Assembly (NCBI GenBank): GCA_026710945.1
Contig: JAPOQA010000014.1
Span: forward strand, 1-64,000
Direction of reading: 5' to 3'
Length of the DNA stretch: 64,000 nt
Source of the DNA: Chloroflexota bacterium
GTDB lineage: Bacteria > Chloroflexota > UBA11872 > VXOZ01
Shown piece by piece: positions 1-64,000 of the stretch. The notes under the pieces were generated by a model. It ran no database searches and had not been told where the DNA came from. It worked only from the letters and a program-made list of their open reading frames with translations. Each line of letters begins with the position of its first letter. The first letter of the stretch is position 1. Made by a program: the position numbers and the translations under genes.

Positions 1-48
1 CGGCGGCAACAGCCAGGCCTGTTCACGACTAAACGGTCTCAACGGCAT
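1..48 (-). mobile_element. N-terminus of IS1182-like transposase (cut by window edge)
   Basis: On the minus strand an ATG at 48 opens a frame that runs off the window: MPLRPFSREQAWLLPP. The REQAWLLPPS-like opening is typical of IS1182/IS5-group DDE transposases as I remember them. A purine-rich GAGAGGT lies about 7 bases upstream of the ATG. Only 16 codons are visible, so intactness cannot be judged. An insertion-sequence end should lie within the next few hundred bases to the right; no terminal inverted repeat can be confirmed because the other end is outside. Confidence 0.55.
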
Positions 49-510
49 CGTCACTACCTCTCTACAAACTATCCCACCACCTCACCTTGCTCCTCTTCAC
101 GCCAGTATACATCCGGTAGATCTACTTTTGAGACAGCCTCTTGGGGAGAGGGAGTGCCCTTACCAGAAATTGGGGTTGTGCAAAGGTCTCCTTGTAGGAG
201 AAGAGTTGCCCACTCTACGCGCTTGACGCTTGCCGCACCTCGTGGCTAGCACGTGCTCTCGTCGCTGCTTACTTTTACGTTGACGTGGGCGGTGGCTAGA
301 GCATCATTCATCGATGTGTATCAGATCCTTCATCGTGCTAGCCAAGACTGGGAAAACGACTTCATTTGGGGTGCAAGAGGGCCATAGGCTGACAGTTCGA
401 CAATTTAGTTCCCGAACTCTCCTGTCGTGGTAAGCTATAGGAGAGAGATCTCCGCTTCCCCGCTCATTCCGCAGCAAGTTGCCGTCAGTCTATCCAGTCA
501 GTTTGGGATC
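49..510. other. Non-coding stretch between transposase edge and solute-binding protein
   Basis: No convincing gene. It should hold the right end of the IS1182-like element; the motif TTTTGAGACAGCCTC near 126-140 is a candidate for that end but cannot be verified. The rest would contain the promoter of the solute-binding protein. A GTG at 427 opens a frame continuous with that protein, but the 28 codons before 511 do not look like a signal peptide. Confidence 0.4.
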
Positions 511-1935
511 ATGGCGCGCTTTACCCGTCGACACCTACTTTGCGCATCTTTAGGCCTGCCGGCGCTTCTGCTAACGTGCGGACCGCCGGATGAAGCGTCT
601 GTCAAGCCATCTGCCCCGCAGGTATCCCAGGCGCTCGTCAGTCCAGAGCCGATTGAAGATGTCCCACGCGACGTCCCGTCGCCGGTAGCAAGCCCAGTAT
701 CGAAAGAACCGGTGGAGCTCTGGCTGTTCGCATGGGATGACCCGGCAGAACGGCGACTCTGGTTCAATGTACGGAGCCAACTCGAGGCAGATCTTCCACA
801 CATTCGTCTGCGACAGGAGTTTTACCAACGTCCTGTCGAAGAGACAATCGCAGCATCGGCTGCAGCGGGCTTGCCTCCTGACGTAGGGCTAATTCAGGAC
901 ATGAACTTCCCGCATTGGCTGGAACGCAATCTATTCGTCAATGTCCAAGCCTTCGTCAATAATTCACTCGGTGACGACTTCGCCACTGACAAACCGCCGG
1001 CAGCCCTCAGAGCATTTCGCTACTACCCTGAAGCCAAACGTCTCGGCATTGGTGATTTCTACAGCCTGCCTTGGCGCAGCAATCCAAGGCATCTCTTTGT
1101 AAATGTTGGGATGCTACGGGAGTATGGGTTAACTGCACTAACTGCCCGCAATCGCTGGTCAATTGATACTGTGCATGACGTGGCGCGAGATCTTGCGCGC
1201 GGTAGCCCGGAAGTCCTCAAGGATCGGGCAATCATTGGCATCCCAAATTCCTGGTTTCAGTCGCTTCCGTGGCTGTGGAGCGGTGCGGGCGACCTGGCCG
1301 ATGGGGATGGCAGTGTCACCGCAATCGCTTCGCCGAAAGTGGCGACCACCTACCAAGAGCTGCGGGACTGGCGTTACAATTTGCGCCCAATGCCGCAAAC
1401 AGAGATTGCTAGCTCGGATACCTACGCGCATCAATTTGCCACGCACCGGCTGGCTATGTTCCTCGGCAGTGCCGGCGATATGTATCGATTGCGAGCGGCA
1501 GACGTCACCTGGCAGTCGAGGCCGCTCTTCCCCGTTGGAGAGGGTGCGAGCCAGACACTGGCAACGTATGAGGGTCTGGCGGTCGCGACAGGTGCGCAGC
1601 AGTTAGATACCGCGTGGGAGTTCGTAACCTGGGCCATGCGTCCGGAGGTTCAAAAGCTCTTGCTCGACGGCGGCAGTTCACTGCCGATACTAGGGAGCGC
1701 AATCGCTTCCAGCCAACTAGAGACTCACTATATCAATACGCTACTTGACGGCATTTACTCACAACGGTCGCTGCCAATAGATGCAACATTTCCGCTCTAC
1801 AGTCCGGTAATCGCGCACTACTACCATTTGATGATGAATGGCGAGCATGCCTCAATCCCAGACACCCTGCGCAGACTGCACTCCCATCTTGAGTTCATCC
1901 TGGAGCAGCGGACCCTTCCGGTTGCATGGCAGTAA
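511..1935 (+). CDS. Extracellular solute-binding lipoprotein (ABC sugar-type, SBP family 1)
   Basis: Periplasmic/extracellular binding protein of the type that feeds carbohydrate or oligosaccharide ABC importers. The ATG at 511 starts MARFTRRHLLCASLGLPALL, with a twin-arginine-like RR, a hydrophobic core and a Cys (LLLTC-G) that could be lipidated, although Thr at -1 is unusual for a lipobox. A Pro/Val/Ser-rich spacer follows, then the binding fold, including VELWLFAWDDPAERRLWF at the start of lobe 1 and a TAWEFVTWAMRPEVQK segment near the C-terminus that is typical of SBP_bac_1 proteins. Mature length is usual for the family. No permease or ATPase genes lie beside it, so it is an orphan component here. 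A GTG at 427 would add 28 residues before the signal and is less likely. Confidence 0.78.
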   Translation: MARFTRRHLLCASLGLPALLLTCGPPDEASVKPSAPQVSQALVSPEPIEDVPRDVPSPVASPVSKEPVELWLFAWDDPAERRLWFNVRSQLEADLPHIRLRQEFYQRPVEETIAASAAAGLPPDVGLIQDMNFPHWLERNLFVNVQAFVNNSLGDDFATDKPPAALRAFRYYPEAKRLGIGDFYSLPWRSNPRHLFVNVGMLREYGLTALTARNRWSIDTVHDVARDLARGSPEVLKDRAIIGIPNSWFQSLPWLWSGAGDLADGDGSVTAIASPKVATTYQELRDWRYNLRPMPQTEIASSDTYAHQFATHRLAMFLGSAGDMYRLRAADVTWQSRPLFPVGEGASQTLATYEGLAVATGAQQLDTAWEFVTWAMRPEVQKLLLDGGSSLPILGSAIASSQLETHYINTLLDGIYSQRSLPIDATFPLYSPVIAHYYHLMMNGEHASIPDTLRRLHSHLEFILEQRTLPVAWQ

Positions 1936-2062
1936 CGCTGTCTGGCTAAGTCCAATTCTCACTGCAGGGCGTGCGGCCGCGGCCGCCGCAGAATTCGTTT
2001 AGCCTTTCGTGTGAATGGGATGGCTGTCGCCATCCTGTCTCGCCAATGTCAGGAGGCCCGTA

Positions 2063-2945
2063 TTGGAAGCACTGAACACGTTGTGGCACGTGCTCACCGT
2101 AACGCTGTTCACAATCAATGCTACGACAGTGGACATAAGGAACATCATCGTTCTGGTCGTAATCCTGGGCGTGACGTGGATAATCGCACGGCGTGTGCGA
2201 CGCCTCTTTCAGGAACGCACTACAGAGGAAGACCAACCGGACGCGCCCGCAAAGTATGCGGCGGGCGCGATGGTCCACTACTTCATCGTAATTATTGGGT
2301 CTTACGTTGGATTTCGGACGCTCGGTTTCGACTTGTGCCATATTGGTTGTACTAGGCGCGCTGGGTATCGGCATCGGATTCGGATTGCAGAACATCGTCA
2401 ATAACTTTGTCTCAGGTCTTATCTTGCTTGCAGAACGTCCTATCAAAGTGGGCATTGGGGACGTCATCGAGGTCAACGGACAGCTCGGCACGGTTGAGCA
2501 TCTGGGGGCGCGGGCAACAACCTTGCGCAAGTTTGATCACACGCAAGCGGTGGTGCCAAACGGCGACCTTCTCTCTTCCCTGGTAATCAACTGGTCGCTC
2601 GACGACCGGCGCATTCGGCTAGACTTCAACGTTCACGTATCTTACCGGTCCGATACGAAGCTCGTAGAGGCAACGCTCTTTGATATTGTGCACAATCATC
2701 CGGCCGTACTCGAAGATCCGGAACCGCGGGTTTTCTTTCGCGCGTTCGGCGATTCTGCGCTAGACTTCTGGGTCATCGCGTGGGTCGCCGATCTAAGTGA
2801 CCGCTTCCAAACGGTGAGCGATCTCCACCATATTGTTTGTGAGACACTCCGAGATATGGGCATAGAAATCCCATTCCCGCAACGCGAAGTCTTCTTGAGG
2901 TCTGAAACTGATGCCGATGAGCTTCCCCAAGCCAGGTCGGTTTAA
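2063..2945 (+). pseudogene. mscS: Small-conductance mechanosensitive channel MscS, frameshifted
   Basis: An MscS channel opens under membrane tension to release osmolytes. The first frame (TTG at 2063, preceded by AGGAGG at 2051-2056 with 6-base spacing) gives two hydrophobic helices and stops making sense after GFRTLGFDL. A second frame then continues with CAILVVLGALGIGIGFGLQN, the pore helix TM3 with its Gly/Ala pattern, then the conserved NNFVSGLILL, the beta domain (VIEVNGQLGTVEHLGARATT) and the C-terminal alpha/beta domain to 2945. The two halves join at about 2331-2340, where one base too many or two too few breaks the frame. Everything else is well preserved, so this is a recent lesion or a sequence error. 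Its stop overlaps the stop of the convergent gene. Confidence 0.85.
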
Positions 2946-3358
2946 GGATGCGATCGTTCTGCGGGCTTGCTCGTGTTCTTAGGTGATGTGCGGCGACGGG
3001 GACGTTTGAGCGGGCGTAGGCCCTCAGTGCGATACGCTTGGGTTACCAAGTCTTCAAGTATTTCATCGACGTCATCCAGAGTGTGTGGTCGCACGTAGGA
3101 GGCTCGTCCGATTCCAAGCAAGCGCCCTTGTGGGTCTGCAATGCCGCCATTGTTGAAGATCCAGAAGGCTATGTGGCGTTTGACGGGCCAAAGAGCGCAG
3201 AAGTACCGCTCTACGCGAAACTCAATCGTAGTCTTTTTGAGCTTCCAGGCAATGTGAGGGTCGAGCTCAAGGATGAACGCCATGACCGCCCTGCCGGCGG
3301 TTGCCGCCGCTGGCGTTGTGCGTGCAAAGTAGGCGGAGAGCAGAGATTCGTCGTCCAT
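2942..3358 (-). CDS. DUF1801-like small protein
   Basis: A 138-residue cytosolic protein with no signal peptide or membrane helix. The central part (residues about 30-105: DPHIAWKLKKTTIEFRVE, ALWPVKRHIAFWIFNNG, then a DDVDEILEDLVTQAY helix) resembles the DUF1801/YdhG-like fold, whose function is mostly unknown. The C-terminal 25 residues are Arg/Lys/Pro-rich and probably disordered. It begins 12 bases after the stop of the upstream dehydrogenase on the same strand, so the two are likely cotranscribed. Its stop codon overlaps that of the convergent mscS. Confidence 0.55.
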   Translation of the reverse strand: MDDESLLSAYFARTTPAAATAGRAVMAFILELDPHIAWKLKKTTIEFRVERYFCALWPVKRHIAFWIFNNGGIADPQGRLLGIGRASYVRPHTLDDVDEILEDLVTQAYRTEGLRPLKRPRRRTSPKNTSKPAERSHP

Positions 3359-3370
3359 TGGCGCCGCAGC

Positions 3371-4441
3371 TTACCTTGGAAGCGGCAGTGACACCCAGCG
3401 GTCTTCCACGTGAGAAACCTCGGCGGCTTCCAGGACTTCTTGGGTGCGGAGCCCGTCTGCAAAGGTCGGAAAGTCTACCGGCGCGCCATCGAGGATCGTG
3501 TTAACGAAGGCCGGAACGTGCGAGCGGGGGCTTGCCGCAAGGCGTGACGGCACGGGCACGAGCACAGCGGAGCCGTCTTTACTGAATGGCTCTACGGCGA
3601 CCTCGATGCGAGCCTCCGGACCGTTTTGGAAGACCAAGGAGCCCTTGTCTCCGTAAATTGAGATCCGTTGGTGATTTGTGCGCCCGGTGGCAAAGCGAGT
3701 CGCATCGACGACGCCGGTTGCGCCATTCTCGTACGTGGCGAGAAATGTCGTGGCGTCGTCCACGTCTACGATACCCATGCCGGACCCATCCTGCAGCGGT
3801 CGTTCATGAATGAAGGTCGCCATCTGTCCGCGCGCGCCGGAAATGCCGCCATTTAGCCAAAGCGCCAGGTCGGTGGCATGGGATCCCAGGTCCGCCAGCG
3901 CACCTGTGCCGGTAAGCTGCTTCTGGAAGCGCCACTCGAGCGTGCGGCCCGGGTGCACTGAGTAGCTTTGGTAGTACTCAATGCTAAAGTGCTTCACGTC
4001 GCCAAAGATTGCTTCCTCTGTGAGTTCCTTTATGTAACGGGCGGCGGGAGTCGTCCGGTACGTGAAGTTGATGCCGGTCACGACACCCTTGGCAGCAGCG
4101 GCATCATGCATTTCCAGCGCCTGCGAAAAGTCCATTGCCAACGGCTTCTCGCAGAAGACGTGGAGCCCGCGTTCAATCGCCGCTAACGCAGCGGGATGAT
4201 GCGCGTCATTCGACGTGCAGATGCTGACGACATCCAACTCCTCTTGTTCCAACATTGCCTCAACGCCGCCATAGTGGTGGGGAACACCCTGCGTCTCAGC
4301 AAACACCCGTGCCGCTTCCGCATTTACGTCGCAGACCGCTCGAACGTCGGCCCGTCCGGAACTCCGGTAACCGGGAACATGCGCCCCCCGGGCAATGCCG
4401 CCCGCGCCAATGATGCCAACACGCAAATTGCCGTCGTTCAT
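3371..4441 (-). CDS. Gfo/Idh/MocA family NAD(P)-dependent oxidoreductase
   Basis: Sugar or inositol-type dehydrogenase. The chosen ATG at 4441 has GGAG eight bases upstream and gives MNDGNLRVGIIGAGGIARGA, with the Rossmann GxGGIxxG at residues about 9-15. It is followed by the family hallmark EKPLA near residue 100, where the Lys is the usual catalytic lysine, and by a GSHATDLALWL segment in the C-terminal half (the H-x3-D pattern of the catalytic site). Length of 356 residues is typical. The true substrate cannot be read from sequence. The small gene 12 bases downstream is probably in the same transcript. Two further members of this family are in the window (26896-27945 and 40496-41593). Confidence 0.88.
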   Translation of the reverse strand: MNDGNLRVGIIGAGGIARGAHVPGYRSSGRADVRAVCDVNAEAARVFAETQGVPHHYGGVEAMLEQEELDVVSICTSNDAHHPAALAAIERGLHVFCEKPLAMDFSQALEMHDAAAAKGVVTGINFTYRTTPAARYIKELTEEAIFGDVKHFSIEYYQSYSVHPGRTLEWRFQKQLTGTGALADLGSHATDLALWLNGGISGARGQMATFIHERPLQDGSGMGIVDVDDATTFLATYENGATGVVDATRFATGRTNHQRISIYGDKGSLVFQNGPEARIEVAVEPFSKDGSAVLVPVPSRLAASPRSHVPAFVNTILDGAPVDFPTFADGLRTQEVLEAAEVSHVEDRWVSLPLPR

Positions 4442-4649
4442 TTGGTGCACTCCAATGCTAACGGGGAGATGTGATTTTCTCACATTATGGAATAAACGAA
4501 CCGCGCGCGGCTAGCCTGCTGAAATTATGGAGAATTGAAAGTCTCCGGCAAACGCAAATTGGTGGCTCACATCATGGCCCAGGTTCCCGGCGCTTGGAGA
4601 ATCCAGCTGATCGCTCCATGACGTCATGCAGGCCGGCGTCTGAGTAGGT

Positions 4650-5195
4650 TTAGAGGATTGTTGCCAAACGCTCATCCAAGATCTTCTTGGACATGCCGCC
4701 TACGACAAGGGTCCTGAGATTGCCGTCTCGGTCAATGAAGAACGTCATTGGCAGACTGGTAACGCGGTAGCGCTCAACAACGACAAGATCGGGGTCCAGC
4801 ACAGCGGGAAAGTCGACGCCAACTTCCTGCAGAAAGCGCTCTGCGGCTTCGGGTGTCTCGCGTACGTTCACGGCAAGCACCACCAAACCTACGTCCTGAT
4901 GCGCCTCGTAGGTTTCCTGCAGGAGAGGCATTTCCTCGCGGCACGGCGTGCACCACGTGGCCCAGAAATTGAGCACCACTGGCTGCCCGCGATAGTCGCT
5001 CAATGAGATGGTTTCACCATCCGCAGTCTCTAGCGTGAAGTCCGGCGCCGTCGCACCCTGACTCGGCGCCGCCTCCGGCAGGCCGGGTATCCGATCAAGC
5101 AGCGAGTCCCGCACTTGCAGCAGGAACGAAACTGCAATGGTGGCAACCAGAATTCCAAGGACTATAAGCAGTGTCCGGAGCGGTCCTCGCTTCAT
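4650..5195 (-). CDS. Membrane-anchored thioredoxin-like protein (TlpA/ResA type)
   Basis: Extracytoplasmic thiol-disulfide oxidoreductase, of the kind that reduces apocytochromes or copper-site cysteines, or a peroxiredoxin-like relative. Residues 7-27 form one N-terminal membrane anchor. The AhpC/TSA/Redoxin fold starts at about residue 48 (GATAPDFTLETADGETISL), with the active site W-C-T-P-C at 81-85 and a cis-Pro loop TSLPMTFFID further on. The length of 181 residues matches the family. GAGGT lies about eight bases before the ATG. No cytochrome biogenesis genes are adjacent, so the partner is unknown. Confidence 0.88.
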   Translation of the reverse strand: MKRGPLRTLLIVLGILVATIAVSFLLQVRDSLLDRIPGLPEAAPSQGATAPDFTLETADGETISLSDYRGQPVVLNFWATWCTPCREEMPLLQETYEAHQDVGLVVLAVNVRETPEAAERFLQEVGVDFPAVLDPDLVVVERYRVTSLPMTFFIDRDGNLRTLVVGGMSKKILDERLATIL

Positions 5196-5584
5196 CCTTG
5201 CCTACCTCGCGATTTCTTGTTCTTCGCTATGTCTTTCGTCTGCTCCAGTGTTCAAAGTACCATACTCAACTGGTTTCCTGCGTAATCAGGATTACATGTA
5301 CTTGGATTCGGACGCTTCGCAGAATATGCGTCAGATGGAATTTGCAACTACTAAGGAATTCAACAGTTGAGTCTGCGCGAACCTTCTTGGTCGGGACACC
5401 TTGGCGTGGTCTCGAGCTACGCCTTGCCTGGGAAAACTGCAACACAAATGCGGTATAGTCTCAAGTGCGGACTATCTGAACGCACAAGAATTATTCGAAA
5501 GGCCCGCGTCGCATGCGAGCGCGAGGCTGGAAGAGCTGCAAAACCATATTGGTAGTCTAGACTCAGAGAAGAAGGGAATACGCC
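5196..5584. other. Divergent intergenic region with candidate promoter
   Basis: This stretch separates the leftward thioredoxin gene from the rightward SDR gene and must hold both promoters. TATAGT at 5454-5459 is a plausible -10 box for the SDR gene, but no good -35 is seen 16-18 bases upstream. No supported gene or RNA was recognised. Confidence 0.35.
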
Positions 5585-6310
5585 ATGGAGTTGCTTAGCG
5601 GTAAGGTAGCGATCATCGCGGGTGCAAGTAGTGGCATGGGCGCCGCCACTGCCCGGCTGTTTGCAGCGCAAGGAGCGACAGTTGTGCTTGGCGCCCGGAC
5701 CGCTGGCGCACTTGATTCGCTGTCTCAAGACATCAACGCGTCCGGAGGCGTGGCCCTTTCCGTTCCGACGGACGTTACCGACCGCGATGCCGTCCAGGCA
5801 CTTGCAGATACGGCGGTAGAGCAGTTTGGCAAGGTTGATGTACTTGTAAATAGTGTGGGCACAAATCTCAAGCAGCGCGCACTCACTGTGCTCGATCCTG
5901 ACGATTGGGACATGATGCTCGCAACAAACCTTTCGGCGGCGTTCAATCTCACCCGCGCAATACTGCCGCAATTGCGCTCCCAGGGCCAGGGACTCATCGT
6001 TCACTACTCGTCCGGTGCGGTACAGCGCCCTGACGTTTCGGGTGTGGCATACCAGGCCACAAAGCACGGTGTGGCCGGGCTAGCTTACGGCACGATGGAG
6101 GAAGAGAAAGAAAACGGTATCCGCGTGACGGTCATTTTTCCCGGTCTATGCAATACGCCGCTGGTCGAAAAACGGCCGACGCCCACGCCGCCGGAGGTCT
6201 TAGCGAAAGCGCTTGAGCCGGAGGACGTTGCCAAAGCTGCCCTACTAGTGGCTGCTCTTCCTGCGCGCGCATACATCCCTGACATGCGGCTGCTGCCCAG
6301 TCAACTCTAA
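5585..6310 (+). CDS. Short-chain dehydrogenase/reductase (classical SDR)
   Basis: NAD(P)-dependent oxidoreductase of unknown substrate, 241 residues. It shows the cofactor motif GASSGMG at residues about 13-19, a VNSVG variant of the NNAG motif, a Ser in HYSSGAV and the catalytic YQATK (Y-x3-K). AAGGGA precedes the ATG by about seven bases. The C-terminus lacks the hydrophobic end often seen in SDRs. It has no cotranscribed partner; the next gene faces it. Confidence 0.88.
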   Translation: MELLSGKVAIIAGASSGMGAATARLFAAQGATVVLGARTAGALDSLSQDINASGGVALSVPTDVTDRDAVQALADTAVEQFGKVDVLVNSVGTNLKQRALTVLDPDDWDMMLATNLSAAFNLTRAILPQLRSQGQGLIVHYSSGAVQRPDVSGVAYQATKHGVAGLAYGTMEEEKENGIRVTVIFPGLCNTPLVEKRPTPTPPEVLAKALEPEDVAKAALLVAALPARAYIPDMRLLPSQL

Positions 6311-6348
6311 GCGTCTTGCCGGACAGAATGCTAGACTTCGCGCTAAGA

Positions 6349-6490
6349 GGCGGGGGACAAGCCCCCGCGATACGGCGGAGTAGGCAAGTGGCGGGGGACA
6401 AGCCCCCGCGCTACGGCGGAGTAGGCAAACGGCGGGGGACAAGCCTCTGCATTACGGCTGAGTAGGCAAGAGGCGGGGGACAAGCCCCAA
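6349..6490. repeat. Four tandem copies of a 41-bp hairpin (REP-like) unit
   Basis: GGCGGGGGACAAGCC begins at 6349, 6390, 6431 and 6472, an exact period of 41 bases. Each unit contains an inverted repeat GCGGGGG-ACAAG-CCCCCGC (degenerate in the third copy; the fourth is cut short after CAAGCCCC), followed by a TACGGCGGAGTAGGCAA-like spacer. This is a REP-type array between convergent genes and could act as transcription terminator or as a substrate for a REP-associated transposase. Confidence 0.85.
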
Positions 6491-6552
6491 TGTGGTCGCA
6501 CTAACTTACTTGGCAAGCAACATGGCACTCACATTACCTTACAATTCCGGTA

Positions 6553-6573
6553 GCGCAGGTTTGCAACCTGCGC
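6553..6573. repeat. Perfect 9-bp-stem hairpin
   Basis: GCGCAGGTT-TGC-AACCTGCGC is a perfect inverted repeat with a three-base loop. It lies just beyond the tandem array and looks like another dispersed REP-type palindrome rather than a factor-independent terminator, because no T tract follows. Confidence 0.6.
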
Positions 6574-6760
6574 CTGTTGTAGGGTCAAGCCCTTGCTCAC
6601 CCGTTTCCATCAGTATAAATGTTAGGAACACGCCTTGTGCTGCTGACTTGGTCCCAGTTCCGCGTGCTCTGGCGGGATGCAAGCCCCTGCGTTCCGTCGG
6701 ATTAGTGCTAATCAAGCGTAGACTGACAGGAAAACACAAGCCGAATCTTGGTACTAGCCA

Positions 6761-8929
6761 CTAGCGCACGGTGCGAAAGGAATACAGCGTACCGCCATAG
6801 GTACTCACGCAGAATCCATTTGGCGTGACGCACGGCGCTGCCGTGATCGGCGCGCCCAAGTAAACGCGATCCGTGCACGCGCCGGATGTGCGATCCAGTA
6901 CGTACAGCCAGCCGTCGCAGCCGCCGACGAGGATGTGTTCCCGCAGTGGAACGGGCGCAGCCAGCAGTGACTGAATCCCGCGCCGGTAGGGCGTCATATC
7001 GAGCAAGTCGTCTCCCGACTGAAAGTGCCAGAGCTGTGCGCCCGTTTGCATGTCGAGGCAGTGGACTGTTCCCGCCGCTGTCGCAGCGTAGATGCGGTCG
7101 TTCGCAACCGTGATACCAGAGGCATATCCCGGCAACGCCTGGGCGTAATGGGCGACAACCTTTCCCGTGCGGGCTTCAAGTACGGCAATGTCTCCCTGCT
7201 GCCCTCCCGTGAGGCTTGACCCCCTGTGCGGTGATGCAGAACTCACGACAATCAAGTCTCCGCTAAGCTCAGGAGAGGCGCAGAAATACTCGACCGGCAA
7301 ATCCTGTTCCCAAACTTTCGCTCCATCTTCCATGCTAAGGGCAAGAAAGCCTAGGCGTTGCACGAGTACGATGCAAAGCTCGTCTTTGTAAACTTGGGGA
7401 CAAATGTAGGAGGGCCATTCGTCGCCCTCTGCAGGCGCGACGTACCACTTCTCGGCTCCGGTCTCCAGCGCGTAAGCGCCGTAGCCCGCCTTCGAGCCGG
7501 CTATGATTGACTCTCCGCCATGGGCAGGTGATGAGTAAACCCAACGGTGCGGGTGTCCGGGGAGTTTCGATGTCCATATTTCGTCACCGGTCGCAGTGTC
7601 GATGAGATTGAGCTGTCCCGTAATGGTCAGGGCCGCGCACCAGTCATGGCCGTTTGTTATGTTGGAACTACCGTCATGTACGGACACAGCACACCTGTTC
7701 TTGATCGCGTCTTGCGTATCGAAAAACCACCGATCCTCACCGCTATACGAGTCGAGACACATGACCCCATTGCTTCCGGGATGGCTCTCGCTCTGCAGGC
7801 TGATCAGCACGCTGTCCTTGAATCTGACGGGTGCGGCACGATGAAGCGGTCTCTTGAATTCATGCTGCCAGGCCAGTGCAAAGGCCTCATCCCCAACCTG
7901 GACTCTAGCCGCCGGTTGGTCGCTTGACTGCTCAACCGAAGATTGAAGAGAAGCCCTCTTACCCTCGGCCAAGGATCCCCGTGCGTGCAGCTTAGTCTGA
8001 ACCCCTTGTGGAGAGAAAGACACTTTGCGGCACCCTCTGGGACGGGTATCGATGCCGCCAAAACAGGCAGCGGAAGCCGACGCAACAATGGTCTCGCCCC
8101 AAGTGAAGACTCTGCTGGAGTGCCAATGGCCGTGCAGGACGAGCGCCACGTTTCGTTGGCTCAGCCCGGACAGTAAGCTCTCGTCAGGGGCAGTGTGAAA
8201 CATAACTACGGACTTGCGGTTGCTTGGTTGCAAGGCAAGATCGGCCCACAGCCAGCGCTCTTTGCGTTCTCGATCAACAGAAGAGAAGTAGTTGTCCTCC
8301 GTGGCATATATGACAAAGTGGTACCCACCCCAATCGAAGCTATAGTAAGTCGGGCCCAGGGTGGCTTCGAAATTGCGAGTACACGGCATGTCTGCCTTGC
8401 TGGAACGGCGTTCGATATTACCGTCATGTCCGCCAAAGACGGAAACCACAGGTATAGACACGGATTCGATAGCCGCACGGTAGCTCTCAAGCTCGGCAAT
8501 CGTACCCAAATTGGTTAAGTCGCCCGTTACTATAGCTAGGTCGGGCCGGGTACTCGACACAAGCTCACTGAGGTCGCTTGCCAATATCTCCTGCGAAACC
8601 GCCCCGCTGTCGTCAAGGACCACATGGGTATCGGACAAGTGGATCAGGCGGAACGACTCCCGCGCCCGTTCCGGTGCGGCAATGAGGGCAAAGTCGAGTA
8701 AATCGGGCAGTGGGTCGGCACCAAGGAGCGTATAGAAGCGCTCTTGTGGCCGGTAGCCCGCAGGTACCGAGATGAAGACATAGCGATCTTGCTGCGGCTC
8801 GATGGCTAGGGAATAGCGTCCGTCTGTGCCAGACTGGGTTATGGCATCGCCGTTCGAGACCGAGACTCCCTCGATCCCTCGATTCGATGCCGCATCAAAT
8901 ACGCGGCCTTTGACTTGGGTAAGCGCCAT
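6761..8929 (-). CDS. Metallophosphoesterase with N-terminal beta-sandwich and C-terminal PQQ-type beta-propeller
   Basis: A 722-residue multidomain protein. Residues 1-75 form a carboxypeptidase-regulatory-like beta sandwich (VKGRVFDAASNRGIEGVSVS). Residues about 92-320 form a calcineurin-like phosphoesterase with the metal-site motifs LSDTH, TGDLTNLG, a GGHDGN in place of GNHD, MFHTAP and LHGHWHS. Residues about 360-722 form a PQQ/WD-like propeller with repeats such as GEDRWFFDT, GDEIWTSKLPG, GAKVWEQDLP and GAQLWHFQSGDD. It has no signal peptide. AGGA precedes the ATG by about eight bases. The domains together suggest a phosphoesterase acting on a nucleotide- or envelope-related substrate; the real substrate is unknown. 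It stands alone. Confidence 0.82.
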   Translation of the reverse strand: MALTQVKGRVFDAASNRGIEGVSVSNGDAITQSGTDGRYSLAIEPQQDRYVFISVPAGYRPQERFYTLLGADPLPDLLDFALIAAPERARESFRLIHLSDTHVVLDDSGAVSQEILASDLSELVSSTRPDLAIVTGDLTNLGTIAELESYRAAIESVSIPVVSVFGGHDGNIERRSSKADMPCTRNFEATLGPTYYSFDWGGYHFVIYATEDNYFSSVDRERKERWLWADLALQPSNRKSVVMFHTAPDESLLSGLSQRNVALVLHGHWHSSRVFTWGETIVASASAACFGGIDTRPRGCRKVSFSPQGVQTKLHARGSLAEGKRASLQSSVEQSSDQPAARVQVGDEAFALAWQHEFKRPLHRAAPVRFKDSVLISLQSESHPGSNGVMCLDSYSGEDRWFFDTQDAIKNRCAVSVHDGSSNITNGHDWCAALTITGQLNLIDTATGDEIWTSKLPGHPHRWVYSSPAHGGESIIAGSKAGYGAYALETGAEKWYVAPAEGDEWPSYICPQVYKDELCIVLVQRLGFLALSMEDGAKVWEQDLPVEYFCASPELSGDLIVVSSASPHRGSSLTGGQQGDIAVLEARTGKVVAHYAQALPGYASGITVANDRIYAATAAGTVHCLDMQTGAQLWHFQSGDDLLDMTPYRRGIQSLLAAPVPLREHILVGGCDGWLYVLDRTSGACTDRVYLGAPITAAPCVTPNGFCVSTYGGTLYSFRTVR

Positions 8930-9127
8930 GCCATGTTCCTAGTTCAAGTTGAGCAGCCGGGCACCCTAGGCCCTGCATCTAGCTGGAAGCAGCATAGCAC
9001 ATTGCACTAGCTTGCCTGCGGTCCATGGGGTAGGGTAGAGAGGAATTGTGCGAATGCAGTTTTCGCCTACTCGCGTTTGTTCGCTGCTACCTGGCTTAGA
9101 GTCTTGCGTTGGAGTAGGAGACCCTCG

Positions 9128-9961
9128 ATGGCACGGACGGATACAGCGAAACAAGCCGCCACCTCTCAGTGGGAAGTAACGAGAGTGTCCACGGCGGGCG
9201 TTGCAACCTCTCCGGATGTGCTGGCGCGCGAGGAGCCCCTGGAAATACGGGTGAACGGACAGAGCATTGCGGTGACAATGCGAACACCGGGTAACGACGA
9301 GGAGCTGGCAGCCGGTTTCTTGTGGACGGAGCGGCTCATCGCACATCCCGCCGCCCTGCTCTCAGTCGGTCATTGCCCCGGCAAAACGGAAGAAGAGCGT
9401 GACAACATCGTCTTGGCCTACGTCAATGGGGTTGGTGACCTCATCGAGGCAGGCTGGCAACGAAATTTCTCAGCGACTTCAAGCTGTGGCATTTGCGGAA
9501 AGGCGAGCATAGACGCAGTACGCCAGGCAGCAGAACCGATCCGGAGCGACATTAGAGTTACTGCAGAAGTGCTGCACGGCTTGCCAGCCGCCTTGCGGTC
9601 CGCCCAGGACACTTTTGACCGGACGGGGGGATTGCACGCAGCCGGACTGTTCAATGCTAAGGGAGAACTCGTTCTGCTGCGGGAGGACGTGGGACGTCAC
9701 AACGCCGTGGACAAGATGATTGGGGCGGCACTTTTCCGCAAGATGCTGCCGCTTGAGGACCACATTGTGTTGGTGAGCGGTCGCGCTGGCTTTGAAATTG
9801 TGCAGAAGTGCTTGCTGGCAAGTGTGCCTGTTGTCGCTGCGGTTGGGGCGCCCTCGAGCTTGGCGGTGGAGTTGGCGGCTGCCTCAGGTATGACCCTGAT
9901 CGGCTTTCTCCGTGATTCTTCGATGAACGCGTACACCGGGGCGGAGCGTGTTGCACACTGA
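9128..9961 (+). CDS. fdhD: Formate dehydrogenase accessory sulfurtransferase FdhD
   Basis: FdhD passes sulfur from a cysteine desulfurase to the molybdenum bis-MGD cofactor and is needed for active formate dehydrogenase. The ATG at 9128 has TAGGAG seven bases upstream. The conserved CGIC motif with the two sulfur-relay cysteines is at residues 120-123 (SSCGICGKAS); other family blocks are EEPLEIRVNG, TPGNDEELAAGFLWTE, GGLHAAGLF, REDVGRHNAVDK and VSGRAGFEIVQK. Full length. It points toward the formate dehydrogenase operon, which is transcribed from the other side, so the accessory gene and its client lie in one island. Confidence 0.95.
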   Translation: MARTDTAKQAATSQWEVTRVSTAGVATSPDVLAREEPLEIRVNGQSIAVTMRTPGNDEELAAGFLWTERLIAHPAALLSVGHCPGKTEEERDNIVLAYVNGVGDLIEAGWQRNFSATSSCGICGKASIDAVRQAAEPIRSDIRVTAEVLHGLPAALRSAQDTFDRTGGLHAAGLFNAKGELVLLREDVGRHNAVDKMIGAALFRKMLPLEDHIVLVSGRAGFEIVQKCLLASVPVVAAVGAPSSLAVELAAASGMTLIGFLRDSSMNAYTGAERVAH

Positions 9962-10243
9962 CTGCTGGGTTCGCTTGAATGCGGTGCCTAAGGGGTGCCT
10001 GCAACTTCCGCAATACCGTTCGTGCTGAGCAATTCGACAAGCTCAGTACAGGCCCATTGAAACATGAGCGGAAGGGCGCGCGCGTATCGGTCTCGCCTGT
10101 GCCCGCTGCGCTCTACGACCCTTCGACAAGCTCAGAGCTTGCCCCGTACCCGATACGGGGGCGAACGGACAATAATCGCCAGCACTGCCTCTGCCAACAC
10201 CCTCTAAGTCCGGCCCGCGCGGCCGGCGAGAGGCCGCGTGCCC
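9962..10243. repeat. Composite REP-like repeats between fdhD and fdh operon
   Basis: TTCGACAAGCTCAG occurs at 10033-10046 and 10122-10135. The second copy is followed by CCCCGTACCCGATACGGGG and GCGAACGG. In reverse complement this is the same composite found in tandem at 43811-44090. A hairpin CGCGGCC-GGCGAGA-GGCCGCG at 10218-10238 lies just after the stop of the leftward fdh operon and may help end its transcript. Confidence 0.7.
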
Positions 10244-11251
10244 TCACTTCTTCGGCTTCTGCATGAATTGCCAGCCAAACCGTCCTTTGATGCAGAGATT
10301 CCCCCGTGTGACGTCGCTTTCCAACGGCGACATGACCTTCACGATTTCATTGTCTTGAACGTGCAGGCTAAGAGAACATCCCACACCGCAATACGAGCAA
10401 ATCGTATCGGTCTCGCTCTGCGCTGATTCGTCCCACGTTCCGGCGGACCGCATGTCGTATTCACTGCGAAACATGAGCGCGCCCGTCGGACACACCTCGA
10501 TGCAGTTTCCGCAGTAGACACACGCCGAGTCCGGGAGGGGCACGGTATACTCTGTGGAAATCCGTGCCTCGAAACCACGTCCCGCCACAGCAATGGCGAA
10601 GGTGTTTTGGGCGTCCTCGCCGCAGGCTTCCACGCACTTATAGCAGAGAATGCATTTGCTGTAGTCGCGAACGTAAAGTTCGTTGTCGATTTTCACCGGC
10701 TGCTCCACCGTTTGCGCAGAGTCTATGGTGGGCTCCGCATGGTGTCCGGGCACGGCCTCGTCACGCTCAGACACTACGGCAGGCGGTCCCGGCGGCCCAT
10801 ACCGCTCCGGCTCCGCCTCGTACTCTTCCATAAAACCTTGCAGCTCTGGCGCGGTCGATACATCGACTGACGACGCGAGGAACTCAAGCACCATGCGGCG
10901 GCTAAGACGCACGCGAGGGGAGTCTGTCTGCACCTGCATGCCGGGTTCTACTTTGCGCGAACAAGCGGGAACGAGGGTGCGCGAGCCTTCAAGCTCAACT
11001 ACACAGACACGGCAGACGTTGACCGGCGTGAGACTCTCCAGGTAGCAGAGCGTTGGCGTTTGAATGCCGAGATGTTGCGCAGCATTGAGCAGAGTTGTGC
11101 CCTCGGGCACCGACGTCTCTTGGCCGTCAATCGTGAGCTCAATTTCCGGTCTTGCTGCTTCTTCGGGTACTGTGGGAAGCGGTCCGCGCGGCACCGGATT
11201 GAGGAACTGCCAGGTTTGCTCAATGGCTTCATTTTCAGGGTCAGGAGGCAT
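10244..11251 (-). CDS. Formate dehydrogenase Fe-S chain (detached N-terminal part of the alpha subunit)
   Basis: A 335-residue electron-transfer chain. In order it has a 2Fe-2S ferredoxin domain (residues about 35-115) with Cys in CYLESLTPVNVCRVC and a later VPAC. A Cys-free stretch follows where NuoG-like proteins carry the His-Cys 4Fe-4S site. Two 4Fe-4S motifs come next (CILCYKCVEAC; CVYCGNCIEVCP), and finally the 4Fe-4S domain that normally opens the molybdopterin subunit (CSYCGVGCS...GNLCIKGRFGWQF). The protein stops exactly where a standard FdhA would run on into its catalytic domains, which are encoded at 13167-15116. TGATG overlap with the preceding gene couples translation; a TTG at 11254 is an alternative start. 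GGAAAG lies upstream of the ATG. Confidence 0.85.
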   Translation of the reverse strand: MPPDPENEAIEQTWQFLNPVPRGPLPTVPEEAARPEIELTIDGQETSVPEGTTLLNAAQHLGIQTPTLCYLESLTPVNVCRVCVVELEGSRTLVPACSRKVEPGMQVQTDSPRVRLSRRMVLEFLASSVDVSTAPELQGFMEEYEAEPERYGPPGPPAVVSERDEAVPGHHAEPTIDSAQTVEQPVKIDNELYVRDYSKCILCYKCVEACGEDAQNTFAIAVAGRGFEARISTEYTVPLPDSACVYCGNCIEVCPTGALMFRSEYDMRSAGTWDESAQSETDTICSYCGVGCSLSLHVQDNEIVKVMSPLESDVTRGNLCIKGRFGWQFMQKPKK

Positions 11252-13128
11252 CAATGATTCTTTCCGTTGAAGAGTCCCGTTCGAGCCATGGCGGATTCAA
11301 TTGCGCTTGACGCGGTTTGGCCCAGACCGCAAATGGACGCGTCACGCATGGCTTGCCCGACTTCGTTGAGAAGGTGCAATTCGTCTTCAACAGAGCCGAT
11401 AGTCTTCTCGGCAACAAGCCGGTGGAGCAATTCCTCCTGCCGTACCGTGCCAACACGGCAGGGAACGCACTGGCCGCACGACTCGTCGCGAAAAAAGGCT
11501 GCGATCCGGAGAAGCACACTCTGCAGGTTGACTGTACCGTCGAAAAGCATAACGACGCCTGAACCAAGCGTGGCGCCGATCGCGCGCGTGCCCTCAAAGG
11601 TCAGTGGGGTAGCGAGCTCTTGCGGGGTCAGGAACGAACCGGCGGCTCCGCCCAGCAGTACTGCTTGCAGATTGCCGCTGCCGGAGACACCTCCGGCAAG
11701 CTCTATCAGTGTTTCCAAAGTCATTCCAAATGGCACTTCATAGACGCCAGGACGCACCACGTGTCCGGACAAACAGAACAGTTTTGTGCCGGTAGATTGC
11801 TCAGTGCCAATCGCAGCGTACGCATCGCCGCCTTCAAGAATGATATCGATGACGTTAATCAGAGTCTCGACGTTGTTAACAAGCGTGGGTTTGCCGAATA
11901 GGCCGACCTCTGTGGGAAAAGGCGGCTTGTTGCGCGGTTCGCCGCGAAAGCCCTCGATGGAATTGAAGAGTGCGGTTTCCTCACCACAGATGTACGCGCC
12001 TGCGCCGCGTCTAATCTCTATGTCGAAGTCAACGTCGTGTCCCAAAATCGAAGTACCCAACAGACCTGAAGCGCGCGCTTGTTCTAAAGCACCAGTGATG
12101 CGTTCCAACGCGAGCGGGTATTCTCCACGCAAATAGATGAAACCTCTCTCGCAGCCTGTAGCAATTCCCGCGATAGTCATCGCCTCAACCACGGCAAAGG
12201 GGTCTTCTTCCATGACCACCCGGTCTTTGAAGGTGCCCGGCTCGGATTCGTCGGCGTTGCACACCATGTAGTGCGGAAGGACGGCAGCAGAGGCGACTGC
12301 TTCCCACTTTACACCTGCTGGAAAGGCGGCTCCGCCGCGACCAAGCAGCCTCGAAGCAGCAATCTCACGCACTACTTGCGTCGGGCCCATTGCCAAAGCA
12401 CGATCAAGCGCCTGGTATCCGCCCGCCCGGCGATAGCTTGCCAAGTCGCCGGGATCGATGCGGCCAATGCGGCGCAATAGCCGCACCTCCTCTTGTCCCG
12501 CCTGGGGTACCGGATGCACCGACCTAGATGCGGTTACCACGCTCTCCGTGTATCCAGCGCCCGCCAGTACCTGCTCGATTTCGGCACTTTCCGTGGGCGC
12601 GAGCACGGTGGCGGACGGATGCTCGCCTGCCTCCGTTATCATTGCCGCGGGCGCATTCTCACACATACCGAGACACGGACTGCGGAGCCACGTATAGGTT
12701 TCGTTCGTATCTGCGCGACCCGGTGTGCCGAATCGCTCCTCCATTTGGGTACAAAGTGCTTCCGCGCCGTTTGCCAGGCACGCAATGTCATCGCACACGT
12801 GCGCCACAACTGGCGGCTTGGGCTGGACAGAGAAGAGCGCGTAGAATGTGGCAACACCATACGCTTCTGTTGGCGGCACGGTTAGTCGCCGACAAGCGTA
12901 GTTGAGGGCGCCGGGACTAATCCAGCCTACACGCTCTTGAATTGCGTGCAATACGGGCAGCAAGAGGTGCCGGTCTGCTCGAGCGGCGTGACCTGTTTGG
13001 GCCGAGCGCGCTCCGTCGAAGTCGCCAAGCTCACCATCCCCCCACTCAGTTCCCGCTGTCCCCAGAATGCTGTCAACGGCTCGTCTCTCCTCAGCACTGG
13101 GCAAGTCGTTGGTCAGGTGTAGGTCCAT
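11251..13128 (-). CDS. NADH-linked formate dehydrogenase beta subunit, NuoE-NuoF fusion
   Basis: Diaphorase subunit that hands electrons from formate oxidation to NAD+, 625 residues. Residues about 50-190 are NuoE-like with a thioredoxin-fold 2Fe-2S site (CDDIAC...CLGMC). Residues about 215-610 are NuoF-like, with the FMN/NADH site GRGGAAFPAGVKWEAV, GAGAYICGEETALFNSIEG and the 4Fe-4S ligands SCGQCVPCRVGT. The protein ends soon after, without the C-terminal ferredoxin found in some HydB/FdhB fusions. AGGA lies about eight bases before the ATG. It sits between the two pieces of the alpha subunit in one operon, spaced 38 bases from the upstream gene and overlapping the downstream one. Confidence 0.92.
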   Translation of the reverse strand: MDLHLTNDLPSAEERRAVDSILGTAGTEWGDGELGDFDGARSAQTGHAARADRHLLLPVLHAIQERVGWISPGALNYACRRLTVPPTEAYGVATFYALFSVQPKPPVVAHVCDDIACLANGAEALCTQMEERFGTPGRADTNETYTWLRSPCLGMCENAPAAMITEAGEHPSATVLAPTESAEIEQVLAGAGYTESVVTASRSVHPVPQAGQEEVRLLRRIGRIDPGDLASYRRAGGYQALDRALAMGPTQVVREIAASRLLGRGGAAFPAGVKWEAVASAAVLPHYMVCNADESEPGTFKDRVVMEEDPFAVVEAMTIAGIATGCERGFIYLRGEYPLALERITGALEQARASGLLGTSILGHDVDFDIEIRRGAGAYICGEETALFNSIEGFRGEPRNKPPFPTEVGLFGKPTLVNNVETLINVIDIILEGGDAYAAIGTEQSTGTKLFCLSGHVVRPGVYEVPFGMTLETLIELAGGVSGSGNLQAVLLGGAAGSFLTPQELATPLTFEGTRAIGATLGSGVVMLFDGTVNLQSVLLRIAAFFRDESCGQCVPCRVGTVRQEELLHRLVAEKTIGSVEDELHLLNEVGQAMRDASICGLGQTASSAIESAMARTGLFNGKNH

Positions 13129-13166
13129 TGCGCATTCCTAAGGGCATTGGCGGCGGAGAGCAGCCA

Positions 13167-15116
13167 CTAGTCCTGGCCGACTGCTGCGGTCTCGATTTTG
13201 TCTACACGAATTGCGGCCGCCTTGAATTCGGCTGTGCCTGACTTCGGATCGGTAGCGTCAATTGTAAGCTCGTTAGTTGCGACTTCATTGGGAAAGTGCG
13301 GGGTCATGAACGCGAGGCCGGGACGCAAGGAAGGATCGAAGCGGACCGGCACCTGCACCGAACCACGACGGGAACTAACGCGCACAGTCTCTCCCTCCGC
13401 TACACCCAGTCCCTGTCCATCTTCTGGGGAAAGGTCAATCGTCTCGTCTCGACGCAGCGGCGACGTGTACCCTGCGGTTTGCACGCCGGTGTTGAAGGAG
13501 TCCAAGCGGCGGCCGGTCGTCAGACGGATGGGGTAGGTGTCGTCGAGTTGTTCGACCGGCGGCACGAATTCCACTGGAGAGAACGGCGCGCGCGGCCCAA
13601 TGACCGGCCGAGCCCACAGCCTGCCGTGCAGGTACGTTTCTCCGGGATGGGACTCGTCGTAACAGGGCCACTGCAGACCACTATTGCCCTCAAGACGTTC
13701 ATAACTCATGCCGGCGTGAAGCGGGCTTAGTGAGCGCAATTCGTTCCACAAACTCTCAGCGACGGGCTCTCCCAAATTGCCGCCTAGTTCTTGCGCGAGC
13801 TCGCACAATATTGTGATGTCGTCCTTCACGCCCGGTGGTGGGTCCATGGCTTTGCGCACACGCTGCACGCGCCGCTCGCTGTTGGTGACGGTCCCTTCCG
13901 ACTCACACCAGCTTGCAGCCGCCGGCAATACGATGTCAGCCATTTCGGCTGTCTTATTCATGAGCACGTCTTGCACAACCAATAGATCGAGGCCTTGGAG
14001 CAACTTCATCGCGCGATGTTGGTCCGCTTCCGATTGGGCCGGGTTTTCACCGATAACATAAAGTGCAGTCAGATCCCCAAGCTCCATTGCATGGAACATC
14101 TCAGTTAAGTTCCAGCCCTTCTTAGCGGGAATTGGTGTGCCCCAAACCTGCTCGAACTTTTCGCGAAGAGGATCATTCTCGACGTGCTGGAATCCCGGCA
14201 GTCGATCCGGCAGCGCGCCCATATCCCCGCTGCCTTGCACGTTGTTCTGTCCTCGCAGCGGATTGATTCCCGATCCGTACCGCCCAACGTGCCCCGTGAG
14301 CAAAGCGAGATTTATGATCGACAGGACATTGTCAACCGCATTATGGTGTTCAGTAATACCCAGGGTCCAGCAGATTTGGGCGCGATCCGCATTGGCAAAG
14401 GCATGGGCGGACTCGCGGATGACTGCGGCGGGAACACCGGTGATTTCCTCGGCATGGGCAAGCGTGTACGGCTCCACGGACTCTCGATATGCGGCAAAGT
14501 TACTCGTCGCGTGGACTATAAACTCCTCATTGGCCAGGCCGGCCGCGATGATTTCCCTACCCATGGCGTTGGCAAGAGCAATGTCGGAACCAACATCCAC
14601 GCCCAACCACGCGTCTGCCCATTGGGCAGAACTCGTACGGCGGGGGTCAATGACATATAGCCTGGCGCCGCTGCGTACCCCTTTGAGCAGGTGGTGAAAG
14701 AAGATGGGGTGGGTATCCCGCGCATTCGATCCCCACAGCAGGATGACGTCGGTTTCCTCAATTTCCCGGTAGGAGCTCGTCCCGCCGCCTAGTCCGAAGA
14801 CTGTCGCCAGACCGACGACGCTGGGAGCGTGTCAGGTACGGTTACAGCTATCGATGTTGTTGCTGCCAATTACCGAGCGCGTGAACTTCTGAGCGAGATA
14901 GTTGACCTCGTTGGTAGCTTTCGAGCAACTGAACAGACCGAAGGTGTGTGGCCCGCGCTTCTCCACCGCACTACGCAAGCCTGTGGTGACGCGATTGAAA
15001 GCCTCGTCCCAACTGGTGGGTCGGAGTTCGCCATTCACTCTCATGAGCGGTTCAGTCAACCGCACAGCATTACGTTTGCTCACGCGTTTCGACCTGTTCT
15101 GGTGTGACTTCCACAC
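13167..15116 (-). CDS. fdhA: Formate dehydrogenase catalytic chain, selenocysteine-containing
   Basis: Molybdopterin oxidoreductase that oxidises formate to CO2. An in-frame TGA at 14834-14832 falls in SCNRT-U-HAPSVVGL, precisely the position of the catalytic selenocysteine followed by the conserved His. Read through, the protein is 649 residues with Sec at 95. Downstream blocks are continuous and intact: ILLWGSNARDTHPI, VIDPRRT, GSDIALANAMG, NPLRGQNNVQGSGDMGALPD with the formate-binding Arg, ENPAQSEAD, and the C-terminal MoCo-binding domain (LTTGRRLDSFNTG). The usual N-terminal 4Fe-4S domain is absent; it is on the gene at 10244-11251. The start is a GTG at 15116 with TATACT about 15 bases upstream. 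Reading the TGA as a pseudogene stop is much less likely given the SECIS hairpin. Confidence 0.93.
14801..14834 (-). promoter_or_regulatory. Bacterial SECIS element for Sec insertion in fdhA
   Basis: On the minus strand the TGA is followed by 18 bases and then a GGTCT loop closed by a 6-bp stem, GTCGTC-GGTCT-GGCGAC (14819-14803). The GGTCT apical loop is the SelB-binding feature of the Escherichia coli fdhF SECIS, and the TGA-to-loop distance of 18 bases is the same as in fdhF as I recall it. Confidence 0.88.
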
Positions 15117-15285
15117 GTTCAGCTACCACAGTATAGCAGGTGTGGACACAATTGAAGAAACCGCGCCGATGCTCGAAAGGGCCGTACGCGCGCTATCCTC
15201 GTACAAGCATGCGGTGATACCATACGTGGCTAGCTGAAGGCGCAAGCAGTAGAGCAAGCTATTGAGTGATTGATAGGTTGAGACA

Positions 15286-15903
15286 GTGGGAACTCCAAGC
15301 ATAACGGGGTTGATTCTGGCGGGTGGGAAGAGTGTCAGGCTAGGGCGCGACAAGGCGCTCTTGCCATGGCCTAACGAAGACAGTCCGCGTACGTTGTTGC
15401 ATCACGTGCACGCCGTCCTAGCATCGGTATGTGATGAGGTGCTGGTCGTCGGGAACCGGGAGTACAACACCGGCTTTCGTTCCGTTGCTGACGTCTCGCC
15501 GGTAGGTTCCAGCTTAACCGGGTTGGTCAGTGGGCTGCAGGCTGCGAAAACTCAACATGTAATTGCAGTGGCATGCGACATGCCGTTCTTAAATGACCGT
15601 CTGCTGCGGGTATTAGTTGACCTAGCGGCCGAAGAGTGGGATGCCGTAGCTCCGGTCTTACGGCATGAGCCGGAAACCTTGCACACGGTCTACCATAGAC
15701 GGTGCCTTACTACGGCGAAGAAGATGCTTGAGAGGGGCGATTTCAAGCTTGCGCGTCTCTTGTGTCGGCTGCAGGTACGGCAAGTCTCAGCAAGCGAAGT
15801 CAAGAAGCTCGATCCCGACCTCACGTCATGCAGCAACATCAATACACCGCAAGAGCTGGTCTGGGCACGCGAAAGAGCGCGTCTGCTGGAACGCAAGTCT
15901 TGA
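15286..15903 (+). CDS. mobA: Molybdenum cofactor guanylyltransferase MobA
   Basis: Attaches GMP to molybdopterin to make the MGD cofactor needed by the adjacent formate dehydrogenase. The N-terminal nucleotide-binding motif is LAGGKSVRLGRDK, followed by the D-M/P motif ACDMPFLN and the C-terminal NINTPQEL typical of the family. The 205 residues are the normal length. The start is a GTG at 15286 with only a weak purine-rich upstream sequence. It is divergent from the fdh operon across a 170-base gap, so the two may share regulation. Confidence 0.9.
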   Translation: MGTPSITGLILAGGKSVRLGRDKALLPWPNEDSPRTLLHHVHAVLASVCDEVLVVGNREYNTGFRSVADVSPVGSSLTGLVSGLQAAKTQHVIAVACDMPFLNDRLLRVLVDLAAEEWDAVAPVLRHEPETLHTVYHRRCLTTAKKMLERGDFKLARLLCRLQVRQVSASEVKKLDPDLTSCSNINTPQELVWARERARLLERKS

Positions 15904-15987
15904 CGATGGTTCGATGCCGCTTCCAGTGGGTCCAATCGGGCTGCAGGATCGGCTCGGCGTGCGTAGCTTCCTGCCGGAGTTGACCGG

Positions 15988-17256
15988 CTACTCTTCCGAT
16001 TCCATCGAGGAAGGCAGAGTGACCCGCACGACCAACCAGAGGGCTGCCAACAAAAGCACTCCCGCCGCCCCCGCGAAGACCGCGCGGATGCCGAGCATAG
16101 CGCCAACGTATCCGCCTACGATTGGCCCAATCGCATTGCCCAAGGAGGAGGCGCTATTGGCAATGCCAAATGCCAGGCCCCGGCGCTCCGACGGCACGCT
16201 TAGGCCGATGGTCGAGCTATAGGTCGGCGCCCAAACCCCGCCGAACGCGCCCAACACGACGCGCACGATCCACAGTTGCAGGAATGAGGCTGCGAATGCC
16301 TGACCGACGTTGGCGCCGGCGATGCCAAGCACGGCGATGAGCAGCAACAAGCGCACGCGATAGGTGTTGATGAAGCGCCCGGTAATCGGAGAGCAGATCG
16401 CCCCCACGACGCCGGTTGTGGCGACGAGCAGACCGGAAATAGTAGCGACATAATCCTGAGGAGAAAATCCGGCGAAACTTGCTGACGAATCCGCGGCGGC
16501 GAGATCAGCGACGAAGAGTGGAAAAATGGGCCGCGACGCCATGAAAGCGAATTGCACCAGGAATATGACGGGCGCCAGCATGAAGACCGTGCTTAGGACG
16601 CCATCGCCAACCGGTTTGCGCAGTTGCGGCAGGCGAAGCGGTGGGAGAGACTGCTTTTCTTGGTAAGGTTCACGTACGAGGATGAATACCACGAGACCTA
16701 TGAGAACCATGGCAACGCTGGTGACCGTGAACGCAAAGCGAAAACCGAGCGTGTCTGCAAGCACGCCGCCTACAAACGGCCCGACGGTAGATCCGGCAAA
16801 GATGGACATTTGCATGGTACTCAGCACGCGCCCAAGCTCCTCACGGGGCGCCACGGATGCGGCGAGGGCGTTCACCGCCGATGTAGTGCCGGTGAGCGAG
16901 CCCTGAATGACGCGAAAAATCAGCAATTGCACTGCTGACTGTGCGAGCCCCATGAGCAGCAGCGTGATGGCAGCACCAACCAGCGCGCGCTCCAGCATGA
17001 GCTTCTTGCCAAAGCGGTCGGCAACGGTTCCCCAAATGGGAGAGAAGATTGCCATGCTAATACCGGATCCGCCGGCTACGAATCCCGCCCACAGTGCCGC
17101 TTGACGTGGATCCGGAATGCCCAATTCGAGGATGTACAACGGTACGAAGGGGAGACTACAGCTAAATGCCGCCATGGTGGCGAATTGCGTAATCCAGAGG
17201 ATGCGAACCGTGGTCTGCCAGTTGCTAGGTTGTGCGGTGGATTGCATACTCGCCAT
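15988..17256 (-). CDS. Major facilitator superfamily transporter
   Basis: A 422-residue inner membrane protein with about twelve hydrophobic segments. The MFS signature between helices 2 and 3 is visible as GTVADRFGKKLMLERA, and helix 5 carries the GPFVGGVLAD motif of drug/proton antiporters (motif C-like). Two halves of six helices are linked by a charged loop (VREPYQEKQSLPPLRLPQLR). Probably an exporter of small molecules; the substrate cannot be assigned. It is convergent with mobA and divergent from the GT9 gene. No clear Shine-Dalgarno sequence precedes either ATG (codons 1 and 4). Confidence 0.85.
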   Translation of the reverse strand: MASMQSTAQPSNWQTTVRILWITQFATMAAFSCSLPFVPLYILELGIPDPRQAALWAGFVAGGSGISMAIFSPIWGTVADRFGKKLMLERALVGAAITLLLMGLAQSAVQLLIFRVIQGSLTGTTSAVNALAASVAPREELGRVLSTMQMSIFAGSTVGPFVGGVLADTLGFRFAFTVTSVAMVLIGLVVFILVREPYQEKQSLPPLRLPQLRKPVGDGVLSTVFMLAPVIFLVQFAFMASRPIFPLFVADLAAADSSASFAGFSPQDYVATISGLLVATTGVVGAICSPITGRFINTYRVRLLLLIAVLGIAGANVGQAFAASFLQLWIVRVVLGAFGGVWAPTYSSTIGLSVPSERRGLAFGIANSASSLGNAIGPIVGGYVGAMLGIRAVFAGAAGVLLLAALWLVVRVTLPSSMESEE

Positions 17257-17390
17257 GCTAATGGCTAGACGCGATGGGGCGCAACCAGAGCCATGGCACG
17301 CCTAATGGACGCTTATTCGCACCTTGATTAGGATTAAGAGGCTGTAGGTCACGCACGCGCATTTGGAATGTGGGCGAGGGTTTCAATTTG

Positions 17391-18503
17391 GTGAAATCAT
17401 TCTTGATAGAACAGGCCTCCAGAGTCCTACATCGCCTTTTGAGCACCGAGCCGGCAGCGCCGCCCAATACTTCCGAGAGTCACCGAATTCTGGTTGTAAA
17501 GCCCGCCAGTTTGGGTGACGTGCTCATGAGTACGGCGTTTCTTGCTGCGCTGCGTGCCAACCTACCGCACGCAGACATCACCGTGCTTGTAACGACGTGG
17601 GCCAAGGAGGCGCTGGCAGGAAGTAGCCATTGCGACCACGTCCTTGATTCCGGCTCCGTCGGCTTTCCTGGGCGCTACGGCTTCAGCGCGTTCCGAGATT
17701 GTGTCTCGCACGTGCGAGAGCAAAGATTCACGCACTGTTTTGTCTTGGACCGCTCTCCTCTGATGGCGTTGCTTCCGCGGCTGGCAGGCATTCCCTGGAG
17801 AGCCGGTTTGAATAGCGTCCACCGCGGCATCGCACTGCATATCCGCGTGCCCTGTCCGGATGATCGGCACGAAGTGGAAATATACCTGGACGTATTGCGG
17901 AAGGCTGGACTTGACGTAACGAGGCCGCACTTGCACTTTTGTCCTCAATCAACTGCTAGCTCGAAAGCCGAGAGTCTGCTGATCGACAAAGGCCTCGCGA
18001 ATGGAAGGCCCATAATTGCGCTGCACCCCGGCGGCGGCAAGAATCCCGGCACAGAGAACATTGGCAAGCGATGGTCTCGCAGCAATTTTGCTACGCTCGC
18101 CGAGGGTCTTGCGGGGACATTAGACGCCAATATACTTCTCGTGGGTGGGCCTGACGATGTACCCGCGGCAGATTCTGTGCAAAGTAGCGCTGGCGTGCCG
18201 GTCGTCAGCGTTGCCGGTAAGCTAACTTTCGCTCAGCTTGGGGCTCTAATCCAACGCTGTCACTTGTTCGTCGGCAATGACTCGGCGCCGATGCACCTCG
18301 CCGCTGCAGTCGGCACTTCGGTCGTAGCCCTGTTTGGGCCCACTTCGCCGCAACGCTACGGGCCCTATGGCGTACAGAGAAAAGTCGTGCGCTTCGCGCC
18401 GAACCAAGGGGAAGAGACTGTGACCGATGAGGTAGAAGCTGTGCTTTCCGCGGCACGACGGCTCTTGACATCCAGTCCTGACAACGAGCCGGTTCATGCC
18501 TGA
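17391..18503 (+). CDS. Glycosyltransferase family 9 (heptosyltransferase-like)
   Basis: ADP-heptose:LPS heptosyltransferase-like enzyme with a GT-B fold. The N-terminal half opens with ILVVKPASLGDVLMSTAFLAAL; the C-terminal half holds the sugar-nucleotide site LFVGNDSAPMHLAAAVGTSVVALFGPTSP. The GGKNPGTENIGKRW stretch also fits the family. Length near 370 is standard. The start is uncertain: GTG at 17370, TTG at 17388 or GTG at 17391; GAGGG at 17376-17380 favours the last two. Chloroflexota generally lack LPS, so a role in another surface glycan is more likely, but that is inference. It stands alone between convergent and divergent genes. Confidence 0.85.
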   Translation: MKSFLIEQASRVLHRLLSTEPAAPPNTSESHRILVVKPASLGDVLMSTAFLAALRANLPHADITVLVTTWAKEALAGSSHCDHVLDSGSVGFPGRYGFSAFRDCVSHVREQRFTHCFVLDRSPLMALLPRLAGIPWRAGLNSVHRGIALHIRVPCPDDRHEVEIYLDVLRKAGLDVTRPHLHFCPQSTASSKAESLLIDKGLANGRPIIALHPGGGKNPGTENIGKRWSRSNFATLAEGLAGTLDANILLVGGPDDVPAADSVQSSAGVPVVSVAGKLTFAQLGALIQRCHLFVGNDSAPMHLAAAVGTSVVALFGPTSPQRYGPYGVQRKVVRFAPNQGEETVTDEVEAVLSAARRLLTSSPDNEPVHA

Positions 18504-18629
18504 TTTCCTAGTGGCTGGGACCCTCCCTTTTCAAGGCGCCACGTGTCTCCAGCGTGAGCGGCGTGAGCACTGCCGGTTAAGCAGCTAAAGTGGGGGCTTC
18601 ATGGATCGCTTAGTGTACCCCCGGCTCCG

Positions 18630-19391
18630 CTACAGCGGGTTGGGCACGTCAATAAACGCTGAACTCACGCCGAAGCGTTCTTCAAGCACGTGGGCGACGG
18701 CTTGCACGCCGAGCTTCTCCGTATTGTAGTGACCGGCGCCAATGAGATTCATAGACAATTCGGCGGCGACGGTGGGTACGGGTTCGCTGAGTTCCCCGGT
18801 GAGAAAGGTGTCACACCCCCGGTCCGCTGCTTCAATTACGTAAGAGGTACGACCGGCGCCTCCGGTCACCAGCCCTATACGCGAGGTGAGTGCCGGCCCT
18901 TCCGGGAAGAAAATGGGCTCCCCGCCAAACACGCTCCGCACTCTCCCGGTCAGCTCATCCCATGGCACCGGACTCCTGTATTCGCCCACGTACCCCACTG
19001 CGGCGAGCGGCGAGTCTAGTTCGACCGGTGTAGCTCCTAAGGCGCGCAGAGAGAGCACGTTGTTGCCGACTTCTGGATGCTTGTCCAGGCAGAGATGATA
19101 TGCCAAGAGATTCATGTCATGTTCAAACAGCGTCTCTAGTCGGCCCCGCATAACCTGTCCGATTACGCGACTCTCGTTATCCCAGAAGAGCCCGTGGTGC
19201 ACGATGAGCATATCGGCCTGCTGGGCTGCCGCTTGCGCAAAGCAGGCGCGGGAAGCGCTTACGGCCACGGCTACGTGATTCACCTCTGCTTTACCGATTA
19301 CTTGTATCCCCATGGGGCCGTAATCGCGTATGCCCTGTACATCCAGGAACTCATCCAGGAAGCTAACTATCTCGTCTCTTGGAACAACCAC
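18630..19391 (-). CDS. NIF3-like metal-dependent protein (GTP cyclohydrolase 1 type 2 homologue)
   Basis: A 253-residue member of the DUF34/NIF3 family with a dinuclear metal site. The metal ligands are recognisable in LIVHHGLFW, AYHLCLDKHPEVGNN and the C-terminal GAGHYNTEKLG. It lacks the inserted PII-like domain seen in longer homologues. The start is a GTG at 19391 with AGGG about nine bases upstream. The biochemical role of the family is unsettled (a metal-insertion or damage-repair role has been proposed), and the neighbours do not help. Confidence 0.88.
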   Translation of the reverse strand: MVVPRDEIVSFLDEFLDVQGIRDYGPMGIQVIGKAEVNHVAVAVSASRACFAQAAAQQADMLIVHHGLFWDNESRVIGQVMRGRLETLFEHDMNLLAYHLCLDKHPEVGNNVLSLRALGATPVELDSPLAAVGYVGEYRSPVPWDELTGRVRSVFGGEPIFFPEGPALTSRIGLVTGGAGRTSYVIEAADRGCDTFLTGELSEPVPTVAAELSMNLIGAGHYNTEKLGVQAVAHVLEERFGVSSAFIDVPNPL

Positions 19392-19451
19392 AATCCAATC
19401 CCTAGCCTATCCTGTGTGTGCCGGGAGTTCGTGGACTCCCCGGAAGGCGCC

Positions 19452-20762
19452 TCATTCAACCGCTGCCGCCCCGGCCTCAACGCTTAATTCTTCCTTGTGG
19501 TGCTGACCTTCACGAATGTCACGGAAGAAGACAAATGCTGCGCCCATAAAGAAGACAATGCCCATAGCGGCGACGCTCGTCACGAGCGGTGCCCCCCACT
19601 TGTCAACGAGCATGCCCAGGGGCAGAGTAAAGAGGGTCATAAGCGACCAATTCATCATGTAGATGCTCATTACGCGTCCATAGTACGCTTCTTCCGTGCG
19701 CAGCATCAGCAAAGCGCTGTTGAAGCCGGTAGACGCGTTACCGGCAAATCCGACGAGACCGACGCAGACGACGCTCAGGGTGAAAGATGTGCTGCTGGCG
19801 AAGGCGATCAACGTAAGACCGAATAACACACCCATTACAAGCTGCAAAATGTGGCTGTGCTTACTCTCCGCGAGCGGCGCTATTATGAGCGATCCGAGCG
19901 TGCCGCCAACGCCCACTGCCGAATAGAGTAATCCGAGTTCTACCGCGCCAACGTGAAGCACGTCCGCTTGGAAGACCGGCAGGAAAGATTGCAGGGGCAT
20001 GCCGAAAACTATTGGGATGAGTCCGAGCACGAGCAGGATGCGCAACGGCCGCTGCAAGAAGATGTAGCTGAAGCCATCGATCATCTGCTGGCCAAATGCT
20101 ACCTGCGTACGATCACGGCTTTCAGCCAAGCTCTTAGGCAGGCGCAGCATCAGCAACGTTGCGCCAACGTAGAAGATTGCAGAGATGTCGAAAGCCCCAG
20201 CCGTGCCCAGCCACGGAATCGCGATGACGGTCCCGGCGATCGCCGGGGCAATGACTGACATGAGGTTGCGGCCCGAGTTCGTCAGGCCGATTGCGCTCGC
20301 GAGCAACGGCCTCCCAACCAGGTGTGGGAGCGCGGAAGAGCGCGCGGGCATGTTAATGGTGAAGAGTATCCCTTGCAGAAATCCAAAGAAGATGAGGTGC
20401 CAGATCTCGATCAGGTCGAAGTGAATGAGGACGGCAATGAGCAAGGATGACACCACCATGAAGACCTGGCTGTGGACGAGAATGAGACGGCGGTTCATGA
20501 TGTCGGCCAGCACGCCTCCGACGGGGGAAAGCAGTAACATTGGGATCCCAGATGCCACAGTCACAATGCCGAGAATTGTGGCAGATCCCGTTATCTCATA
20601 GGCAAGGTAGCCGCGCGAGACCATGCCCATGTACATACCGATGTACGAGGCGAGCATGCCGATCCAAAGGTCGCGAAACGAAGTCACCCGCAACGACTCA
20701 AACATGCGACCGGCAACACGGAGGCTGTGTTGGGAAGCTATTGTCGCTCTTCTATTTGCCAC
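19452..20762 (-). CDS. MFS transporter of the EntS/MFS_3 type
   Basis: A 436-residue polytopic membrane protein. It starts with a short cytoplasmic tail, then SLRVTSFRDLWIGMLASYIG, the first-helix pattern of EntS-like exporters. GGVLADIMNRRLILVHSQ gives the loop 2-3 MFS signature. About twelve helices are seen, with a cytoplasmic charged C-terminus. Relatives export siderophores or drugs; no siderophore genes are near, so the substrate stays open. The GTG at 20762 has AGGG upstream; a start at the ATG at 20708 would drop 18 residues. It lies 60 bases upstream of the NIF3 gene on the same strand and may be cotranscribed. Confidence 0.84.
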   Translation of the reverse strand: MANRRATIASQHSLRVAGRMFESLRVTSFRDLWIGMLASYIGMYMGMVSRGYLAYEITGSATILGIVTVASGIPMLLLSPVGGVLADIMNRRLILVHSQVFMVVSSLLIAVLIHFDLIEIWHLIFFGFLQGILFTINMPARSSALPHLVGRPLLASAIGLTNSGRNLMSVIAPAIAGTVIAIPWLGTAGAFDISAIFYVGATLLMLRLPKSLAESRDRTQVAFGQQMIDGFSYIFLQRPLRILLVLGLIPIVFGMPLQSFLPVFQADVLHVGAVELGLLYSAVGVGGTLGSLIIAPLAESKHSHILQLVMGVLFGLTLIAFASSTSFTLSVVCVGLVGFAGNASTGFNSALLMLRTEEAYYGRVMSIYMMNWSLMTLFTLPLGMLVDKWGAPLVTSVAAMGIVFFMGAAFVFFRDIREGQHHKEELSVEAGAAAVE

Positions 20763-21153
20763 GCTGAGTCCCTGGCAGTGTTAACACGATGACCACTACG
20801 GCAGCACGCTTGAATTGGCTACATTATGTTTGGAATTCGCGGCCCGGTGCTGCCTCTTGAAAACTTTACATAACAGTCTTACAAAGGGGACTCCGTATCC
20901 CCTTCAATCCATAGCGCTTCCTATGGCTGAGATCCTCGTGCACGGGCAGGAGGGAGCCCTGAAGACACCAGCGACACATTCGCTGATTATATGTACGGTA
21001 CATCTTTCTGTCTGCTACTGCAATGGCGCGGAGCATTGGACGGGAGCACTGCTCTTCTTGCAGTGGTTCGAGCGCTGAATGGCTCAAGATTGGGCTGGCA
21101 ATGTGCTACCATGCAGGCAAGAATCGTACGCAGAACTTGGACGTTGAGCGCAG
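20763..21153. other. Divergent intergenic region
   Basis: A 391-base gap between the leftward MFS gene and the rightward sigma-propeller gene. One hairpin is evident, AAGGGG-ACTCCGTAT-CCCCTT at 20884-20904, with no T tract. No open frame or known RNA motif was recognised. It must contain the promoter of the sigma-propeller gene, which could be self-dependent. Confidence 0.4.
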
Positions 21154-22902
21154 ATGCTAGCTAATCGGGGACGAATTCTCGCGGCAGCCGAGAGCGGCGA
21201 TCGAGACGCTTTTCTTGGGCTCTACGATCAGTTCGCCCCCATGCTCTACCGCTTCTCGTTTTGGCTCACCGGTAATGAGAGTGAGGCGCGCGAGCTAGTC
21301 ATCGCGATTTTCCGCCGGGCCTACCGCGCGATCAGCAAGCGGCCCCGCAACGTTGTGTTGGACACCTGGTTCTATCGGATGGCCGTGCGAACGTATCTCG
21401 CGTCAGCGCGGTGGCACAGGCTTACCCGGCGCGCGCCTGGGCCGGTGGAGGTTGAGGATCGCACGACTGCGTGGCGCAGAGCCACTCTCGCGCTGCCCCC
21501 GCGACTGCGGGTCGTCTGGCTGTTATCTCTTGCTGAAGGCATGCCGCAGAGTCAGACTGCGGAAGCGTTGGGCACGTCTCTTGACCGCGTGGAAACTTTG
21601 CTTGAGAGGGCACGTTCGGAATTCCGCGCGCCGGATTCTGAGGCCGATCGCGGCTCTGTGGAGCGTGCCATGCGTCAGCTTGGGGCGCCGCGTCCTGGCG
21701 CCACCCTCAGGGGTGAGGTCGCCGCTGCGCTCGGCACTGGCGATTCCACTGTTCGCTCTCGCGTCATGCAGGTCGGAATCGCGCTGGTAGTGCTTGCACT
21801 CCTTATCTCGGTTGGCTTTTCGCTTCTGCGCGGTCCGGAGGACACCGAGTTGACGCCGGAGCAGGTAGAGGCTCAGCCACCGACTATCGTCTTGCTCGGC
21901 GTTGCCGACACCGGTGCGCTCATCGCTTTCAATCCCAAGGACTTGAAGCCGTCGACTGTCACCGGCGTGGGCGGAGAGCCGCGCGCGCTTGCAGTATCTG
22001 CGGATAGGAAAACCCTCTTCATCTTGCAGGAAGAGGGCCTGCTCGCCGTAGACGCCCAGTCGCAGCAGGTGGGCCGGCTCCTCGAGTTGCCGTCCCAAGA
22101 TCTGAGTAGTCTATCGGTGATTGGGCAGTACCTGGTGATGGGTTCGGAGACCGCAGCCAGCTTGTTGGTGATGGATGAAAATGATGAGGTCGTGATGGAG
22201 ATTTCATTGCCTTGGGCTGTAGACCGTCTTGTGCCTCTTGGTGAGGATTCACTTCTCGCCGTCGCAATTGACCGAACGCAAATGGTGCGTGTGATGTTGG
22301 GCTCTGCACGTGTTGACAAGGCAATAGCTATTGGTGACGGTCTGGTGATTGGCGCAATTGTTCACGCCGCCGACGGAGTCTTGGCCTATGTGACCACTCC
22401 GGAGACTGAAGAAATATGGCGCGTTGCACTAGACTCCGGACAGGCAATGCGGCTGGCAACAGATGCGGCAGGACGCGCCACGCATGGAGTGATCAACGCT
22501 GATGGCTCAGCCCTCTTCTTGAGCAGTCAAACTGGGCCTCCTCCAGCAGAACCTGCTGAGGATTCCGATTCGGACGCGGATGTCAAAAGCAGAGTTCCTC
22601 CTGTCAGGACCACCACAAAAGAAGCTTCAGATGCAGACGCCACCGCAGATGAGGCCGCTGTAGCAGACGAACTTCCGGCTCTCACGATGATCAGTACAAC
22701 CGACGGAAGCGTGGAGAGAACGTTATGGCAGAGCGGCGGCCTGACCCAATTGACCCTCGATCCAGCACGTAACGCACTCTACGCGCTCGCACCGCACGCA
22801 AGCGCCATTCTCGTGCTCGACTCACGTACGCTCCACGTGCGCAATGTCGTGCCGCTTGCCGTACGCCCCGTGGCATTCACTCTCGTAGCGGGGCCGAACT
22901 AA
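21154..22902 (+). CDS. ECF sigma factor fused to a transmembrane helix and extracytoplasmic beta-propeller
   Basis: A 582-residue one-protein signalling candidate. Residues about 8-90 match sigma region 2 (DRDAFLGLYDQFAPMLYRFS, EARELVIAIFRRAYRA, then LDTWFYRMAVRTYLA). Residues about 110-158 match region 4 (LPPRLRVVWLLSLAEGMPQ, TAEALGTSLDRVETLLERAR), including the helix-turn-helix. Residues 205-225 form one membrane helix (VGIALVVLALLISVGF). Residues about 244-582 form a YncE-like beta-propeller with a Ser/Asp/Ala-rich insertion near 470-510. Known ECF factors are usually separate from their membrane anti-sigma partners; here the sensor-like half is on the same chain. No separate anti-sigma gene is adjacent. 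Whether it still binds promoter DNA is unknown. No strong Shine-Dalgarno sequence is seen. Confidence 0.8.
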   Translation: MLANRGRILAAAESGDRDAFLGLYDQFAPMLYRFSFWLTGNESEARELVIAIFRRAYRAISKRPRNVVLDTWFYRMAVRTYLASARWHRLTRRAPGPVEVEDRTTAWRRATLALPPRLRVVWLLSLAEGMPQSQTAEALGTSLDRVETLLERARSEFRAPDSEADRGSVERAMRQLGAPRPGATLRGEVAAALGTGDSTVRSRVMQVGIALVVLALLISVGFSLLRGPEDTELTPEQVEAQPPTIVLLGVADTGALIAFNPKDLKPSTVTGVGGEPRALAVSADRKTLFILQEEGLLAVDAQSQQVGRLLELPSQDLSSLSVIGQYLVMGSETAASLLVMDENDEVVMEISLPWAVDRLVPLGEDSLLAVAIDRTQMVRVMLGSARVDKAIAIGDGLVIGAIVHAADGVLAYVTTPETEEIWRVALDSGQAMRLATDAAGRATHGVINADGSALFLSSQTGPPPAEPAEDSDSDADVKSRVPPVRTTTKEASDADATADEAAVADELPALTMISTTDGSVERTLWQSGGLTQLTLDPARNALYALAPHASAILVLDSRTLHVRNVVPLAVRPVAFTLVAGPN

Positions 22903-22952
22903 TCGCGCTACGTTCATGGGGGCAAGTCCGCAGCTACCCGCCGGTGATTTGC

Positions 22953-23744
22953 TTAGGCCTCTTGCCATGTTCTGCGCACGAAGTCGGCGCTTTCCTTGAA
23001 GCCGAAGCCCGCGTATCCCCTGCGTGGACACTCCAAGGCAAACGCACCGTCAAACCCTGCATGCTTGAGTACGCGAAACGCAGGTGCGAAGTCCGTGTGA
23101 CCGCAACCAGGAAGGTCGCGGTTGCTGTCGGCTAAGTGTACGTGGCGTACAAATGCTAGGTTTTCGGCGAGGCTTGCCGCAATGTCTCCTTCTTCAATGT
23201 GCATGTGAAAGAAATCCGCCATGATTCGAACATGTAGATGGTTTGTGCGTTGGCAAATCGCCGCCCCTTGCTCCAGCGTATTGAGGAAGTGGGTCTCATA
23301 GCGATTTAAGGGCTCCATAACCAGGGTTACGCCATGATTGGCCGCAATATCTCCGATGGTGGGAAGGATGGTATCCAACAGGGCATCTTCCAACTCAATT
23401 ACGGATCTCCAGGGCGCAAGATTTGGCAGTTTCGGCCCGCCAAAGACTGGTACAATCACAACGACGCGAACGCCGCAGTCCTCGGCCAAGGCACATACCT
23501 GCTTCAACCTCTCGATTTGGGCTCGGCGTTCAGCTACGTCCGCGGAAAGCAAGTCCCGCGTCCTGCCACGCATGCTTGGCGCGAGAATACCTGTTTCCGC
23601 CATTGCTTGTTTGAGTTCAGCGGCCTCCTGCGCGGCGGTCTCGGGAAATAGCTCGATCCCGTCATACCCGTGATCGCGCAGAAAGTGGAGTTTTTCGCCA
23701 TAGCCAGCACCGGGTATCATGTTTTCCGAAACAGCAAGTAGCAA
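22953..23744 (-). CDS. Sugar phosphate isomerase/epimerase family TIM barrel (AP endonuclease 2 fold)
   Basis: A 263-residue xylose-isomerase-like barrel. Metal-binding residues typical of the fold are seen in VMEPLNRYETHFLN, IMADFFHMHIEE, HVHLADSNR and ALECPRRG (Glu, Asp-x2-His, His, Glu). The closest known activities are hydroxypyruvate isomerase and keto-sugar 3-epimerase; which one applies cannot be told. The start is TTG at 23744, chosen because AAAGGAG lies eight bases upstream. It is transcribed away from the SDR gene at 23849, and the two may form a divergent catabolic pair. Confidence 0.86.
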   Translation of the reverse strand: MLLAVSENMIPGAGYGEKLHFLRDHGYDGIELFPETAAQEAAELKQAMAETGILAPSMRGRTRDLLSADVAERRAQIERLKQVCALAEDCGVRVVVIVPVFGGPKLPNLAPWRSVIELEDALLDTILPTIGDIAANHGVTLVMEPLNRYETHFLNTLEQGAAICQRTNHLHVRIMADFFHMHIEEGDIAASLAENLAFVRHVHLADSNRDLPGCGHTDFAPAFRVLKHAGFDGAFALECPRRGYAGFGFKESADFVRRTWQEA

Positions 23745-23848
23745 AAGGTGTTCTCCTTTGATGAGAAACGCACAATAGTAGAGTCTAGATTAGCAGAAGT
23801 CTTAGGCGGGTAGTCCGGCAAGGGTGCGGGTAAGGAGCAATTGCAGGA

Positions 23849-24607
23849 ATGACGCAGGCCTTGGGTGGCAAGGTGGCTGTTGTAACCGGCGCGGCGCGCG
23901 GCATCGGCAAGGGCATAGCCCTCGCTCTCGCTCGGAGCGGCGCAAACATCGTGTTGCACTACAACGCTGCCTCTGAGTATGTGGATGGGGTTAGCCATGA
24001 GATTGAAACGCACGGCGTAAGGGCATCGACGGTTCGGGCGGACCTGCAAGATGTAATGGCCGCGCAGACCATCATAGCGGCGGCCCTCGATGCGTTCGGC
24101 ACCGTGGACATTTTGGTCAACAACGCGGGGGTATTCAGCAACACGCCGGCACTGCAGATTTCGTCAGAAGACTGGCAGCGGGTACAAATGATCAATCTCC
24201 AAAGCCCTTTTCTCCTTTGCCAGTCGGCTGCCCGTGTGATGCGGTCGCATGAGGGCGGCGTGATTCTCAACATCGCCTCGGGCGGTGGCATTAGCCCGCA
24301 TCCGGCCTATGCGACCGGCGCTCACTATGCTGCCGCCAAGGCCGGCCTGGTGATGCTCACAAAGCATCTGGCGCTTGAGTGGGCACCGCACATTCGGGTG
24401 AATTGTATTGCGCCCGGGATGATCGATTCCAAGCCGACTCCCTTTCCGGAAACCTGGAAACGGAAGATCCTGCCGCAAATCCCTTTAGATCGCGTCGGCT
24501 CGGTCGATGACATTGCACAGGTTGCGGCATTCTTGTGCTCAGACCAAAGTTCGTACATTACGGGACAGGTCATGAACGTAGACGGCGGCATCCTCATGAC
24601 CTCGTAG
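23849..24607 (+). CDS. Short-chain dehydrogenase/reductase (3-ketoacyl/gluconate dehydrogenase-like)
   Basis: A 252-residue classical SDR. It has TGAARGIGKG at the N-terminus, NNAG (VDILVNNAGVFS), a Ser in LNIASGGG, the catalytic YAAAK and a C-terminal SSYITGQVMNVDGG block, which is the hallmark of FabG-like members. The substrate is probably a sugar acid or polyol given the surrounding genes, but this is inference. It is divergent from the TIM-barrel gene and followed 173 bases later by the LDH2-type gene on the same strand. Confidence 0.9.
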   Translation: MTQALGGKVAVVTGAARGIGKGIALALARSGANIVLHYNAASEYVDGVSHEIETHGVRASTVRADLQDVMAAQTIIAAALDAFGTVDILVNNAGVFSNTPALQISSEDWQRVQMINLQSPFLLCQSAARVMRSHEGGVILNIASGGGISPHPAYATGAHYAAAKAGLVMLTKHLALEWAPHIRVNCIAPGMIDSKPTPFPETWKRKILPQIPLDRVGSVDDIAQVAAFLCSDQSSYITGQVMNVDGGILMTS

Positions 24608-24780
24608 CTATGCCTCTGCGTTTCTGCTGTTAGGGTTGGGTTGTCGAGAAATGAGGGACAATTAATCGACGCAGCAGAGAAAGTGCGCCTCTGCGCAAAA
24701 CAAGCCACAAAGCTGCAGCACACCATCGGACAGGCTATTCTCGCAGGGCCGATGACAATAAACTGAACAAGGACAGAACA

Positions 24781-25815
24781 ATGGATAATGAGCGTACTAT
24801 CGCAATTGAAGACCTGGAGACGTTTTGTGCCGAAGCGTTTGCGGCTCTCGGGGTGACCAGGAGCAACGCGCAGTTGTTGGCGGGAATTCTGGTGGAAGCG
24901 GAATTGCGCGGTCATGCCAGTCATGGGGTACGGCTCGTCGCATACTATAGTCCCAGGGTCAAGGCAGGCACAATCAAGCCTAAACCCAAGGTCCGCATGC
25001 TCCGGGAGTCTCCGATTAGTGTATTGGTAGATGCCGATTACGGCTTCGGCGGCATAGCCTGCACCCGCGCACTTGAACGCTGTCTCATCAAGGCGGGAAC
25101 GAACGGCGTCGGCATTGCGGGGGTCCACAATTCGAGCCATCTCTTCATTCCGGCGCACTACGTTCTGCGGGCAGCTCGCCAAGGATACATCGCCATCTGC
25201 ACCTCAGTAGCCGAGGCAGTGATGCCGGTTACCGGCGGGATGGGTCGCATGCTTGGCAACAATCCCTGGGCGTTCGGGGTGCCCGTTGGCGATCAGGACC
25301 CCATGGTGCTCGATATTGCGCCTTCGGCATCGTTTGCCAAAGTACGCATGCACGCGGCAGAGAATGCGCCCCTGCCCGATGGCTGGGCACTGGATAAAGA
25401 CGGCAATCCGACCACTGATGCGCAGGCGGCGCTGATTGGATCGCTGTTACCGCTTGGCGACCATAAAGGCTACGGCTTGGCGATGGTATCGGAACTCATA
25501 GCAGGCGTTCTCAGCGGCAATGACTATGGACCCGACAGCGGCGAGAGTGGTAAGGTGGGCCACTTTCTCTTGGTGATGGATCCCAGTCTATTCATGGCGC
25601 ACCCCGATTTTGCGCGGCGGGTAACGGAATATATCAGTAGAATCAAGGCCTCGCCGCGCCGGCCCGGTGTGGACGAAATCTTCTACCCCGGCGAGCGTGC
25701 AGGACGCTTAGAGCGCGAAGCACGCGCTCGCGGCACCCATGTACTGCCGCGCATTGTCTGGGAGCCGATGAAGGAAACAGCGGCGGAACTCGGGATAAGC
25801 CTTGAACTTCGTTGA
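24781..25815 (+). CDS. Ldh family oxidoreductase (malate/L-sulfolactate/ureidoglycolate dehydrogenase type)
   Basis: NAD(P)-dependent 2-hydroxyacid dehydrogenase of the LDH2/MDH2 family, 344 residues. The catalytic His lies in RGHASHGVRL (about residue 48). Other family blocks are GVGIAGVHNSSHLF, MGRMLGNNPWAFGVP, PMVLDIAPSASFAKVR and LLPLGDHKGYGLAMV. The enzyme may act on malate, 3-dehydro-L-gulonate, ureidoglycolate or sulfolactate. GAACAAGGACAGAACA precedes the ATG, with AAGGA about seven bases upstream. Neighbouring isomerase and dehydrogenase genes favour a carbohydrate-acid substrate. Confidence 0.9.
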   Translation: MDNERTIAIEDLETFCAEAFAALGVTRSNAQLLAGILVEAELRGHASHGVRLVAYYSPRVKAGTIKPKPKVRMLRESPISVLVDADYGFGGIACTRALERCLIKAGTNGVGIAGVHNSSHLFIPAHYVLRAARQGYIAICTSVAEAVMPVTGGMGRMLGNNPWAFGVPVGDQDPMVLDIAPSASFAKVRMHAAENAPLPDGWALDKDGNPTTDAQAALIGSLLPLGDHKGYGLAMVSELIAGVLSGNDYGPDSGESGKVGHFLLVMDPSLFMAHPDFARRVTEYISRIKASPRRPGVDEIFYPGERAGRLEREARARGTHVLPRIVWEPMKETAAELGISLELR

Positions 25816-25981
25816 GGGTAGCCAGGAGCACGGGAAATCGGGGTCGGCGGTTCTATCCGTCGCAAACTGCACGTCCGCAATTGGCGGACAAGCCACCTGG
25901 CGGCAAAGCCTTGCTATCTTGCAATATCGATAGTCGGAGATCTTTTCTCCGTCCACCAAGAGAGCACCAAACCCCTTGTGC

Positions 25982-26068
25982 TTCGACAGGCTCAGCACGA
26001 ATGGCTGAAAGCTGTCAGCCTTCTCCAGGCGCAGAAAGGATTGTAGTCAGCAACGAGTGAACTCGTTG
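25982..26068. repeat. REP-like motif and perfect hairpin between convergent genes
   Basis: TTCGACAGGCTCAG at 25982-25995 is a variant of the dispersed motif at 10033, 10122 and 43842-44074. Downstream, CAACGAGT-GA-ACTCGTTG (26051-26068) is a perfect 8-bp stem lying between the convergent LDH2-type and TIM-barrel genes, and could serve as a two-way transcription stop, although no T tract follows. Confidence 0.5.
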
Positions 26069-26105
26069 GATTGACCGCACTGACGAGTGGCCTGGGTGTG
26101 CTCGG

Positions 26106-26903
26106 CTACGTCAGGCCGAGATCGCGCTCCACCTGCTGGCAATACGACCTGCCGGACTGCAACGCGATGATGGCATCCGACGTGCGTTCGAGCTCCAATC
26201 CGTTCGCAAAGATGCAAAGCGGACCTTGATAGCCAGTGTCATGCAGGGCACGGAACATGGCATGAAAGTCAATAACGCCGGTACCGGGCAACTGTTCTTG
26301 CGTATCTTTTTGAAATTCATCGGCCGTTGGGCCCCAGTCCCACGCATAGCAGTGCGCAATACGTCCGGCGACCGCGTGAATTGCCTCCGGGATACTCTCC
26401 TGGGCCATGTGGACGTGGATGGGAGCGAACGCAATGCCAAGTGCGGGGCTCTCTATGCGTGCCAAGAGTTCCCGCATAGAGGCGATGGAGTTGATTGTGG
26501 ACCCGCGATGGTTTTCAATGCCAATCTGCACCCCTAGCTCCTCGGCGCGTCGCACGAATGGCATGAAGGATTGGGCGAATTCAGCCACCGATAGATCTTC
26601 CGGCCCACTGCCTCGCACCAGCACCTTTCCACCAAGACTCACCAGGTGGTCAAGCCTGGCCATGACCATCTCGTCAGAGCCTTTGCCGTAAGCCGAAATC
26701 ACCCGACACGTGAGCTGGTGTTCGGCAAGTGTGCGCTCTATGCCGTCCAAATCGGGATGTTTGTCTTGCGGAGGCAGGTGAGTGCACCGATTTAAGACAG
26801 ACCATATGTCGACCTCGTTGACGCCCGTTGCACGCAACGCGGCGCACGCTTCCGCGAAGCTCAACTCCGAAAAGGCGACACTGGATGCAAAGTACTCAAA
26901 CAT
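26106..26903 (-). CDS. Sugar phosphate isomerase/epimerase family TIM barrel (IolE-like)
   Basis: A second xylose-isomerase-like barrel, 265 residues. Fold markers are GVNEVDIWSVLNRC, IGIENHRGSTIN with the metal-ligand Glu, LGIAFAPIHVHM, and the late GVIDFHAMFRALHDTGYQGP. It is divergent in sequence from the gene at 22953. GGGAGG lies six bases before the ATG. The start overlaps the end of the upstream Gfo/Idh/MocA gene by eight bases, so the two are translationally coupled; such pairs are common in inositol and sugar catabolism. The exact substrate is open. Confidence 0.86.
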   Translation of the reverse strand: MFEYFASSVAFSELSFAEACAALRATGVNEVDIWSVLNRCTHLPPQDKHPDLDGIERTLAEHQLTCRVISAYGKGSDEMVMARLDHLVSLGGKVLVRGSGPEDLSVAEFAQSFMPFVRRAEELGVQIGIENHRGSTINSIASMRELLARIESPALGIAFAPIHVHMAQESIPEAIHAVAGRIAHCYAWDWGPTADEFQKDTQEQLPGTGVIDFHAMFRALHDTGYQGPLCIFANGLELERTSDAIIALQSGRSYCQQVERDLGLT

Positions 26904-27945
26904 GAACGCCTCCCGGCTTCAGCGACTGCATAGGCGAGTGATCCCATGCCGGCAGCGGCCACGATACGACCTCCCTTGCCAGCGTTGAGGCGCAGAGCGC
27001 TTCAATCATCTCGAAACTGTAGAGCGGGCGGATGCCGCCTGCGGGCGGGTCGTAGCTGGGGTCTTCAGCGGCCTGAATGACTGACTGCGAAAGTCCTGCT
27101 TGGGCGCCGGCGAGATTCTCCGGGTCGGTCCAGCTCTCCGGCCAACTGGTTGGTTCAGTTTCTCCCTTCCGCCAGACACGGGTGCCATTGGGAAGATCTA
27201 CCTGACCGCGGCCTTCCGTGCCCCATACGCGGAGTTGCAGGCGCATCCACGAATCCTCGCGCCCCAACAATTGCGGGGCTTCATCGCCCATTTGCACATA
27301 GGCCGTTATGTCGTTGGGGAAGCGATACTGCCCCAAGGTAAATCGGGGTCCGGCGTGCGCTCCCGCGTAGTCTCGCCAGCCGACGCTCTGCCCAATGGCC
27401 CACAGTGGTTGCACGTCGCCGCCAAACTGCAGGACCATATCCAGCACGTGCGTACCTTGGCTGGCTAGATTTCCGAAAGACGATGCCTCGATGCGCTCAA
27501 TGGCGCCGAGTTCGCCATTCGCGCACATGGCGGCGAGACGCTGCCACTCTGTGAGGTGGCGCTTCTGATGGTTGATGACCAATGGGATACCGTTCTCAGC
27601 GCAAACGCTGTGGATACGGTGCGCTTCACCTAAGCTAAGCGCCATGGGCTTCTCGCACAAGATGCCCCTGATGTTAGCTTCAACCGCCGCGATGATTGCC
27701 GGCTCTCTGAGCTCAGGCTTAGTAGACAGTGAGATGAAGTCAAGCTCGGCATCCGCCAGCATATCGGAAAAGTCCGGATAACGGTGCTCCGGCGATACAC
27801 CGTGCTTGTCTCCCAGGTCATCACGCCGCTCCTGAATGGGGTCGGCAACCGCCGCGATAGTGGCGCTCTCGTTCGCTACCCAACCTGCGGCATGCGCGGT
27901 CGATCGCGCCCCGCACCCAACGATTCCAACGCGGTAAGTCGGCAT
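26896..27945 (-). CDS. Gfo/Idh/MocA family oxidoreductase
   Basis: A 349-residue NAD(P)-dependent dehydrogenase. The Rossmann motif VGIVGCGARSTAHA is at residues 6-19, CEKPMALSLGEA carries the catalytic Lys near residue 97, and a C-terminal HVLDMVLQFGG replaces the more usual H-x3-D (here GTHVLDM). GAGGA precedes the ATG. It is the first gene of a two-gene unit with the overlapping TIM-barrel gene. The low conservation around the active site suggests a distinct substrate from the other two family members in the window. Confidence 0.88.
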   Translation of the reverse strand: MPTYRVGIVGCGARSTAHAAGWVANESATIAAVADPIQERRDDLGDKHGVSPEHRYPDFSDMLADAELDFISLSTKPELREPAIIAAVEANIRGILCEKPMALSLGEAHRIHSVCAENGIPLVINHQKRHLTEWQRLAAMCANGELGAIERIEASSFGNLASQGTHVLDMVLQFGGDVQPLWAIGQSVGWRDYAGAHAGPRFTLGQYRFPNDITAYVQMGDEAPQLLGREDSWMRLQLRVWGTEGRGQVDLPNGTRVWRKGETEPTSWPESWTDPENLAGAQAGLSQSVIQAAEDPSYDPPAGGIRPLYSFEMIEALCASTLAREVVSWPLPAWDHSPMQSLKPGGVHV

Positions 27946-28131
27946 TCCTCGCTCCCGTGGACTATTGATTAGTTACTTCAAATCGTTGTACTAGTGCCGT
28001 ATTGTAGGGGTGAACGGCACATGGCGCAAGCGCGAGAGATAGGTGCGGATAGCGATATGCGACGAGGATCAACCGCATGCGGAAGCACGCAAGCAAGGTT
28101 CCTCAGGCATGTGCGGTTCAGAGCAGCGGGG

Positions 28132-28728
28132 TTAACGGCGGAGTGGCTTTGATACGTTTGGGTTGTCCCTGACGAAGAATCGCCACGGCCGTTCAGCGCC
28201 AAGCGAAGCCGGATTTATGCCGATGCGCGGGGTACATGCGATCTGATGCGCTGGCAATGGCGAGTCGCCCGGTTCCAGCCAGAGGGTATCGCCGTCTAAC
28301 GCAATGCCGTTGAGCCGCCGATCGATATTTAGAGCAGCGCAAAGGCGTGCCGGGCCATCGGTGCGGCCGTGTAGGTTTTCAAGCGGCTCTAAGGCGCGCA
28401 CGAGTATAGCTGCGGCCTCGTTCTCTCTTCCTGTTACGATGTTGAAACAGAAGTGCATGCCGTAGACGAAGTAAACGTATGCAACGCCTCCGGGACCGAA
28501 CATAGACGCATTGCGAGGCGTTCTGCGGCGATAGGCGTGGCTGGCGGGATCATCGCTGCCGCCGTAGGCCTCTACTTCCACTATTCTGCCGCGCATTGCA
28601 TTGCCTTTGTCTTGCCGCACAAGCACCATTCCCAAGGCACTTTGCGCTTTCTCCAACACAGGTCCTTGCCAGAATTGACGGGCTACTTTGGCACGAGTGC
28701 TGGCAGGAAGACGATTGTTCTCTGTCAC
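28132..28728 (-). CDS. mpg: DNA-3-methyladenine glycosylase (AAG/MPG family)
   Basis: Base-excision repair enzyme removing alkylated purines. The family blocks are GRIVEVEAYGG with the catalytic Glu, DPASHAYRRRTPRNASMFG, GVAYVYFVYGMHFCFNIVTG, AILVRALEP, and the C-terminal ACTPRIGIN and PWRFFVRDNPNVS. Its 198 residues are the usual bacterial length. The GTG at 28728 is preferred because GGAG lies about nine bases upstream. It is divergent from the pfkB-type kinase, and TATACT at 28754-28759 lies between them. Confidence 0.95.
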   Translation of the reverse strand: MTENNRLPASTRAKVARQFWQGPVLEKAQSALGMVLVRQDKGNAMRGRIVEVEAYGGSDDPASHAYRRRTPRNASMFGPGGVAYVYFVYGMHFCFNIVTGRENEAAAILVRALEPLENLHGRTDGPARLCAALNIDRRLNGIALDGDTLWLEPGDSPLPAHQIACTPRIGINPASLGAERPWRFFVRDNPNVSKPLRR

Positions 28729-28800
28729 TTGAGTTCACTCCCATCGATTGCCAGTATACTGTGCAGAATGTGGTCAAGCAGTAGCCTGTGAAGGTGGGCA

Positions 28801-29784
28801 ATGGAACGGACCGTAATTCTAAGCATGGGCGAGGCGCTCGCCGAGTTTGTCCAGATAGGCGAACATGCGCCTCTGACGGAGGAAGGCGCCTATCGCGGGC
28901 CATTTGCGAGTGGCGCGCCACTCATATTCGCTACGGCGGTTGCCCGCTTGGGCGGGCTGAGTTCATTCCTGGGTACGGTTGGCGACGATGCCTTCGGCGA
29001 GGCGATCATGGATTTCCTGGCCAAAGAAGATGTGGGCCGCGATTGCATGGCCGCGACCAAGACATTACCGACCGCTGTTTCTTTTGTGGTCAATCACCCC
29101 GACGGGACGCGGTCGTTCTTCTTTCACATGCGAAACGGCGCGGCAGGCTTGCCGCCGCCGTTGCCGAGTTCAGATTTCCTGAAGCAGGTTGCTTGGGTGC
29201 ACATCAACGGTTCATGTCTGGCAATGAATGACGCCTGGTGGAAGTACTGCATCTTGGTGGCGCGATTAGTCAGGGAGTCCGGTGGACGTGTGAGTCTAGA
29301 CCCAAATATACGTGCGGAACTCGCTGACCCGGTAGAGATTCGCGCGCTGGTCGGCCCTATCGTGGACGTGGCAAGCATCGTCTTCCCGAGCGGCGAGGAG
29401 GCCCGGTTGATCACAGGCGCGAGTTCCACGGAAGCCGCGTGCGCTACGTTGCGCAAGGCTCCCCACAATGAGGCCGTGGTGCTCAAGCAAGGTGCAGCCG
29501 GTTGCTCAGTATTCAGTAATGGGAATACTTTCTCGGTACCTTCATTTCCGGTTGAGGAAGTTGACGCGACGGGAGCCGGCGATACCTTCGATGCCGCGTT
29601 TCTCTGGGCGTTGCAACAGGGCGCGCCGTTAGAGTTGGCTGCGCTTTGGGCAAATGCGGCGGGAGCCTTGTCTGTAACCGTGACCGGACCGATAGACGGC
29701 GCACCGCGGCGGCAGCGTGTAGCTGAGTTCCTACGCTCGCGGGGCAATGAGTCAGAAGCCATCAATCGGCTGCTGACCGCTTAG
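28801..29784 (+). CDS. PfkB-family carbohydrate kinase (fructokinase/KDG kinase-like)
   Basis: ATP-dependent sugar kinase, 327 residues. The N-terminal lid and sugar site are in SMGEALAEFVQIGE and FATAVARLGGLSSFLGTVGDDAFG. The C-terminal PfkB signature EEVDATGAGDTFDAAFLWAL contains the catalytic Asp and anion hole. SLDPNIRAEL is the family DPN-R motif. It could phosphorylate fructose or 2-keto-3-deoxygluconate; the nearby aldolase at 44118 and the dehydrogenases make a sugar-acid route attractive, but this is inference. GAAGGTGG precedes the ATG. Confidence 0.9.
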   Translation: MERTVILSMGEALAEFVQIGEHAPLTEEGAYRGPFASGAPLIFATAVARLGGLSSFLGTVGDDAFGEAIMDFLAKEDVGRDCMAATKTLPTAVSFVVNHPDGTRSFFFHMRNGAAGLPPPLPSSDFLKQVAWVHINGSCLAMNDAWWKYCILVARLVRESGGRVSLDPNIRAELADPVEIRALVGPIVDVASIVFPSGEEARLITGASSTEAACATLRKAPHNEAVVLKQGAAGCSVFSNGNTFSVPSFPVEEVDATGAGDTFDAAFLWALQQGAPLELAALWANAAGALSVTVTGPIDGAPRRQRVAEFLRSRGNESEAINRLLTA

Positions 29785-29906
29785 TACGCCCTTCAAGGTT
29801 TGGATGCTACGACTAAATGCAAGAGCGCCTTGGCTAAGTGCAAGACACCCAAAGCCATGACGCCCAAGAGTCGATGATGCAAGGAAGCCCATGCGCTTCA
29901 GGTCGG

Positions 29907-30293
29907 CTACTTGTTATCCATAGCGGCTACACGGTGCACGGATTCCAAGAGCGACTCAACGTCAAAGGGCTTCTGAAAGATGTCTGCTACATCATCGCGG
30001 ACCTTATAGTTGACCCGCGTCGAGTAGTTCGACATCACAATGACATGCGTCTTCTTGGCTTCCCAGTCCGCCTTGATTTCCTGTAGCAGCGCGATGCCGT
30101 CCACATCTGGAAGAGCGACATCCATAATCATGGTCTGCGGTTTCTCTGCCTTGAGAAACTTTATGATGTCCCGCGTCCGTCGCACGAGAATTGAGAAGTA
30201 CCCGTAGTCCTGGAGTCGGCGCTGAATTTGTTCGATCAATTCAGGATCGTCTTCCAGGATTACTACTTTCCTTCTATCGAGGTCATCTGGCAT
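29907..30293 (-). CDS. Single-domain response regulator
   Basis: A stand-alone receiver domain of 128 residues without an output domain. The acidic pocket is E14-D15-D16 (VILEDDPEL), the phosphoacceptor is D58 in MIMDVALPD, the switch Ser is in VIVMSNYS, and the conserved Lys is in QKPFD. The ATG at 30293 is chosen because GAGGAAGG lies about seven bases upstream; a longer frame to 30386 has no such signal. Like CheY or Spo0F, it probably relays a phosphate or binds a partner. No histidine kinase is in the window. Confidence 0.88.
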   Translation of the reverse strand: MPDDLDRRKVVILEDDPELIEQIQRRLQDYGYFSILVRRTRDIIKFLKAEKPQTMIMDVALPDVDGIALLQEIKADWEAKKTHVIVMSNYSTRVNYKVRDDVADIFQKPFDVESLLESVHRVAAMDNK

Positions 30294-30528
30294 TGGTGAT
30301 CCTTCCTCATTGCCTAATGCGTACTCGGCAGTCCAACTGTCGAAGTTGCAAGTTATCAGCTTTCTATTGTAAGTGGCGCAGAGCACTTCTTCAAGACTTG
30401 GGAGAGATTACAGTGGCGAACGGAGTACGACTCGCCTATTGAAGGATCATTGTGAGGTCTTGAGCCACGACTTTCTTGCCGATGCGCACCCCCATATCAA
30501 GCACGTCACTACCGTGGAGAGTTAAAGA

Positions 30529-31806
30529 CTACGGCTCCGCCTGCCACTCCAATTCAACCGTGCCGATGACTACCATAGTGCCGGCCCGCGCGCCGGCCTT
30601 CTCCAACGCTGCGGTGATTCCCATGCGGTCGAGCCGTTGCTGAAAGTAAAGCACGCCATCGAGGGTGGAGAGGTCGGACATCGCGGCGAGGCGTTCCGCT
30701 GCCTTGCCGGTTACGACAAGCGCATCTTCTCGACGCGCAATGGCGAAATCGTCAGAGACCGGGACTGCAATCTCGGTTACAGCAATTGACGGGGCTTCCA
30801 ACTTGGCGGCAGGCGTCTCACTGTAGGTGTGAAAAACACTGCCGAGCAACTCATCGATCCCTTGGCCGGACACGGCCGAGATGCCAACCACCGTGTGACC
30901 GAGAGACGCAATCGCCGCTTTGGCGGCATCAAAGCGTGACCGCGCTTCCGTGACATCGAGTTTGTTTAGCGCGACGACTTGGGGCCTTTCCAGCAGTGTG
31001 GGATCGAACTGGAAAAGCTCGTCATTGATTTGCCGGAAGGCCGCCACTGGGTCCAGGTCTTCCAAGGAAGCACAGTCCACTACGTGCAGCAACATGCGGG
31101 TGCGTCGAATGTGGCGCAGAAACGTGTGGCCCAGACCGGCGCCGCTGTGCGCCCCGTCTATGAGGCCCGGGATGTCGGCGAACACTAACGTCGCATTGCC
31201 CCGTTGGACGACGCCAAGCTCAGGTTGCAGCGTGGTGAATGGATATGCGGCAACTTTGGGGCGTGCGGCACTTATCCGCGAGAGGAGCGATGATTTGCCG
31301 GCATTTGGCTGTCCCACAATGCCAACATCGGCGATGAGCTGCAATTCCAAGTTGAGCCAGCGCTCTTCGGGCGGTTCTCCTTTTTGAGCGAATTGCGGTG
31401 CTTGGCGTGTTGACGTCGCAAAGTGCACATTGCCCAGACCGCCCCGACCTCCCCTTGCCGCCAGAACGCGGTCATCGACGTTGCGCAAGTCCGCAATGAC
31501 CTGACCTGAAACCTCCTCGGTTACGACCGTTCCGGGCGGAACCCATGCTTGAATGTCTTTGCCCGCAGCGCCCTGCTTCCGGTTAGTGCCGCCGGCCCGG
31601 CCCGCCTCAGCAACAAAGCGACGAGTGCGATGGAGGAAGAGCAGGCTGTTCAGACTAGGGTCGACGGAGAGGTAGACGCTGCCGCCGCGCCCACCGTCGC
31701 CGCCATCCGGCCCGCCGCGCGGTTGAAACTTCTCGCGGTGGAAGTGGGCCATGCCGTCGCCGCCCTTGCCACCCTTTACGAAAATGCGAGCTTCATCATA
31801 GAACAT
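30529..31806 (-). CDS. obg: Obg/CgtA GTPase
   Basis: Essential ribosome-associated GTPase linked to 50S maturation and stress signalling. Residues 1-158 form the glycine-rich Obg fold (ARIFVKGGKGGDGMAHFHRE, REKFQPRGGPDGGDGGRGG). Residues about 159-330 are the G domain: GQPNAGKSSLL (G1), a Thr in YPFTT (G2), DIPG (G3), NKLD (G4), and SAVS (G5). The last 75 residues are a C-terminal OCT domain, as in Firmicutes and Chloroflexota forms. Complete at 425 residues. It is not next to rplU-rpmA, its usual neighbours. Confidence 0.96.
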   Translation of the reverse strand: MFYDEARIFVKGGKGGDGMAHFHREKFQPRGGPDGGDGGRGGSVYLSVDPSLNSLLFLHRTRRFVAEAGRAGGTNRKQGAAGKDIQAWVPPGTVVTEEVSGQVIADLRNVDDRVLAARGGRGGLGNVHFATSTRQAPQFAQKGEPPEERWLNLELQLIADVGIVGQPNAGKSSLLSRISAARPKVAAYPFTTLQPELGVVQRGNATLVFADIPGLIDGAHSGAGLGHTFLRHIRRTRMLLHVVDCASLEDLDPVAAFRQINDELFQFDPTLLERPQVVALNKLDVTEARSRFDAAKAAIASLGHTVVGISAVSGQGIDELLGSVFHTYSETPAAKLEAPSIAVTEIAVPVSDDFAIARREDALVVTGKAAERLAAMSDLSTLDGVLYFQQRLDRMGITAALEKAGARAGTMVVIGTVELEWQAEP

Positions 31807-32028
31807 TGTGAAATTCTCGTTATCTGTTCTTACCGGAACGTCAGGACGTTACAACGTGCTGGCGGACAAAAATCCCTACACTGCAGCCAGAAGACTTGCT
31901 GGTTTTGAATCCTGCAAGACGGCTTGTACACGGATGCCGACAAGTTGAACTCTCTATGTGGACGAAGTGCAAACGAAGAGCAGAGTCAGCGGCCGCTAAA
32001 ACTCGAGCACGACGTTGAGGTGCGAGCC
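31807..32028. other. Intergenic, nothing recognised
   Basis: A 222-base gap between obg and the end of the PP2C-like gene on the same strand. It should carry the obg promoter. No hairpin, RNA or small gene was recognised. Confidence 0.4.
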
Positions 32029-34251
32029 CTACCCAGCAGATCTGGGAGCATCTGCAGGAAGTTCCGGTAGCGGTATCCGCGTTACCGATGTTGGGCCGAC
32101 AATCCAGAGATAGGTTTCACCACGATTGACATACAAGTCAATGGCAGTGGCGAAGAGGCTGTTTGGCGCAAGAATTTGACGCTGGTAAACGCCTTCGGTA
32201 GTTACCTGAACGACTCGATCGTTGTCTCCGTCTAAGATGTAGAGTGAGCCCATTTCTTGGCTAATGAAGATCGCGCCCGGCGTGCCCAGAGGCGACGGCA
32301 GAGTCTCAAGGGAAAACTCAGCCCGGGATCCGGATGTGTAGCGGTTGATAGTGCCGTCACTAAACAAGATGAAGACAGAACCGTCGATGGCGAGATCACT
32401 TGCCTGCGACAAGTCTACTCCACTGTTGATCCCAAAGAATCCTTCCGGCTCGCCGTAGACGCCGCTGCCAATAGGCCGGAAACGCAATACGTCGTTTGCG
32501 CCTGCGTCTAGCAAATAGAAGTTCTGATCATAGGTCGCGCTTGCCCTGGGATCCAGAATCGAGCCGGTTGAGAGTTGCGCAACTTGGGGAGCTTCGCCAT
32601 TCACGACTTGGTAGAGCTGATAACTGCTGTCAAGAATCTGGATGAGGTCCGCTCTTCCGGTAACGAGTAGCGCGTTGCTGCCTGACAGAGTACCAACGTT
32701 GGGCTGATAGACAACTTCGCTGTTTCCTGCCGTGCCGACCCGGTACACGGCACCTGAGGCGCGATCGAGAACATACATTGTATTGTTCAAACCGAAGATT
32801 TCGCCCGGTTGCACCGCAGCATCAAATCGGACGATCTCCTGAAGCTCATCAACTATCGAGCCAGTTGATTCCGGGGCGGACGGCGTTGCCGAGGCTATGG
32901 TGGCCGTTTCAATTGGCGCAGGGCTAGCTGTCGCAGTCCCGGTATCGCTTTGGGGCGCTTGGACGGTTTCCTGCTCTTGGGCCGGGGCCGGTGCATCTTC
33001 GGTTATGCTAACCGGCTGTTCTTCACCGCCAAACAGAGCGTTGGCACCTATGACGAGCAGAGCCAGCACCAGCAAGACCACTATGCCAGCGCCTACTCGG
33101 TTTATCCTCTGTCTGCGGGCTTCCTCCACTGCATTTCGCGTAGTGATCGTTGACTGCATCGCAACGCTGGAGACGCCTGAAGAACTCTGGGCAGCGGGTT
33201 GGCTGCGAGGTCGAAACAGAGATGCAATGAATGACCACGTCATGACAAAGAGGGCCAATATAAGGCCAACAATTGAAGTGGCCACACCTCCGCGCGCAGC
33301 AGATTCGGCTCTCTGCGGAGCAGGTTCGAGGCTTGCTTCAGGTTCCTGTGGCGCGGTACTTGCGCTCCCAAGAGTCTCTCTTGCGGAATCGAACCGGAGC
33401 ACTAATGCCGAACAATCCTTCTCCCCGCGTTTGCGTACGGAGTCGACCAATGACTCCGCGGCATTCTGAACATTGCCAGCAGAGAGAATCTCTTCAACCT
33501 CATTGTCACTCAGCGCCGTGCCGACGTTGTCTGAACAGAGAACTACGACGTCTTGGGGATGGAGAGTGGCGCGAAACATCTCAACAGGAGGCTCCCACTG
33601 AGGATAGCGGTCGTCCGGCATTGACGGGGAATTCTGGCCGGAAGCCCGTTCCTGTGTTTCGGGCAAGGCAGTCAGTTCACCTTCTTGAACCAGATAGAAC
33701 TGGGCAGGTAGAACCTGGGCAATTGAAGCGCGCCCACTGAGAACGACCACCGCAGTTAAGCCAATATCAGACAGGGAGCCTTCAATACGGGCATCGTAAA
33801 GAAAGCGGTAGGCGTGACGTACGCTGCGGAGTAGGGCGGTTTCAGTGCGAGCGGAGGTGTTTTCGAAGTAGTGCCGCGCCACTTCATTTGCAATGGTGCC
33901 GGCGGTCTCGCTGCTGACTCCCTCCAAATTCAAGTAGAGGGAGCCCATATCGACATCCGATGAGGTGTCTTGGAAGGTATGAGCCCAGGGACTGCTTGCT
34001 CGACGTTGATTGCCAACAAGTGCAGCCTGGCCGATTTGTACGGTCAGCACCGCCACGTGACACCCCTTCTGTTCAGGTTCGCGCCCGTACAACCACTCCT
34101 CTGGCGCATCATGATAGCAGATGTAGTACTCTCTATCAAACCGGCAAGGATAGTTCAAAGCGCGCAGGAAGGTGAGGTGGAGCTGCCCGCCGAGTCGAAT
34201 TGCAAAGGGTCTCTGCAGCCTCTTGCCGAGGCAGGCTTCGCTAGGTAACAT
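32029..34251 (-). CDS. Membrane protein with degenerate PP2C-like domain and extracytoplasmic beta-propeller
   Basis: About 740 residues. The N-terminal 260 residues follow the PPM phosphatase fold, but its metal-binding Asp motifs are eroded: the usual ADGMGG is NLEGVSS, the GDSR position reads LPAQ, and CSDG reads CSDN. KDCSALVLRF keeps the terminal D. Two hydrophobic helices follow (GVATSIVGLILALFVMTWSF and GAGIVVLLVLALLVIGANAL) around a cytoplasmic loop. A Thr/Pro/Ala-rich linker and a beta-propeller end the protein (NTMYVLDRASGAVYRV, NFYLLDAGANDVLRF, GSLYILDGDNDRVVQV). The start is uncertain; the ATG at 34251 avoids overlap with pdxS. Probably a pseudophosphatase sensor rather than an active phosphatase. 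Confidence 0.72.
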   Translation of the reverse strand: MLPSEACLGKRLQRPFAIRLGGQLHLTFLRALNYPCRFDREYYICYHDAPEEWLYGREPEQKGCHVAVLTVQIGQAALVGNQRRASSPWAHTFQDTSSDVDMGSLYLNLEGVSSETAGTIANEVARHYFENTSARTETALLRSVRHAYRFLYDARIEGSLSDIGLTAVVVLSGRASIAQVLPAQFYLVQEGELTALPETQERASGQNSPSMPDDRYPQWEPPVEMFRATLHPQDVVVLCSDNVGTALSDNEVEEILSAGNVQNAAESLVDSVRKRGEKDCSALVLRFDSARETLGSASTAPQEPEASLEPAPQRAESAARGGVATSIVGLILALFVMTWSFIASLFRPRSQPAAQSSSGVSSVAMQSTITTRNAVEEARRQRINRVGAGIVVLLVLALLVIGANALFGGEEQPVSITEDAPAPAQEQETVQAPQSDTGTATASPAPIETATIASATPSAPESTGSIVDELQEIVRFDAAVQPGEIFGLNNTMYVLDRASGAVYRVGTAGNSEVVYQPNVGTLSGSNALLVTGRADLIQILDSSYQLYQVVNGEAPQVAQLSTGSILDPRASATYDQNFYLLDAGANDVLRFRPIGSGVYGEPEGFFGINSGVDLSQASDLAIDGSVFILFSDGTINRYTSGSRAEFSLETLPSPLGTPGAIFISQEMGSLYILDGDNDRVVQVTTEGVYQRQILAPNSLFATAIDLYVNRGETYLWIVGPTSVTRIPLPELPADAPRSAG

Positions 34252-34306
34252 GAGAGAGGTAACATAGGGCGATTGGGTGAGGCATAGCAACCTAGAGGCT
34301 AAAACT

Positions 34307-35188
34307 ATGGAAAAGGGTACGTGGCTTGTCAAGTCCGGCATGGCTCAAATGCTCAAGGGTGGCGTAATCATGGACGTTGTCACGCCTGAGCAGGCGAGAA
34401 TTGCCGAAGACGCCGGTGCGGTAGCCGTAATGGCGTTGGAGCGAGTGCCAGCAGACATCCGCGCTCAAGGCGGCGTGGCGCGCATGTCTGATCCTGAGCT
34501 TGTCACGCAAATCAAGGAGGCCGTTACGATCCCTGTCATGGCCAAGTGCCGGATAGGTCACTTTGTCGAAGCACAGGTGCTTGAGGCACTGGGTATTGAT
34601 TACATCGATGAATCGGAAGTGCTTACGCCCGCAGATGAAGAGCATCACATTGACAAGGATGGGTTTACTATCCCTTTTGTGTGTGGCGCCAGAGACTTGG
34701 GCGAGGCCTTGCGGCGAATTGGTGAAGGCGCGGCCATGATCCGCACGAAAGGCGAGGCGGGCACCGGAAATGTTGTGGAAGCCGTTCGGCACATTCGCAC
34801 TGTCAATGGCGCAATTCGCCGCCTGCAGAGCATGCGTCCCGATGAGCTCATGGCGCAAGCAAAGGAACTTGGAGCCCCCCATGCGCTTGTCGTGGAAGTA
34901 GCGGAACGTGGTGCATTGCCTGTTGTCAATTTTTCTGCGGGAGGCATCGCTACGCCGGCGGATGCCGCGCTCATGATGCAACTGGGTTGCGACGGGAACT
35001 TCGTCGGCTCCGGCATATTCAAATCGGAAGATCCGCCAACGCGGGCTAACGCAATCGTCAAGGCAACAACCCATTACGAGGATTCTCAGATTGTGGCCGA
35101 AGTCTCCCGTGGTCTGGGCGAGCCGATGTCAGGTCTTGACGTGCGCTCTATGGCTAGTGAAGAATTACTTGCCGTACGAGGATGGTAG
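34307..35188 (+). CDS. pdxS: Pyridoxal 5'-phosphate synthase, lyase subunit PdxS
   Basis: Makes PLP from ribose 5-phosphate, glyceraldehyde 3-phosphate and ammonia in the DXP-independent route. Extremely conserved: [20 protein letters not shown] with the first Schiff-base Lys further on in [22 protein letters not shown] with the second Lys, and [20 protein letters not shown]. It is 293 residues, full length. AGAGG lies about nine bases before the ATG. It overlaps or abuts pdxT, with which it forms the 12+12 synthase complex. It is divergent from the PP2C-like gene. Confidence 0.97.
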
Positions 35189-35196
35189 AGACCGGC

Positions 35197-35781
35197 ATGA
35201 ACGTCGGTGTTTTAGCGCTTCAAGGTGACGTTCGCGAGCACGTTGAGGCGCTTGGCGACTTGGGCGTAGACGCCAACTTGGTTAAGTTGCCCAGGGATCT
35301 TGAAGACCTCCAAGGGATCATCATCCCCGGCGGCGAGAGCACTACCATCGGTAAGCTGATGGTATTCTATGACTTATTGGAACCCATCCGTGACCGCATA
35401 TGTGCGGGTAAGTTGGCAGTGTGGGGCACCTGCGCTGGGATGATTTTGCTCGCCAAGAATGTCGATGGGCACGATCAGCCGCTGTTTAGGGCTATGGATG
35501 TCGACATTCAGCGCAATGCATTTGGCAGCCAGATTGATAGCTTCGAGTCTGAAGTTACCATTCGATGCATTGATGGGGAACCATTCCCCGCTGTCTTCAT
35601 ACGTGCCCCGGTGGTCAGGTCCGTAGGGCCGAACGTGGATGTGCTGGGGCGGCTTCCTTCCGATGGGGGCATCGTTGCCATTCAGCAAGAGCGGATGTTT
35701 GCCACGGCTTTCCACCCTGAAATCGTGAAGGACCGTCGTTTACACCGGTATTTTCTCACGCTCTGCTCGCACGTCGACTAA
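35197..35781 (+). CDS. pdxT: Pyridoxal 5'-phosphate synthase, glutaminase subunit PdxT
   Basis: Class I glutamine amidotransferase supplying ammonia to PdxS. Recognisable are NVGVLALQGDVREH at the start, IIPGGESTTIGKL, the nucleophile WGTCAGMILLA and the catalytic dyad in FHPEI. Relatives open directly with M-x-(V/I)-GVLALQG, so the ATG at 35197 is chosen over the ATG at 35182, which overlaps the pdxS stop. Translational coupling to pdxS is likely either way. Confidence 0.95.
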   Translation: MNVGVLALQGDVREHVEALGDLGVDANLVKLPRDLEDLQGIIIPGGESTTIGKLMVFYDLLEPIRDRICAGKLAVWGTCAGMILLAKNVDGHDQPLFRAMDVDIQRNAFGSQIDSFESEVTIRCIDGEPFPAVFIRAPVVRSVGPNVDVLGRLPSDGGIVAIQQERMFATAFHPEIVKDRRLHRYFLTLCSHVD

Positions 35782-35866
35782 TCGGCCTCCGGTTGAAGCG
35801 AGGAAGATTTCTGCCCGATAACATCCGTTCAGTGTCAATCTGCTCCGCCCGAAGACGATAGGTGAA

Positions 35867-36898
35867 GTGGCTCAGTCAGGCGAAATCAAGCGACAGGATA
35901 CTCTCCGCTTCCTGCAGGCGTTACGGCTCCAGGCACGCGGCGAACCGTCTCTCGTCATTGCCGATTCCCCGTGGTCGCCGACAATTAGCTTGCTGCTTGG
36001 AGCGGTCTTACCGGCGTCTTGTGCGATTGCAGTGTGGGAAGGACGGCGGGCAGTCGCCTTAGCGCAAATAGCGCGGCAATCGGGTCGCGTTCAGTGGGAG
36101 TTGATGCATTTGGTCATTGCGGGACTAGAGGCGCACTCGCTTGCGGAACACAGCGCGGAACACACCCGGCTGCTTATGCTTCTCGATGAAGTGTGCCGCC
36201 AAGCAGCGGATAGGCGCATGCCGAGCCTCGTTGCGCGCGTGGCGGAAGAGAGCAGATTGATTGCTCCGTTTCGTCGTGCGGATTTCTCAATTGCGATGCA
36301 GGAACGCACGTATGCGTTGTCGTTACCATTTGTTGTGACGGCTCCGGAGGCGCCGGGGCTGCGGCGGCAGGAGCGGCGCGATGCGTGGCCCTTGCACAAG
36401 CTCTACCTCCGTTCAACACCGCAAGCTGTGCGTCTATCAGAAGGGATCACAGCTCGTGATTGGCAATTGCAGCGGAGCTCGTCGCGGTTTTCGTTCCAGG
36501 TGACTCGTTGGGTGGTCGAGGAGCAGGATGGAATTGCAGGCTGGCTGTCGGAAGCGCCGGGGCGGAATGGCGAGTTACGCGCGCAGCTAGGAGTTGCACC
36601 AGGCCACTTTGGACTGGCACGAGACCTGGCGGCTACGGCCCTCATTCATGCAAGAGAACGTGGCAACTCCAGAGTTTGGTCGAGAGTGCCTGCGTACGCA
36701 ACGGACGTTTGCCAGGCATTGGAAAGTCTTGGCTTTGTCGAGACCGGACGGGACGTGGTGCTGAGGCGCACGTTTGCAATTCGAGCTCGCGACATGGCTC
36801 TGGCACAGGCGGCCAAGCGTAGGGTCGCGCGTAGGGGCCTGGCGTCGCCGCCAAACAGGGCGCTGACGGTGCGCGCACACCCATGGACCCGGAATTAG
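35867..36898 (+). CDS. Uncharacterised protein, possible C-terminal GNAT fold
   Basis: A 343-residue soluble protein; not recognised with confidence. The last part (about residues 235-305: GVAPGHFGLARDLAATALI, ERGNSRVWSRVPAYATDVCQ, LESLGFVETGRDVVLRR) follows the pattern of the acetyl-CoA-binding and C-terminal strands of GNAT acetyltransferases. The N-terminal half contains a Leu/Ala-rich helical segment (SLLLGAVLPASCAIAVWEGR) and could be a degenerate second GNAT unit. The GTG at 35867 has AGG close upstream. It sits between pdxT and infC on the same strand, 85 bases after pdxT. Confidence 0.5.
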   Translation: MAQSGEIKRQDTLRFLQALRLQARGEPSLVIADSPWSPTISLLLGAVLPASCAIAVWEGRRAVALAQIARQSGRVQWELMHLVIAGLEAHSLAEHSAEHTRLLMLLDEVCRQAADRRMPSLVARVAEESRLIAPFRRADFSIAMQERTYALSLPFVVTAPEAPGLRRQERRDAWPLHKLYLRSTPQAVRLSEGITARDWQLQRSSSRFSFQVTRWVVEEQDGIAGWLSEAPGRNGELRAQLGVAPGHFGLARDLAATALIHARERGNSRVWSRVPAYATDVCQALESLGFVETGRDVVLRRTFAIRARDMALAQAAKRRVARRGLASPPNRALTVRAHPWTRN

Positions 36899-36937
36899 TG
36901 CAGACAATCAAGTGATTGTGCCAATGCTGGACGGGTC

Positions 36938-36967
36938 TTGATTCTCGGCATATAGATATGGTATAGT
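36938..36967 (+). promoter_or_regulatory. Candidate sigma-70-type promoter of infC
   Basis: TTGATT (36938-36943) and TATAGT (36962-36967) are separated by 18 bases. They lie 40 bases upstream of the infC start, giving a leader of roughly 34 bases. The position supports separate transcription of infC from the pdx genes. Confidence 0.65.
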
Positions 36968-37007
36968 CCAGCGAGACTTTGAAACAGCCACGAAGGAGTA
37001 AATAACT

Positions 37008-37577
37008 ATAGTCAAAGAGGCGCGCAATAATCGAGAAATTCGGGCACGCGAAGTTCGCGTAATCGATGAAGATGGTGAGCAAGTCGGCATTCTCGCGATA
37101 GAGCGAGCGCTTGCGTTAGCCCAAGAACGCGAGGTGGACTTGGTAGAGGTGTCCCCAAACGCTTCCCCACCAGTATGCAGACTCATGGACTATGGGAAGT
37201 ACAAGTACCGTCAGACCAAGGAAGAGCGCCATTCGCGCAAGAATCGCGCCGCCACCACGTTGAAGGAAGTTCGATTCAGCCCAGTCATGGATCGACATGA
37301 TATTGATTATCGGGTAGATCGAATTTTCAAGTTCCTGGAAGAGGGCCATAAGGTTAAGGCATTTGTTCGATTCCTACGTCGGCAAATGGCACATCCTGAG
37401 CATGGGCACGACGTGTTGCGCGTTGTGCTTGAGCGCGTTGAGGATGCCGCCGTCATAGAGAGAAGGCCCATCATGGAAGGGAACCAACTCACGACGTATC
37501 TGAGCCCAAAGCCTCAAGCCCGACGAGTCCGGGGAATTGGCACTTCATCAGATAATGATGCGGGTCAAGAACAGTAG
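37008..37577 (+). CDS. infC: Translation initiation factor IF-3
   Basis: IF-3 binds the 30S subunit, blocks premature 50S joining and proofreads start codons. The family N-domain is only complete if translation starts at ATA, 37008: (I)VKEARNNREIRAREVRVIDE. AAGGAG (36993-36998) stands nine bases upstream, and a TAA at 36999 blocks any earlier start. The first in-frame ATG/GTG lies about 40 codons later, inside the N-domain. Downstream are VDLVEVSPNASPPVCRLMDY, the linker, and the C-domain (KEVRFSPVMDRHDIDYR). Rare AUU/AUA/AUC starts are the known autoregulatory feature of infC, because IF-3 rejects its own start. Length 189 residues. The usual rpmI-rplT genes do not follow. Confidence 0.93.
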   Translation: MVKEARNNREIRAREVRVIDEDGEQVGILAIERALALAQEREVDLVEVSPNASPPVCRLMDYGKYKYRQTKEERHSRKNRAATTLKEVRFSPVMDRHDIDYRVDRIFKFLEEGHKVKAFVRFLRRQMAHPEHGHDVLRVVLERVEDAAVIERRPIMEGNQLTTYLSPKPQARRVRGIGTSSDNDAGQEQ

Positions 37578-37591
37578 GAATAAACCACTCT

Positions 37592-38251
37592 GTGCCTGAT
37601 ACAGCGCGAGAGAACGTTTACATAAAATGGGTACCGGAAGCAGCTTCTGGTCGCCAAGATCAGACGCTGTGGGTGGCTTGGCTCGTACGTGACATTGTGG
37701 ATGATCTTGGTACCCGCACCCAGTTCTTGGCATATCTTGGGGGGCGTCCTCGTGTCACCACCGACCTGCAACTCGAGATCTCAGAGCTATACCCGAAAGT
37801 CAAGGTCGATTGGGAGAGCATTCGCCATAGCCTGGAATCGCGGCAGCCGCAGACCGATATCCACCGCTTGAGCGACGATGAAGTCGTGATACGATTTCGT
37901 GAGTTGGCCCAAGAGCAAGGCTTGTCCGTACAAGATGTTGCCAGCCGCGTACACATTGAGCCGCGCAACATCTTGCAGGAGACGGAGACACTCGTCCATA
38001 CAGAAGGCAATAGAGAGCGGTTTGAGCGAGAATCCGGTTCGATCTTTGCCTATCTTGCCGAGAGTCATCCGGAATATGCCTACGGCATTATGAAGGTGCG
38101 GCTCTACCTTCAGGGCGACCATAGTTTGCTGGATAAGCTCGTAGCCAGCGAGCCAACCGGTTTCAGCGCCGACGCAGCGCGGCAACGCAGGGCACACTGG
38201 TCGGTTTCCTTGCTTTCGCACATGGAAGCATCGAGCAAGGGCATGGAATGA
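37592..38251 (+). CDS. Uncharacterised protein downstream of infC
   Basis: A 219-residue soluble protein, not recognised. It opens with YIKWVPEAASGRQDQTLWVA and continues with predicted helices; there is no signal peptide or membrane helix. A central SVQDVASRVHIEPRNIL segment looks like a helix-turn-helix-sized helical pair but I would not call it DNA-binding. It starts at GTG 37592, 14 bases after infC, so it is almost surely in the same operon, in the place where rpmI and rplT are usually found. A strong terminator follows it at 38285-38307. Confidence 0.55.
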   Translation: MPDTARENVYIKWVPEAASGRQDQTLWVAWLVRDIVDDLGTRTQFLAYLGGRPRVTTDLQLEISELYPKVKVDWESIRHSLESRQPQTDIHRLSDDEVVIRFRELAQEQGLSVQDVASRVHIEPRNILQETETLVHTEGNRERFERESGSIFAYLAESHPEYAYGIMKVRLYLQGDHSLLDKLVASEPTGFSADAARQRRAHWSVSLLSHMEASSKGME

Positions 38252-38284
38252 ATCAGATCGCTCTTCAAACGTTCGTGCAAAGAA

Positions 38285-38307
38285 CTGGGGAATCGCCCCG
38301 GTTTTTT
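38285..38307 (+). terminator. Factor-independent terminator of the infC operon
   Basis: CTGGGG-AATCG-CCCCGG followed directly by TTTTTT. The stem is six base pairs, including one T-G wobble, with a five-base loop. It lies 34 bases after the stop of the gene at 37592-38251. Confidence 0.85.
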
Positions 38308-38420
38308 GTTATCGGGCGCTGCCATGCCTGATTCGACGAAAATCATCTTGGTGCGTAATAGAGAATAGTGACAAGGCTTGTTGAGAGAGCCGCTCTTGGA
38401 GTTTAGAAAGAAGTTGTGAG

Positions 38421-39797
38421 ATGGCACAACCCAATATTGTGCTGTTGCTTGCAGATCAGCAGAAGGCCACCAGTCTCGGACTCTATGGGAATGCCGATGT
38501 TGAAACACCTGCCCTTGAAGCGCTAGCGCAGCGCGGCGTGGTATTCGAAAACTACTTTACGCCGCATCCTTTCTGTTTGCCGGCGCGCTGTATCCTAATG
38601 ACCGGGCGCTATGCCCATGCCATCGGAGTGCGCGGCAACGGCTATACCCTACCTCACTACGAGGTAACTCTGGCGGAGCGGCTGCGCGATGCAGGGTATC
38701 AGACCGGCGCGATAGGACACTTTCACGGCGGCCGCAGTGGCGGCGGCCGTGGCTTTGACTTTCAACACGACATTGGCAAGGGCGTGCTTTCGGAACGCAG
38801 TCGGTTGCGAAGGGCGCTAGTGGAGCAGGCGCCGAGACGAGTGCAACACATGGTCGCTGAAGTGCCGGCGCCTCCCGATGAAGACTTGAATGGCGCCATG
38901 ACCAAAATCGGTATGAACTTTGTCGAGGCGTGCACGTCGGGTCGGCCATTCTTTTTGCATATTGCCTACATGGACCCCCATCCGCCATTCTTCGTGCCTG
39001 AGCCATACTATTCTATGTTTGATCCCGCAGCTATTTCACTGCCGCCGGTAGAGGGCGCCAACGCCGACAAGCCGAAAGCACACAAGCAGACCGCTCGTGA
39101 CGGCGGCACGTGGGACGCGAGCGAAGATGAAGTACGCAAAGCTCTGGCGGTCTATTACGGTATGGTGAGACACCTCGACGACCAGGTGGCGCGCTTGGTT
39201 GGCTTCCTGGAGTCGCGAGGCATGCTGGAGAATACAATAATCGTCTATTCCTCCGATCACGGCGACTATGCCGGCGAGCACCGCATGTTTGGCAAGAGTT
39301 GCACCCTGTACGACTGCTTGGTACGCATTCCATCGATTGTCGCCGGACCGGATCATCTCGTGCCTCAAGGCGAACGCATATCGGAGATTACAGATTCAAC
39401 CAATTTAGCGCCCACCGTCTTAGACTGGACCGGCGTCGAGGCTCCAGAGTCCATGCACGGACGCTCTTTCGTACCAGTCTGGGAAGGAAAGGAACACTTG
39501 CCGAATGTGGCATTCGCCGAGGTCGGCGCGTTTCCCGCCGCCATGGTAAACGACCCTGAGCGAGGGAATAACATCCCCTATGGGCCCCCGGCCAGCGGAC
39601 GTCAGACCGAGATATCAACCATGGTGCGTACGCCTGAATGGAAGCTCGTGTACACACCGGGCCGTGAGCACAATGAACTGTATGACCTGCGCAAAGATCC
39701 TTGGGAATTGCAGAATTGCTTCCATGACTCCACGAAGGCTGGGGTGGTCGCGACACTGAAGCAACAACTCTTGGACTGGCATCTTGACCATCACTGA
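38421..39797 (+). CDS. Sulfatase (Cys-type, alkaline phosphatase superfamily)
   Basis: Hydrolyses a sulfate ester or related substrate, 458 residues. The N-terminal metal motif is NIVLLLADQQ. The sulfatase signature is C52-L-P-A-R in PFCLPARCILMTGRY, where Cys is converted to formylglycine by a separate maturase (not in the window). Further metal-site residues are in YSSDHGDYAGEHRMFGKS. There is no signal peptide, so it acts in the cytoplasm. It resembles choline-sulfatase and phosphonate monoester hydrolase-like members. Sulfatases fit use of sulfated marine polysaccharides. It begins its own transcription unit after the infC terminator. Confidence 0.92.
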   Translation: MAQPNIVLLLADQQKATSLGLYGNADVETPALEALAQRGVVFENYFTPHPFCLPARCILMTGRYAHAIGVRGNGYTLPHYEVTLAERLRDAGYQTGAIGHFHGGRSGGGRGFDFQHDIGKGVLSERSRLRRALVEQAPRRVQHMVAEVPAPPDEDLNGAMTKIGMNFVEACTSGRPFFLHIAYMDPHPPFFVPEPYYSMFDPAAISLPPVEGANADKPKAHKQTARDGGTWDASEDEVRKALAVYYGMVRHLDDQVARLVGFLESRGMLENTIIVYSSDHGDYAGEHRMFGKSCTLYDCLVRIPSIVAGPDHLVPQGERISEITDSTNLAPTVLDWTGVEAPESMHGRSFVPVWEGKEHLPNVAFAEVGAFPAAMVNDPERGNNIPYGPPASGRQTEISTMVRTPEWKLVYTPGREHNELYDLRKDPWELQNCFHDSTKAGVVATLKQQLLDWHLDHH

Positions 39798-39877
39798 GTT
39801 TTCTGCACCCCTCTGCTACTCGATGTACGGTATACTAAGGCCGTTGAACCTACTACTACCCAGGATGCGAGGACAGC

Positions 39878-40390
39878 ATGCCGATTGATTCTGAGACGTT
39901 TCGTGCCGTATTGCGCCAGATGGCGCAACCCGTGGCGGTAGTTTCGGTGCGGGATGCAAGCGGCTTGCACGGCATGACGGCGAGCGCGTTCACTTCGATT
40001 GCACTGGAACCGCCGCTTATCCTCATCAGTGTTGGCGAGAGCAATGCTACGTGTGGCAGGGTTGAGGCTGCTGGCGCATTTGCAATAAGTGTGCTTGGCG
40101 CGGATCAGAGTTCGATAGGAGAGCACTTTGCTCGCCCCGGACTGCAGAAGAGTTCGGCGTTTTCGCAGATCCCCCATCACTTTGCGGCCACGGGATCTCC
40201 GATTCTTGATGACTGCATTTGCTGGCTCGACTGCTCTGTCTACGCCACGCACAGAGCAGGGAGCGGGGTACTCTTTATCGGTAAAGTCGAGGCGGCCGGT
40301 CTGGGAACTCAGGAATTGCCGCTCCTCTACCGTAATCGCAAATACGAGCCCCTCAGTCCTCTTGTTAAAGACGTTTCTGAGCCTGCTTGA
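39878..40390 (+). CDS. Flavin reductase domain protein (FMN-binding split barrel)
   Basis: A 170-residue flavin:NAD(P)H reductase-like protein, of the kind that supplies reduced FMN to two-component monooxygenases. The fold markers are FRAVLRQMAQPVAVVSVRD, GMTASAFTSIALEPPLILIS with the FMN phosphate site, FAISVLGADQ, and the late PLLYRNRKYEPL. TATACT lies about 45 bases before the ATG. No oxygenase gene is adjacent, so the partner is unknown. Confidence 0.9.
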   Translation: MPIDSETFRAVLRQMAQPVAVVSVRDASGLHGMTASAFTSIALEPPLILISVGESNATCGRVEAAGAFAISVLGADQSSIGEHFARPGLQKSSAFSQIPHHFAATGSPILDDCICWLDCSVYATHRAGSGVLFIGKVEAAGLGTQELPLLYRNRKYEPLSPLVKDVSEPA

Positions 40391-40495
40391 TTGCCGAATG
40401 CTCAGCTAGAGGAAAAGGCTCAGGCGTGTCACGTCGGGCGTACGCTCCATTTACGGCAAAAACACCTGCTTGTTCAAGAGTGACGGAGACATGAA

Positions 40496-41593
40496 TTGGA
40501 TAGCCTAACTTTGCATCCAGAGCAATACAGTCCTGGACCGCCGACCGGCGTCGACTTGGCGCAGTACGGTGTTGGGATTGTGGGGTGCGGCGGCATCGCC
40601 AACGGCGCTCATTTGCCCGCCTATCAGAAGGCCGGATACCATGTCGTGGCTTGCTGTGACGTGGATGAAGAGGCGGCGCGGCATACGGCGGAACGCTGGA
40701 ATATCCCGTTTTGGACGACGGACATTCATGCGCTCTTGGAACGTGACGATGTGCGCGTTATCGATATGGCGCTGCATCCGCCCGCCCGCAAGGAGACGCT
40801 CCTGGCGATTGCGCAAGCTCCCCGGCCGGTACTCACGCAGAAACCGCTGCACATGGAATATGCCTTGGCGGAAGAACTCATCGCCATCGCGGAGGATGCG
40901 GGCATACTCCTGGCTGTGAACCAGCAGGCGCGTTGGGCGCCGGAACACAAAGCAATACGAGTCCTCATGGACCAAGGGGTTGTTGGGCAGGTCTATAGCA
41001 TTCAGCACCTCCGGCGCTCGTTTCAAGACCAACCGGACATGTGGTGGACCACGCTGGCAAATTTCAATATTGGCGATCATGGAGTCCATTACTTGGATCT
41101 CTGCCGCTATTTTGCCGCTTCGCCGATGGCAGGAGGACGCGAGTGGACGCGATTGCACTGTACTACGGCTATGTTGCCGGACCAGAATGGCCCGGATCCT
41201 CTCATATTTTCCGCCAACGTGGAGTTTGGTGAAGTGGGAGGACGGGTTGGAGTCATGGCAAGCCTGCAATTCAACAACATCGTGCGTGCTTCGGGCGCGC
41301 ACGGCTACAACTGGTGGATTGACGGCACGGAAGGAAGCGTGTGGGGTACGAGTAAGGAAGTCTCGGCGGTCCGTGCAGATGACCCTCGCAATGTACAAAC
41401 GTTCCAGATCGAGGGGTCGTGGTTCAACGATGCGTTCCAGGGTCCTCTTGGTGACCTGATCACAGCAGCCGCCCTTGGACGCGAGCCTGCGGTGACACCG
41501 CGGGACAACCTCAACACCATTGCCATGACCACGGCGGCAATTCGATCCAGTAAGAGCGGTCGTGTGGTTGAGAGAGCAGAGGTCGTGGTCTAG
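40496..41593 (+). CDS. Gfo/Idh/MocA family oxidoreductase
   Basis: A third dehydrogenase of this family, 365 residues. It has VGIVGCGGIANGAHLPAYQK (Rossmann), LTQKPLHMEYALAEELI (the catalytic Lys in QKP rather than EKP), and FNIGDHGVHYLDLCRYF with the active-site His/Asp pattern. The TTG at 40496 is chosen because GGAG at 40485-40488 is seven bases upstream; an ATG at 40491 is in another frame and stops within five codons. It is followed by a 290-base gap before the phosphodiesterase gene. Confidence 0.88.
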   Translation: MDSLTLHPEQYSPGPPTGVDLAQYGVGIVGCGGIANGAHLPAYQKAGYHVVACCDVDEEAARHTAERWNIPFWTTDIHALLERDDVRVIDMALHPPARKETLLAIAQAPRPVLTQKPLHMEYALAEELIAIAEDAGILLAVNQQARWAPEHKAIRVLMDQGVVGQVYSIQHLRRSFQDQPDMWWTTLANFNIGDHGVHYLDLCRYFAASPMAGGREWTRLHCTTAMLPDQNGPDPLIFSANVEFGEVGGRVGVMASLQFNNIVRASGAHGYNWWIDGTEGSVWGTSKEVSAVRADDPRNVQTFQIEGSWFNDAFQGPLGDLITAAALGREPAVTPRDNLNTIAMTTAAIRSSKSGRVVERAEVVV

Positions 41594-41883
41594 CTGTTCC
41601 GGCAATTCCGCCGGCCACCACCTCTCCGCGGAGAGCTCGCCGGCACCATGGTCTCGTGCGTGTCGGAAGAAACTCGCAACGTGCCAATGCCAGCCTTAGC
41701 TCCCAAGAGAGAAGCAGACCAAACTCGCATAGGTGCTCCTCGCCCTTTGTGACGGTCCGCAGAGCGCGGCATTGACTATCGGGCGGGTTAGGTAGGACCT
41801 CGCAAAGGGAGCGAAAGCCGGCTGTACTTATTGGTGTAAAGCCTCTCGTAAAATCAGAAATTCCCCTAGGAGGAGTGCGGACC
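41594..41883. other. Intergenic, nothing recognised
   Basis: A 290-base stretch. It ends with TAGGAGGAG, the ribosome-binding site of the next gene. No repeat, hairpin or RNA was recognised. Confidence 0.4.
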
Positions 41884-43773
41884 ATGGCGGCATTGGCCAA
41901 GCGGGCAATTGTAATCGGAATTGACGGCGCAAGTATGGAGATCGTGCGGCACATGGCGGCACAGGGAGCAACGCCGCATCTCAAGCACCTGATGGACACC
42001 GGCGCATGGCGGCCGATGCTGGGCGTCTTTCCCACCCTCACTCCTCCTGGCTGGACATCAATCGCTACCGGTGCGTGGCCGGGAACCCATGAGGTGATGG
42101 ACTTCAACATTCGCGCGCGAGGCCGGCCGTTGACAGAAACAATCTGGGGCGTTAATACAGAGCTATCAAAGGCAGAATACTTTTGGAATACGCTGGAACG
42201 CGCGGGCAAGACGCCAATCTTGGTGAAGTGGGAAATGTCGTGGCCGCCGACGATTACTAAAGGGGTTCAGGTTGAAGGCACCGGGCCCGGCGTGGCTAAC
42301 CACCATCAGATCGCGGGATACCACCTCTGGGTTGCGGGAGACTGGCGCCCACGTCCCATTGGCGGCGGGGTAGACGCGGAGGCGGTGGATCCCAGCACGC
42401 TGCAGGAGGGGGATGATGTTGATCGTGTGGCCTTGCGTCCGGCTGACCGGGATCAGTGGTCGCATGTGCCGGAGTCTGCAAAGCCTCCCCTGGAAGTGGA
42501 ATTGACGGTGCAGCCACTTGCGCGCGGGCGCTCGGACTTGACGGCCTGGGGCACGGAAGGTGCGGCGGCACGCCCGTTCTATGGTCTCGTTTACGCACAG
42601 GCGGGCGCAGGCTACGACCGGGTGCGGGTGTGCACATCTCGCGACGGCAGCCAGGCCATAGCCGATCTTGCCATTGGCGATTGGAGCGATTGGTCGCGGC
42701 AGCAATTCACCATCGGTGACCGCACGCTCACGGGGTACGTGCGCTTCAAGCTCATTACGCTCACCCCCGATGGTGACACGTTTGAGATGTTCATGCCCCA
42801 GGTCTGGGCCACAGAGGGCTACACATATCCGGCGGAGGTCGCTGACGAAATCGATACGCACGTCGGGCCATTCTTACAGAATCCGGCGCGTGACACCCTG
42901 GGACTGGTTGACGACGAGACCTTCTTCGAGCTGGTGGACGTGCATCATGACTGCTTAGCCGACGTTGCGCATCACCTCTGTGCTACGCGCGATTGGGACG
43001 TACTCTTCACAGAAGTCCATTCGCTTGACTATGGCAACCACTTCTTCATGGCTCAGACGGATCCGCGCTGCGGGGCAGCGGAGAGTGTTATTGCTCGCTC
43101 GCGAGAGGGCATGACCCGCCTCCTCGCCTCGGTAGATCGCTGGGTCGGGAGGCTCCTGGAGCTACAAGACAGCGAGACGGTAGTCGTTGTGACTTCAGAC
43201 CATGGCGGCACACCGGACTTTGTCCCGCCAATTGCCGCGGCGGATGTGCTTGAGGAGGTCGGATTGCTCGTTACCGATCCGGCAACCGGGGAGATCGATC
43301 TAAGCAAGAGCGCAGCCATACCGGTGGGCACGATTCACGTCTTCATCAACCTCAAGGGGCGCGACCCCGGCGGAATCGTCGAGCCGGAGGACTTCGATAA
43401 GGTGCAGCAGCAGGTCATTCACGCACTGACGACGTACGTAGACCCCAATACCGGCAAGCAACCCTTCGCTCTGGCGGTCACACGCGAAAACGCTGAGATG
43501 CTCAACCTTTGGGGCGACCTTGTAGGCGATGTCGTCTGGGCGGTGCATCCTGAATTCGACGCGTGCCACGGTCGACATCTGCCCGCGGTCAGTTTGGGAA
43601 TAGGCGGTCAGCATACGACCTTTATCGTCAACGGTCCCAACATTCGCAATGGATCCGCATTGGAGGGACAAGCGCGCAGCGTCGATATCGCACCCACACT
43701 TGCCTATCTCTTGGGAGTACCGCAGCCCCGCGACGCCGAAGGCCGGGTGATCATGGAGGCGATAGAGGCCTAA
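41884..43773 (+). CDS. Type I phosphodiesterase/nucleotide pyrophosphatase (alkaline phosphatase superfamily)
   Basis: A 629-residue metal-dependent hydrolase. IVIGIDGASMEIVRHM holds the first metal Asp, TLTPPGWTSIATGAWPGTHE the Thr nucleophile, VHSLDYGNH and VVTSDHGGTPDF further metal ligands, and a late GQHTTFIVNGPNI the final His. A large insertion (about residues 150-320) separates the halves. Proteins of this type hydrolyse nucleotide sugars, phosphodiesters or glycerophosphoglycans; the substrate is not evident. The ATG at 41884 is about 10 bases after AGGAGG. There is no signal peptide. Confidence 0.85.
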   Translation: MAALAKRAIVIGIDGASMEIVRHMAAQGATPHLKHLMDTGAWRPMLGVFPTLTPPGWTSIATGAWPGTHEVMDFNIRARGRPLTETIWGVNTELSKAEYFWNTLERAGKTPILVKWEMSWPPTITKGVQVEGTGPGVANHHQIAGYHLWVAGDWRPRPIGGGVDAEAVDPSTLQEGDDVDRVALRPADRDQWSHVPESAKPPLEVELTVQPLARGRSDLTAWGTEGAAARPFYGLVYAQAGAGYDRVRVCTSRDGSQAIADLAIGDWSDWSRQQFTIGDRTLTGYVRFKLITLTPDGDTFEMFMPQVWATEGYTYPAEVADEIDTHVGPFLQNPARDTLGLVDDETFFELVDVHHDCLADVAHHLCATRDWDVLFTEVHSLDYGNHFFMAQTDPRCGAAESVIARSREGMTRLLASVDRWVGRLLELQDSETVVVVTSDHGGTPDFVPPIAAADVLEEVGLLVTDPATGEIDLSKSAAIPVGTIHVFINLKGRDPGGIVEPEDFDKVQQQVIHALTTYVDPNTGKQPFALAVTRENAEMLNLWGDLVGDVVWAVHPEFDACHGRHLPAVSLGIGGQHTTFIVNGPNIRNGSALEGQARSVDIAPTLAYLLGVPQPRDAEGRVIMEAIEA

Positions 43774-43810
43774 GGCGGTGTTCAAGGGGGGGTGTCGGGC
43801 ATCGTCACCT

Positions 43811-44090
43811 GCTCGCCCCCGTGTCGGGTACGGGGAAGGCTCTGAGCTTGTCGAAGTGCTCAGCGTTGTCCGTTCGCCCTGAGCCTGTCGAAGGGCCGTC
43901 CATGCTGCCACGGGCCTGTACTGAGCTTGTCGGTGTGCTTAGCGCAATCCGTTCGCCCCCGTATCGAGCACGGGGCAAGCCCTGAGCTTGTCGAGGGTCT
44001 CAGCGCTATCCGTTCGCCCTGAGCTTGTCGAAGGGCCGTCCATGCTTCGACGGGCCAGTACTGAGCTTGTCGAAGTGCTCAGCACGAACG
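43811..44090. repeat. Two tandem copies of a 140-bp unit built from REP-like motifs
   Basis: CTGAGCTTGTCGAA-type 14-mers start at 43842, 43879, 43921, 43982, 44019 and 44061. Copies 1-3 and 4-6 are each exactly 140 bases apart, showing a duplicated 140-base unit starting near 43811. Each unit also carries CGCCCCCGT-TCG-ACGGGG-like palindromes and CCGTTCGCC. A related composite, in reverse orientation, is at 10033-10165, and a single motif at 25982. It fills the gap between convergent genes. Confidence 0.88.
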
Positions 44091-44117
44091 GTCTTGGAGC
44101 TCTGTGCAACCTGAATC

Positions 44118-45017
44118 CTAGGAGAGCAACCCAAGCTCTTCGAGTCCGGCGCGCACCCCCGCTTCTTCATCAGGGGTCACTTCCGGCAAGGGGCCGCGGA
44201 CGGGCCCGGCGGGGAGTCCCAGCATGCGCAATGCCGCTTTGCAGGGACCCACATAGCCGGGATCGTACTCTAAGTACCGATTCAGGGCCTGGAGTTTCAA
44301 TTGAAGCTGGCGGGCCTCCGCGAATGCCCCGGACTGAACCGCTGCGTAGATTGCTACCATTTCGCGAGGAATCACGCAGGCAGCGGTCGAAAAGATACCG
44401 GTAGCGCCTGAGGCGAGGGCAGCGTAGAACTGGCTGTCTATCCCTGTCAGCACGGCCACCTTGTCGCCGTTCGTGCGTATATTCTCCATGAGAATGCCAA
44501 AGTCGGCATTACTTTGTTTCAACCCAATCACGTTGGGAACGGCAGCCAGACGGTCAATCAAGGCTGGCGTAATCTCGTTGCCGGTGTAGAGCGGATTATT
44601 GTAGAGCACCATGGGCAAGTCTACTTCGGTTGCGAGGGTCTCGTAGTGGGCAAAAAGAGCATCCTCTGAGAGTTGAAAGTAATACGGGGCCGTAACGATA
44701 GTGCCGTCTGCGCCGACGTCCTTCGCATCTTGTCCGAGGAGCACCGCTTCCCGCGTTCCAGCGGCTGCAGTTCCCGCAATAATTGGAATCGCCCCTGCGG
44801 CTTCCTCCACGATTGCCGCCGTCACGGCCCTCTTCTCATCCTGCAGCATATGGGGAAATTCTCCGTTGCCGCCGGTGGTCATGATTCCGTGAACCCCGGC
44901 ATCGATGAGGAACCTGGTTAGCTGCTTTGCCCCGTCCAGGTCTATGTCTTGGTTGGACTGGAACGGTGTTACGATGGCGACGACAACGCCGTGCAGGGTT
45001 TGCGGTGTGAGTTTCAT
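44118..45017 (-). CDS. DapA/NAL-family aldolase (dihydrodipicolinate synthase-like)
   Basis: A class I pyruvate-dependent lyase, 299 residues. The signature regions are VAIVTPF, GGNGEFPHM in place of the GTTGE of true DapA, APYYFQLSED, YNNPLYTGNEI with the catalytic Tyr, and VIGLKQSNAD with the Schiff-base Lys. The altered GTTGE motif argues against lysine synthesis and for a catabolic keto-sugar-acid aldolase or dehydratase. AGGGAT lies about seven bases before the ATG. It follows the nitrilase-fold gene on the same strand after 188 bases. Confidence 0.9.
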   Translation of the reverse strand: MKLTPQTLHGVVVAIVTPFQSNQDIDLDGAKQLTRFLIDAGVHGIMTTGGNGEFPHMLQDEKRAVTAAIVEEAAGAIPIIAGTAAAGTREAVLLGQDAKDVGADGTIVTAPYYFQLSEDALFAHYETLATEVDLPMVLYNNPLYTGNEITPALIDRLAAVPNVIGLKQSNADFGILMENIRTNGDKVAVLTGIDSQFYAALASGATGIFSTAACVIPREMVAIYAAVQSGAFAEARQLQLKLQALNRYLEYDPGYVGPCKAALRMLGLPAGPVRGPLPEVTPDEEAGVRAGLEELGLLS

Positions 45018-45205
45018 AATCTATCCCTTGCCTTTCAAATGCGCAGTCTCAATCCAAACATGTGACTTTATCCGGTAAGTCTCTTGCTCAAGAAGATTGG
45101 GAGGGGGGGGAGTCAAACTTCGAAAGAATCTTGCGGACAGTGGAGGAGGTCCGTTCTGCGTCTGCTGCAGGCATTGCTCTCATTCTGCCAACCAGGAACA
45201 ACGTA

Positions 45206-46141
45206 CTACGCTGGCGGACCAGACTCATACCCCAACGTGGCACTATAGAGATCTGTCCGTCGGTCGAGCCATGTGTGATTCAGCTCATTGCGGTTTTTTG
45301 CCCGACGGGCGGCAGAAAGGTTCATTTCCGTTACGAGCACCTCCTCGCCGTCTTTGCTGGCGGGCCCGGCTAAGGGCGTTCCGGCAGGGTCGATGATGAG
45401 GCTGCAACCAAGGAACTGGATGCCGCGCTCTGCGCCCACGCGGTCGGCGCACGCCATGTAGACTTGGTTCATCGCCGCATTGGCCAGGGCCACATAATTC
45501 GCCTGACAGTACCCTTGTGAATCCCAAATTCTATCCGGCGTCATCATGCTTACCCAATTGGTAGGCACACAAATCACGTCGGCGCCCTTGAGGGCCAAGA
45601 TTCGGCTCGCCTCGGGGAAGCGCAAATCGTAGCAGATCAATATGCCAATTCTGCCAAACGGCAGATCAAAGACCGGAAATCCCAGGTCACCCGGTCTGTA
45701 GTAGAGTTTTTCTTCGAAGAAGAGATGCGTCTTGCGGTAAGTGCCAAGAATGCCGGTGGGGCCAATGACGAGGGCCGAGTTGTAAAGCGCTGTATCGCTG
45801 ACCTTTTCACCAAATCCTGCGACGATGTAGGTATCATATTCCTGCGCAAGTTGGTGCCACCGGGCAACGGCAGGACTCTCATCCGTGTACTCCGCGAGCG
45901 CTCGTGCTTCCGCGCTGGAATGCACGACGTAGCCACTATTTGCCATTTCAGGAAGTACTATCAAGTCTGCGCCAGCCTCGGCTGCCTCTTGAATGGCTTG
46001 CGTGCCTTTCTCAACGTTCGCAGGCAAGTCACCGAGAATAGGAGCGTACTGGCAAACTGCGGTGCGAACAATGTTGCCCCGCTCGGACTCGGGCAAAACG
46101 TCATCCTGAACGATGGGGTTCCGCTCAGTTTCAGTTCGCAT
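45206..46141 (-). CDS. Carbon-nitrogen hydrolase (nitrilase superfamily)
   Basis: Amidase/carbamoylase-type enzyme, 311 residues. The catalytic triad is visible as Glu in LIVLPEMANSG, Lys in TYRKTHLFFEE, and Cys in ILICYDLRFPEAS. CVPTNWVSM and NRVG-like ACADRVGAERG complete the family pattern. Its ATG is two bases after the dnaN stop, so the two genes are cotranscribed. The N-terminus has about 25 residues before the usual start of the fold (TAVCQYAP), perhaps because translation is tied to dnaN. The substrate is unknown. Confidence 0.9.
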   Translation of the reverse strand: MRTETERNPIVQDDVLPESERGNIVRTAVCQYAPILGDLPANVEKGTQAIQEAAEAGADLIVLPEMANSGYVVHSSAEARALAEYTDESPAVARWHQLAQEYDTYIVAGFGEKVSDTALYNSALVIGPTGILGTYRKTHLFFEEKLYYRPGDLGFPVFDLPFGRIGILICYDLRFPEASRILALKGADVICVPTNWVSMMTPDRIWDSQGYCQANYVALANAAMNQVYMACADRVGAERGIQFLGCSLIIDPAGTPLAGPASKDGEEVLVTEMNLSAARRAKNRNELNHTWLDRRTDLYSATLGYESGPPA

Positions 46142-46143
46142 AC

Positions 46144-47289
46144 CTACCGCACCGTGTGCATGGGCATGATGACGTGGACATAATCGGTGTCATCGGTGGG
46201 GCGAATGACTCCCGGGCTGGTTGAACCCGCTAGCTCGATCCGCACGTCAGGCGAATTGATGGCATTGATGCAATCAAGCAAATAGCGGGCATTGAAGGCA
46301 ATGAGCGTTTCCTCTCCCTTGACCTGAGCTTCAAGGTCTGAGCGATTGTCTCCCAGCTCGGTGGCAGTGGCCGTGATGGTTAGATTGCCACGGGCCGCTT
46401 TGCCGTCCGGCTCTGCTTCAGGCGCGGCCTCCAGCTTTATCACGTTGGCCCCGTCGCGGGCAAAATACGACGCCATGCGCGCAGACTGCATGAGATCCAG
46501 CGTCGAAACGTGAATCTCAGTTTGGAAGTTGGGAGGAATCATCTGCGTGTAGTTCGGAAACGTACCTTCGATGAGGCGTGAAACCAAATGTACGTCACCG
46601 GTACTGAAAATCACCTGGTTGCGATTCTGTGTCAGGCGAATTTCAACCGGATGCTCGCTATCGCCCAGAATGCGCGAGAGTTCCAAAAAACTGCGCGCCG
46701 GCACGATGAACTCAGTCTTCTCGCTCACGCCGCTCTCCACCGCAAGGGTCCGCACCGCCATGCGGAAGCCGTCTGAAGCCACGAGCACGACCTTATCGGG
46801 TTCAATGATTACGGCAACCCCTTGGAGATACTGGCGGGGGTCGTCGCTGGCAGCCGCCATGGCGACCTGTTCGATGCTCTCCCGCAGCAGTGTTGCATCT
46901 AAAACGAGCGTGGGGTCGCCCTCCCCCAACGGTATTGGGGGGAACTCTTCAGCGGCTATTCCTTTGACGTTCGCCTGGTATCTCCCGCAATTGAGGTGAA
47001 GGGTTAGATCTTCCTTGTCCAACCGCACGTCCACTCGCTCGTTAGGCAGTGAACCGATAAACTCACCCAGCAGACGCGCGAGGACGGTGACTTCTCCCTC
47101 CGTCTCAACTTTGCACCCAATCCAATGGACGATGCCAATCTCCTGATTCATGGCGGAGAGCTTCAATCTCCCTTGATCGGTTGCTAGTAGCACATTGCTT
47201 AGGACCGGGAGAGGACTGCGCGTGGCGACGGCCCGGCCGACGATGGCAAGGCCTTTAGCGAGGTTTTCCTGTAGACACGAAACTTGCAC
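46144..47289 (-). CDS. dnaN: DNA polymerase III sliding clamp, beta subunit
   Basis: Ring-shaped processivity factor, 381 residues, three clamp domains. The GTG at 47289 is the start: GGAG is eight bases upstream, and the sequence QVSCLQENLAKGLAIVGRAV begins the fold. Internal conserved segments are SPLPVLSNVLLAT, VPARSFLELSRIL, LIEGTFPNYTQMIP, and the C-terminal YVHVIMPMHTVR, which forms the binding cleft for polymerase peptides. A longer frame to 47391 lacks any start signal. dnaA and recF are not adjacent. A good promoter lies at 47374-47402. Confidence 0.96.
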   Translation of the reverse strand: MQVSCLQENLAKGLAIVGRAVATRSPLPVLSNVLLATDQGRLKLSAMNQEIGIVHWIGCKVETEGEVTVLARLLGEFIGSLPNERVDVRLDKEDLTLHLNCGRYQANVKGIAAEEFPPIPLGEGDPTLVLDATLLRESIEQVAMAAASDDPRQYLQGVAVIIEPDKVVLVASDGFRMAVRTLAVESGVSEKTEFIVPARSFLELSRILGDSEHPVEIRLTQNRNQVIFSTGDVHLVSRLIEGTFPNYTQMIPPNFQTEIHVSTLDLMQSARMASYFARDGANVIKLEAAPEAEPDGKAARGNLTITATATELGDNRSDLEAQVKGEETLIAFNARYLLDCINAINSPDVRIELAGSTSPGVIRPTDDTDYVHVIMPMHTVR

Positions 47290-47340
47290 GATAAGAGCTC
47301 CGCGAACACACTTTAACAGACTCATTGACAAGAACACATT

Positions 47341-47362
47341 GCCGCCAAATTTCCTTGGCGGC
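47341..47362 (-). promoter_or_regulatory. Hairpin in the dnaN leader
   Basis: GCCGCCAA-GGAAAT-TTGGCGGC on the minus strand is a perfect 8-bp stem with a six-base loop, located between the promoter and the dnaN start codon, about 52 bases from the start. No T tract follows, so it is not a plain terminator; an mRNA-stability or regulatory role is possible. Confidence 0.6.
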
Positions 47363-47373
47363 CTATGAAACCC

Positions 47374-47402
47374 ATAGTATACTGGGGCCAACCACGTGTC
47401 AA
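47374..47402 (-). promoter_or_regulatory. Candidate promoter of dnaN
   Basis: On the minus strand TTGACA (47402-47397) is followed after 17 bases by TACTAT (47379-47374); an overlapping TATACT (47381-47376) would have 15-base spacing. The -35 matches consensus exactly. The predicted leader is about 78 bases. Confidence 0.7.
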
Positions 47403-47490
47403 CGACGAGGTGCTCGCGCTATTGGACGATAGCGCTTGGATTTGCAGATAGATTTTCCGATTAACTGGCGTCGGACAAAAGAAGGCAATT

Positions 47491-47802
47491 GTGTCGCGAC
47501 TATCATTTCGACGGACCACGCAACGGCTGATCAACGATCCCTCATTCGCTTTCGGACGTATTTACGAACCCTTTGACGTCGTTGAATCCAATATCGTGCT
47601 CCTACAGGCGAGACTTTCCACACTGCCCAAGGCAGAGCTCACGATCGCCTATCTTGAATCTGAATATACGACCTTGCTGGACCGGCTGGAAAATGCGGGC
47701 GATACAGTAGTAACGGCGTATGCGCGGCCAATTATGCCCATGGAGGTGTGGTTGGCGTGCCAACTCTCGCGCATAGAAAAGTTTCGCGAGGACGTATTCT
47801 AG
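47491..47802 (+). CDS. Small uncharacterised protein
   Basis: A 103-residue soluble protein starting at GTG 47491, divergent from dnaN. Mostly helical: DVVESNIVLLQARLSTLPKA and AYLESEYTTLLDRLENAGD could form a coiled-coil hairpin. No family recognised. No strong ribosome-binding site. Codon-level regularity and lack of competing frames give moderate support that it is real. Confidence 0.45.
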   Translation: MSRLSFRRTTQRLINDPSFAFGRIYEPFDVVESNIVLLQARLSTLPKAELTIAYLESEYTTLLDRLENAGDTVVTAYARPIMPMEVWLACQLSRIEKFREDVF

Positions 47803-47894
47803 ATTAAGGGCGGGGATCACTGCTAGCGTGAACCTGGTGTGCCTGTGCTGGGCTACGGTCAGAGTGGTTCGTGGGTTGAGGATGTTCATTTGCA

Positions 47895-48320
47895 ATGACT
47901 GTTGATTTCGCGGGGGATCACGAAGAGCGCGTAGCCAGGCTGGTCAATCTGCGATCATGGGCCGTGGTAGGCGTTTCGCAAGATGCCCGGAAGTACGGCC
48001 ATCGCGTCTTCTTGGTCCTGCTTGAGTCCGGGTATCGCGTGATAGGCGTAAACCTGAAAGGCGGTGTTGTGGCGGGACATGCGGTATATCCATCGCTAGC
48101 TGACCTTCCTGAGAGGCCTGAGGTGGTAGTAACAGTTGTGCCTCCCGCCGCAACAGAACAGATCGTAGCGTCGTGCGTTGCAATGGGCATCGAGCACATT
48201 TGGCTGCAACCGGGTTCAGAATCTGCCACAGCGATTGCGATGGCCCAAGACCACGGACTAACACTCGTCGCGCATGACTGCGCAATGGTTCGGAGGAAAC
48301 ATTGGCAAGACACGTCCTGA
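47895..48320 (+). CDS. CoA-binding domain protein (YccU type)
   Basis: A 141-residue Rossmann-fold protein of the CoA_binding_2 family. The nucleotide motif is WAVVGVSQDARKYGHRVF, then GYRVIGVNLKG, YPSLADLPERPEVVVTVVPP and a C-terminal HDCAMVRRKH close to the family H-x-C-x2 end. The physiological role of the family is poorly defined; CoA binding is shown for relatives. Its end overlaps thiD by 19 bases, so the two are translationally coupled. Confidence 0.9.
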   Translation: MTVDFAGDHEERVARLVNLRSWAVVGVSQDARKYGHRVFLVLLESGYRVIGVNLKGGVVAGHAVYPSLADLPERPEVVVTVVPPAATEQIVASCVAMGIEHIWLQPGSESATAIAMAQDHGLTLVAHDCAMVRRKHWQDTS

Positions 48321-49111
48321 CCATAGCGGGTTCAGATTCCGGGGCCGGCGCGGGCATACAAGCGGACTTAAAGACGTTTTCTGCTCTCGGCGTGTACGGC
48401 AGCACTGTCGTTACTGCCGTGACCGCCCAGAACACCTGCGGCGTACAGGATTGGCTGGCACTGCCCCCGTCCTTGGTGGCAGAGCAAATCCGATCGGTGC
48501 GCTCAGATATAGGCGCGGTAGCAGTCAAGACCGGCATGCTGGCCAACGCCGAGATCATTGATGTCGTAGCAGCTCAGATGAAAGCAGAGCCTCCACAGGC
48601 GCTCGTCGTCGACCCGGTCATGGCTGCGAAAGGCGGCGATCCGCTCGTAGACGACACGGCGGTTGCCGGGTACCGTGAATCTCTGTTCCCACTCGCTACA
48701 ATCGTCACGCCAAATCTGCCTGAAGTGGAGCGGATACTGGGGAGGCAGGTGCAGGCGGAGAGTGAGATGCGTCGGGCGGCACAGGCAATTGTCGAATTTG
48801 GGTGCCGTGCAGCGCTCATAAAGGGCGGACATGCCGCCGGTTCCGCGCGAGACATTCTCTTTGATGGTTCAGAGTTCTATACGTATGAGCAGGAACGAAT
48901 CGCAACGAATAACGACCACGGTACGGGTTGTACATTGGCCTCTGCCATTGCCGCCTATCTTGCGCTCGGTCTCAAGCTCCCGGATGCGGTGAGGGAAGCA
49001 AAAGAGTACCTTACCGGAGCGCTGCGGCATGCCTATGCGATAGGGGCCGGCCACAGTCCCGTAAATCACTTCTGGCGCGGGATCAATTCCAACACCGAAC
49101 GCAGCAGTTAG
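48302..49111 (+). CDS. thiD: Hydroxymethylpyrimidine/phosphomethylpyrimidine kinase ThiD
   Basis: Phosphorylates HMP and HMP-P for thiamine synthesis, 269 residues. Hallmarks are the opening VLTIAGSDSGAGAGIQADLK, VVTAVTAQNT, a PVMAAKGGDPL block, and the kinase motif NNDHGTGCTLASAIAAYLAL with the catalytic Cys/anion hole. The TTG at 48302 is chosen because GGAGGAAACA stands directly before it (six-base spacing). It pairs functionally with thiL further right, though other thi genes are absent here. Confidence 0.95.
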   Translation: MARHVLTIAGSDSGAGAGIQADLKTFSALGVYGSTVVTAVTAQNTCGVQDWLALPPSLVAEQIRSVRSDIGAVAVKTGMLANAEIIDVVAAQMKAEPPQALVVDPVMAAKGGDPLVDDTAVAGYRESLFPLATIVTPNLPEVERILGRQVQAESEMRRAAQAIVEFGCRAALIKGGHAAGSARDILFDGSEFYTYEQERIATNNDHGTGCTLASAIAAYLALGLKLPDAVREAKEYLTGALRHAYAIGAGHSPVNHFWRGINSNTERSS

Positions 49112-49141
49112 TGCTGCAGCGAGTCTTCAGTTGTCTTCGAG

Positions 49142-50233
49142 TTAGTCCGCGAGGAAGGCCATGTCTTCTTCACCTGCGCTGCGCGCCATTGCAACTACAA
49201 GCTGCAGCGTAGCAGAGACATCGTCGAGGTCGACGACCTCGATTGGGGAATGTGAATAACGACGTGGAATCGTGACGGCAATGGCAGGGACCCCGCTGCG
49301 TGAGTAGTGAATGGCGGTCGCGTTGGTGCTGCCGCCTTCGAGGATGGCTTCCTGATGCGGAATCCCATTCTGTTTGGCAGTGCGGATTGCGAAATCAAGC
49401 ACACTCTTAGGCGTGATCATGCCTCCGTATGAACTGCTGCTGGCGGCTTGGAGTACCGGTCCCATACCCAATGCAATCGGCAACTCGCTATGAAACTTGA
49501 CATCCGGCGTGTCTCCGCAGGGCACGGTGTCAATTGCTATTGCAAGGTGTGGCGCAAAGTTGAATGCCGCGGGTCCGGCGCCGCGTAGTCCCGTTTCTTC
49601 CTGCACCGTGAACTGGGCCAACAGACGGATCGGCGGTGATAACTCTGTCAATTGATCGATAGCGTTGAGCAACACCGCGCATCCGGCGCGATTGTCAATT
49701 GCTTTACCGCACAGGCGGTTCGGATTGGCTAACTCCTCAACTTCACTAACGTACGTTACCGGATCGCCGACCGCGATGCCGGCTTCCCTAACTTCCTGTG
49801 CGGAAGAAAAGCCAAGGTCTACATAAAGGTCCTTTACCGATACGACGGTGCCCTGTTCCTCAGGGGTCTGGAGGTGCCCGGCCTTCACTCCAATCACGCC
49901 TCGCAGGCCGTTCACGGAGACTTTTCTCCCGACGAGCAGACTGTCGAGGATACCGCCCACCTTGAAAATTCGCAGGAAGCCTTCCGGTTCGATACTCCGT
50001 ACGAGACAGCCGATTTCGTCTGCGTGCGCATCCAGCAGCACTTGGGGCGCGTCTTTCGGTCCGCCATAATCAGCAAAGAGGTTTCCCATACGGTCGACCC
50101 AAACGGACTGCGCGCGCGGTCGCAGGCGCTCTGCCAGGTCGGCAATGACTGCTTGTTCCCTGCCGGAAGGACCGTGCAGGCTCGCGAGGTCGGCAATCTC
50201 AGTCCGAAGCCGGTCTTTCACTTGCTCTGTCAC
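49142..50233 (-). CDS. M42 family metallopeptidase (glutamyl aminopeptidase/FrvX type)
   Basis: A cytosolic tetrahedral aminopeptidase-like enzyme with two metal ions. Metal ligands are in LLDAHADEIG, CGKAIDNRAGCAV, TVQEETGLRGAG (catalytic and ligand Glu) and AIDTVPCGD. GGSTNATAIHYSRSGVPA, with the last ligand His, matches the family. The GTG at 50233 gives VTEQVKDRLR and has GAGAGG about nine bases upstream; an ATG at 50263 would add ten residues. Stands alone, convergent with thiD. Confidence 0.9.
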   Translation of the reverse strand: MTEQVKDRLRTEIADLASLHGPSGREQAVIADLAERLRPRAQSVWVDRMGNLFADYGGPKDAPQVLLDAHADEIGCLVRSIEPEGFLRIFKVGGILDSLLVGRKVSVNGLRGVIGVKAGHLQTPEEQGTVVSVKDLYVDLGFSSAQEVREAGIAVGDPVTYVSEVEELANPNRLCGKAIDNRAGCAVLLNAIDQLTELSPPIRLLAQFTVQEETGLRGAGPAAFNFAPHLAIAIDTVPCGDTPDVKFHSELPIALGMGPVLQAASSSSYGGMITPKSVLDFAIRTAKQNGIPHQEAILEGGSTNATAIHYSRSGVPAIAVTIPRRYSHSPIEVVDLDDVSATLQLVVAMARSAGEEDMAFLAD

Positions 50234-50263
50234 TACTGCAACACCTCTCTCGTCTTGAACCAT

Positions 50264-50785
50264 TGATACGGTTAGTTAGAGTGTCTTTCAGTGACCCTCG
50301 TACTTTGTCGGTTCGTTCCAGTTTCATGAGTTGGCCTTGCCGGTCGAATAACAAGACCCTTCCGTGCCTCGAGCCGCACGTGTCACGGGAAGTCCCGGCG
50401 GCCGGCATCGCATCCCCGGCAAATTCGCCTCCGCGGAGTCGTTACCTTCTACCCTTCGCACGTGAGAGCGATCTGCTCGGCACTTGACCCTGGGTCGGCC
50501 CTCCGGCAAAACTGCGCAAGGATGAAAAAGAAAGCACTCCACAACTAGGCTTGTTATAGCTCCTCAAGTGTAATGCTGTGGGCATGGTAGCATACGGAAG
50601 CGCGCTCTTGCGCTGCATTCCAATCGTACGCTCGGGTGCCCTACACTGCATGTGGGGCTGAAATCGCGATAACTCAATCTTAGTAGCAATTGCGCCCAAG
50701 GGCATCCAACAGTAAGGCAGCATGCATTTGCCCAGCCAGTGCGCGCCTGCTATTCTGAACTCGGATGCACGCATGGCGAGGGAAC
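50264..50785. other. Long intergenic region, nothing recognised
   Basis: About 520 bases between the leftward peptidase and the rightward thiL operon. Several short frames overlap each other on both strands without family similarity or ribosome-binding sites. No tRNA-like cloverleaf, RNase P, SRP or tmRNA signature was seen. It should contain the promoters for both flanking units. Confidence 0.4.
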
Positions 50786-51811
50786 ATGGCCTTAACCCTT
50801 GGGGATATCGGAGAGTTTGGGCTCATCGATCGTATCGCGAAGAAAGCCTTTGCTAATCAGGAAATGGCATTGGGCTTTCAAGATGATGCGGCATTGTGGC
50901 ATCAGGGCACTGGCTGGTTGGTAGCTACCACTGACGCTCTTGTGGAAGATGTCGACTTTCGGCTGGGTACCTTCAGCTGGGAGGAAATTGGATGGAAGGC
51001 GCTCGCGGCAAGTCTTAGCGATATTGCCGCAATGGGTGGTACACCGGTTGGAGCATTTATTACTCTGTGCCTTCCTGCTAAATGTGAAATCGCCGACGTT
51101 ACGGCGTTCTATGAGGGGATGGCACCTTTGGCGAAAGAGTCGCGCACCCCAATTCTTGGAGGAGATCTCTCGTCGAGCGAGCAAGTAATCGTAAACGTGG
51201 CTGTGTTTGGCGAAGTAGAGAGCCGCGAGCGCGTTCTTCTGCGGACCACGGCTCAGGTTGGAGACCAAATTGCCGTTACGGGAGTCCTAGGTAGTGCGTC
51301 AGCAGGTCTCATGCTCCTGGAAAGAGGCGACAGTGGGCGAAACAGTCACGCAGTGCGCTTCACGTCGGCACAGCGCCGGCCAATCCCACGTTTGCGTGAA
51401 GGCCGAGCGCTTGTCGAAGCGGGAGTACGGTGTGGAATGGATGTTAGCGACGGCTTGGTCGCAGACTTGCAGAAGCTCTGCGCAGCCAGCGGCGTAGCAG
51501 CGGAAATCAAACTGGAAGACATACCTACCGATCCGGAACTTCCATTGATTCTAGGCCGCTCGCACCGGACGCGTGCCATTTGTGGTGGCGAGGATTTTGA
51601 GTTGCTGTTCGCTGCGCCACCGGACACGATGCAACGGGCGAAGGATCACTTGAATGCCAAGACTCTTGAGCAAGCCACAGTAATTGGTACAATTGTTTCC
51701 GGCCATAGTGGAGTCGTAACAGTGCGCGATGAACGAGGAATCGTAGTGCCTGTTGACCGACTAGGCTTCGATCACTTTGGCGCTGACGGTATCCCCATTC
51801 CTGGCGATTGA
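50786..51811 (+). CDS. thiL: Thiamine-monophosphate kinase ThiL
   Basis: Phosphorylates thiamine monophosphate to the diphosphate. The start ATG at 50786 gives MALTLGDIGEFGLIDRIAKK. Family motifs are LGFQDDAALWH, TTDALVEDVDFRLGT (metal Asp cluster), KALAASLSDIAAMGG, ILGGDLSSS and GMDVSDGLVADLQKLC. 341 residues, usual length. It heads a run of genes (thiL-tsaE-tsaB-rimI-tsaD) on one strand; a thiL-tsaE pairing is common in bacteria. Confidence 0.95.
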   Translation: MALTLGDIGEFGLIDRIAKKAFANQEMALGFQDDAALWHQGTGWLVATTDALVEDVDFRLGTFSWEEIGWKALAASLSDIAAMGGTPVGAFITLCLPAKCEIADVTAFYEGMAPLAKESRTPILGGDLSSSEQVIVNVAVFGEVESRERVLLRTTAQVGDQIAVTGVLGSASAGLMLLERGDSGRNSHAVRFTSAQRRPIPRLREGRALVEAGVRCGMDVSDGLVADLQKLCAASGVAAEIKLEDIPTDPELPLILGRSHRTRAICGGEDFELLFAAPPDTMQRAKDHLNAKTLEQATVIGTIVSGHSGVVTVRDERGIVVPVDRLGFDHFGADGIPIPGD

Positions 51812-51823
51812 GAGGATTCCCTA

Positions 51824-52324
51824 GTGTCGACCAGTAAAGACGTGGACCAAAAGCTCGACTGCATAAGCCACAGCGAGGCGCAGACTCAGCGTCTCGGGTT
51901 GAGGCTAGGGACCCTGGTGATGCCCGGTAGTGTAGTCCTTTTAGAGGGCACAATGGGCGCAGGCAAGACGGTTTTTGCACAAGGAGTTGCCCTGGGGTTG
52001 GAGGTCAGAGAGCAGGTAACGAGCCCTTCTTATACGCTCATCAAAGAGTATCAGTCCGGTAGGCTGCCTCTCTTTCACATAGACCTTTACCGCATCGGGT
52101 CAAACGACTCGCTATGGAGTCTAGGGCTCGAAGAGTATATCGATGGAGATGGGATATGCGTCATTGAGTGGGCTCGTAAAGTGCGAGACTTTCTGCCGGA
52201 AACGTGGCTTCTCATAAATATTGAAATCATGACAGATACAAAGCGGACGTTGCACTTTGAGTCAGAGGGTGACCGATTTCAAAAGATCCTTCACGAGTAT
52301 CGCAGGCTTGCGTTTGGTTTCTAG
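51824..52324 (+). CDS. tsaE: tRNA t6A synthesis ATPase TsaE
   Basis: P-loop ATPase of the threonylcarbamoyladenosine complex, 166 residues. Walker A is EGTMGAGKTVFAQ, followed by TSPSYTLIKEY (switch Thr/Ser) and the family signature FHIDLYRIG, then VIEWARK. GTG start at 51824 with AGAGGA seven bases upstream. It lies 12 bases after thiL and 24 bases before tsaB. Confidence 0.95.
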   Translation: MSTSKDVDQKLDCISHSEAQTQRLGLRLGTLVMPGSVVLLEGTMGAGKTVFAQGVALGLEVREQVTSPSYTLIKEYQSGRLPLFHIDLYRIGSNDSLWSLGLEEYIDGDGICVIEWARKVRDFLPETWLLINIEIMTDTKRTLHFESEGDRFQKILHEYRRLAFGF

Positions 52325-52348
52325 CACGCTAGGTTTGAGTTACATAAA

Positions 52349-53140
52349 ATGCTTTTGGCTATTGATACTTCTACGCGGCAACTTGGTGTGGCTTACTATG
52401 CTAACGAGCGTATCTTGGGTGAGATCAACTGGGTTGCGGGGTTCCATGCTACCGAGCAACTCATGGAGAGCATCACCCAGCTTTGGGCAATGATCGCCAA
52501 CAGCGGTCAAGCGCCTGAGTCTGCAATTCCCCCCGAATCCAGTGCGACAGCGACAACCATGGATGGGCTGCATGCGCTTGCCCAAAGCCAAGTCCCAATA
52601 AGTGCGGTAGCGGTTGTTGGGGGGCCGGGGTCATTTTCCGGTCTTCGCGTAGGTATGGCTACGGCGAAGGGCTTCTGTCTGACACTGGGTGTCCCGCTTG
52701 TAACTGTTCCTACCTTGGACGCAATCGCTTTCCCACACTTGCAGTCTTCCAATGCACACGTGTGTGCGTTGCTTCAGGCCGGTCGTGGTGAGTATTACGT
52801 GGGGTGGTACCGATCCGTCGCCAGGAATTGGCGCCGCCTTGAAGATTATGCGATCTTGGGCATTGAGGACGTATGTACCAGGATAGTGAAGCGTACGGTA
52901 ATCTGTGGCGAAATTTCGGATGAACACAGAAAACTTGTCGAGGACTCAGTTGAAAAGAAGCTTGTAGTCTTTCCCTCCGGGCTTTCCAGCGTGCGGCGAG
53001 CCGGCACGGTAGCCGTGCTCGGTGCCGACAATCTTGCGAAGGGTTGGACTGTTGACCCGTTAACAGCGGAACCGGACTATTTGCGCAGACCTGCGGCCGA
53101 AGTGCCGCGCCACCGCATAAATCCTACAATTGGCGGGTAG
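52349..53140 (+). CDS. tsaB: tRNA t6A synthesis scaffold protein TsaB
   Basis: Inactive actin-like fold paralogue of TsaD that holds the t6A complex together, 263 residues. It opens MLLAIDTSTRQLGVAYY and contains the highly conserved GGPGSFSGLRVGMATAKGF. An insertion of about 25 residues (APESAIPPESSATATTMDG) precedes that motif. The C-terminus ends in PDYLRRPAAEVPRH, matching the P-x-Y-L-R tail. A 236-base gap follows before rimI. Confidence 0.93.
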   Translation: MLLAIDTSTRQLGVAYYANERILGEINWVAGFHATEQLMESITQLWAMIANSGQAPESAIPPESSATATTMDGLHALAQSQVPISAVAVVGGPGSFSGLRVGMATAKGFCLTLGVPLVTVPTLDAIAFPHLQSSNAHVCALLQAGRGEYYVGWYRSVARNWRRLEDYAILGIEDVCTRIVKRTVICGEISDEHRKLVEDSVEKKLVVFPSGLSSVRRAGTVAVLGADNLAKGWTVDPLTAEPDYLRRPAAEVPRHRINPTIGG

Positions 53141-53145
53141 AATCC

Positions 53146-53184
53146 CTAACGAAACAGACGGGGATCGTCTCTATTCCTCGTTAG
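53146..53184. repeat. Hairpin between tsaB and rimI
   Basis: CTAACGA (53146-53152) pairs with TCGTTAG (53178-53184), with an inner stem AGACG-GGGAT-CGTCT (53156-53170). It begins five bases after tsaB stops. No T tract follows, so it may partly stop transcription or act in mRNA processing. Confidence 0.5.
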
Positions 53185-53376
53185 TCTTGCAGAATTGAGG
53201 GAGATTAGGTAGATCTCTGTGACAATCGTTGTTGAGTGACGCTTGAGGATTCAAGGGTCGCTGGAATGTAGAGGAAGACGTCGGGTTGCTTTTCTCCTCG
53301 TGGGGCGACACAGCCAGACAAAACTGTTGCTGGCAAAGCTCAACGATAGAGATGTGTCAGACATGTGGGCAGCGTA

Positions 53377-54117
53377 ATGGAACAGCCAAAAGCCATAGTT
53401 GACGATCGTCCTGAACCTCACTCCATGAGGTTGCGGATAGAGCCAATGCAATTGGAGGACGTGGCTGAAGTGCGCAGTATTGAGGAAGCCTGTTTCAGCC
53501 TGCCTTGGCCGCGCAATGCCTATCGCCGGGAAATCGTGGAAAACAAGCTGGCGCGTTACCTGGTTATTCGCGACTTAGACGCAGTAGCGGCTGCGGGAAA
53601 AGGTGACCGGCCTGGCGCATCTCATCAGAAGCGCCCTAAGCCGTTTCCGCTTTCACTCTTTCCTTCTGTAGACAAGGAACGTGAACAACAGTGGCGGTAC
53701 GGAAGACCGACTTTGGTAGCGTATGGCGGACTCTGGCTCATGGTGGATGAGGCCCACATCACGACTATCGCGTCGCGACCGGATGTGCGCGGACAATATG
53801 TTGGGGAATTGATGCTCACGGCGCTCATCGACGTGGCAATCGGACTTGCGGCGCGCTGGGTGACACTTGAAGTCCGCGTCTCCAACACCTTGGCGCGCGC
53901 TCTTTACAAGAAGTATTCATTCCGGTCCACCGGGATACGCCCGCGCTACTACAGCGATAACCATGAAGATGCATTAGTCATGTGGAGCGAAGACATAAAC
54001 GTGGGAGGGTTTCAGGACATGCTCCAAGAGCGTGTAGCAGACCTTCGGCACAGGCATAGCTGGACGACATCATATCCTGAAACAGGAGGGTTTCTTGTCG
54101 ATTCTGCTCGCGATTGA
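53377..54117 (+). CDS. rimI: Ribosomal protein S18-alanine N-acetyltransferase RimI-like
   Basis: GNAT acetyltransferase, about 246 residues, considerably longer than the roughly 150 of Escherichia coli RimI. The start MRLRIEPMQLEDVAEVRSIE and CFSLPWPRNAYRREI are typical of RimI. An insertion of about 35 residues (GKGDRPGASHQKRPKPFPL and following) interrupts the sheet before AYGGLWLMVDEAHITTIA. The acetyl-CoA loop is RPDVRGQYVGELM, then TLEVRVSNTLARALYKKYSF. The C-terminal tail (about 40 residues) extends into the tsaD start, overlapping by 23 bases. An upstream GTG at 53365 is an alternative start. Confidence 0.88.
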   Translation: MEQPKAIVDDRPEPHSMRLRIEPMQLEDVAEVRSIEEACFSLPWPRNAYRREIVENKLARYLVIRDLDAVAAAGKGDRPGASHQKRPKPFPLSLFPSVDKEREQQWRYGRPTLVAYGGLWLMVDEAHITTIASRPDVRGQYVGELMLTALIDVAIGLAARWVTLEVRVSNTLARALYKKYSFRSTGIRPRYYSDNHEDALVMWSEDINVGGFQDMLQERVADLRHRHSWTTSYPETGGFLVDSARD

Positions 54118-55246
54118 GACTTCGTGTGATGAAACCGCCGCAGCAATCGTGGAAGACGGTCGTTTCGTCCATTCCAACATTGTTGCTTCTCAGGTCGAGA
54201 TTCATCAGAAGTATGGAGGCGTGGTACCGGAATTAGCCTCGCGGGAGCACTTGAGGGCCATAATGCCGGTTGTAACTGAGGCCCTGATTGCCGCGGATGT
54301 GGCGTGGGAAGAGCTGGATGGCGTTGCGGTTACGTATGGGCCAGGCTTGGCGGGCGCGCTTTTGGTTGGAGTCAATTTCGCGAAGGCTCTTGCGTTCTCC
54401 TTGGGAATTCCGTTGATTGGCGTCAATCACCTTGAGGGTCATGTCTATGCAGCCTGGCTCTCGCGGTCAAGGCGAGCACGCCGTAGCGTGGAAGAGAATG
54501 AGCTACGGTTTCCCTTACTTGCACTGGTGGTGTCCGGCGGGCACACGGAGCTTGTGCTCATGCGCGGACATGGAGACTACGGCCTGGTAGGTGCTACTCG
54601 CGATGACGCCGCCGGAGAAGCCTTTGACAAAGTCGGGCGCATTCTAGGCCTGCCCTACCCTGGTGGACCTTCGGTGCAGTTGGCCGCAGACCAACTCTCG
54701 CGCTATGGATTGCGGGGCCGGCGCAACATGGTTGATCTGCCCAGAGCATGGATGCAGGGCACGTACGAATTTAGTTTTAGCGGCGTGAAGACTGCCGTCT
54801 TGCGGTACATGCAAAGTCGCATGAAAGAACAAGACCTCTCGGAACCGCCAATAACGGCTCCCGGTGGCATTGTGAGCGCGGATGTTCCGCTCTATGTTGC
54901 TCAGGTTGCGGCCAGTTTTCAGCAGTCCGTGGCGGATGTCTTGGTTGCCAAGACCGTGGAAGCGGCGAAAGAATTCAAAGTCCAGATGATTCTCGTCGTA
55001 GGCGGCGTGGCTGCGAATAGTCTCTTGCGCGAGGAAATTACTGCCCACGCACCGGTCCCAGTACGGATTCCGGACATTTCCTTCTGCACTGACAATGCCG
55101 CCATGATAGGTGCATGCGGTTACTATCGGCTCCAGCAAGGACTGGTCTCAGACATGACTCTCGACGTGGACCCGGGAGCACGCCTGGCGCCACCGTCAAC
55201 GGCCATTCCGTCGGAAGGCTATGGAGGCAGCGGACGCAGACGGTAG
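54095..55246 (+). CDS. tsaD: tRNA threonylcarbamoyltransferase TsaD
   Basis: Transfers the threonylcarbamoyl group to A37 of tRNAs reading ANN codons; acts with TsaB and TsaE. The N-terminus is ILLAIETSCDETAAAIVED, the metal motif is NHLEGHVYAAW (two His), and LVVSGGHTEL, DDAAGEAFDKVGRILGLPYPGG and GGVAANSLLRE are family signatures. The TTG at 54095 is supported by AGGAGG six bases upstream. 383 residues, with a small basic C-terminal tail. It overlaps rimI by 23 bases. Confidence 0.96.
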   Translation: MSILLAIETSCDETAAAIVEDGRFVHSNIVASQVEIHQKYGGVVPELASREHLRAIMPVVTEALIAADVAWEELDGVAVTYGPGLAGALLVGVNFAKALAFSLGIPLIGVNHLEGHVYAAWLSRSRRARRSVEENELRFPLLALVVSGGHTELVLMRGHGDYGLVGATRDDAAGEAFDKVGRILGLPYPGGPSVQLAADQLSRYGLRGRRNMVDLPRAWMQGTYEFSFSGVKTAVLRYMQSRMKEQDLSEPPITAPGGIVSADVPLYVAQVAASFQQSVADVLVAKTVEAAKEFKVQMILVVGGVAANSLLREEITAHAPVPVRIPDISFCTDNAAMIGACGYYRLQQGLVSDMTLDVDPGARLAPPSTAIPSEGYGGSGRRR

Positions 55247-55258
55247 ACCACCGGCTTC

Positions 55259-56542
55259 CTAGACAGACGCCAACGCCGGTTCAGCGACATAAGGAATGGT
55301 CAAGGGTCCCATAGGTAGGACGCAAGTCCTAGCGCCGGCGCCAAATTTCTCCCGCAGCGCTGCCACGGTTTCCTCAATCGAGCGGCACGGCGTAAGGTGC
55401 GCGTCTCGAATTGACTGGTCGGAAAGATTACCTGCATAGAGGTGGACTTCGGCCTTCAAGAGGATCTGCGCCAGAATTTGGGCCTCCCATTGGTCAAAGC
55501 GGGAAAACCCCGGACTGTTTATGAGGTCCAGCAATGCGGTCGGAGTTTCCCGCTCCTGCAATAGGTCCTCAAAGTGACCATGACCGATGCCTTCCGCACA
55601 TTCGGCAGCAATGACAATCGCGCCGCCTTGCTTCACCACCTGGTACGCTGCCGACATGCCCTTAACGGCTTGGTAGAGGTTCAAGTCCAAGGGATACCCG
55701 CTATTCGTCGTTATGACGATGTCGTACGGCTCGGCAACCGGCCGCATCACAGAGCGGCGCGCGAAGGCGCACCCAGCTTCATGGGCCTGAATCATCTCGC
55801 CGGCAAAGACAGCCGTAATCTCTTTACTCTTGTTGATCGTAACGTTCAAGCTGAGATCAGGCGGGCATAGCGCGGCCGCCTCGCGTTGCTCACCGTGGAT
55901 GGGGTTACCTTCTAAGTGTCCCCAGGTGGCCTTCGGGTGGCCGATCATTGCCGCGTTGTGATTGTGCATTACGGAATCTGCACCGGCAATGCCGGGCAAT
56001 ATGAGTTTTGCCCCGCCGCTAAAGCCCGCAAAGAAATGTGGCTCTATAAACCCGGTGAGGATCTTGACAGAAGCGTCAAGGTAATGGGTATTGACCCAAA
56101 CAGGTCCGCCGGAGGATGTTTCCCCCAGGAAGCGCAATTGAGACGCATCCGTCGAATCATGATTCACAATGCGGTAGTTATCTACCACGTCCTCGCCCAA
56201 CATGCCCCGCAATTCGGCATCCGTATTCGGACGATGCATGCCGGTGGCGTTAATGAGAACGAAGTTCTCCCGGGGCACATTCGCGAGTTCGGCAAGAATC
56301 GCCGGAATCATGAGGTGATTTGGCGCCGGACGGGTGATGTCGCAAAAGACAATCGCTACGGTGTCTTCTGCTCCGACAAGCTCGCAAAGCGGCTTTGCTC
56401 CAATTGGATTACGCAGTGATTCGCGCAGCGCTGCGAGGGGATCGGCTACTCCCGGGAGGTCTACGGGCTCTACGATATCCACATTCTCATGCGGCAATGA
56501 AATCGTCAGTCCAGTGCGGCCATACGCGAGATCGACCTGCAT
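55259..56542 (-). CDS. LarA-like nickel-pincer racemase/epimerase
   Basis: Member of the lactate racemase family (DUF2088), 427 residues, which racemises or epimerises 2-hydroxyacids using a nickel-pincer nucleotide. Visible family features are FCDITRPAPNHLMIP, LINATGMHRPNT with a conserved His, a catalytic His and the cofactor Lys in IEPHFFAGFSGGAKLILPGIAG, and HNHNAAMIGHP. The substrate may be lactate or another sugar-derived hydroxyacid, fitting the LDH2-type dehydrogenase elsewhere in the window. AAGG precedes the ATG by about six bases. larB, larC and larE, needed to make the cofactor, are not in the window. Confidence 0.88.
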   Translation of the reverse strand: MQVDLAYGRTGLTISLPHENVDIVEPVDLPGVADPLAALRESLRNPIGAKPLCELVGAEDTVAIVFCDITRPAPNHLMIPAILAELANVPRENFVLINATGMHRPNTDAELRGMLGEDVVDNYRIVNHDSTDASQLRFLGETSSGGPVWVNTHYLDASVKILTGFIEPHFFAGFSGGAKLILPGIAGADSVMHNHNAAMIGHPKATWGHLEGNPIHGEQREAAALCPPDLSLNVTINKSKEITAVFAGEMIQAHEAGCAFARRSVMRPVAEPYDIVITTNSGYPLDLNLYQAVKGMSAAYQVVKQGGAIVIAAECAEGIGHGHFEDLLQERETPTALLDLINSPGFSRFDQWEAQILAQILLKAEVHLYAGNLSDQSIRDAHLTPCRSIEETVAALREKFGAGARTCVLPMGPLTIPYVAEPALASV

Positions 56543-56693
56543 CGTACGCCTTCTTTCGCCTTTATCCTCATGGGGTTTAGTCCCTGTTCGCCAATACTAG
56601 CCTCTGTCTCTGCTGGCAGCAAGAGCCGGTGACCAGCTTCGCGCAAAGGCCACTCCTAACGGGTCGCGTCGCTCCCAACGGGCAGTGGCTGCG

Positions 56694-56722
56694 TTGACAG
56701 GAGAGGCAAACTTCGGTAGCAT
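56694..56722 (+). promoter_or_regulatory. Promoter of the thrS leader transcript
   Basis: TTGACA (56694-56699), 17-base spacer, TAGCAT (56717-56722). The -35 is a perfect consensus and the -10 matches four of six. Transcription would start near 56729, about 67 bases before the leader peptide. Confidence 0.72.
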
Positions 56723-56795
56723 CATATGGTAGTGGATTTGGACTGTATTCCACACGTCACGCGCTTGCAAGAGCGCAGCGAGGAGTTCTTCAGTA

Positions 56796-56885
56796 GTGTA
56801 TCGCATTGGTGGTTTCACACGCCGGCAACGATGCATTGCCCATATCACCACGACTGAACTCTCCTTGCAGGTGACGAGAGGATAG
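56796..56885 (+). CDS. Threonine-rich leader peptide of thrS
   Basis: A 29-codon reading frame, GTG at 56796 to TAG at 56883-56885, preceded by AGGAG (56781-56785) with 10-base spacing. The peptide contains ...CIAHITTTELSLQVTRG: Thr codons ACC-ACG-ACT in a row (56847-56855), plus single ACA and ACG. Such a Thr run just upstream of thrS is what is expected of an attenuator that senses charged tRNA-Thr. A ribosome stalled on the Thr run leaves 56874-56881 free; one that reaches the stop codon covers it. It is too short to be a normal gene product. Confidence 0.8.
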   Translation: MYRIGGFTRRQRCIAHITTTELSLQVTRG

Positions 56886-56922
56886 CAACACGCGTAATTG
56901 ACATTGCTAATAGCACTTGACG

Positions 56923-56956
56923 GCCTCTCGTACGCGCCTGACACGAGAGGCTTTTT
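56923..56956 (+). terminator. Attenuator terminator upstream of thrS
   Basis: GCCTCTCGT (56923-56931), 11-base loop, ACGAGAGGC (56943-56951), then TTTTT (56952-56956). The nine-bp stem competes with an alternative pairing of CCTCTCGT with the upstream ACGAGAGG (56874-56881). It stands about 50 bases before the thrS start codon. Confidence 0.87.
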
Positions 56957-57007
56957 CTATTGCCAGTGGCTTCAAACCAGGTCAATTGACTATGAGGAGA
57001 ATGACTA

Positions 57008-58795
57008 ATGCCGCAATCAAAGGGCACAGGTGACAGCAAGCGTGCAGCGCACTTGCATACGATGCGACACTCGGCAGCGCACGTGCTCGCGACGGCCATG
57101 CTCGAGTACATGCCCGAAGCAAAGCTAACAATCGGGCCTGCGATCGATGAGGGCTTCTACTACGACTTTGATTTACCCAGGACGCTGACACCGGACGACC
57201 TCGACGAACTCAGCCAGCGTATGCAAGACATCATCGATCAAGATCAGCCTTTCAACCACACCACTATGCCCGTGGCTGAGGCGAAGGAGTTTTTCCGCCA
57301 GCAAGACCAAGCATACAAGGTGGAGTTGATTGAAGACCTGGAGCGTGACGTCAACGCCGAAGACGTGAACATCTACCAGAATGGTGACTTCATCGATCTT
57401 TGCGAAGGCCCACACGTTGAGTCTACCGGCGCAGTAGGTGCATTCAAGTTGCTCCGCACGGCCGGTGCGTATTGGCGGGGCGATGAGAACCGACAGCAGC
57501 TCCAGCGCGTGTATGGTACGGCCTGGCAAACAAAGAAAGAACTCAGAACGTACTTGAACTTCCTGGAAGAGGCGGAGCGGCGCGATCATCGGCGACTGGG
57601 ACGTGAACTCGACCTCTTTAGCTTCTCCGATGAAATTGGCCCCGGCTTGGTGGTGTGGCATGCCAAAGGCGGACACGTGCGCAGCGTGATGGAGGACTAC
57701 TGGCGCGATAGTCACCGGGCCGGAGGGTATGAGTTTGTCTACACGCCGCACATCGGCAGGGCCAATCTCTGGCGCACGAGCGGGCACCTGAATTGGTTCG
57801 CGGAGAACATGTATGCCCCCGTGGAAGTTGACGAACAGCAATACTACTTGAAGCCGATGAATTGTCCTTTTCACATCCAGGTGTACAAGAGCCGCACGCG
57901 CAGCTACCGTGACCTGCCCTTGCGCTATACGGAGACCGGCACGGTCTATCGCTATGAGCGGTCGGGCGTGCTGCATGGGCTCCTGCGCGCGCGGGGCTTT
58001 ACGCAGGACGATGCGCATCTTTTCTGCCAGCCGGAACAGATGGACAGTGAGCTCACCCGCGTCCTGGACTTTTGCCTGGAGATTCTCGAAACTTATGGCT
58101 TCAAAGACCTTCAGTTGGAGCTGAGTACATGGGCACAGGGTGACACGAGCAAGTACGCGGGCGAGGCCAAAGACTGGGAAATGGCGGAGGCCGGCCTGGT
58201 GAGGGCCCTTGAAGGGCTCAATCTGAACTACAAGCGTATGGAAGGTGAAGCCGCATTCTACGGGCCAAAAGTTGACATAAAGATAGTGGATGTGCTGGGA
58301 CGTCCTTGGCAGCTATCTACTATTCAATTCGACTTTTGGTTGCCGCAGACCTTTGAGCTAGAGTACATCGGAGAGGATGGCGGCGCGCATAGGCCTTTCA
58401 TGATCCACCGCGCACTCTATGGCTCCATCGAGCGCTTCTTCGGCATCTTGCTCGAGCACTACGGCGGCGCGTTTCCTGTGTGGTTGGCGCCGGTCCAAGT
58501 CGCAATTATCCCGATTGCCGACCGGCATAACGAGTATGCACAGAGCGTGCAGGCTGCGCTTGCCCAAGCCGACATTCGTGTAGAGGTGGATACCCGTTCC
58601 GATCGGATGAATGCCAAGATACGCGATGCCCAACTTCAGAAAGTACCGTACATGGCAATAGTAGGCGATCGTGAGATCGAGGACGACGCGGTGAATATCC
58701 GATTGCGCACGGGTGAAAATCGTGGCGCATTGCCGATCGCTGAATTCTGCACGATGGTGCGGAACCGGGCGGAATCACGCTCTGATGCGCTTTAG
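57008..58795 (+). CDS. thrS: Threonyl-tRNA synthetase (without TGS domain)
   Basis: Charges tRNA-Thr, class II synthetase, 595 residues. It starts directly with the editing domain (HTMRHSAAHVLATAMLEYMP, FIDLCEGPHVESTG), so the N-terminal TGS domain of the about 640-residue Escherichia coli enzyme is missing. Catalytic motifs: MNCPFHIQVYKSRTRSYRDL with a zinc-ligand Cys, TQDDAHLF and MIHRALYGSIERFFGILLEH with the other zinc-site His residues, and the C-terminal anticodon-binding domain (PVQVAIIPIADRHNEYAQSV). GGAG is eight bases before the ATG. Expression is likely controlled by the leader attenuator. Confidence 0.96.
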   Translation: MPQSKGTGDSKRAAHLHTMRHSAAHVLATAMLEYMPEAKLTIGPAIDEGFYYDFDLPRTLTPDDLDELSQRMQDIIDQDQPFNHTTMPVAEAKEFFRQQDQAYKVELIEDLERDVNAEDVNIYQNGDFIDLCEGPHVESTGAVGAFKLLRTAGAYWRGDENRQQLQRVYGTAWQTKKELRTYLNFLEEAERRDHRRLGRELDLFSFSDEIGPGLVVWHAKGGHVRSVMEDYWRDSHRAGGYEFVYTPHIGRANLWRTSGHLNWFAENMYAPVEVDEQQYYLKPMNCPFHIQVYKSRTRSYRDLPLRYTETGTVYRYERSGVLHGLLRARGFTQDDAHLFCQPEQMDSELTRVLDFCLEILETYGFKDLQLELSTWAQGDTSKYAGEAKDWEMAEAGLVRALEGLNLNYKRMEGEAAFYGPKVDIKIVDVLGRPWQLSTIQFDFWLPQTFELEYIGEDGGAHRPFMIHRALYGSIERFFGILLEHYGGAFPVWLAPVQVAIIPIADRHNEYAQSVQAALAQADIRVEVDTRSDRMNAKIRDAQLQKVPYMAIVGDREIEDDAVNIRLRTGENRGALPIAEFCTMVRNRAESRSDAL

Positions 58796-59161
58796 TTGCA
58801 TACCACTCGAATCGGCTTGGTGTTGCTAAACACCGTATTCGTGGTACCCTTAAGAGAAGGAGCACTACAATTTCCGTCGCAGCCAGACGGAACGTCTCCT
58901 TCTCTATTCCCCTGACTCTTCACGTTTGTAGACTCCCACACCATTGAGTATTCACCGGCTTTGCTGCCGGCTTGAAGCGATTCTCTTCCTCTTTGGATTC
59001 TTGGAATTAACTCACTACCTAGATTGCTGGGACAGCCGAGGGATTGGCGCCGGTTGGCGGCATTGCCTCAATGGAAGCGGGGTGAGTTGTTCTCTGCTCA
59101 CGTACCTGCTGGCGCGCCACTCTGAGAATAACAAGCAATAGACAACGTACTGGAGGATAGT
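58796..59161. other. Intergenic region with nested hairpins
   Basis: A 366-base gap after thrS. AGAGAAGGAG (58853-58862) pairs with CTCCTTCTCT (58896-58905), enclosing TTCCGTC-GCAGCCA-GACGGAA (58871-58891). This probably ends or processes the thrS transcript, though T residues after it are few. The rest precedes the SpoIID-type gene and ends in GGAGG (59152-59156). Confidence 0.5.
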
Positions 59162-61096
59162 GTGTTCATGATTGGCACGTACCGAAACGCGTGCGGCCGC
59201 TCTCGTTTCCGCGTTGGTCTCATCATACTTGCGTTGTTTGCTGCCTTTATGCCTTCAAGCCTGCAAGCTAACGATGATACCATCTCTTTCCCTGAAACCG
59301 GCATGTCGGTTTCATTCGGATTCAAGAAGTACTTTGAGGAACGAGGCGGTCTGGAAATCTTCGGGTATCCTATTACTCCGGAGATTCAAGAAAACGGATT
59401 TACCGTGCAGTACTTTCAGCGCGCGCGCTACGAGTACCATCCCGAGCACGCTGGGACCCGCTACGAGGTGCAACTGGGGCTGCTTGGCGACATTCTGACC
59501 AGCGGCCGCGATTTTCCCAAAGCAATTCCTGTCCCAACGACGGAAAACCAGCGATATTTTCCGGAAACAGGTCATGTCGTTAGCGGCACTTTCTTGCGTT
59601 TCTACAACTCGCGAGGGGGACTGGATATCTTCGGCTATCCCATCTCGGAAGTCATTCAAGAGAACGGCAGAAGCGTGCAATACTTTCAAAGATCACGCTT
59701 TGAGTATCATCCTCAACTGCCGGAGCAATATCAGATAACGCTTGGCCTGCTTGGTGAAGAATTAGCAGAGCAGGTAGGGCCGCGTGGGCAGTTTTGGGTC
59801 ACGGGAATGCCCGAAACGCTCATGACAAGACAGGCCGTTGACTTGCAGGTAGCAGTGCAGAACGTCAGCATCGCGCGCTGGTCGCAATCGGGGACCGGTG
59901 CAGTCTCCGTGGGGTATCGTTGGCTCAACCAGCACGGCGCAACGGTGGCGGTGGGTCCACGGAAACCGCTTCCCCATGCTGTTCCTGCAGGCAGCGTAGC
60001 AACGCTTGCGTTTTCCCTCACTACGCCACCAACAGGAGGATCGCACATACTGCAGTGGGATCTCTGGCAGCAGGGGCGAGGATGGGCGGCATTGCGAGAT
60101 CCATCAGCAGGCTTGCGTCAAGCCTACATCATCCAAGTGCCTCAGCCTACTCCAACACCTACTCCCACGCCCACGCCGGCACCAGTTGCAACGCCGACAC
60201 CTACCCCGTTTGTAACGAGCGGCGTAGATGGTATGACAATCCGGGTTGGCGTCTTTTCTACTACCAGTGAGAGCATGCGCATTTCCGGTGACGGGAGATT
60301 CAGCGCAAGAGATGAGGACGGGAGAACTACTTACAACTTTCAAGCTGACGAGATTGTCACCGTGACGCATTTGCCGTCTCAGTCGAGCTATCGCTTGACG
60401 GTTGACGGGCGTACCGTGGCGGAATTCGCTTCCTATGCGCGCTTCGTCGCCCGTGGCAACACTATTCTGACCGTGCTCGACATGCCACGCTTCAAACAGT
60501 ACCGGAACGTGGTCGAAGTCCGCTATTCCACGTATTCTGAACGTATGTGGGCCATCAACGAGCTGCCGATGGAGTACTACGTGAAGGGCATAGGCGAGGA
60601 GCCGGAGTCGTTCCCGGCTGAAGGATTGAAAGCAGCCACCGTCGCCTACCGCACATATGCGCTTTCACACATGGATCCACAGTGGCCGGGACTGGGATGT
60701 ATCTGCGGCAAGGAACCGTTCGACATTACCGCGGGCACGGAGAAAGAGTTCAAACCGTACGTGAACTCACACCAATTGTACTTGGGCTACTACCGCGAGA
60801 CGTTCGGCAGTAATCTTGAGGCGGCCGCAAACGCTACGCGCGGCCAGTTCATGACCTATGACGGCAAGTTGATTCGCGCCGCTTACTATGCGACGGCCGA
60901 CGGGAGAACGCGGTCGTGGAGTGACTTTCCGTGGGCGGTGAGTGTGCCGGATCCGGTGAGTGAAGGTTCCACACTCGACGGGCACGGCTGGGGCATGCCG
61001 ATGAGGAGCGTTATTACGCTGGCAAACCGAGGAATGACCTACGACCAGATCCTCAAGATGTACTACACTGGCGTGGAATTGACGAAGCTGTATTAG
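59162..61096 (+). CDS. Secreted SpoIID/LytB-domain protein with LGFP-like repeats
   Basis: A 644-residue exported protein. Residues about 16-36 are the signal peptide (VGLIILALFAAFMPSSLQAN). Two repeats follow (about 45-125 and 135-205) with FPETG...F.KYF/FYNSRGGLDIFGYPI and QYFQRSRFEYHP, comparable to the LGFP-type cell-wall repeats and common in Chloroflexota. An Ig-like domain (about 210-320), a Pro-Thr linker (PTPTPTPTPTPAP) and a SpoIID domain end the protein, with ELPMEYYVKGIGEEPESFP, AYRTYAL and YYATADGRTRSW. SpoIID cleaves glycan strands of peptidoglycan in sporulation; here it is likely a cell-wall enzyme. GTG 59162 (GGAGG five bases upstream) or ATG 59168. Confidence 0.85.
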   Translation: MFMIGTYRNACGRSRFRVGLIILALFAAFMPSSLQANDDTISFPETGMSVSFGFKKYFEERGGLEIFGYPITPEIQENGFTVQYFQRARYEYHPEHAGTRYEVQLGLLGDILTSGRDFPKAIPVPTTENQRYFPETGHVVSGTFLRFYNSRGGLDIFGYPISEVIQENGRSVQYFQRSRFEYHPQLPEQYQITLGLLGEELAEQVGPRGQFWVTGMPETLMTRQAVDLQVAVQNVSIARWSQSGTGAVSVGYRWLNQHGATVAVGPRKPLPHAVPAGSVATLAFSLTTPPTGGSHILQWDLWQQGRGWAALRDPSAGLRQAYIIQVPQPTPTPTPTPTPAPVATPTPTPFVTSGVDGMTIRVGVFSTTSESMRISGDGRFSARDEDGRTTYNFQADEIVTVTHLPSQSSYRLTVDGRTVAEFASYARFVARGNTILTVLDMPRFKQYRNVVEVRYSTYSERMWAINELPMEYYVKGIGEEPESFPAEGLKAATVAYRTYALSHMDPQWPGLGCICGKEPFDITAGTEKEFKPYVNSHQLYLGYYRETFGSNLEAAANATRGQFMTYDGKLIRAAYYATADGRTRSWSDFPWAVSVPDPVSEGSTLDGHGWGMPMRSVITLANRGMTYDQILKMYYTGVELTKLY

Positions 61097-61328
61097 ATTG
61101 CAGCGCCATGCGTGGGCTACGCAATGTGCCCGGGCTGGTGCGGCCGAGTTGGGCATGGGGCGATCCTTGTTTGTCCCTACGCGCAGAGTCACGGATAGAT
61201 CGTAAAGTTGGGCTCATGCCGGGTTTAAGGAGACTGCTGGCGTCGTTTGCCGGCATGAATCTCCCTATAGGATTGAGCATGCCGGCGGGGTACTTGCTTT
61301 GGGAGCAGCACTGTAGCAGATTAGGAAA

Positions 61329-61354
61329 GGCCGGTCTCACATGTGAGACCGGCC
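61329..61354. terminator. Perfect 26-bp palindrome between convergent genes
   Basis: GGCCGGTCTCAC-AT-GTGAGACCGGCC is fully self-complementary and lies between the ends of the rightward SpoIID-type gene and the leftward propeller lipoprotein gene. It is flanked by AAA on the left and TCTCT on the right, so it may stop transcription from both sides, although the T tract is poor. Confidence 0.6.
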
Positions 61355-61393
61355 TCTCTACTTGTCGCCGATTCGCCCCAATACCAAGCCCGC

Positions 61394-62593
61394 TTACAGT
61401 TGCCGGATGGCTATGCCGTGGTAGTCCAGCGCCGGCAGTTCGCCTTCATCCGTAAGCTCACCTTGAATCAGGATGTCCATGACCTGCCTGGTCTCCACCG
61501 CTACAACCACCACTGCGGGCAGTTCGCCGGCGCCGGACATAGCACCGGCATCCGTAGGTCCGCCACCCCGCAAAAGGATGAACGCGAAGACACCGTCAGG
61601 TGAGAAAACCAGGAGGTCCGGCGCTTCCCCGACAAAGGGTATCCGCTCGATGTATTCGTCGAACTCGGTGCTAATGATGCCGACGTTGCCGGTCCAGCGG
61701 TTGGTAATCCAAATCTCGGAGCCGTCGGGCGTCAGCGCCATGCCGTGCGCTTCGGCGCCGCGGGTTGCGTCCTTGGCGACTACTTCATGCGTTGCGGTAT
61801 CAAATACGTAGAAGAGGCTCTTCGCGTCTCGCGAGCCCCCGGTGACGTACATCTTGGTGCCATCGGGCGAGAGGACGCTCATCAGGTTCACCTTGACCTC
61901 TTCCGGCGAGTACGCCTTGACCAAGGTGAAAGTCTCCAAGTCCAGAATGACCAGCCCGCCATCGGCAAGGGCAGGGCCCAGCGTCACATATGCGTAGCGC
62001 CCGTCTCGGGTGAACGCAGATGAAATCGGATTTGCAGAGGGGAACTCGTCTGCCCGTTCCTTCACGAGCGGGTCTTCCGCAATTATGAGCCTACGGCCAA
62101 TGGAGAACGTCTCCGCAGCGTGGTCCGATACGATCTCCACCAACTCTCCGGTCTTGATCACGGAGACAAGCACGCCGCTATCATCCGGATAAATGTCTGC
62201 GGCATGGCTCGCAGGCCCCGTATCGAATGTGGCGATTACCTGCCGGTCCTCCGCTCTAACGACAGCGGTGTTGCCGGAGACTGTGCTGGCGATCCACGCG
62301 TACTTGGAGTCACTTGTAAAATTGATCCAGTGTGTCCGCTCCAACCCCGCCCCAGAGAGATCAACTGTCTCCACCACCTCAAGCTGCGGGTTGATGATGT
62401 GGATGATGTTGTTGGTCTGGTCCATGGCCCAGACTTCGTACTTGGCCGTGGAAATGGGTATCTCCGGCTGAATGACGTACGTGCCGCAAGCTGAAGCCAG
62501 CAAGCTTACGGCAAGGATTGCAAGCAATGGCGCAAACATCCGGCGCCAACTTGCCGACGCGGTTGATGCGGAGTGCCTAATCAAACTCAACAT
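61394..62593 (-). CDS. YncE/YVTN-type beta-propeller lipoprotein
   Basis: A 399-residue exported protein. The ATG at 62593 is preceded by GAGG with eight-base spacing; a longer frame to 62671 has no such signal. A signal peptide ends in the lipobox LLASAC, after which the Cys would be lipidated. The rest is a seven-bladed propeller: YEVWAMDQTNNIIHIINPQL, YAWIASTVSGNTAVVRAEDR, TYVTLG-like YAYVTLGPALADGG, MYVTGGSRDAKSLFY, EIWITNRWTGNVGII. Related proteins bind ligands or form part of metalloenzyme systems; the ligand is unknown. It is upstream on the same strand of nothing close and convergent with the SpoIID-type gene. Confidence 0.86.
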   Translation of the reverse strand: MLSLIRHSASTASASWRRMFAPLLAILAVSLLASACGTYVIQPEIPISTAKYEVWAMDQTNNIIHIINPQLEVVETVDLSGAGLERTHWINFTSDSKYAWIASTVSGNTAVVRAEDRQVIATFDTGPASHAADIYPDDSGVLVSVIKTGELVEIVSDHAAETFSIGRRLIIAEDPLVKERADEFPSANPISSAFTRDGRYAYVTLGPALADGGLVILDLETFTLVKAYSPEEVKVNLMSVLSPDGTKMYVTGGSRDAKSLFYVFDTATHEVVAKDATRGAEAHGMALTPDGSEIWITNRWTGNVGIISTEFDEYIERIPFVGEAPDLLVFSPDGVFAFILLRGGGPTDAGAMSGAGELPAVVVVAVETRQVMDILIQGELTDEGELPALDYHGIAIRQL

Positions 62594-62694
62594 TTCGTTA
62601 TCCTCTTGCTTCCTTAAGAGACTTCCCTGGGAAACTTTCTTGTAACCCAATATTGTGTGTCCTACACTCACTCAATCCAGTGGGACGGTGTCTG

Positions 62695-63534
62695 CTACTT
62701 TTCGATGGGTACCCCGATCATGCTGCCCCATTCCGTCCAGGAGCCGTCATAGTTGCGCACATCCGGGTAACCAAGCAGATACTTGAGCACGAACCAGGTG
62801 TGAGACGAGCGCTCGCCGATCCGGCAATACGTCACGATTTCTTTGTCGGGAACGATGCCTTTTCCGGCGTAAATCTCGTACAATTCATCGGCAGACTTAA
62901 ATGTACCGTCTTCCGCCACGGCCGATGCCCACGGGACATTGGCAGCGCCGGGAATGTGACCGCCCCGCTGGGCAGTCTCCGGAAGGCCCGGCGGCGCCAG
63001 GATTTCGCCAGTGAACTCTTGCGGCGAGCGCACATCGACAAGGCCGACATTTGGGTTGCCCAGGCGATCCTGCACACCGCCCTGGAAGACGCGGAGGGCG
63101 GCATCCGGGTCTTGGGCCGCGTAGGCGGTGGCCGCAATGTGAGGAATGTCGGAGGTAATCGAGCGGCCCTCGTCCAGCCACTTCACACGGCCGCCATTCA
63201 TCAGGCGCGCGTCCTTGTGACCATAGATCTTGAGAATCCAGTGGGCGAACGCAGCGAACCAGTTGTTGTTGTCACCATAGAGGACCACAGTGGTGTCCGG
63301 AGTAATGCCGCATTGGCCCAAGAGTTGCTCCAGCTCTTCTTTGCCAATGAGGTCGCGGCGCACCGGGTCGTTGAGGTCGGACTGCCAGCCCCAGTCCACG
63401 GCACCGGCAATGTGTCCCGTCTCGTAGGCGGTAGTATCCACGTCTACCTCTACAAGCCGGACGTTGTCGTCGCCACCGTGCTGGGCTACCCAGTCTGTGG
63501 AAACGAGGACGCCTGAGTCGGCGTATTCACTCAT
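62695..63534 (-). CDS. Thiosulfate/3-mercaptopyruvate sulfurtransferase (two-domain rhodanese)
   Basis: A 279-residue enzyme with two rhodanese domains. The N-terminal domain (VSTDWVAQHGGDDNVRLVEV, VVLYGDNNNWFAAFAHWIL) has Asp-Asn in place of the catalytic Cys and is structural. The C-terminal domain has the active-site loop EIVTYCRIGERSSHTWFVLK, with Cys near residue 236. CRIGERS falls in the thiosulfate-type (CRxGxR) class. AAGGAGAAGG precedes the ATG. It may serve sulfur relay or cyanide/sulfide detoxification. It is 100 bases upstream of the propeller lipoprotein on the same strand. Confidence 0.92.
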   Translation of the reverse strand: MSEYADSGVLVSTDWVAQHGGDDNVRLVEVDVDTTAYETGHIAGAVDWGWQSDLNDPVRRDLIGKEELEQLLGQCGITPDTTVVLYGDNNNWFAAFAHWILKIYGHKDARLMNGGRVKWLDEGRSITSDIPHIAATAYAAQDPDAALRVFQGGVQDRLGNPNVGLVDVRSPQEFTGEILAPPGLPETAQRGGHIPGAANVPWASAVAEDGTFKSADELYEIYAGKGIVPDKEIVTYCRIGERSSHTWFVLKYLLGYPDVRNYDGSWTEWGSMIGVPIEK

Positions 63535-63711
63535 GAATCCTTCTCCTTACCAAGCGAAATTACTTAAGTTGACCAAGTTGCTCTACATAGTAGCAAAAGC
63601 ACAAAATTTTTGTCAAGGAATGTAGCAGTCGAGATTAGCAGCCCTGGCGACATCAGGTGTCGAGCGGCGCGCTCGCGAGAGTCGAAATAGGCTGAACGTC
63701 TGTTAAATGCA

Positions 63712-63743
63712 AAAGCGAGGACCCTCTGAGGATACCTCGCTTT
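63712..63743 (-). terminator. Terminator after the partial gene at the right edge
   Basis: AAAGCGAGG (63712-63720) pairs with CCTCGCTTT (63735-63743). On the minus strand the stem is followed by TTTT-G, so it is a factor-independent terminator for the leftward gene ending at 63818. Confidence 0.7.
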
Positions 63744-63817
63744 GTTGCCTATCGCTAGATTCCGGTTGGCGCTTCCCCGTGCCGCTCTAACGCAATTGCC
63801 AGACCCCCAATTGGGAG

Positions 63818-64000
63818 CTAGATCCACTTTCGCGGGAAGATTTCTAAGTAAACGGAAACCGTTTCCCACGTTATGTAGTAAAGGAACAGGGCAAGGAGCA
63901 GCGCAACGATGGTGGCGCCATAGAATACGGGGCGTAGTCTGGCAAATCCCTCCGGTAGGTCGCGCGTGCCGACCAGAGACGGGATGATGGCGTGAGCCAT
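63818..64000 (-). CDS. C-terminal part (or whole) of a small membrane protein, cut by window edge
   Basis: A frame of at least 60 residues open to the window end. MAHAIIPSLVGTRDLPEGFA may be its start or an internal stretch. A single hydrophobic segment (VFYGATIVALLLALFLYYI) lies near the middle, followed by a short charged tail (IFPRKWI). No family recognised. It is upstream of the terminator at 63712-63743 on the same strand. Confidence 0.4.
   Translation of the reverse strand: MAHAIIPSLVGTRDLPEGFARLRPVFYGATIVALLLALFLYYITWETVSVYLEIFPRKWI

Follow-up and report, generated by a model that had tools for sequence, protein, structure and literature searches.

ECF sigma factors with regulatory extensions make up at least 26 groups (PMC8999054), and membrane-anchored sigma fusions have been described in ECF48, ECF52, ECF53 and, in the form of IutY, in ECF243 (PMC8999054); as a principle, the membrane-anchored sigma fusion is thus already known. 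For IutY and ECF48/52/53 alike, activation occurs, or is expected to occur, through proteolysis (PMC8999054, PMC5826349). IutY of Pseudomonas putida unites the sigma factor and a membrane-bound regulator in one chain, from which cleavage by Prc/RseP frees the sigma part (PMC8999054), and SCO4117, an ECF52 protein of Streptomyces coelicolor, combines a zinc finger, a membrane region, a proline-rich stretch and a carbohydrate-binding domain (PMC5826349). WD40-type extensions have been described in ECF57 (PMC8999054), and the ECF-WD40 proteins of Planctomycetes were partly recovered in detergent-soluble fractions (PMC8567305). As for anti-sigma moieties, class I domains measure 101 +/- 33 residues (PMC7406223), and class II, CnrY-like segments wrap around the outer face of their sigma factor (PMC8103513).

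The gene addressed here lies in a window of 64,000 nucleotides (the whole stretch of DNA analysed, positions 1 to 64,000 of contig JAPOQA010000014.1, assembly GCA_026710945.1, from a Chloroflexota bacterium) and encodes an ECF-type sigma part, a membrane helix and a propeller in a single chain. The initial annotation did not recognise a propeller sensor on the outer side as a characterised arrangement, a statement that is too strong given the ECF48/52/53, IutY/ECF243 and ECF57 ECF-WD40 fusions already described (PMC8999054, PMC5826349, PMC8567305). What is new is the combination of a YVTN/YncE-like propeller with the lack of a zinc finger and with a linker that leaves no room for a class I anti-sigma domain; new as well are the phylum, Chloroflexota, and the fact that in 4/6 genomes of the genus the fusion holds the only detectable ECF-type region 2.

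Results

The gene spans 21154..22902 (plus strand, as do all its features given below; stop codon included) and codes for 582 amino acids. Its reading as one chain with sigma regions 2 and 4, a single transmembrane helix and an extracytoplasmic propeller, put forward from the sequence at the outset, is supported by Pfam, hydrophobicity, charge and propeller matches, the topology being a predicted one, and the observation of a sigma-TM-propeller single chain is confirmed. A frameshift, an assembly artefact and a chance ORF were ruled out by the ORF being intact in six independent genomes with synteny kept. Regions 2 and 4 follow each other in the order expected for ECF (group 4) sigma factors and both exceed the Pfam gathering scores: region 2, at residues 23-84 (21220..21405), reaches 28.1 bits with Sigma70_r2 (cut-off 24), and region 4, at residues 108-155 (21475..21618), 40.9 bits with Sigma70_r4_2 (cut-off 25.7). 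These sigma domains are the only above-cut-off Pfam matches on the fusion. Profile comparison matched region 2 to the SigW/SigE/SigH structures; TIGR02937, the general ECF model of NCBIfam, scored 41.6 bits on residues 19-157, just under its cut-off of 42.9, and the PhyR_sigma-like model gave a weak match of 18.2 bits, also under cut-off.

One strong hydrophobic helix occupies residues 207-225 (21772..21828), with a Kyte-Doolittle mean of 2.77 (2.2-2.8 across the six orthologues), the next-best hydrophobic stretch sitting within the beta domain. It is followed by a short, acidic and variable stalk (residues 228-243, 21835..21882; 12% invariant). In the six orthologues the net charge runs from +6 to +11 before the helix and from -26 to -34 after it, and none of them has a Cys after the helix. 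This charge asymmetry, the acidic stretch behind the helix and the lack of extracytoplasmic Cys favour a predicted orientation that places the sigma part in the cytoplasm and the propeller outside the cell (N-in/C-out).

The extracytoplasmic domain consists of a first propeller part (residues 244-462, 21883..22539), identified by profile matches, predicted fold and Foldseek, a low-complexity acidic/Ser-rich loop inside the propeller (residues 463-507, 22540..22674; 4% invariant) and C-terminal blades (residues 508-582, 22675..22899; 60% invariant over 508-577), the latter being the best conserved extracytoplasmic portion. No propeller family passes the Pfam cut-off on this domain, WD40 families included, the nearest being YncE/YVTN types; YncE and PQQ-type propeller models match weakly in all six orthologues (best 9.5e-8), and a profile search retrieved the YVTN propeller 1l0q and YncE 3vgz. 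These surface-layer YVTN and YncE propellers are the closest solved relatives of the domain, although they carry no sigma domain and share only about 10-13% identity with the fusion. The predicted fold is all-beta, and Foldseek searches with two predicted models, both shallow and of moderate confidence (mean pLDDT 55 and 64), returned overwhelmingly propellers at E about 1e-9 to 1e-8. The predictions thus support a propeller as fold class, with a blade number of about 6-7 that is tentative given the moderate confidence of the models. Two species of the genus also encode a TM-anchored YncE-like propeller without sigma domain (L046:1074-2708 and L047:12-1646), whose later blades resemble the C-terminal blades of the fusion (35% over 68 residues).

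Full-length 1:1 orthologues occur as one copy per genome in all six genomes of the genus, the other five being 59-69% identical to the protein of the window. Wherever the contig reaches, the gene order is kept: glycosyltransferase 9, NIF3, a divergent MFS gene, the fusion, a TIM-barrel isomerase, SDR and Ldh_2. The named records with orthologues are Chloroflexota MAGs. Outside the genus no full-length relative was detected among 400 sampled Chloroflexota genomes (1/224 genera positive) or in other members of the class, a scan of genome contigs found the fusion in the same genus only, and plasmid records yielded matches to the sigma domains and no full-length relative. The phylogenetic spread of the architecture, as far as these 400 genomes tell, is so far confined to one Chloroflexota genus.

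Within the gene, pN/pS is 0.23 in region 2, 0.22 in region 4 and 0.23 in the linker, 0.40 over most of the propeller, 0.235 in the C-terminal blades and 0.55 in the loop; about 59% of sigma-domain positions are invariant across orthologues. These ratios indicate that the ORF is under purifying selection and, because regions 2 and 4 stay at about 0.22-0.23, that the sigma half is not decaying.

Between sigma region 4 and the helix lie about 45 residues, 43 of which (residues 161-203, 21634..21762) form a conserved cytoplasmic linker with predicted helices at 162-177 and 185-193. With 56% of its positions invariant and a pN/pS of 0.23 it is constrained like the sigma domains, which suggests a functional segment, not a mere spacer. 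In the six orthologues the linker has no His, no conserved Cys and no Hx3Cx2C, and hence no zinc-binding anti-sigma motif; a conserved Cys is in fact lacking anywhere in the fusion. With its 43 residues it is nowhere near the length of a class I anti-sigma domain (101 +/- 33); its length and two predicted helices would fit a class II CnrY-like anti-sigma segment.

The usual zinc-binding anti-sigma domain is zf-HC2. No zf-HC2 protein was detected in the six genus genomes with a 35-residue model of limited sensitivity, so that within this sensitivity a zinc-finger anti-sigma factor acting in trans was discarded, and no separate anti-sigma gene is found near the fusion gene. Sigma factors were counted per genome by family searches. 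In four of the six genomes, including that of the window (98% complete), region-2 matches comprise only the fusion and one strong primary-sigma-like match; the remaining two have one further ECF of about 205-210 amino acids. The genome of the window also encodes a divergent sigma-like protein of 326 residues (L054:2158-3138, minus strand) that adjoins a LexA-like gene and has a good region 4, through which alone it was detected. Given the lack of zf-HC2 and, in four genomes, of any other ECF region 2, the fusion has to be controlled either from within its own chain or by some unknown means. Members of Peptidase_M50, the site-2 protease family, are encoded in 6/6 genus genomes, an unspecific match, the family being present in 14/14 control genomes too. 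The joining of sensor and transcription factor without an anti-sigma protein, as first claimed, therefore holds in part: the protein is best read as a membrane-held sigma fused to its own sensor, with no anti-sigma gene nearby and no zf-HC2, but the principle had already been described.

Residues were compared with 39 reference ECF sequences, 37 from relatives together with sigma-E of E. coli and SigW of B. subtilis, which served for residue numbering. In all six orthologues the Gln of region 2.2 is replaced by Val/Ile and the next acidic residue by Ala, Asn80 of region 2.4 by Arg/Lys, and, in region 4.2, Arg171 by Glu/Asp and Thr169 by Arg (E. coli sigma-E numbering). For sigma-70, residues of region 2.2 have been linked to core binding (PMC4383634). 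Some of these positions vary in the references as well, since in the single-domain ECFs of the phylum Gln occupies its column in 67% (Ala 13%, Arg 10%) and Asn in 69% (Arg 26%), and the losses are therefore not diagnostic. The other ECF consensus positions are mostly kept and strongly conserved among the orthologues. In a comparison that is rough, the references having been gathered partly by similarity to the fusion, the orthologues show 11-14 rare deviations at 38 conserved ECF columns versus 0-12 in reference ECFs, and leave-one-cluster-out scoring with an ECF profile gave them 97-101 bits versus 107-201, the lowest of the compared ECFs. Loss of core- and DNA-binding residues, which had been named as the mark of a merely structural domain, thus gives a mixed picture, with residues of 2.2, 2.4 and 4.2 replaced in 6/6 and most of the consensus kept. 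Core-polymerase binding and promoter recognition by the sigma part are putative functions.

About 50 bases before the start codon, in the stretch that separates the gene from the divergent MFS gene, the block TGTGCTACYATGCA (21102..21115, plus strand) is kept upstream of all orthologues and reads as a general extended -10 element (TGnTACYAT). When orthologues were compared, no ECF-type -35 was conserved ahead of TGTGCTACYATGCA, nor any ECF-type -35/-10 pair upstream of the gene. The block TGTGCTACYATGC, allowing one mismatch, has 10 copies in the genome versus 3 for a reversed control pattern; few copies lie near plausible start codons, the genes that follow being unrelated, and several copies are not followed by an ORF. 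A regulon built on TGTGCTACYATGC was rejected, the copies preceding unrelated genes and forming no convincing set. The self-recognised promoter shared with other genes that the initial annotation envisaged is consequently not supported, no shared ECF-type promoter being found. On the minus strand, a promoter-like CAGACA-17-TATAAT pair (window 20986-21014) faces the divergent MFS gene and overlaps a conserved near-palindrome, TGTACGGTACA.

Discussion

The plan of the fusion appears to be that of ECF52, in which an ECF sigma factor, a membrane helix and an extracytoplasmic ligand-type domain share one chain and for which proteolytic release has been proposed (PMC5826349, PMC8999054). ECF52, however, is described as restricted to Actinobacteria and combines a zinc finger with a proline-rich stretch and a domain that binds carbohydrates, whereas the present protein, from Chloroflexota, has no zinc finger and bears a propeller instead of the carbohydrate module. 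With ECF48, ECF52 and ECF53 it shares the C-terminal TM helix but not the zinc-finger (ZAS) domain before it. Comparable are the ECF57 proteins of Planctomycetes, ECF sigma factors with WD40-type repeats in a C-terminal extension (PMC8999054); they are described as acting via protein interaction and have two conserved Cys linking sigma 2 and sigma 4, whereas the fusion has no conserved Cys and a propeller nearer to YVTN/YncE than to WD40. IutY, in turn, includes an anti-sigma factor in its chain and is part of a siderophore surface-signalling system, neither of which was detected for the fusion. Since zinc finger, carbohydrate module and actinobacterial origin are lacking on the one side and the paired Cys on the other, its sequence places it under neither ECF52 nor ECF57.

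Fused proteins of related design occur elsewhere in the phylum. A sister family of the same class (L036:1396-3591, L037:1849-4044 and L038:2450-4678; 732-743 residues) likewise has an ECF-like N-terminus, one membrane helix and an extracytoplasmic domain, but this domain is VWA instead of a propeller, the sigma domains are degenerate and under the Pfam cut-offs, and there is no orthology beyond the sigma part. An ORF from another part of the phylum, which runs to the contig end (L043:1-1383, minus strand), joins sigma 2, sigma 4, zf-HC2 and a TM helix. The existence of this ORF and of the VWA family suggests repeated origins of such fused sigma proteins.

Starting from what is directly observed in architecture, predicted topology, conservation, lack of zf-HC2 matches and presence of M50, it can be proposed that the fusion is a membrane-tethered, one-chain ECF-type regulator that senses the envelope, is held inactive by its anchor and linker and is freed by intramembrane proteolysis, a proposal that could equally well prove right or wrong. 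The extracytoplasmic propeller would bind or monitor something in the envelope, and the two-helix juxtamembrane linker together with the anchor would keep sigma 2 and sigma 4 off RNA polymerase and DNA. A signal would then free the sigma part, most likely through regulated intramembrane proteolysis, for which the site-2 protease family in 6/6 genomes could provide the enzyme, and the freed part may direct RNA polymerase to a small regulon.

The replaced residues bear on whether the fold is still that of a sigma subunit. It could instead be a protein- or DNA-binding module with the propeller as its input, e.g. a mimic like the sigma-like domain of PhyR, which titrates a partner; we regard this as a genuine but unlikely alternative. 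The loss of the 2.2 Gln/acidic pair, the 2.4 Asn and the 4.2 Arg/Lys in all six orthologues, the excess of rare deviations and the weak PhyR_sigma-like match would fit it, but the lost positions vary among single-domain ECFs of the phylum too, most of the ECF consensus is invariant with region 4 well over its cut-off, and a PhyR-type mimic would have no visible partner in a genus where no other ECF region 2 is detected in four of six genomes and none has zf-HC2. That the sigma look-alike serves as a non-polymerase output module of a membrane sensor, after an almost complete loss of true ECFs in these bacteria, is a rather doubtful version of the idea. A decaying sigma remnant on what is now merely an anchored surface propeller would agree with the lowest sigma score among the compared ECFs and with the unfused TM-anchored propellers of two genus genomes, but a pN/pS in regions 2 and 4 well below the value for the bulk of the propeller, and about 59% invariant sigma positions among orthologues of such modest overall identity, make it extremely improbable; the selection data largely refute it.

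The proposed release from the membrane has its own competitor, a regulator that is never released and whose sigma/HTH part acts at the membrane as in CadC/ToxR-like one-component systems, the signal passing through the TM helix as a conformational change. The well-conserved region 4 HTH, a layout of single TM helix and C-out sensor suited to such a function, and the fact that no protease site was identified in the fusion speak for it. Both sigma regions are, however, equally conserved, a constraint not required of a regulator working through its HTH alone, and the described membrane-anchored sigma fusions use, or are expected to use, proteolysis (PMC8999054), so that we hold this explanation to be quite improbable.

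If the tethered, releasable sigma factor is active, a single gene would supply sensor, anchor and transcription factor and do without a zinc-finger anti-sigma domain, and it would take no more than a membrane anchor and a short conserved linker to hold a sigma factor off. As the sole detectable ECF-type sigma of most species in the genus, its signal would define their envelope response. The VWA fusion of the sister family suggests that the class builds such proteins repeatedly. The fusion is real, conserved and uncommon, and it would be more interesting still if its sigma domain proved inactive.

Follow-up and report, generated by a model that had tools for sequence, protein, structure and literature searches.

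In Escherichia coli, the trp, his, thr and pheST attenuators consist of a short open reading frame with cognate codons, RNA arms that pair as 1:2, 2:3 and 3:4, and a terminator before the gene. The E. coli thrS gene has an operator in which anticodon-like hairpins by the thrS ribosome-binding site are bound by threonyl-tRNA synthetase (ThrRS). For Streptomyces lividans, a leader peptide, thrL (MKRVRPFLETTPGFVPAR), is annotated upstream of thrS; it is leaderless, contains two Thr codons and lacks a clear terminator (PMC8079986). Leader-peptide attenuators are known or proposed for leuS and trpS of Streptomyces (PMC1262725), and histidine leader peptides replace T-boxes at hisS and hisZ of Bacillus (PMC2965389). 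T-boxes are already known from the Chloroflexi (PMC2494555).

We analysed a window of 64,000 nt from a Chloroflexota bacterium (GCA_026710945.1; JAPOQA010000014.1, positions 1-64,000, forward strand) that encodes thrS behind a structured leader. We predict, with a probability of roughly two in three, that this leader is a ribosome-mediated transcription attenuator with trp-operon-like anatomy. The features are as follows, and the family to which the leader belongs is called f1.

56694-56722, forward strand: promoter TTGACA-17-TAGCAT (TTGACA 56694-56699, TAGCAT 56717-56722), gapless in six leaders
56761-56776, forward strand: 5' hairpin GCGCT-TGCAAG-AGCGC, immediately before the Shine-Dalgarno sequence of the leader
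56781-56785, forward strand: leader Shine-Dalgarno sequence AGGAG, 10 nt before GTG, identical in sequence and spacing in all six leaders
56796-56885, forward strand: leader ORF VYRIGGFTRRQRCIAHITTTELSLQVTRG, GTG start, 29 codons, TAG stop at 56883-56885
56796-56836, forward strand: hairpin A, GTGTATCG (56796-56803) with CGATGCAT (56829-56836), covering the leader start, about -15 kcal/mol
56844-56849, forward strand: invariant ATCACC, codons 17-18 (Ile-Thr), the predicted partner of the Shine-Dalgarno sequence (GGAGAT-type)
56847-56855, forward strand: Thr codons ACC-ACG-ACT, codons 18-20, as read from the sequence
56859-56863, forward strand: arm 1, CTCTC, directly after the Thr codons, able to pair with arm 2, arm 4 or the Shine-Dalgarno sequence
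56868-56881, forward strand: arm 2, CAGGTG-ACGAGAGG (as a whole CAGGTGACGAGAGG), the 5' strand of the antiterminator, which pairs with arm 3
56924-56940, forward strand: arm 3, CCTCTCGT (56924-56931), plus the loop segment CGCCTG (56935-56940) that extends the antiterminator
56923-56956, forward strand: intrinsic terminator of arm 3, an 11-nt loop, arm 4 (ACGAGAGGC) and TTTTT, with pairs 100% kept in six leaders
57008-58795, forward strand: thrS, threonyl-tRNA synthetase, from Pfam domain matches

The promoter, AGGAG, GTG frame, Thr run, arms and T5 all lie where the original prediction had placed them. The thrS product matches Pfam tRNA-synt_2b, tRNA_SAD and HGTP_anticodon, which correspond to the class II core, SAD and anticodon-binding domains; the Pfam search gave no match to a TGS domain. 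Downstream of thrS (58842-58906) are GTGGTACCCTT and then a strong hairpin (AGAGAAGGAG..CTCCTTCTCT), which is likely the end of the thrS transcript. A conserved GGTACC-containing motif likewise lies upstream of leuS in the genus, beside a divergent gene.

Like the E. coli attenuators, the thrS leader has an ORF with cognate codons, four arms and a terminator, and pheST is likewise a synthetase gene. It differs from them in the gene controlled (thrS), the Chloroflexota host, the few cognate codons (2-3), a start codon that lies in a stable hairpin, and an antiterminator that also uses the terminator loop. The thrL-thrS arrangement of S. lividans resembles it in that a synthetase gene is preceded by a leader peptide containing few cognate codons, but the f1 leader has a Shine-Dalgarno sequence, a U-rich terminator and a defined antiterminator, and the two peptides seem unrelated, judged without alignment. 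Few cognate codons in a leader peptide before a synthetase gene are also found at Streptomyces leuS and trpS. The Bacillus hisS and hisZ leaders are alike in that a leader peptide is present at a synthetase gene that has a T-box in relatives; those are histidine leaders of Firmicutes, whereas the thrS leader is a threonine leader.

Whole-genome searches recovered five thrS orthologues whose gene order matches that of the window; four are in the genus (87-88% identity) and the sixth locus shares 82%. The genomes with homologous leaders are uncultured Chloroflexota metagenome bins. That sixth locus (L020/L061, G017 contig C12) has the order tsaD-larA-thrS-SpoIID and an f1-type leader, and is in a bin of family f2 that has its own thrS. 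Since f1-type gene order occurs here inside the bin of another family, the L020 contig is probably a misbinned relative. A leader covariance model searched against 400 Chloroflexota genomes found the six known loci and no convincing others, and a motif scan of the class allowing 3 mismatches gave, beyond the six, chance-level matches only. Weaker covariance-model matches were rejected as members; they are terminators before other genes, for example a dihydroorotase gene. Separately, L117 and L118 (G369 and G317) have a conserved leader, CATGTGTACGGACACTC..CCTCTGGGTTC..GAACCCAGAGGC-T6, immediately ahead of a dihydroorotase-like gene; it seems to be an attenuator of its own for a pyrimidine gene.

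In the aligned leaders, all six loci keep the promoter, AGGAG, RTG start, ACC, arms 2-4 and T tract. TTGACA and its spacing are kept in 6/6 leaders, TAGCAT in five, with TACCAT in L020, and within 55500-59500 this is the sole promoter-like site found. The 5' hairpin at 56761-56776 has, in a by-eye comparison, a similar counterpart with changed bases in the homologues. A ribosome-binding site and open frame (AGGAG-10-RTG) lie between promoter and terminator in every leader, and the stretch from the RTG TAT CG start through 17 codons up to ACC is free of indels (6/6). The conserved block runs CGATRCATTGCCY..ATCACC. For the first 18 codons the frame never shifts; beyond them are sequence drift, frame-changing insertions and moving stops. 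The other five leader peptides are VYRSSGFPLVSRCIARITTAGLSVHVARGP, VYRSSGFPLVSRCIARITTTGLSA, VYRSSGFPLVSRCIARITTTGLSAHVTRGQ, VYRFCGFALPQRCIARITAPTYACSR and MYRIGGVRAGQRYIASITPTLLLLAMGGEKDQ. Two to three Thr codons lie within codons 18-21 of each leader, with an in-frame ACC in all six, and none of the six has lost all its Thr codons or arm 2, in line with the original prediction. ACC (Thr 18) is the sole invariant Thr codon; in the conserved block, codons for Arg, Ile and Ala are conserved equally. Judged from these sequences, what conserves the ORF appears to be constraint on the RNA and not on the protein.

The Thr run by itself does not differ significantly from dinucleotide shuffles of the upstream 260 nt: P is 0.16 in the window leader L001, 0.64 in L005 and 0.57 in L020. 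This weak Thr enrichment would suit a leader that fixes the thrS level without threonine sensing, as a constitutive partial terminator or as a general sensor of translation or transcription, with the outcome decided by any stalled leader ribosome or by none loading. The sequestered Shine-Dalgarno sequence and its pairing with arm 1 in L001-L004 could then couple readthrough to the initiation rate. We consider this quite improbable: every leader of this Thr synthetase gene has 2-3 Thr codons at one set position ahead of arm 1, and Thr runs occur in f3 and f2 leaders too.

ACGAGAGG occurs at 56874-56881 and 56943-56950 and CCTCTCGT at 56924-56931, followed after the second ACGAGAGG by C and TTTTT (56952-56956). 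The window contains four exact ACGAGAGG/CCTCTCGT 8-mers, against 2.3 expected per 64 kb. The arrangement goes beyond chance, since three of these four are in the thrS leader and six thrS loci share the layout. A terminator scan that allowed loops of up to 8 nt missed this terminator because its 11-nt loop exceeds that limit. RNAalifold of the six leaders gave more pairing than the original prediction had noticed, namely arm 1 and a longer arm 2. We extend arm 2 to CAGGTGACGAGAGG because the invariant and otherwise unexplained loop GCCTG pairs with CAGGTG. With arm 1 and the extended arm 2, the leader therefore has 1:2, 2:3 and 3:4 alternatives, as in trp-type attenuators.

In the six leaders every one of the 8 core antiterminator pairs and 9 terminator pairs is standard (100%), as the mutually exclusive 2:3 and 3:4 pairing of the original prediction entails. 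Across the six, two terminator pairs are changed on both sides, and in L002 arms 2, 3 and 4 are changed jointly with pairing kept (GCGAGAGG / CCTCTCGC / GCGAGGGG). Hand-built helices give -12.6 to -15.0 kcal/mol for the terminators and -6.7 to -11.3 kcal/mol for the core antiterminators, up to -17.8 when extended. For the 1:2 protector helix, 96.7% of alignment cells pair; it is stable in four leaders only, L001-L004 (about -3.5 kcal/mol), and not in L005 and L020. No measure of covariation in the six leaders beats column shuffles, about 1 in 5 of which reach it. With six sequences and no covariation above shuffles, the alignment therefore gives conservation of pairing, not proof by covariation. 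Thus the GTG/RTG frame, the Thr codons and the arms are kept in related leaders, as had been anticipated, and the compensatory change anticipated with them is not significant.

The spacing of the parts is also kept, with 15-21 nt from the last Thr codon to arm 2 and 41-42 nt from arm 2 to arm 3 (6/6 leaders). Measured from the end of arm 2, stop codons range between 14 nt ahead of it and 13 nt beyond it, positions at which a terminating ribosome would always overlap the arm. When a ribosome was modelled by removing the region it covers, placement on the Thr codons gave the antiterminator and placement at the stop gave the terminator in 6/6 leaders; these modelled states agree with the original proposal that stalling leads to antitermination and arrival at the stop to termination.

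From the sequence, its conservation, the exclusive pairing and the spacing, we infer translation of the leader, stalling, termination and a response to threonine. The RNA would begin just downstream of the promoter and a ribosome would load at AGGAG/GTG. When charged tRNA-Thr is scarce, the ribosome may stall at Thr codons 18-20 and cover arm 1; arm 2 would then pair with arm 3 and the loop segment, the terminator would not form and thrS would be transcribed. When charged tRNA-Thr is abundant, a ribosome at the stop would cover arm 2, leaving arms 3 and 4 to form the terminator. With no ribosome, arm 1 may hold arm 2, again giving termination.

The best-conserved nucleotides of the leader are those of hairpin A, extended by the predicted pairing of the Shine-Dalgarno sequence with ATCACC. 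Hairpin A is paired in 6/6 leaders, and its pair-preserving changes are one-sided only. We infer that this hairpin probably admits only a ribosome that arrives while transcription is under way, or sets the timing of RNA polymerase. The original prediction of an attenuator thus stands in its geometry, which holds in 6/6 leaders, and needs amending at the Thr run, of which only ACC is invariant, in a block that pairs with the Shine-Dalgarno sequence and start codon and had escaped notice.

A Shine-Dalgarno sequence and start codon within a conserved hairpin leave room for a structured RNA sensor that works without translation. This is the main rival to attenuation: the conserved 5' stem-loop would itself bind uncharged tRNA-Thr or ThrRS, with ACC specifier-like, arm 2 steered between arms 1 and 3, and the ORF incidental or secondary. 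The extended stem (SD/ATCACC and GTGTATCG/CGATGCAT) would explain the best-conserved nucleotides of the ORF and carries the invariant ACC on its 3' side. We nevertheless judge such a sensor unlikely, because the Shine-Dalgarno sequence, RTG start, spacing and stop position are conserved as an ORF requires, because leaders of sister families have Thr-codon ORFs in unrelated sequence, and because the resemblance of the stem to a T-box is by eye only.

In 4/6 leaders hairpin A has GGU, resembling the tRNA-Thr anticodon, in its inner loop. This recalls autoregulation of the E. coli kind, where an anticodon-like hairpin in the leader of the ThrRS gene is the binding site of ThrRS itself. We rejected an operator of this type and regard such autoregulation as very improbable: L003 and L004 have GGAUUU in place of GGU, the hairpin is not at the thrS ribosome-binding site but about 170 nt upstream of the gene's start, on the far side of the intrinsic terminator, and the synthetase is the one without a TGS match.

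We also rejected a T-box identity for the leader. Covariance-model search found no match to RF00230 in the f1 thrS leader at gathering score or at E <= 5, as the original prediction implied, and the leader has no Stem I motifs and no T-box sequence GGUGGNACC. Nor is there a conserved UGGN/T-box bulge: the only TGG is lost in L020 and the base following it is variable. The missing covariance-model match and the missing bulge also argue against the stem-loop sensor. The sole T-box found in the genus is upstream of trpE. In families f4 and f5 of the class, and in many further families of the Chloroflexota, thrS is preceded by a standard T-box, which controls the same gene in related families; these T-boxes have an ACC-type specifier, and some have terminators with a similar CCTCTCGT arm, a likeness that favours the stem-loop sensor. 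The thrS leader seems to stand in for the T-box used by other Chloroflexota at this gene.

The sister families f2 and f3 lack a T-box at thrS, and most members examined have other short ORFs with Thr codons. The f3 leader ORFs (L192 and L030) contain ...ACC-ACC-ATC-ACT-ACC... and ...ACC-GTC-ACT-ACC...; in f2 (L029, L032, L036, L194, L195 and L196) they end ...ACC-GCC-ACT-AYC-TAG (...TRTATI*). Leader peptides are MRYASCETPRATRTATI in f2 genus g3 and MVICSRSICTPLREIRVTA in f2 genus g2, the latter followed by a strong hairpin and terminator, and some f2 and f3 leaders have a strong terminator. Two f3 genomes (G025 and G029) have no clear leader ORF before thrS. Thr clustering is significant in f3 (0/300 shuffles and 0.023; P < 0.004 for ACC-ACC-ATC-ACT-ACC), borderline in f2 genus g3 (0.02-0.05) and not significant in f2 genus g2 and f1. 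Compared with f2 and f3, the complete switch was seen in f1 leaders only.

Two other synthetase genes of the genus have short leader ORFs followed by terminators. The pheS leader (L156, about 1018-1160, and L157-L160) has a 23-codon ORF (MYPWAWQFTGPESRA...) whose length does not vary and in which one Phe codon (TTT) is invariant; it also has a CTAGGC/GCCTAG hairpin that straddles the stop, and the terminator GCAGAAAG..CTTTCTGC-T5. The valS leader (L143:1219-1400, and L138-L141) has an ORF of 13-15 codons with one invariant Val codon (GTA) within the conserved ATG GAC AGT GGG GTA TYG (MDSGV...), then a long hairpin and the terminator CCGCTCTCGTC..GATGAGAGCGGG-T5. In Rfam searches of the pheS and valS leader regions, the only match to a known RNA family was the tail of a tmRNA that lies upstream of valS. 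Attenuation common to all synthetases was rejected, as nothing similar was seen in the genus ahead of proS, serS, hisS, glyS, ileS, leuS, tyrS or trpS.

A single invariant cognate codon in thrS, as in pheS and valS, is a further point for the stem-loop sensor. Since each of the three leaders has one such codon in a nucleotide-conserved, partly structured block followed by a terminator, they could together represent an undescribed tRNA- or synthetase-sensing RNA class of this lineage, without a T-box sequence and with the ORF secondary; we hold this to be rather less probable still than such a sensor at thrS. Ribosome-mediated attenuation is favoured at thrS because six loci keep the layout, exclusive pairing, spacing and reach of the stop, because there is no T-box, and because Thr ORFs recur in f2 and f3; the short leader ORFs and terminators of pheS and valS also favour it.

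The literature searched, subscription journals excepted, describes no leader-peptide attenuator at thrS of any Chloroflexota. The original statement that none was known stands for this phylum and is qualified by the leader peptide annotated at thrS of S. lividans (PMC8079986). Because of that Streptomyces annotation, the type of switch is already known and the f1 leader is a further case. Threonine and the Chloroflexota join the synthetase genes that are apparently under leader-peptide attenuation. Within one class, thrS has either a T-box (f4 and f5) or a leader ORF (f1, f2 and f3), which makes it possible to trace how one sensor replaces another. Should the leaders of pheS and valS act alike, several synthetase genes of this lineage would have passed from sensing tRNA directly to relying on the ribosome as sensor.
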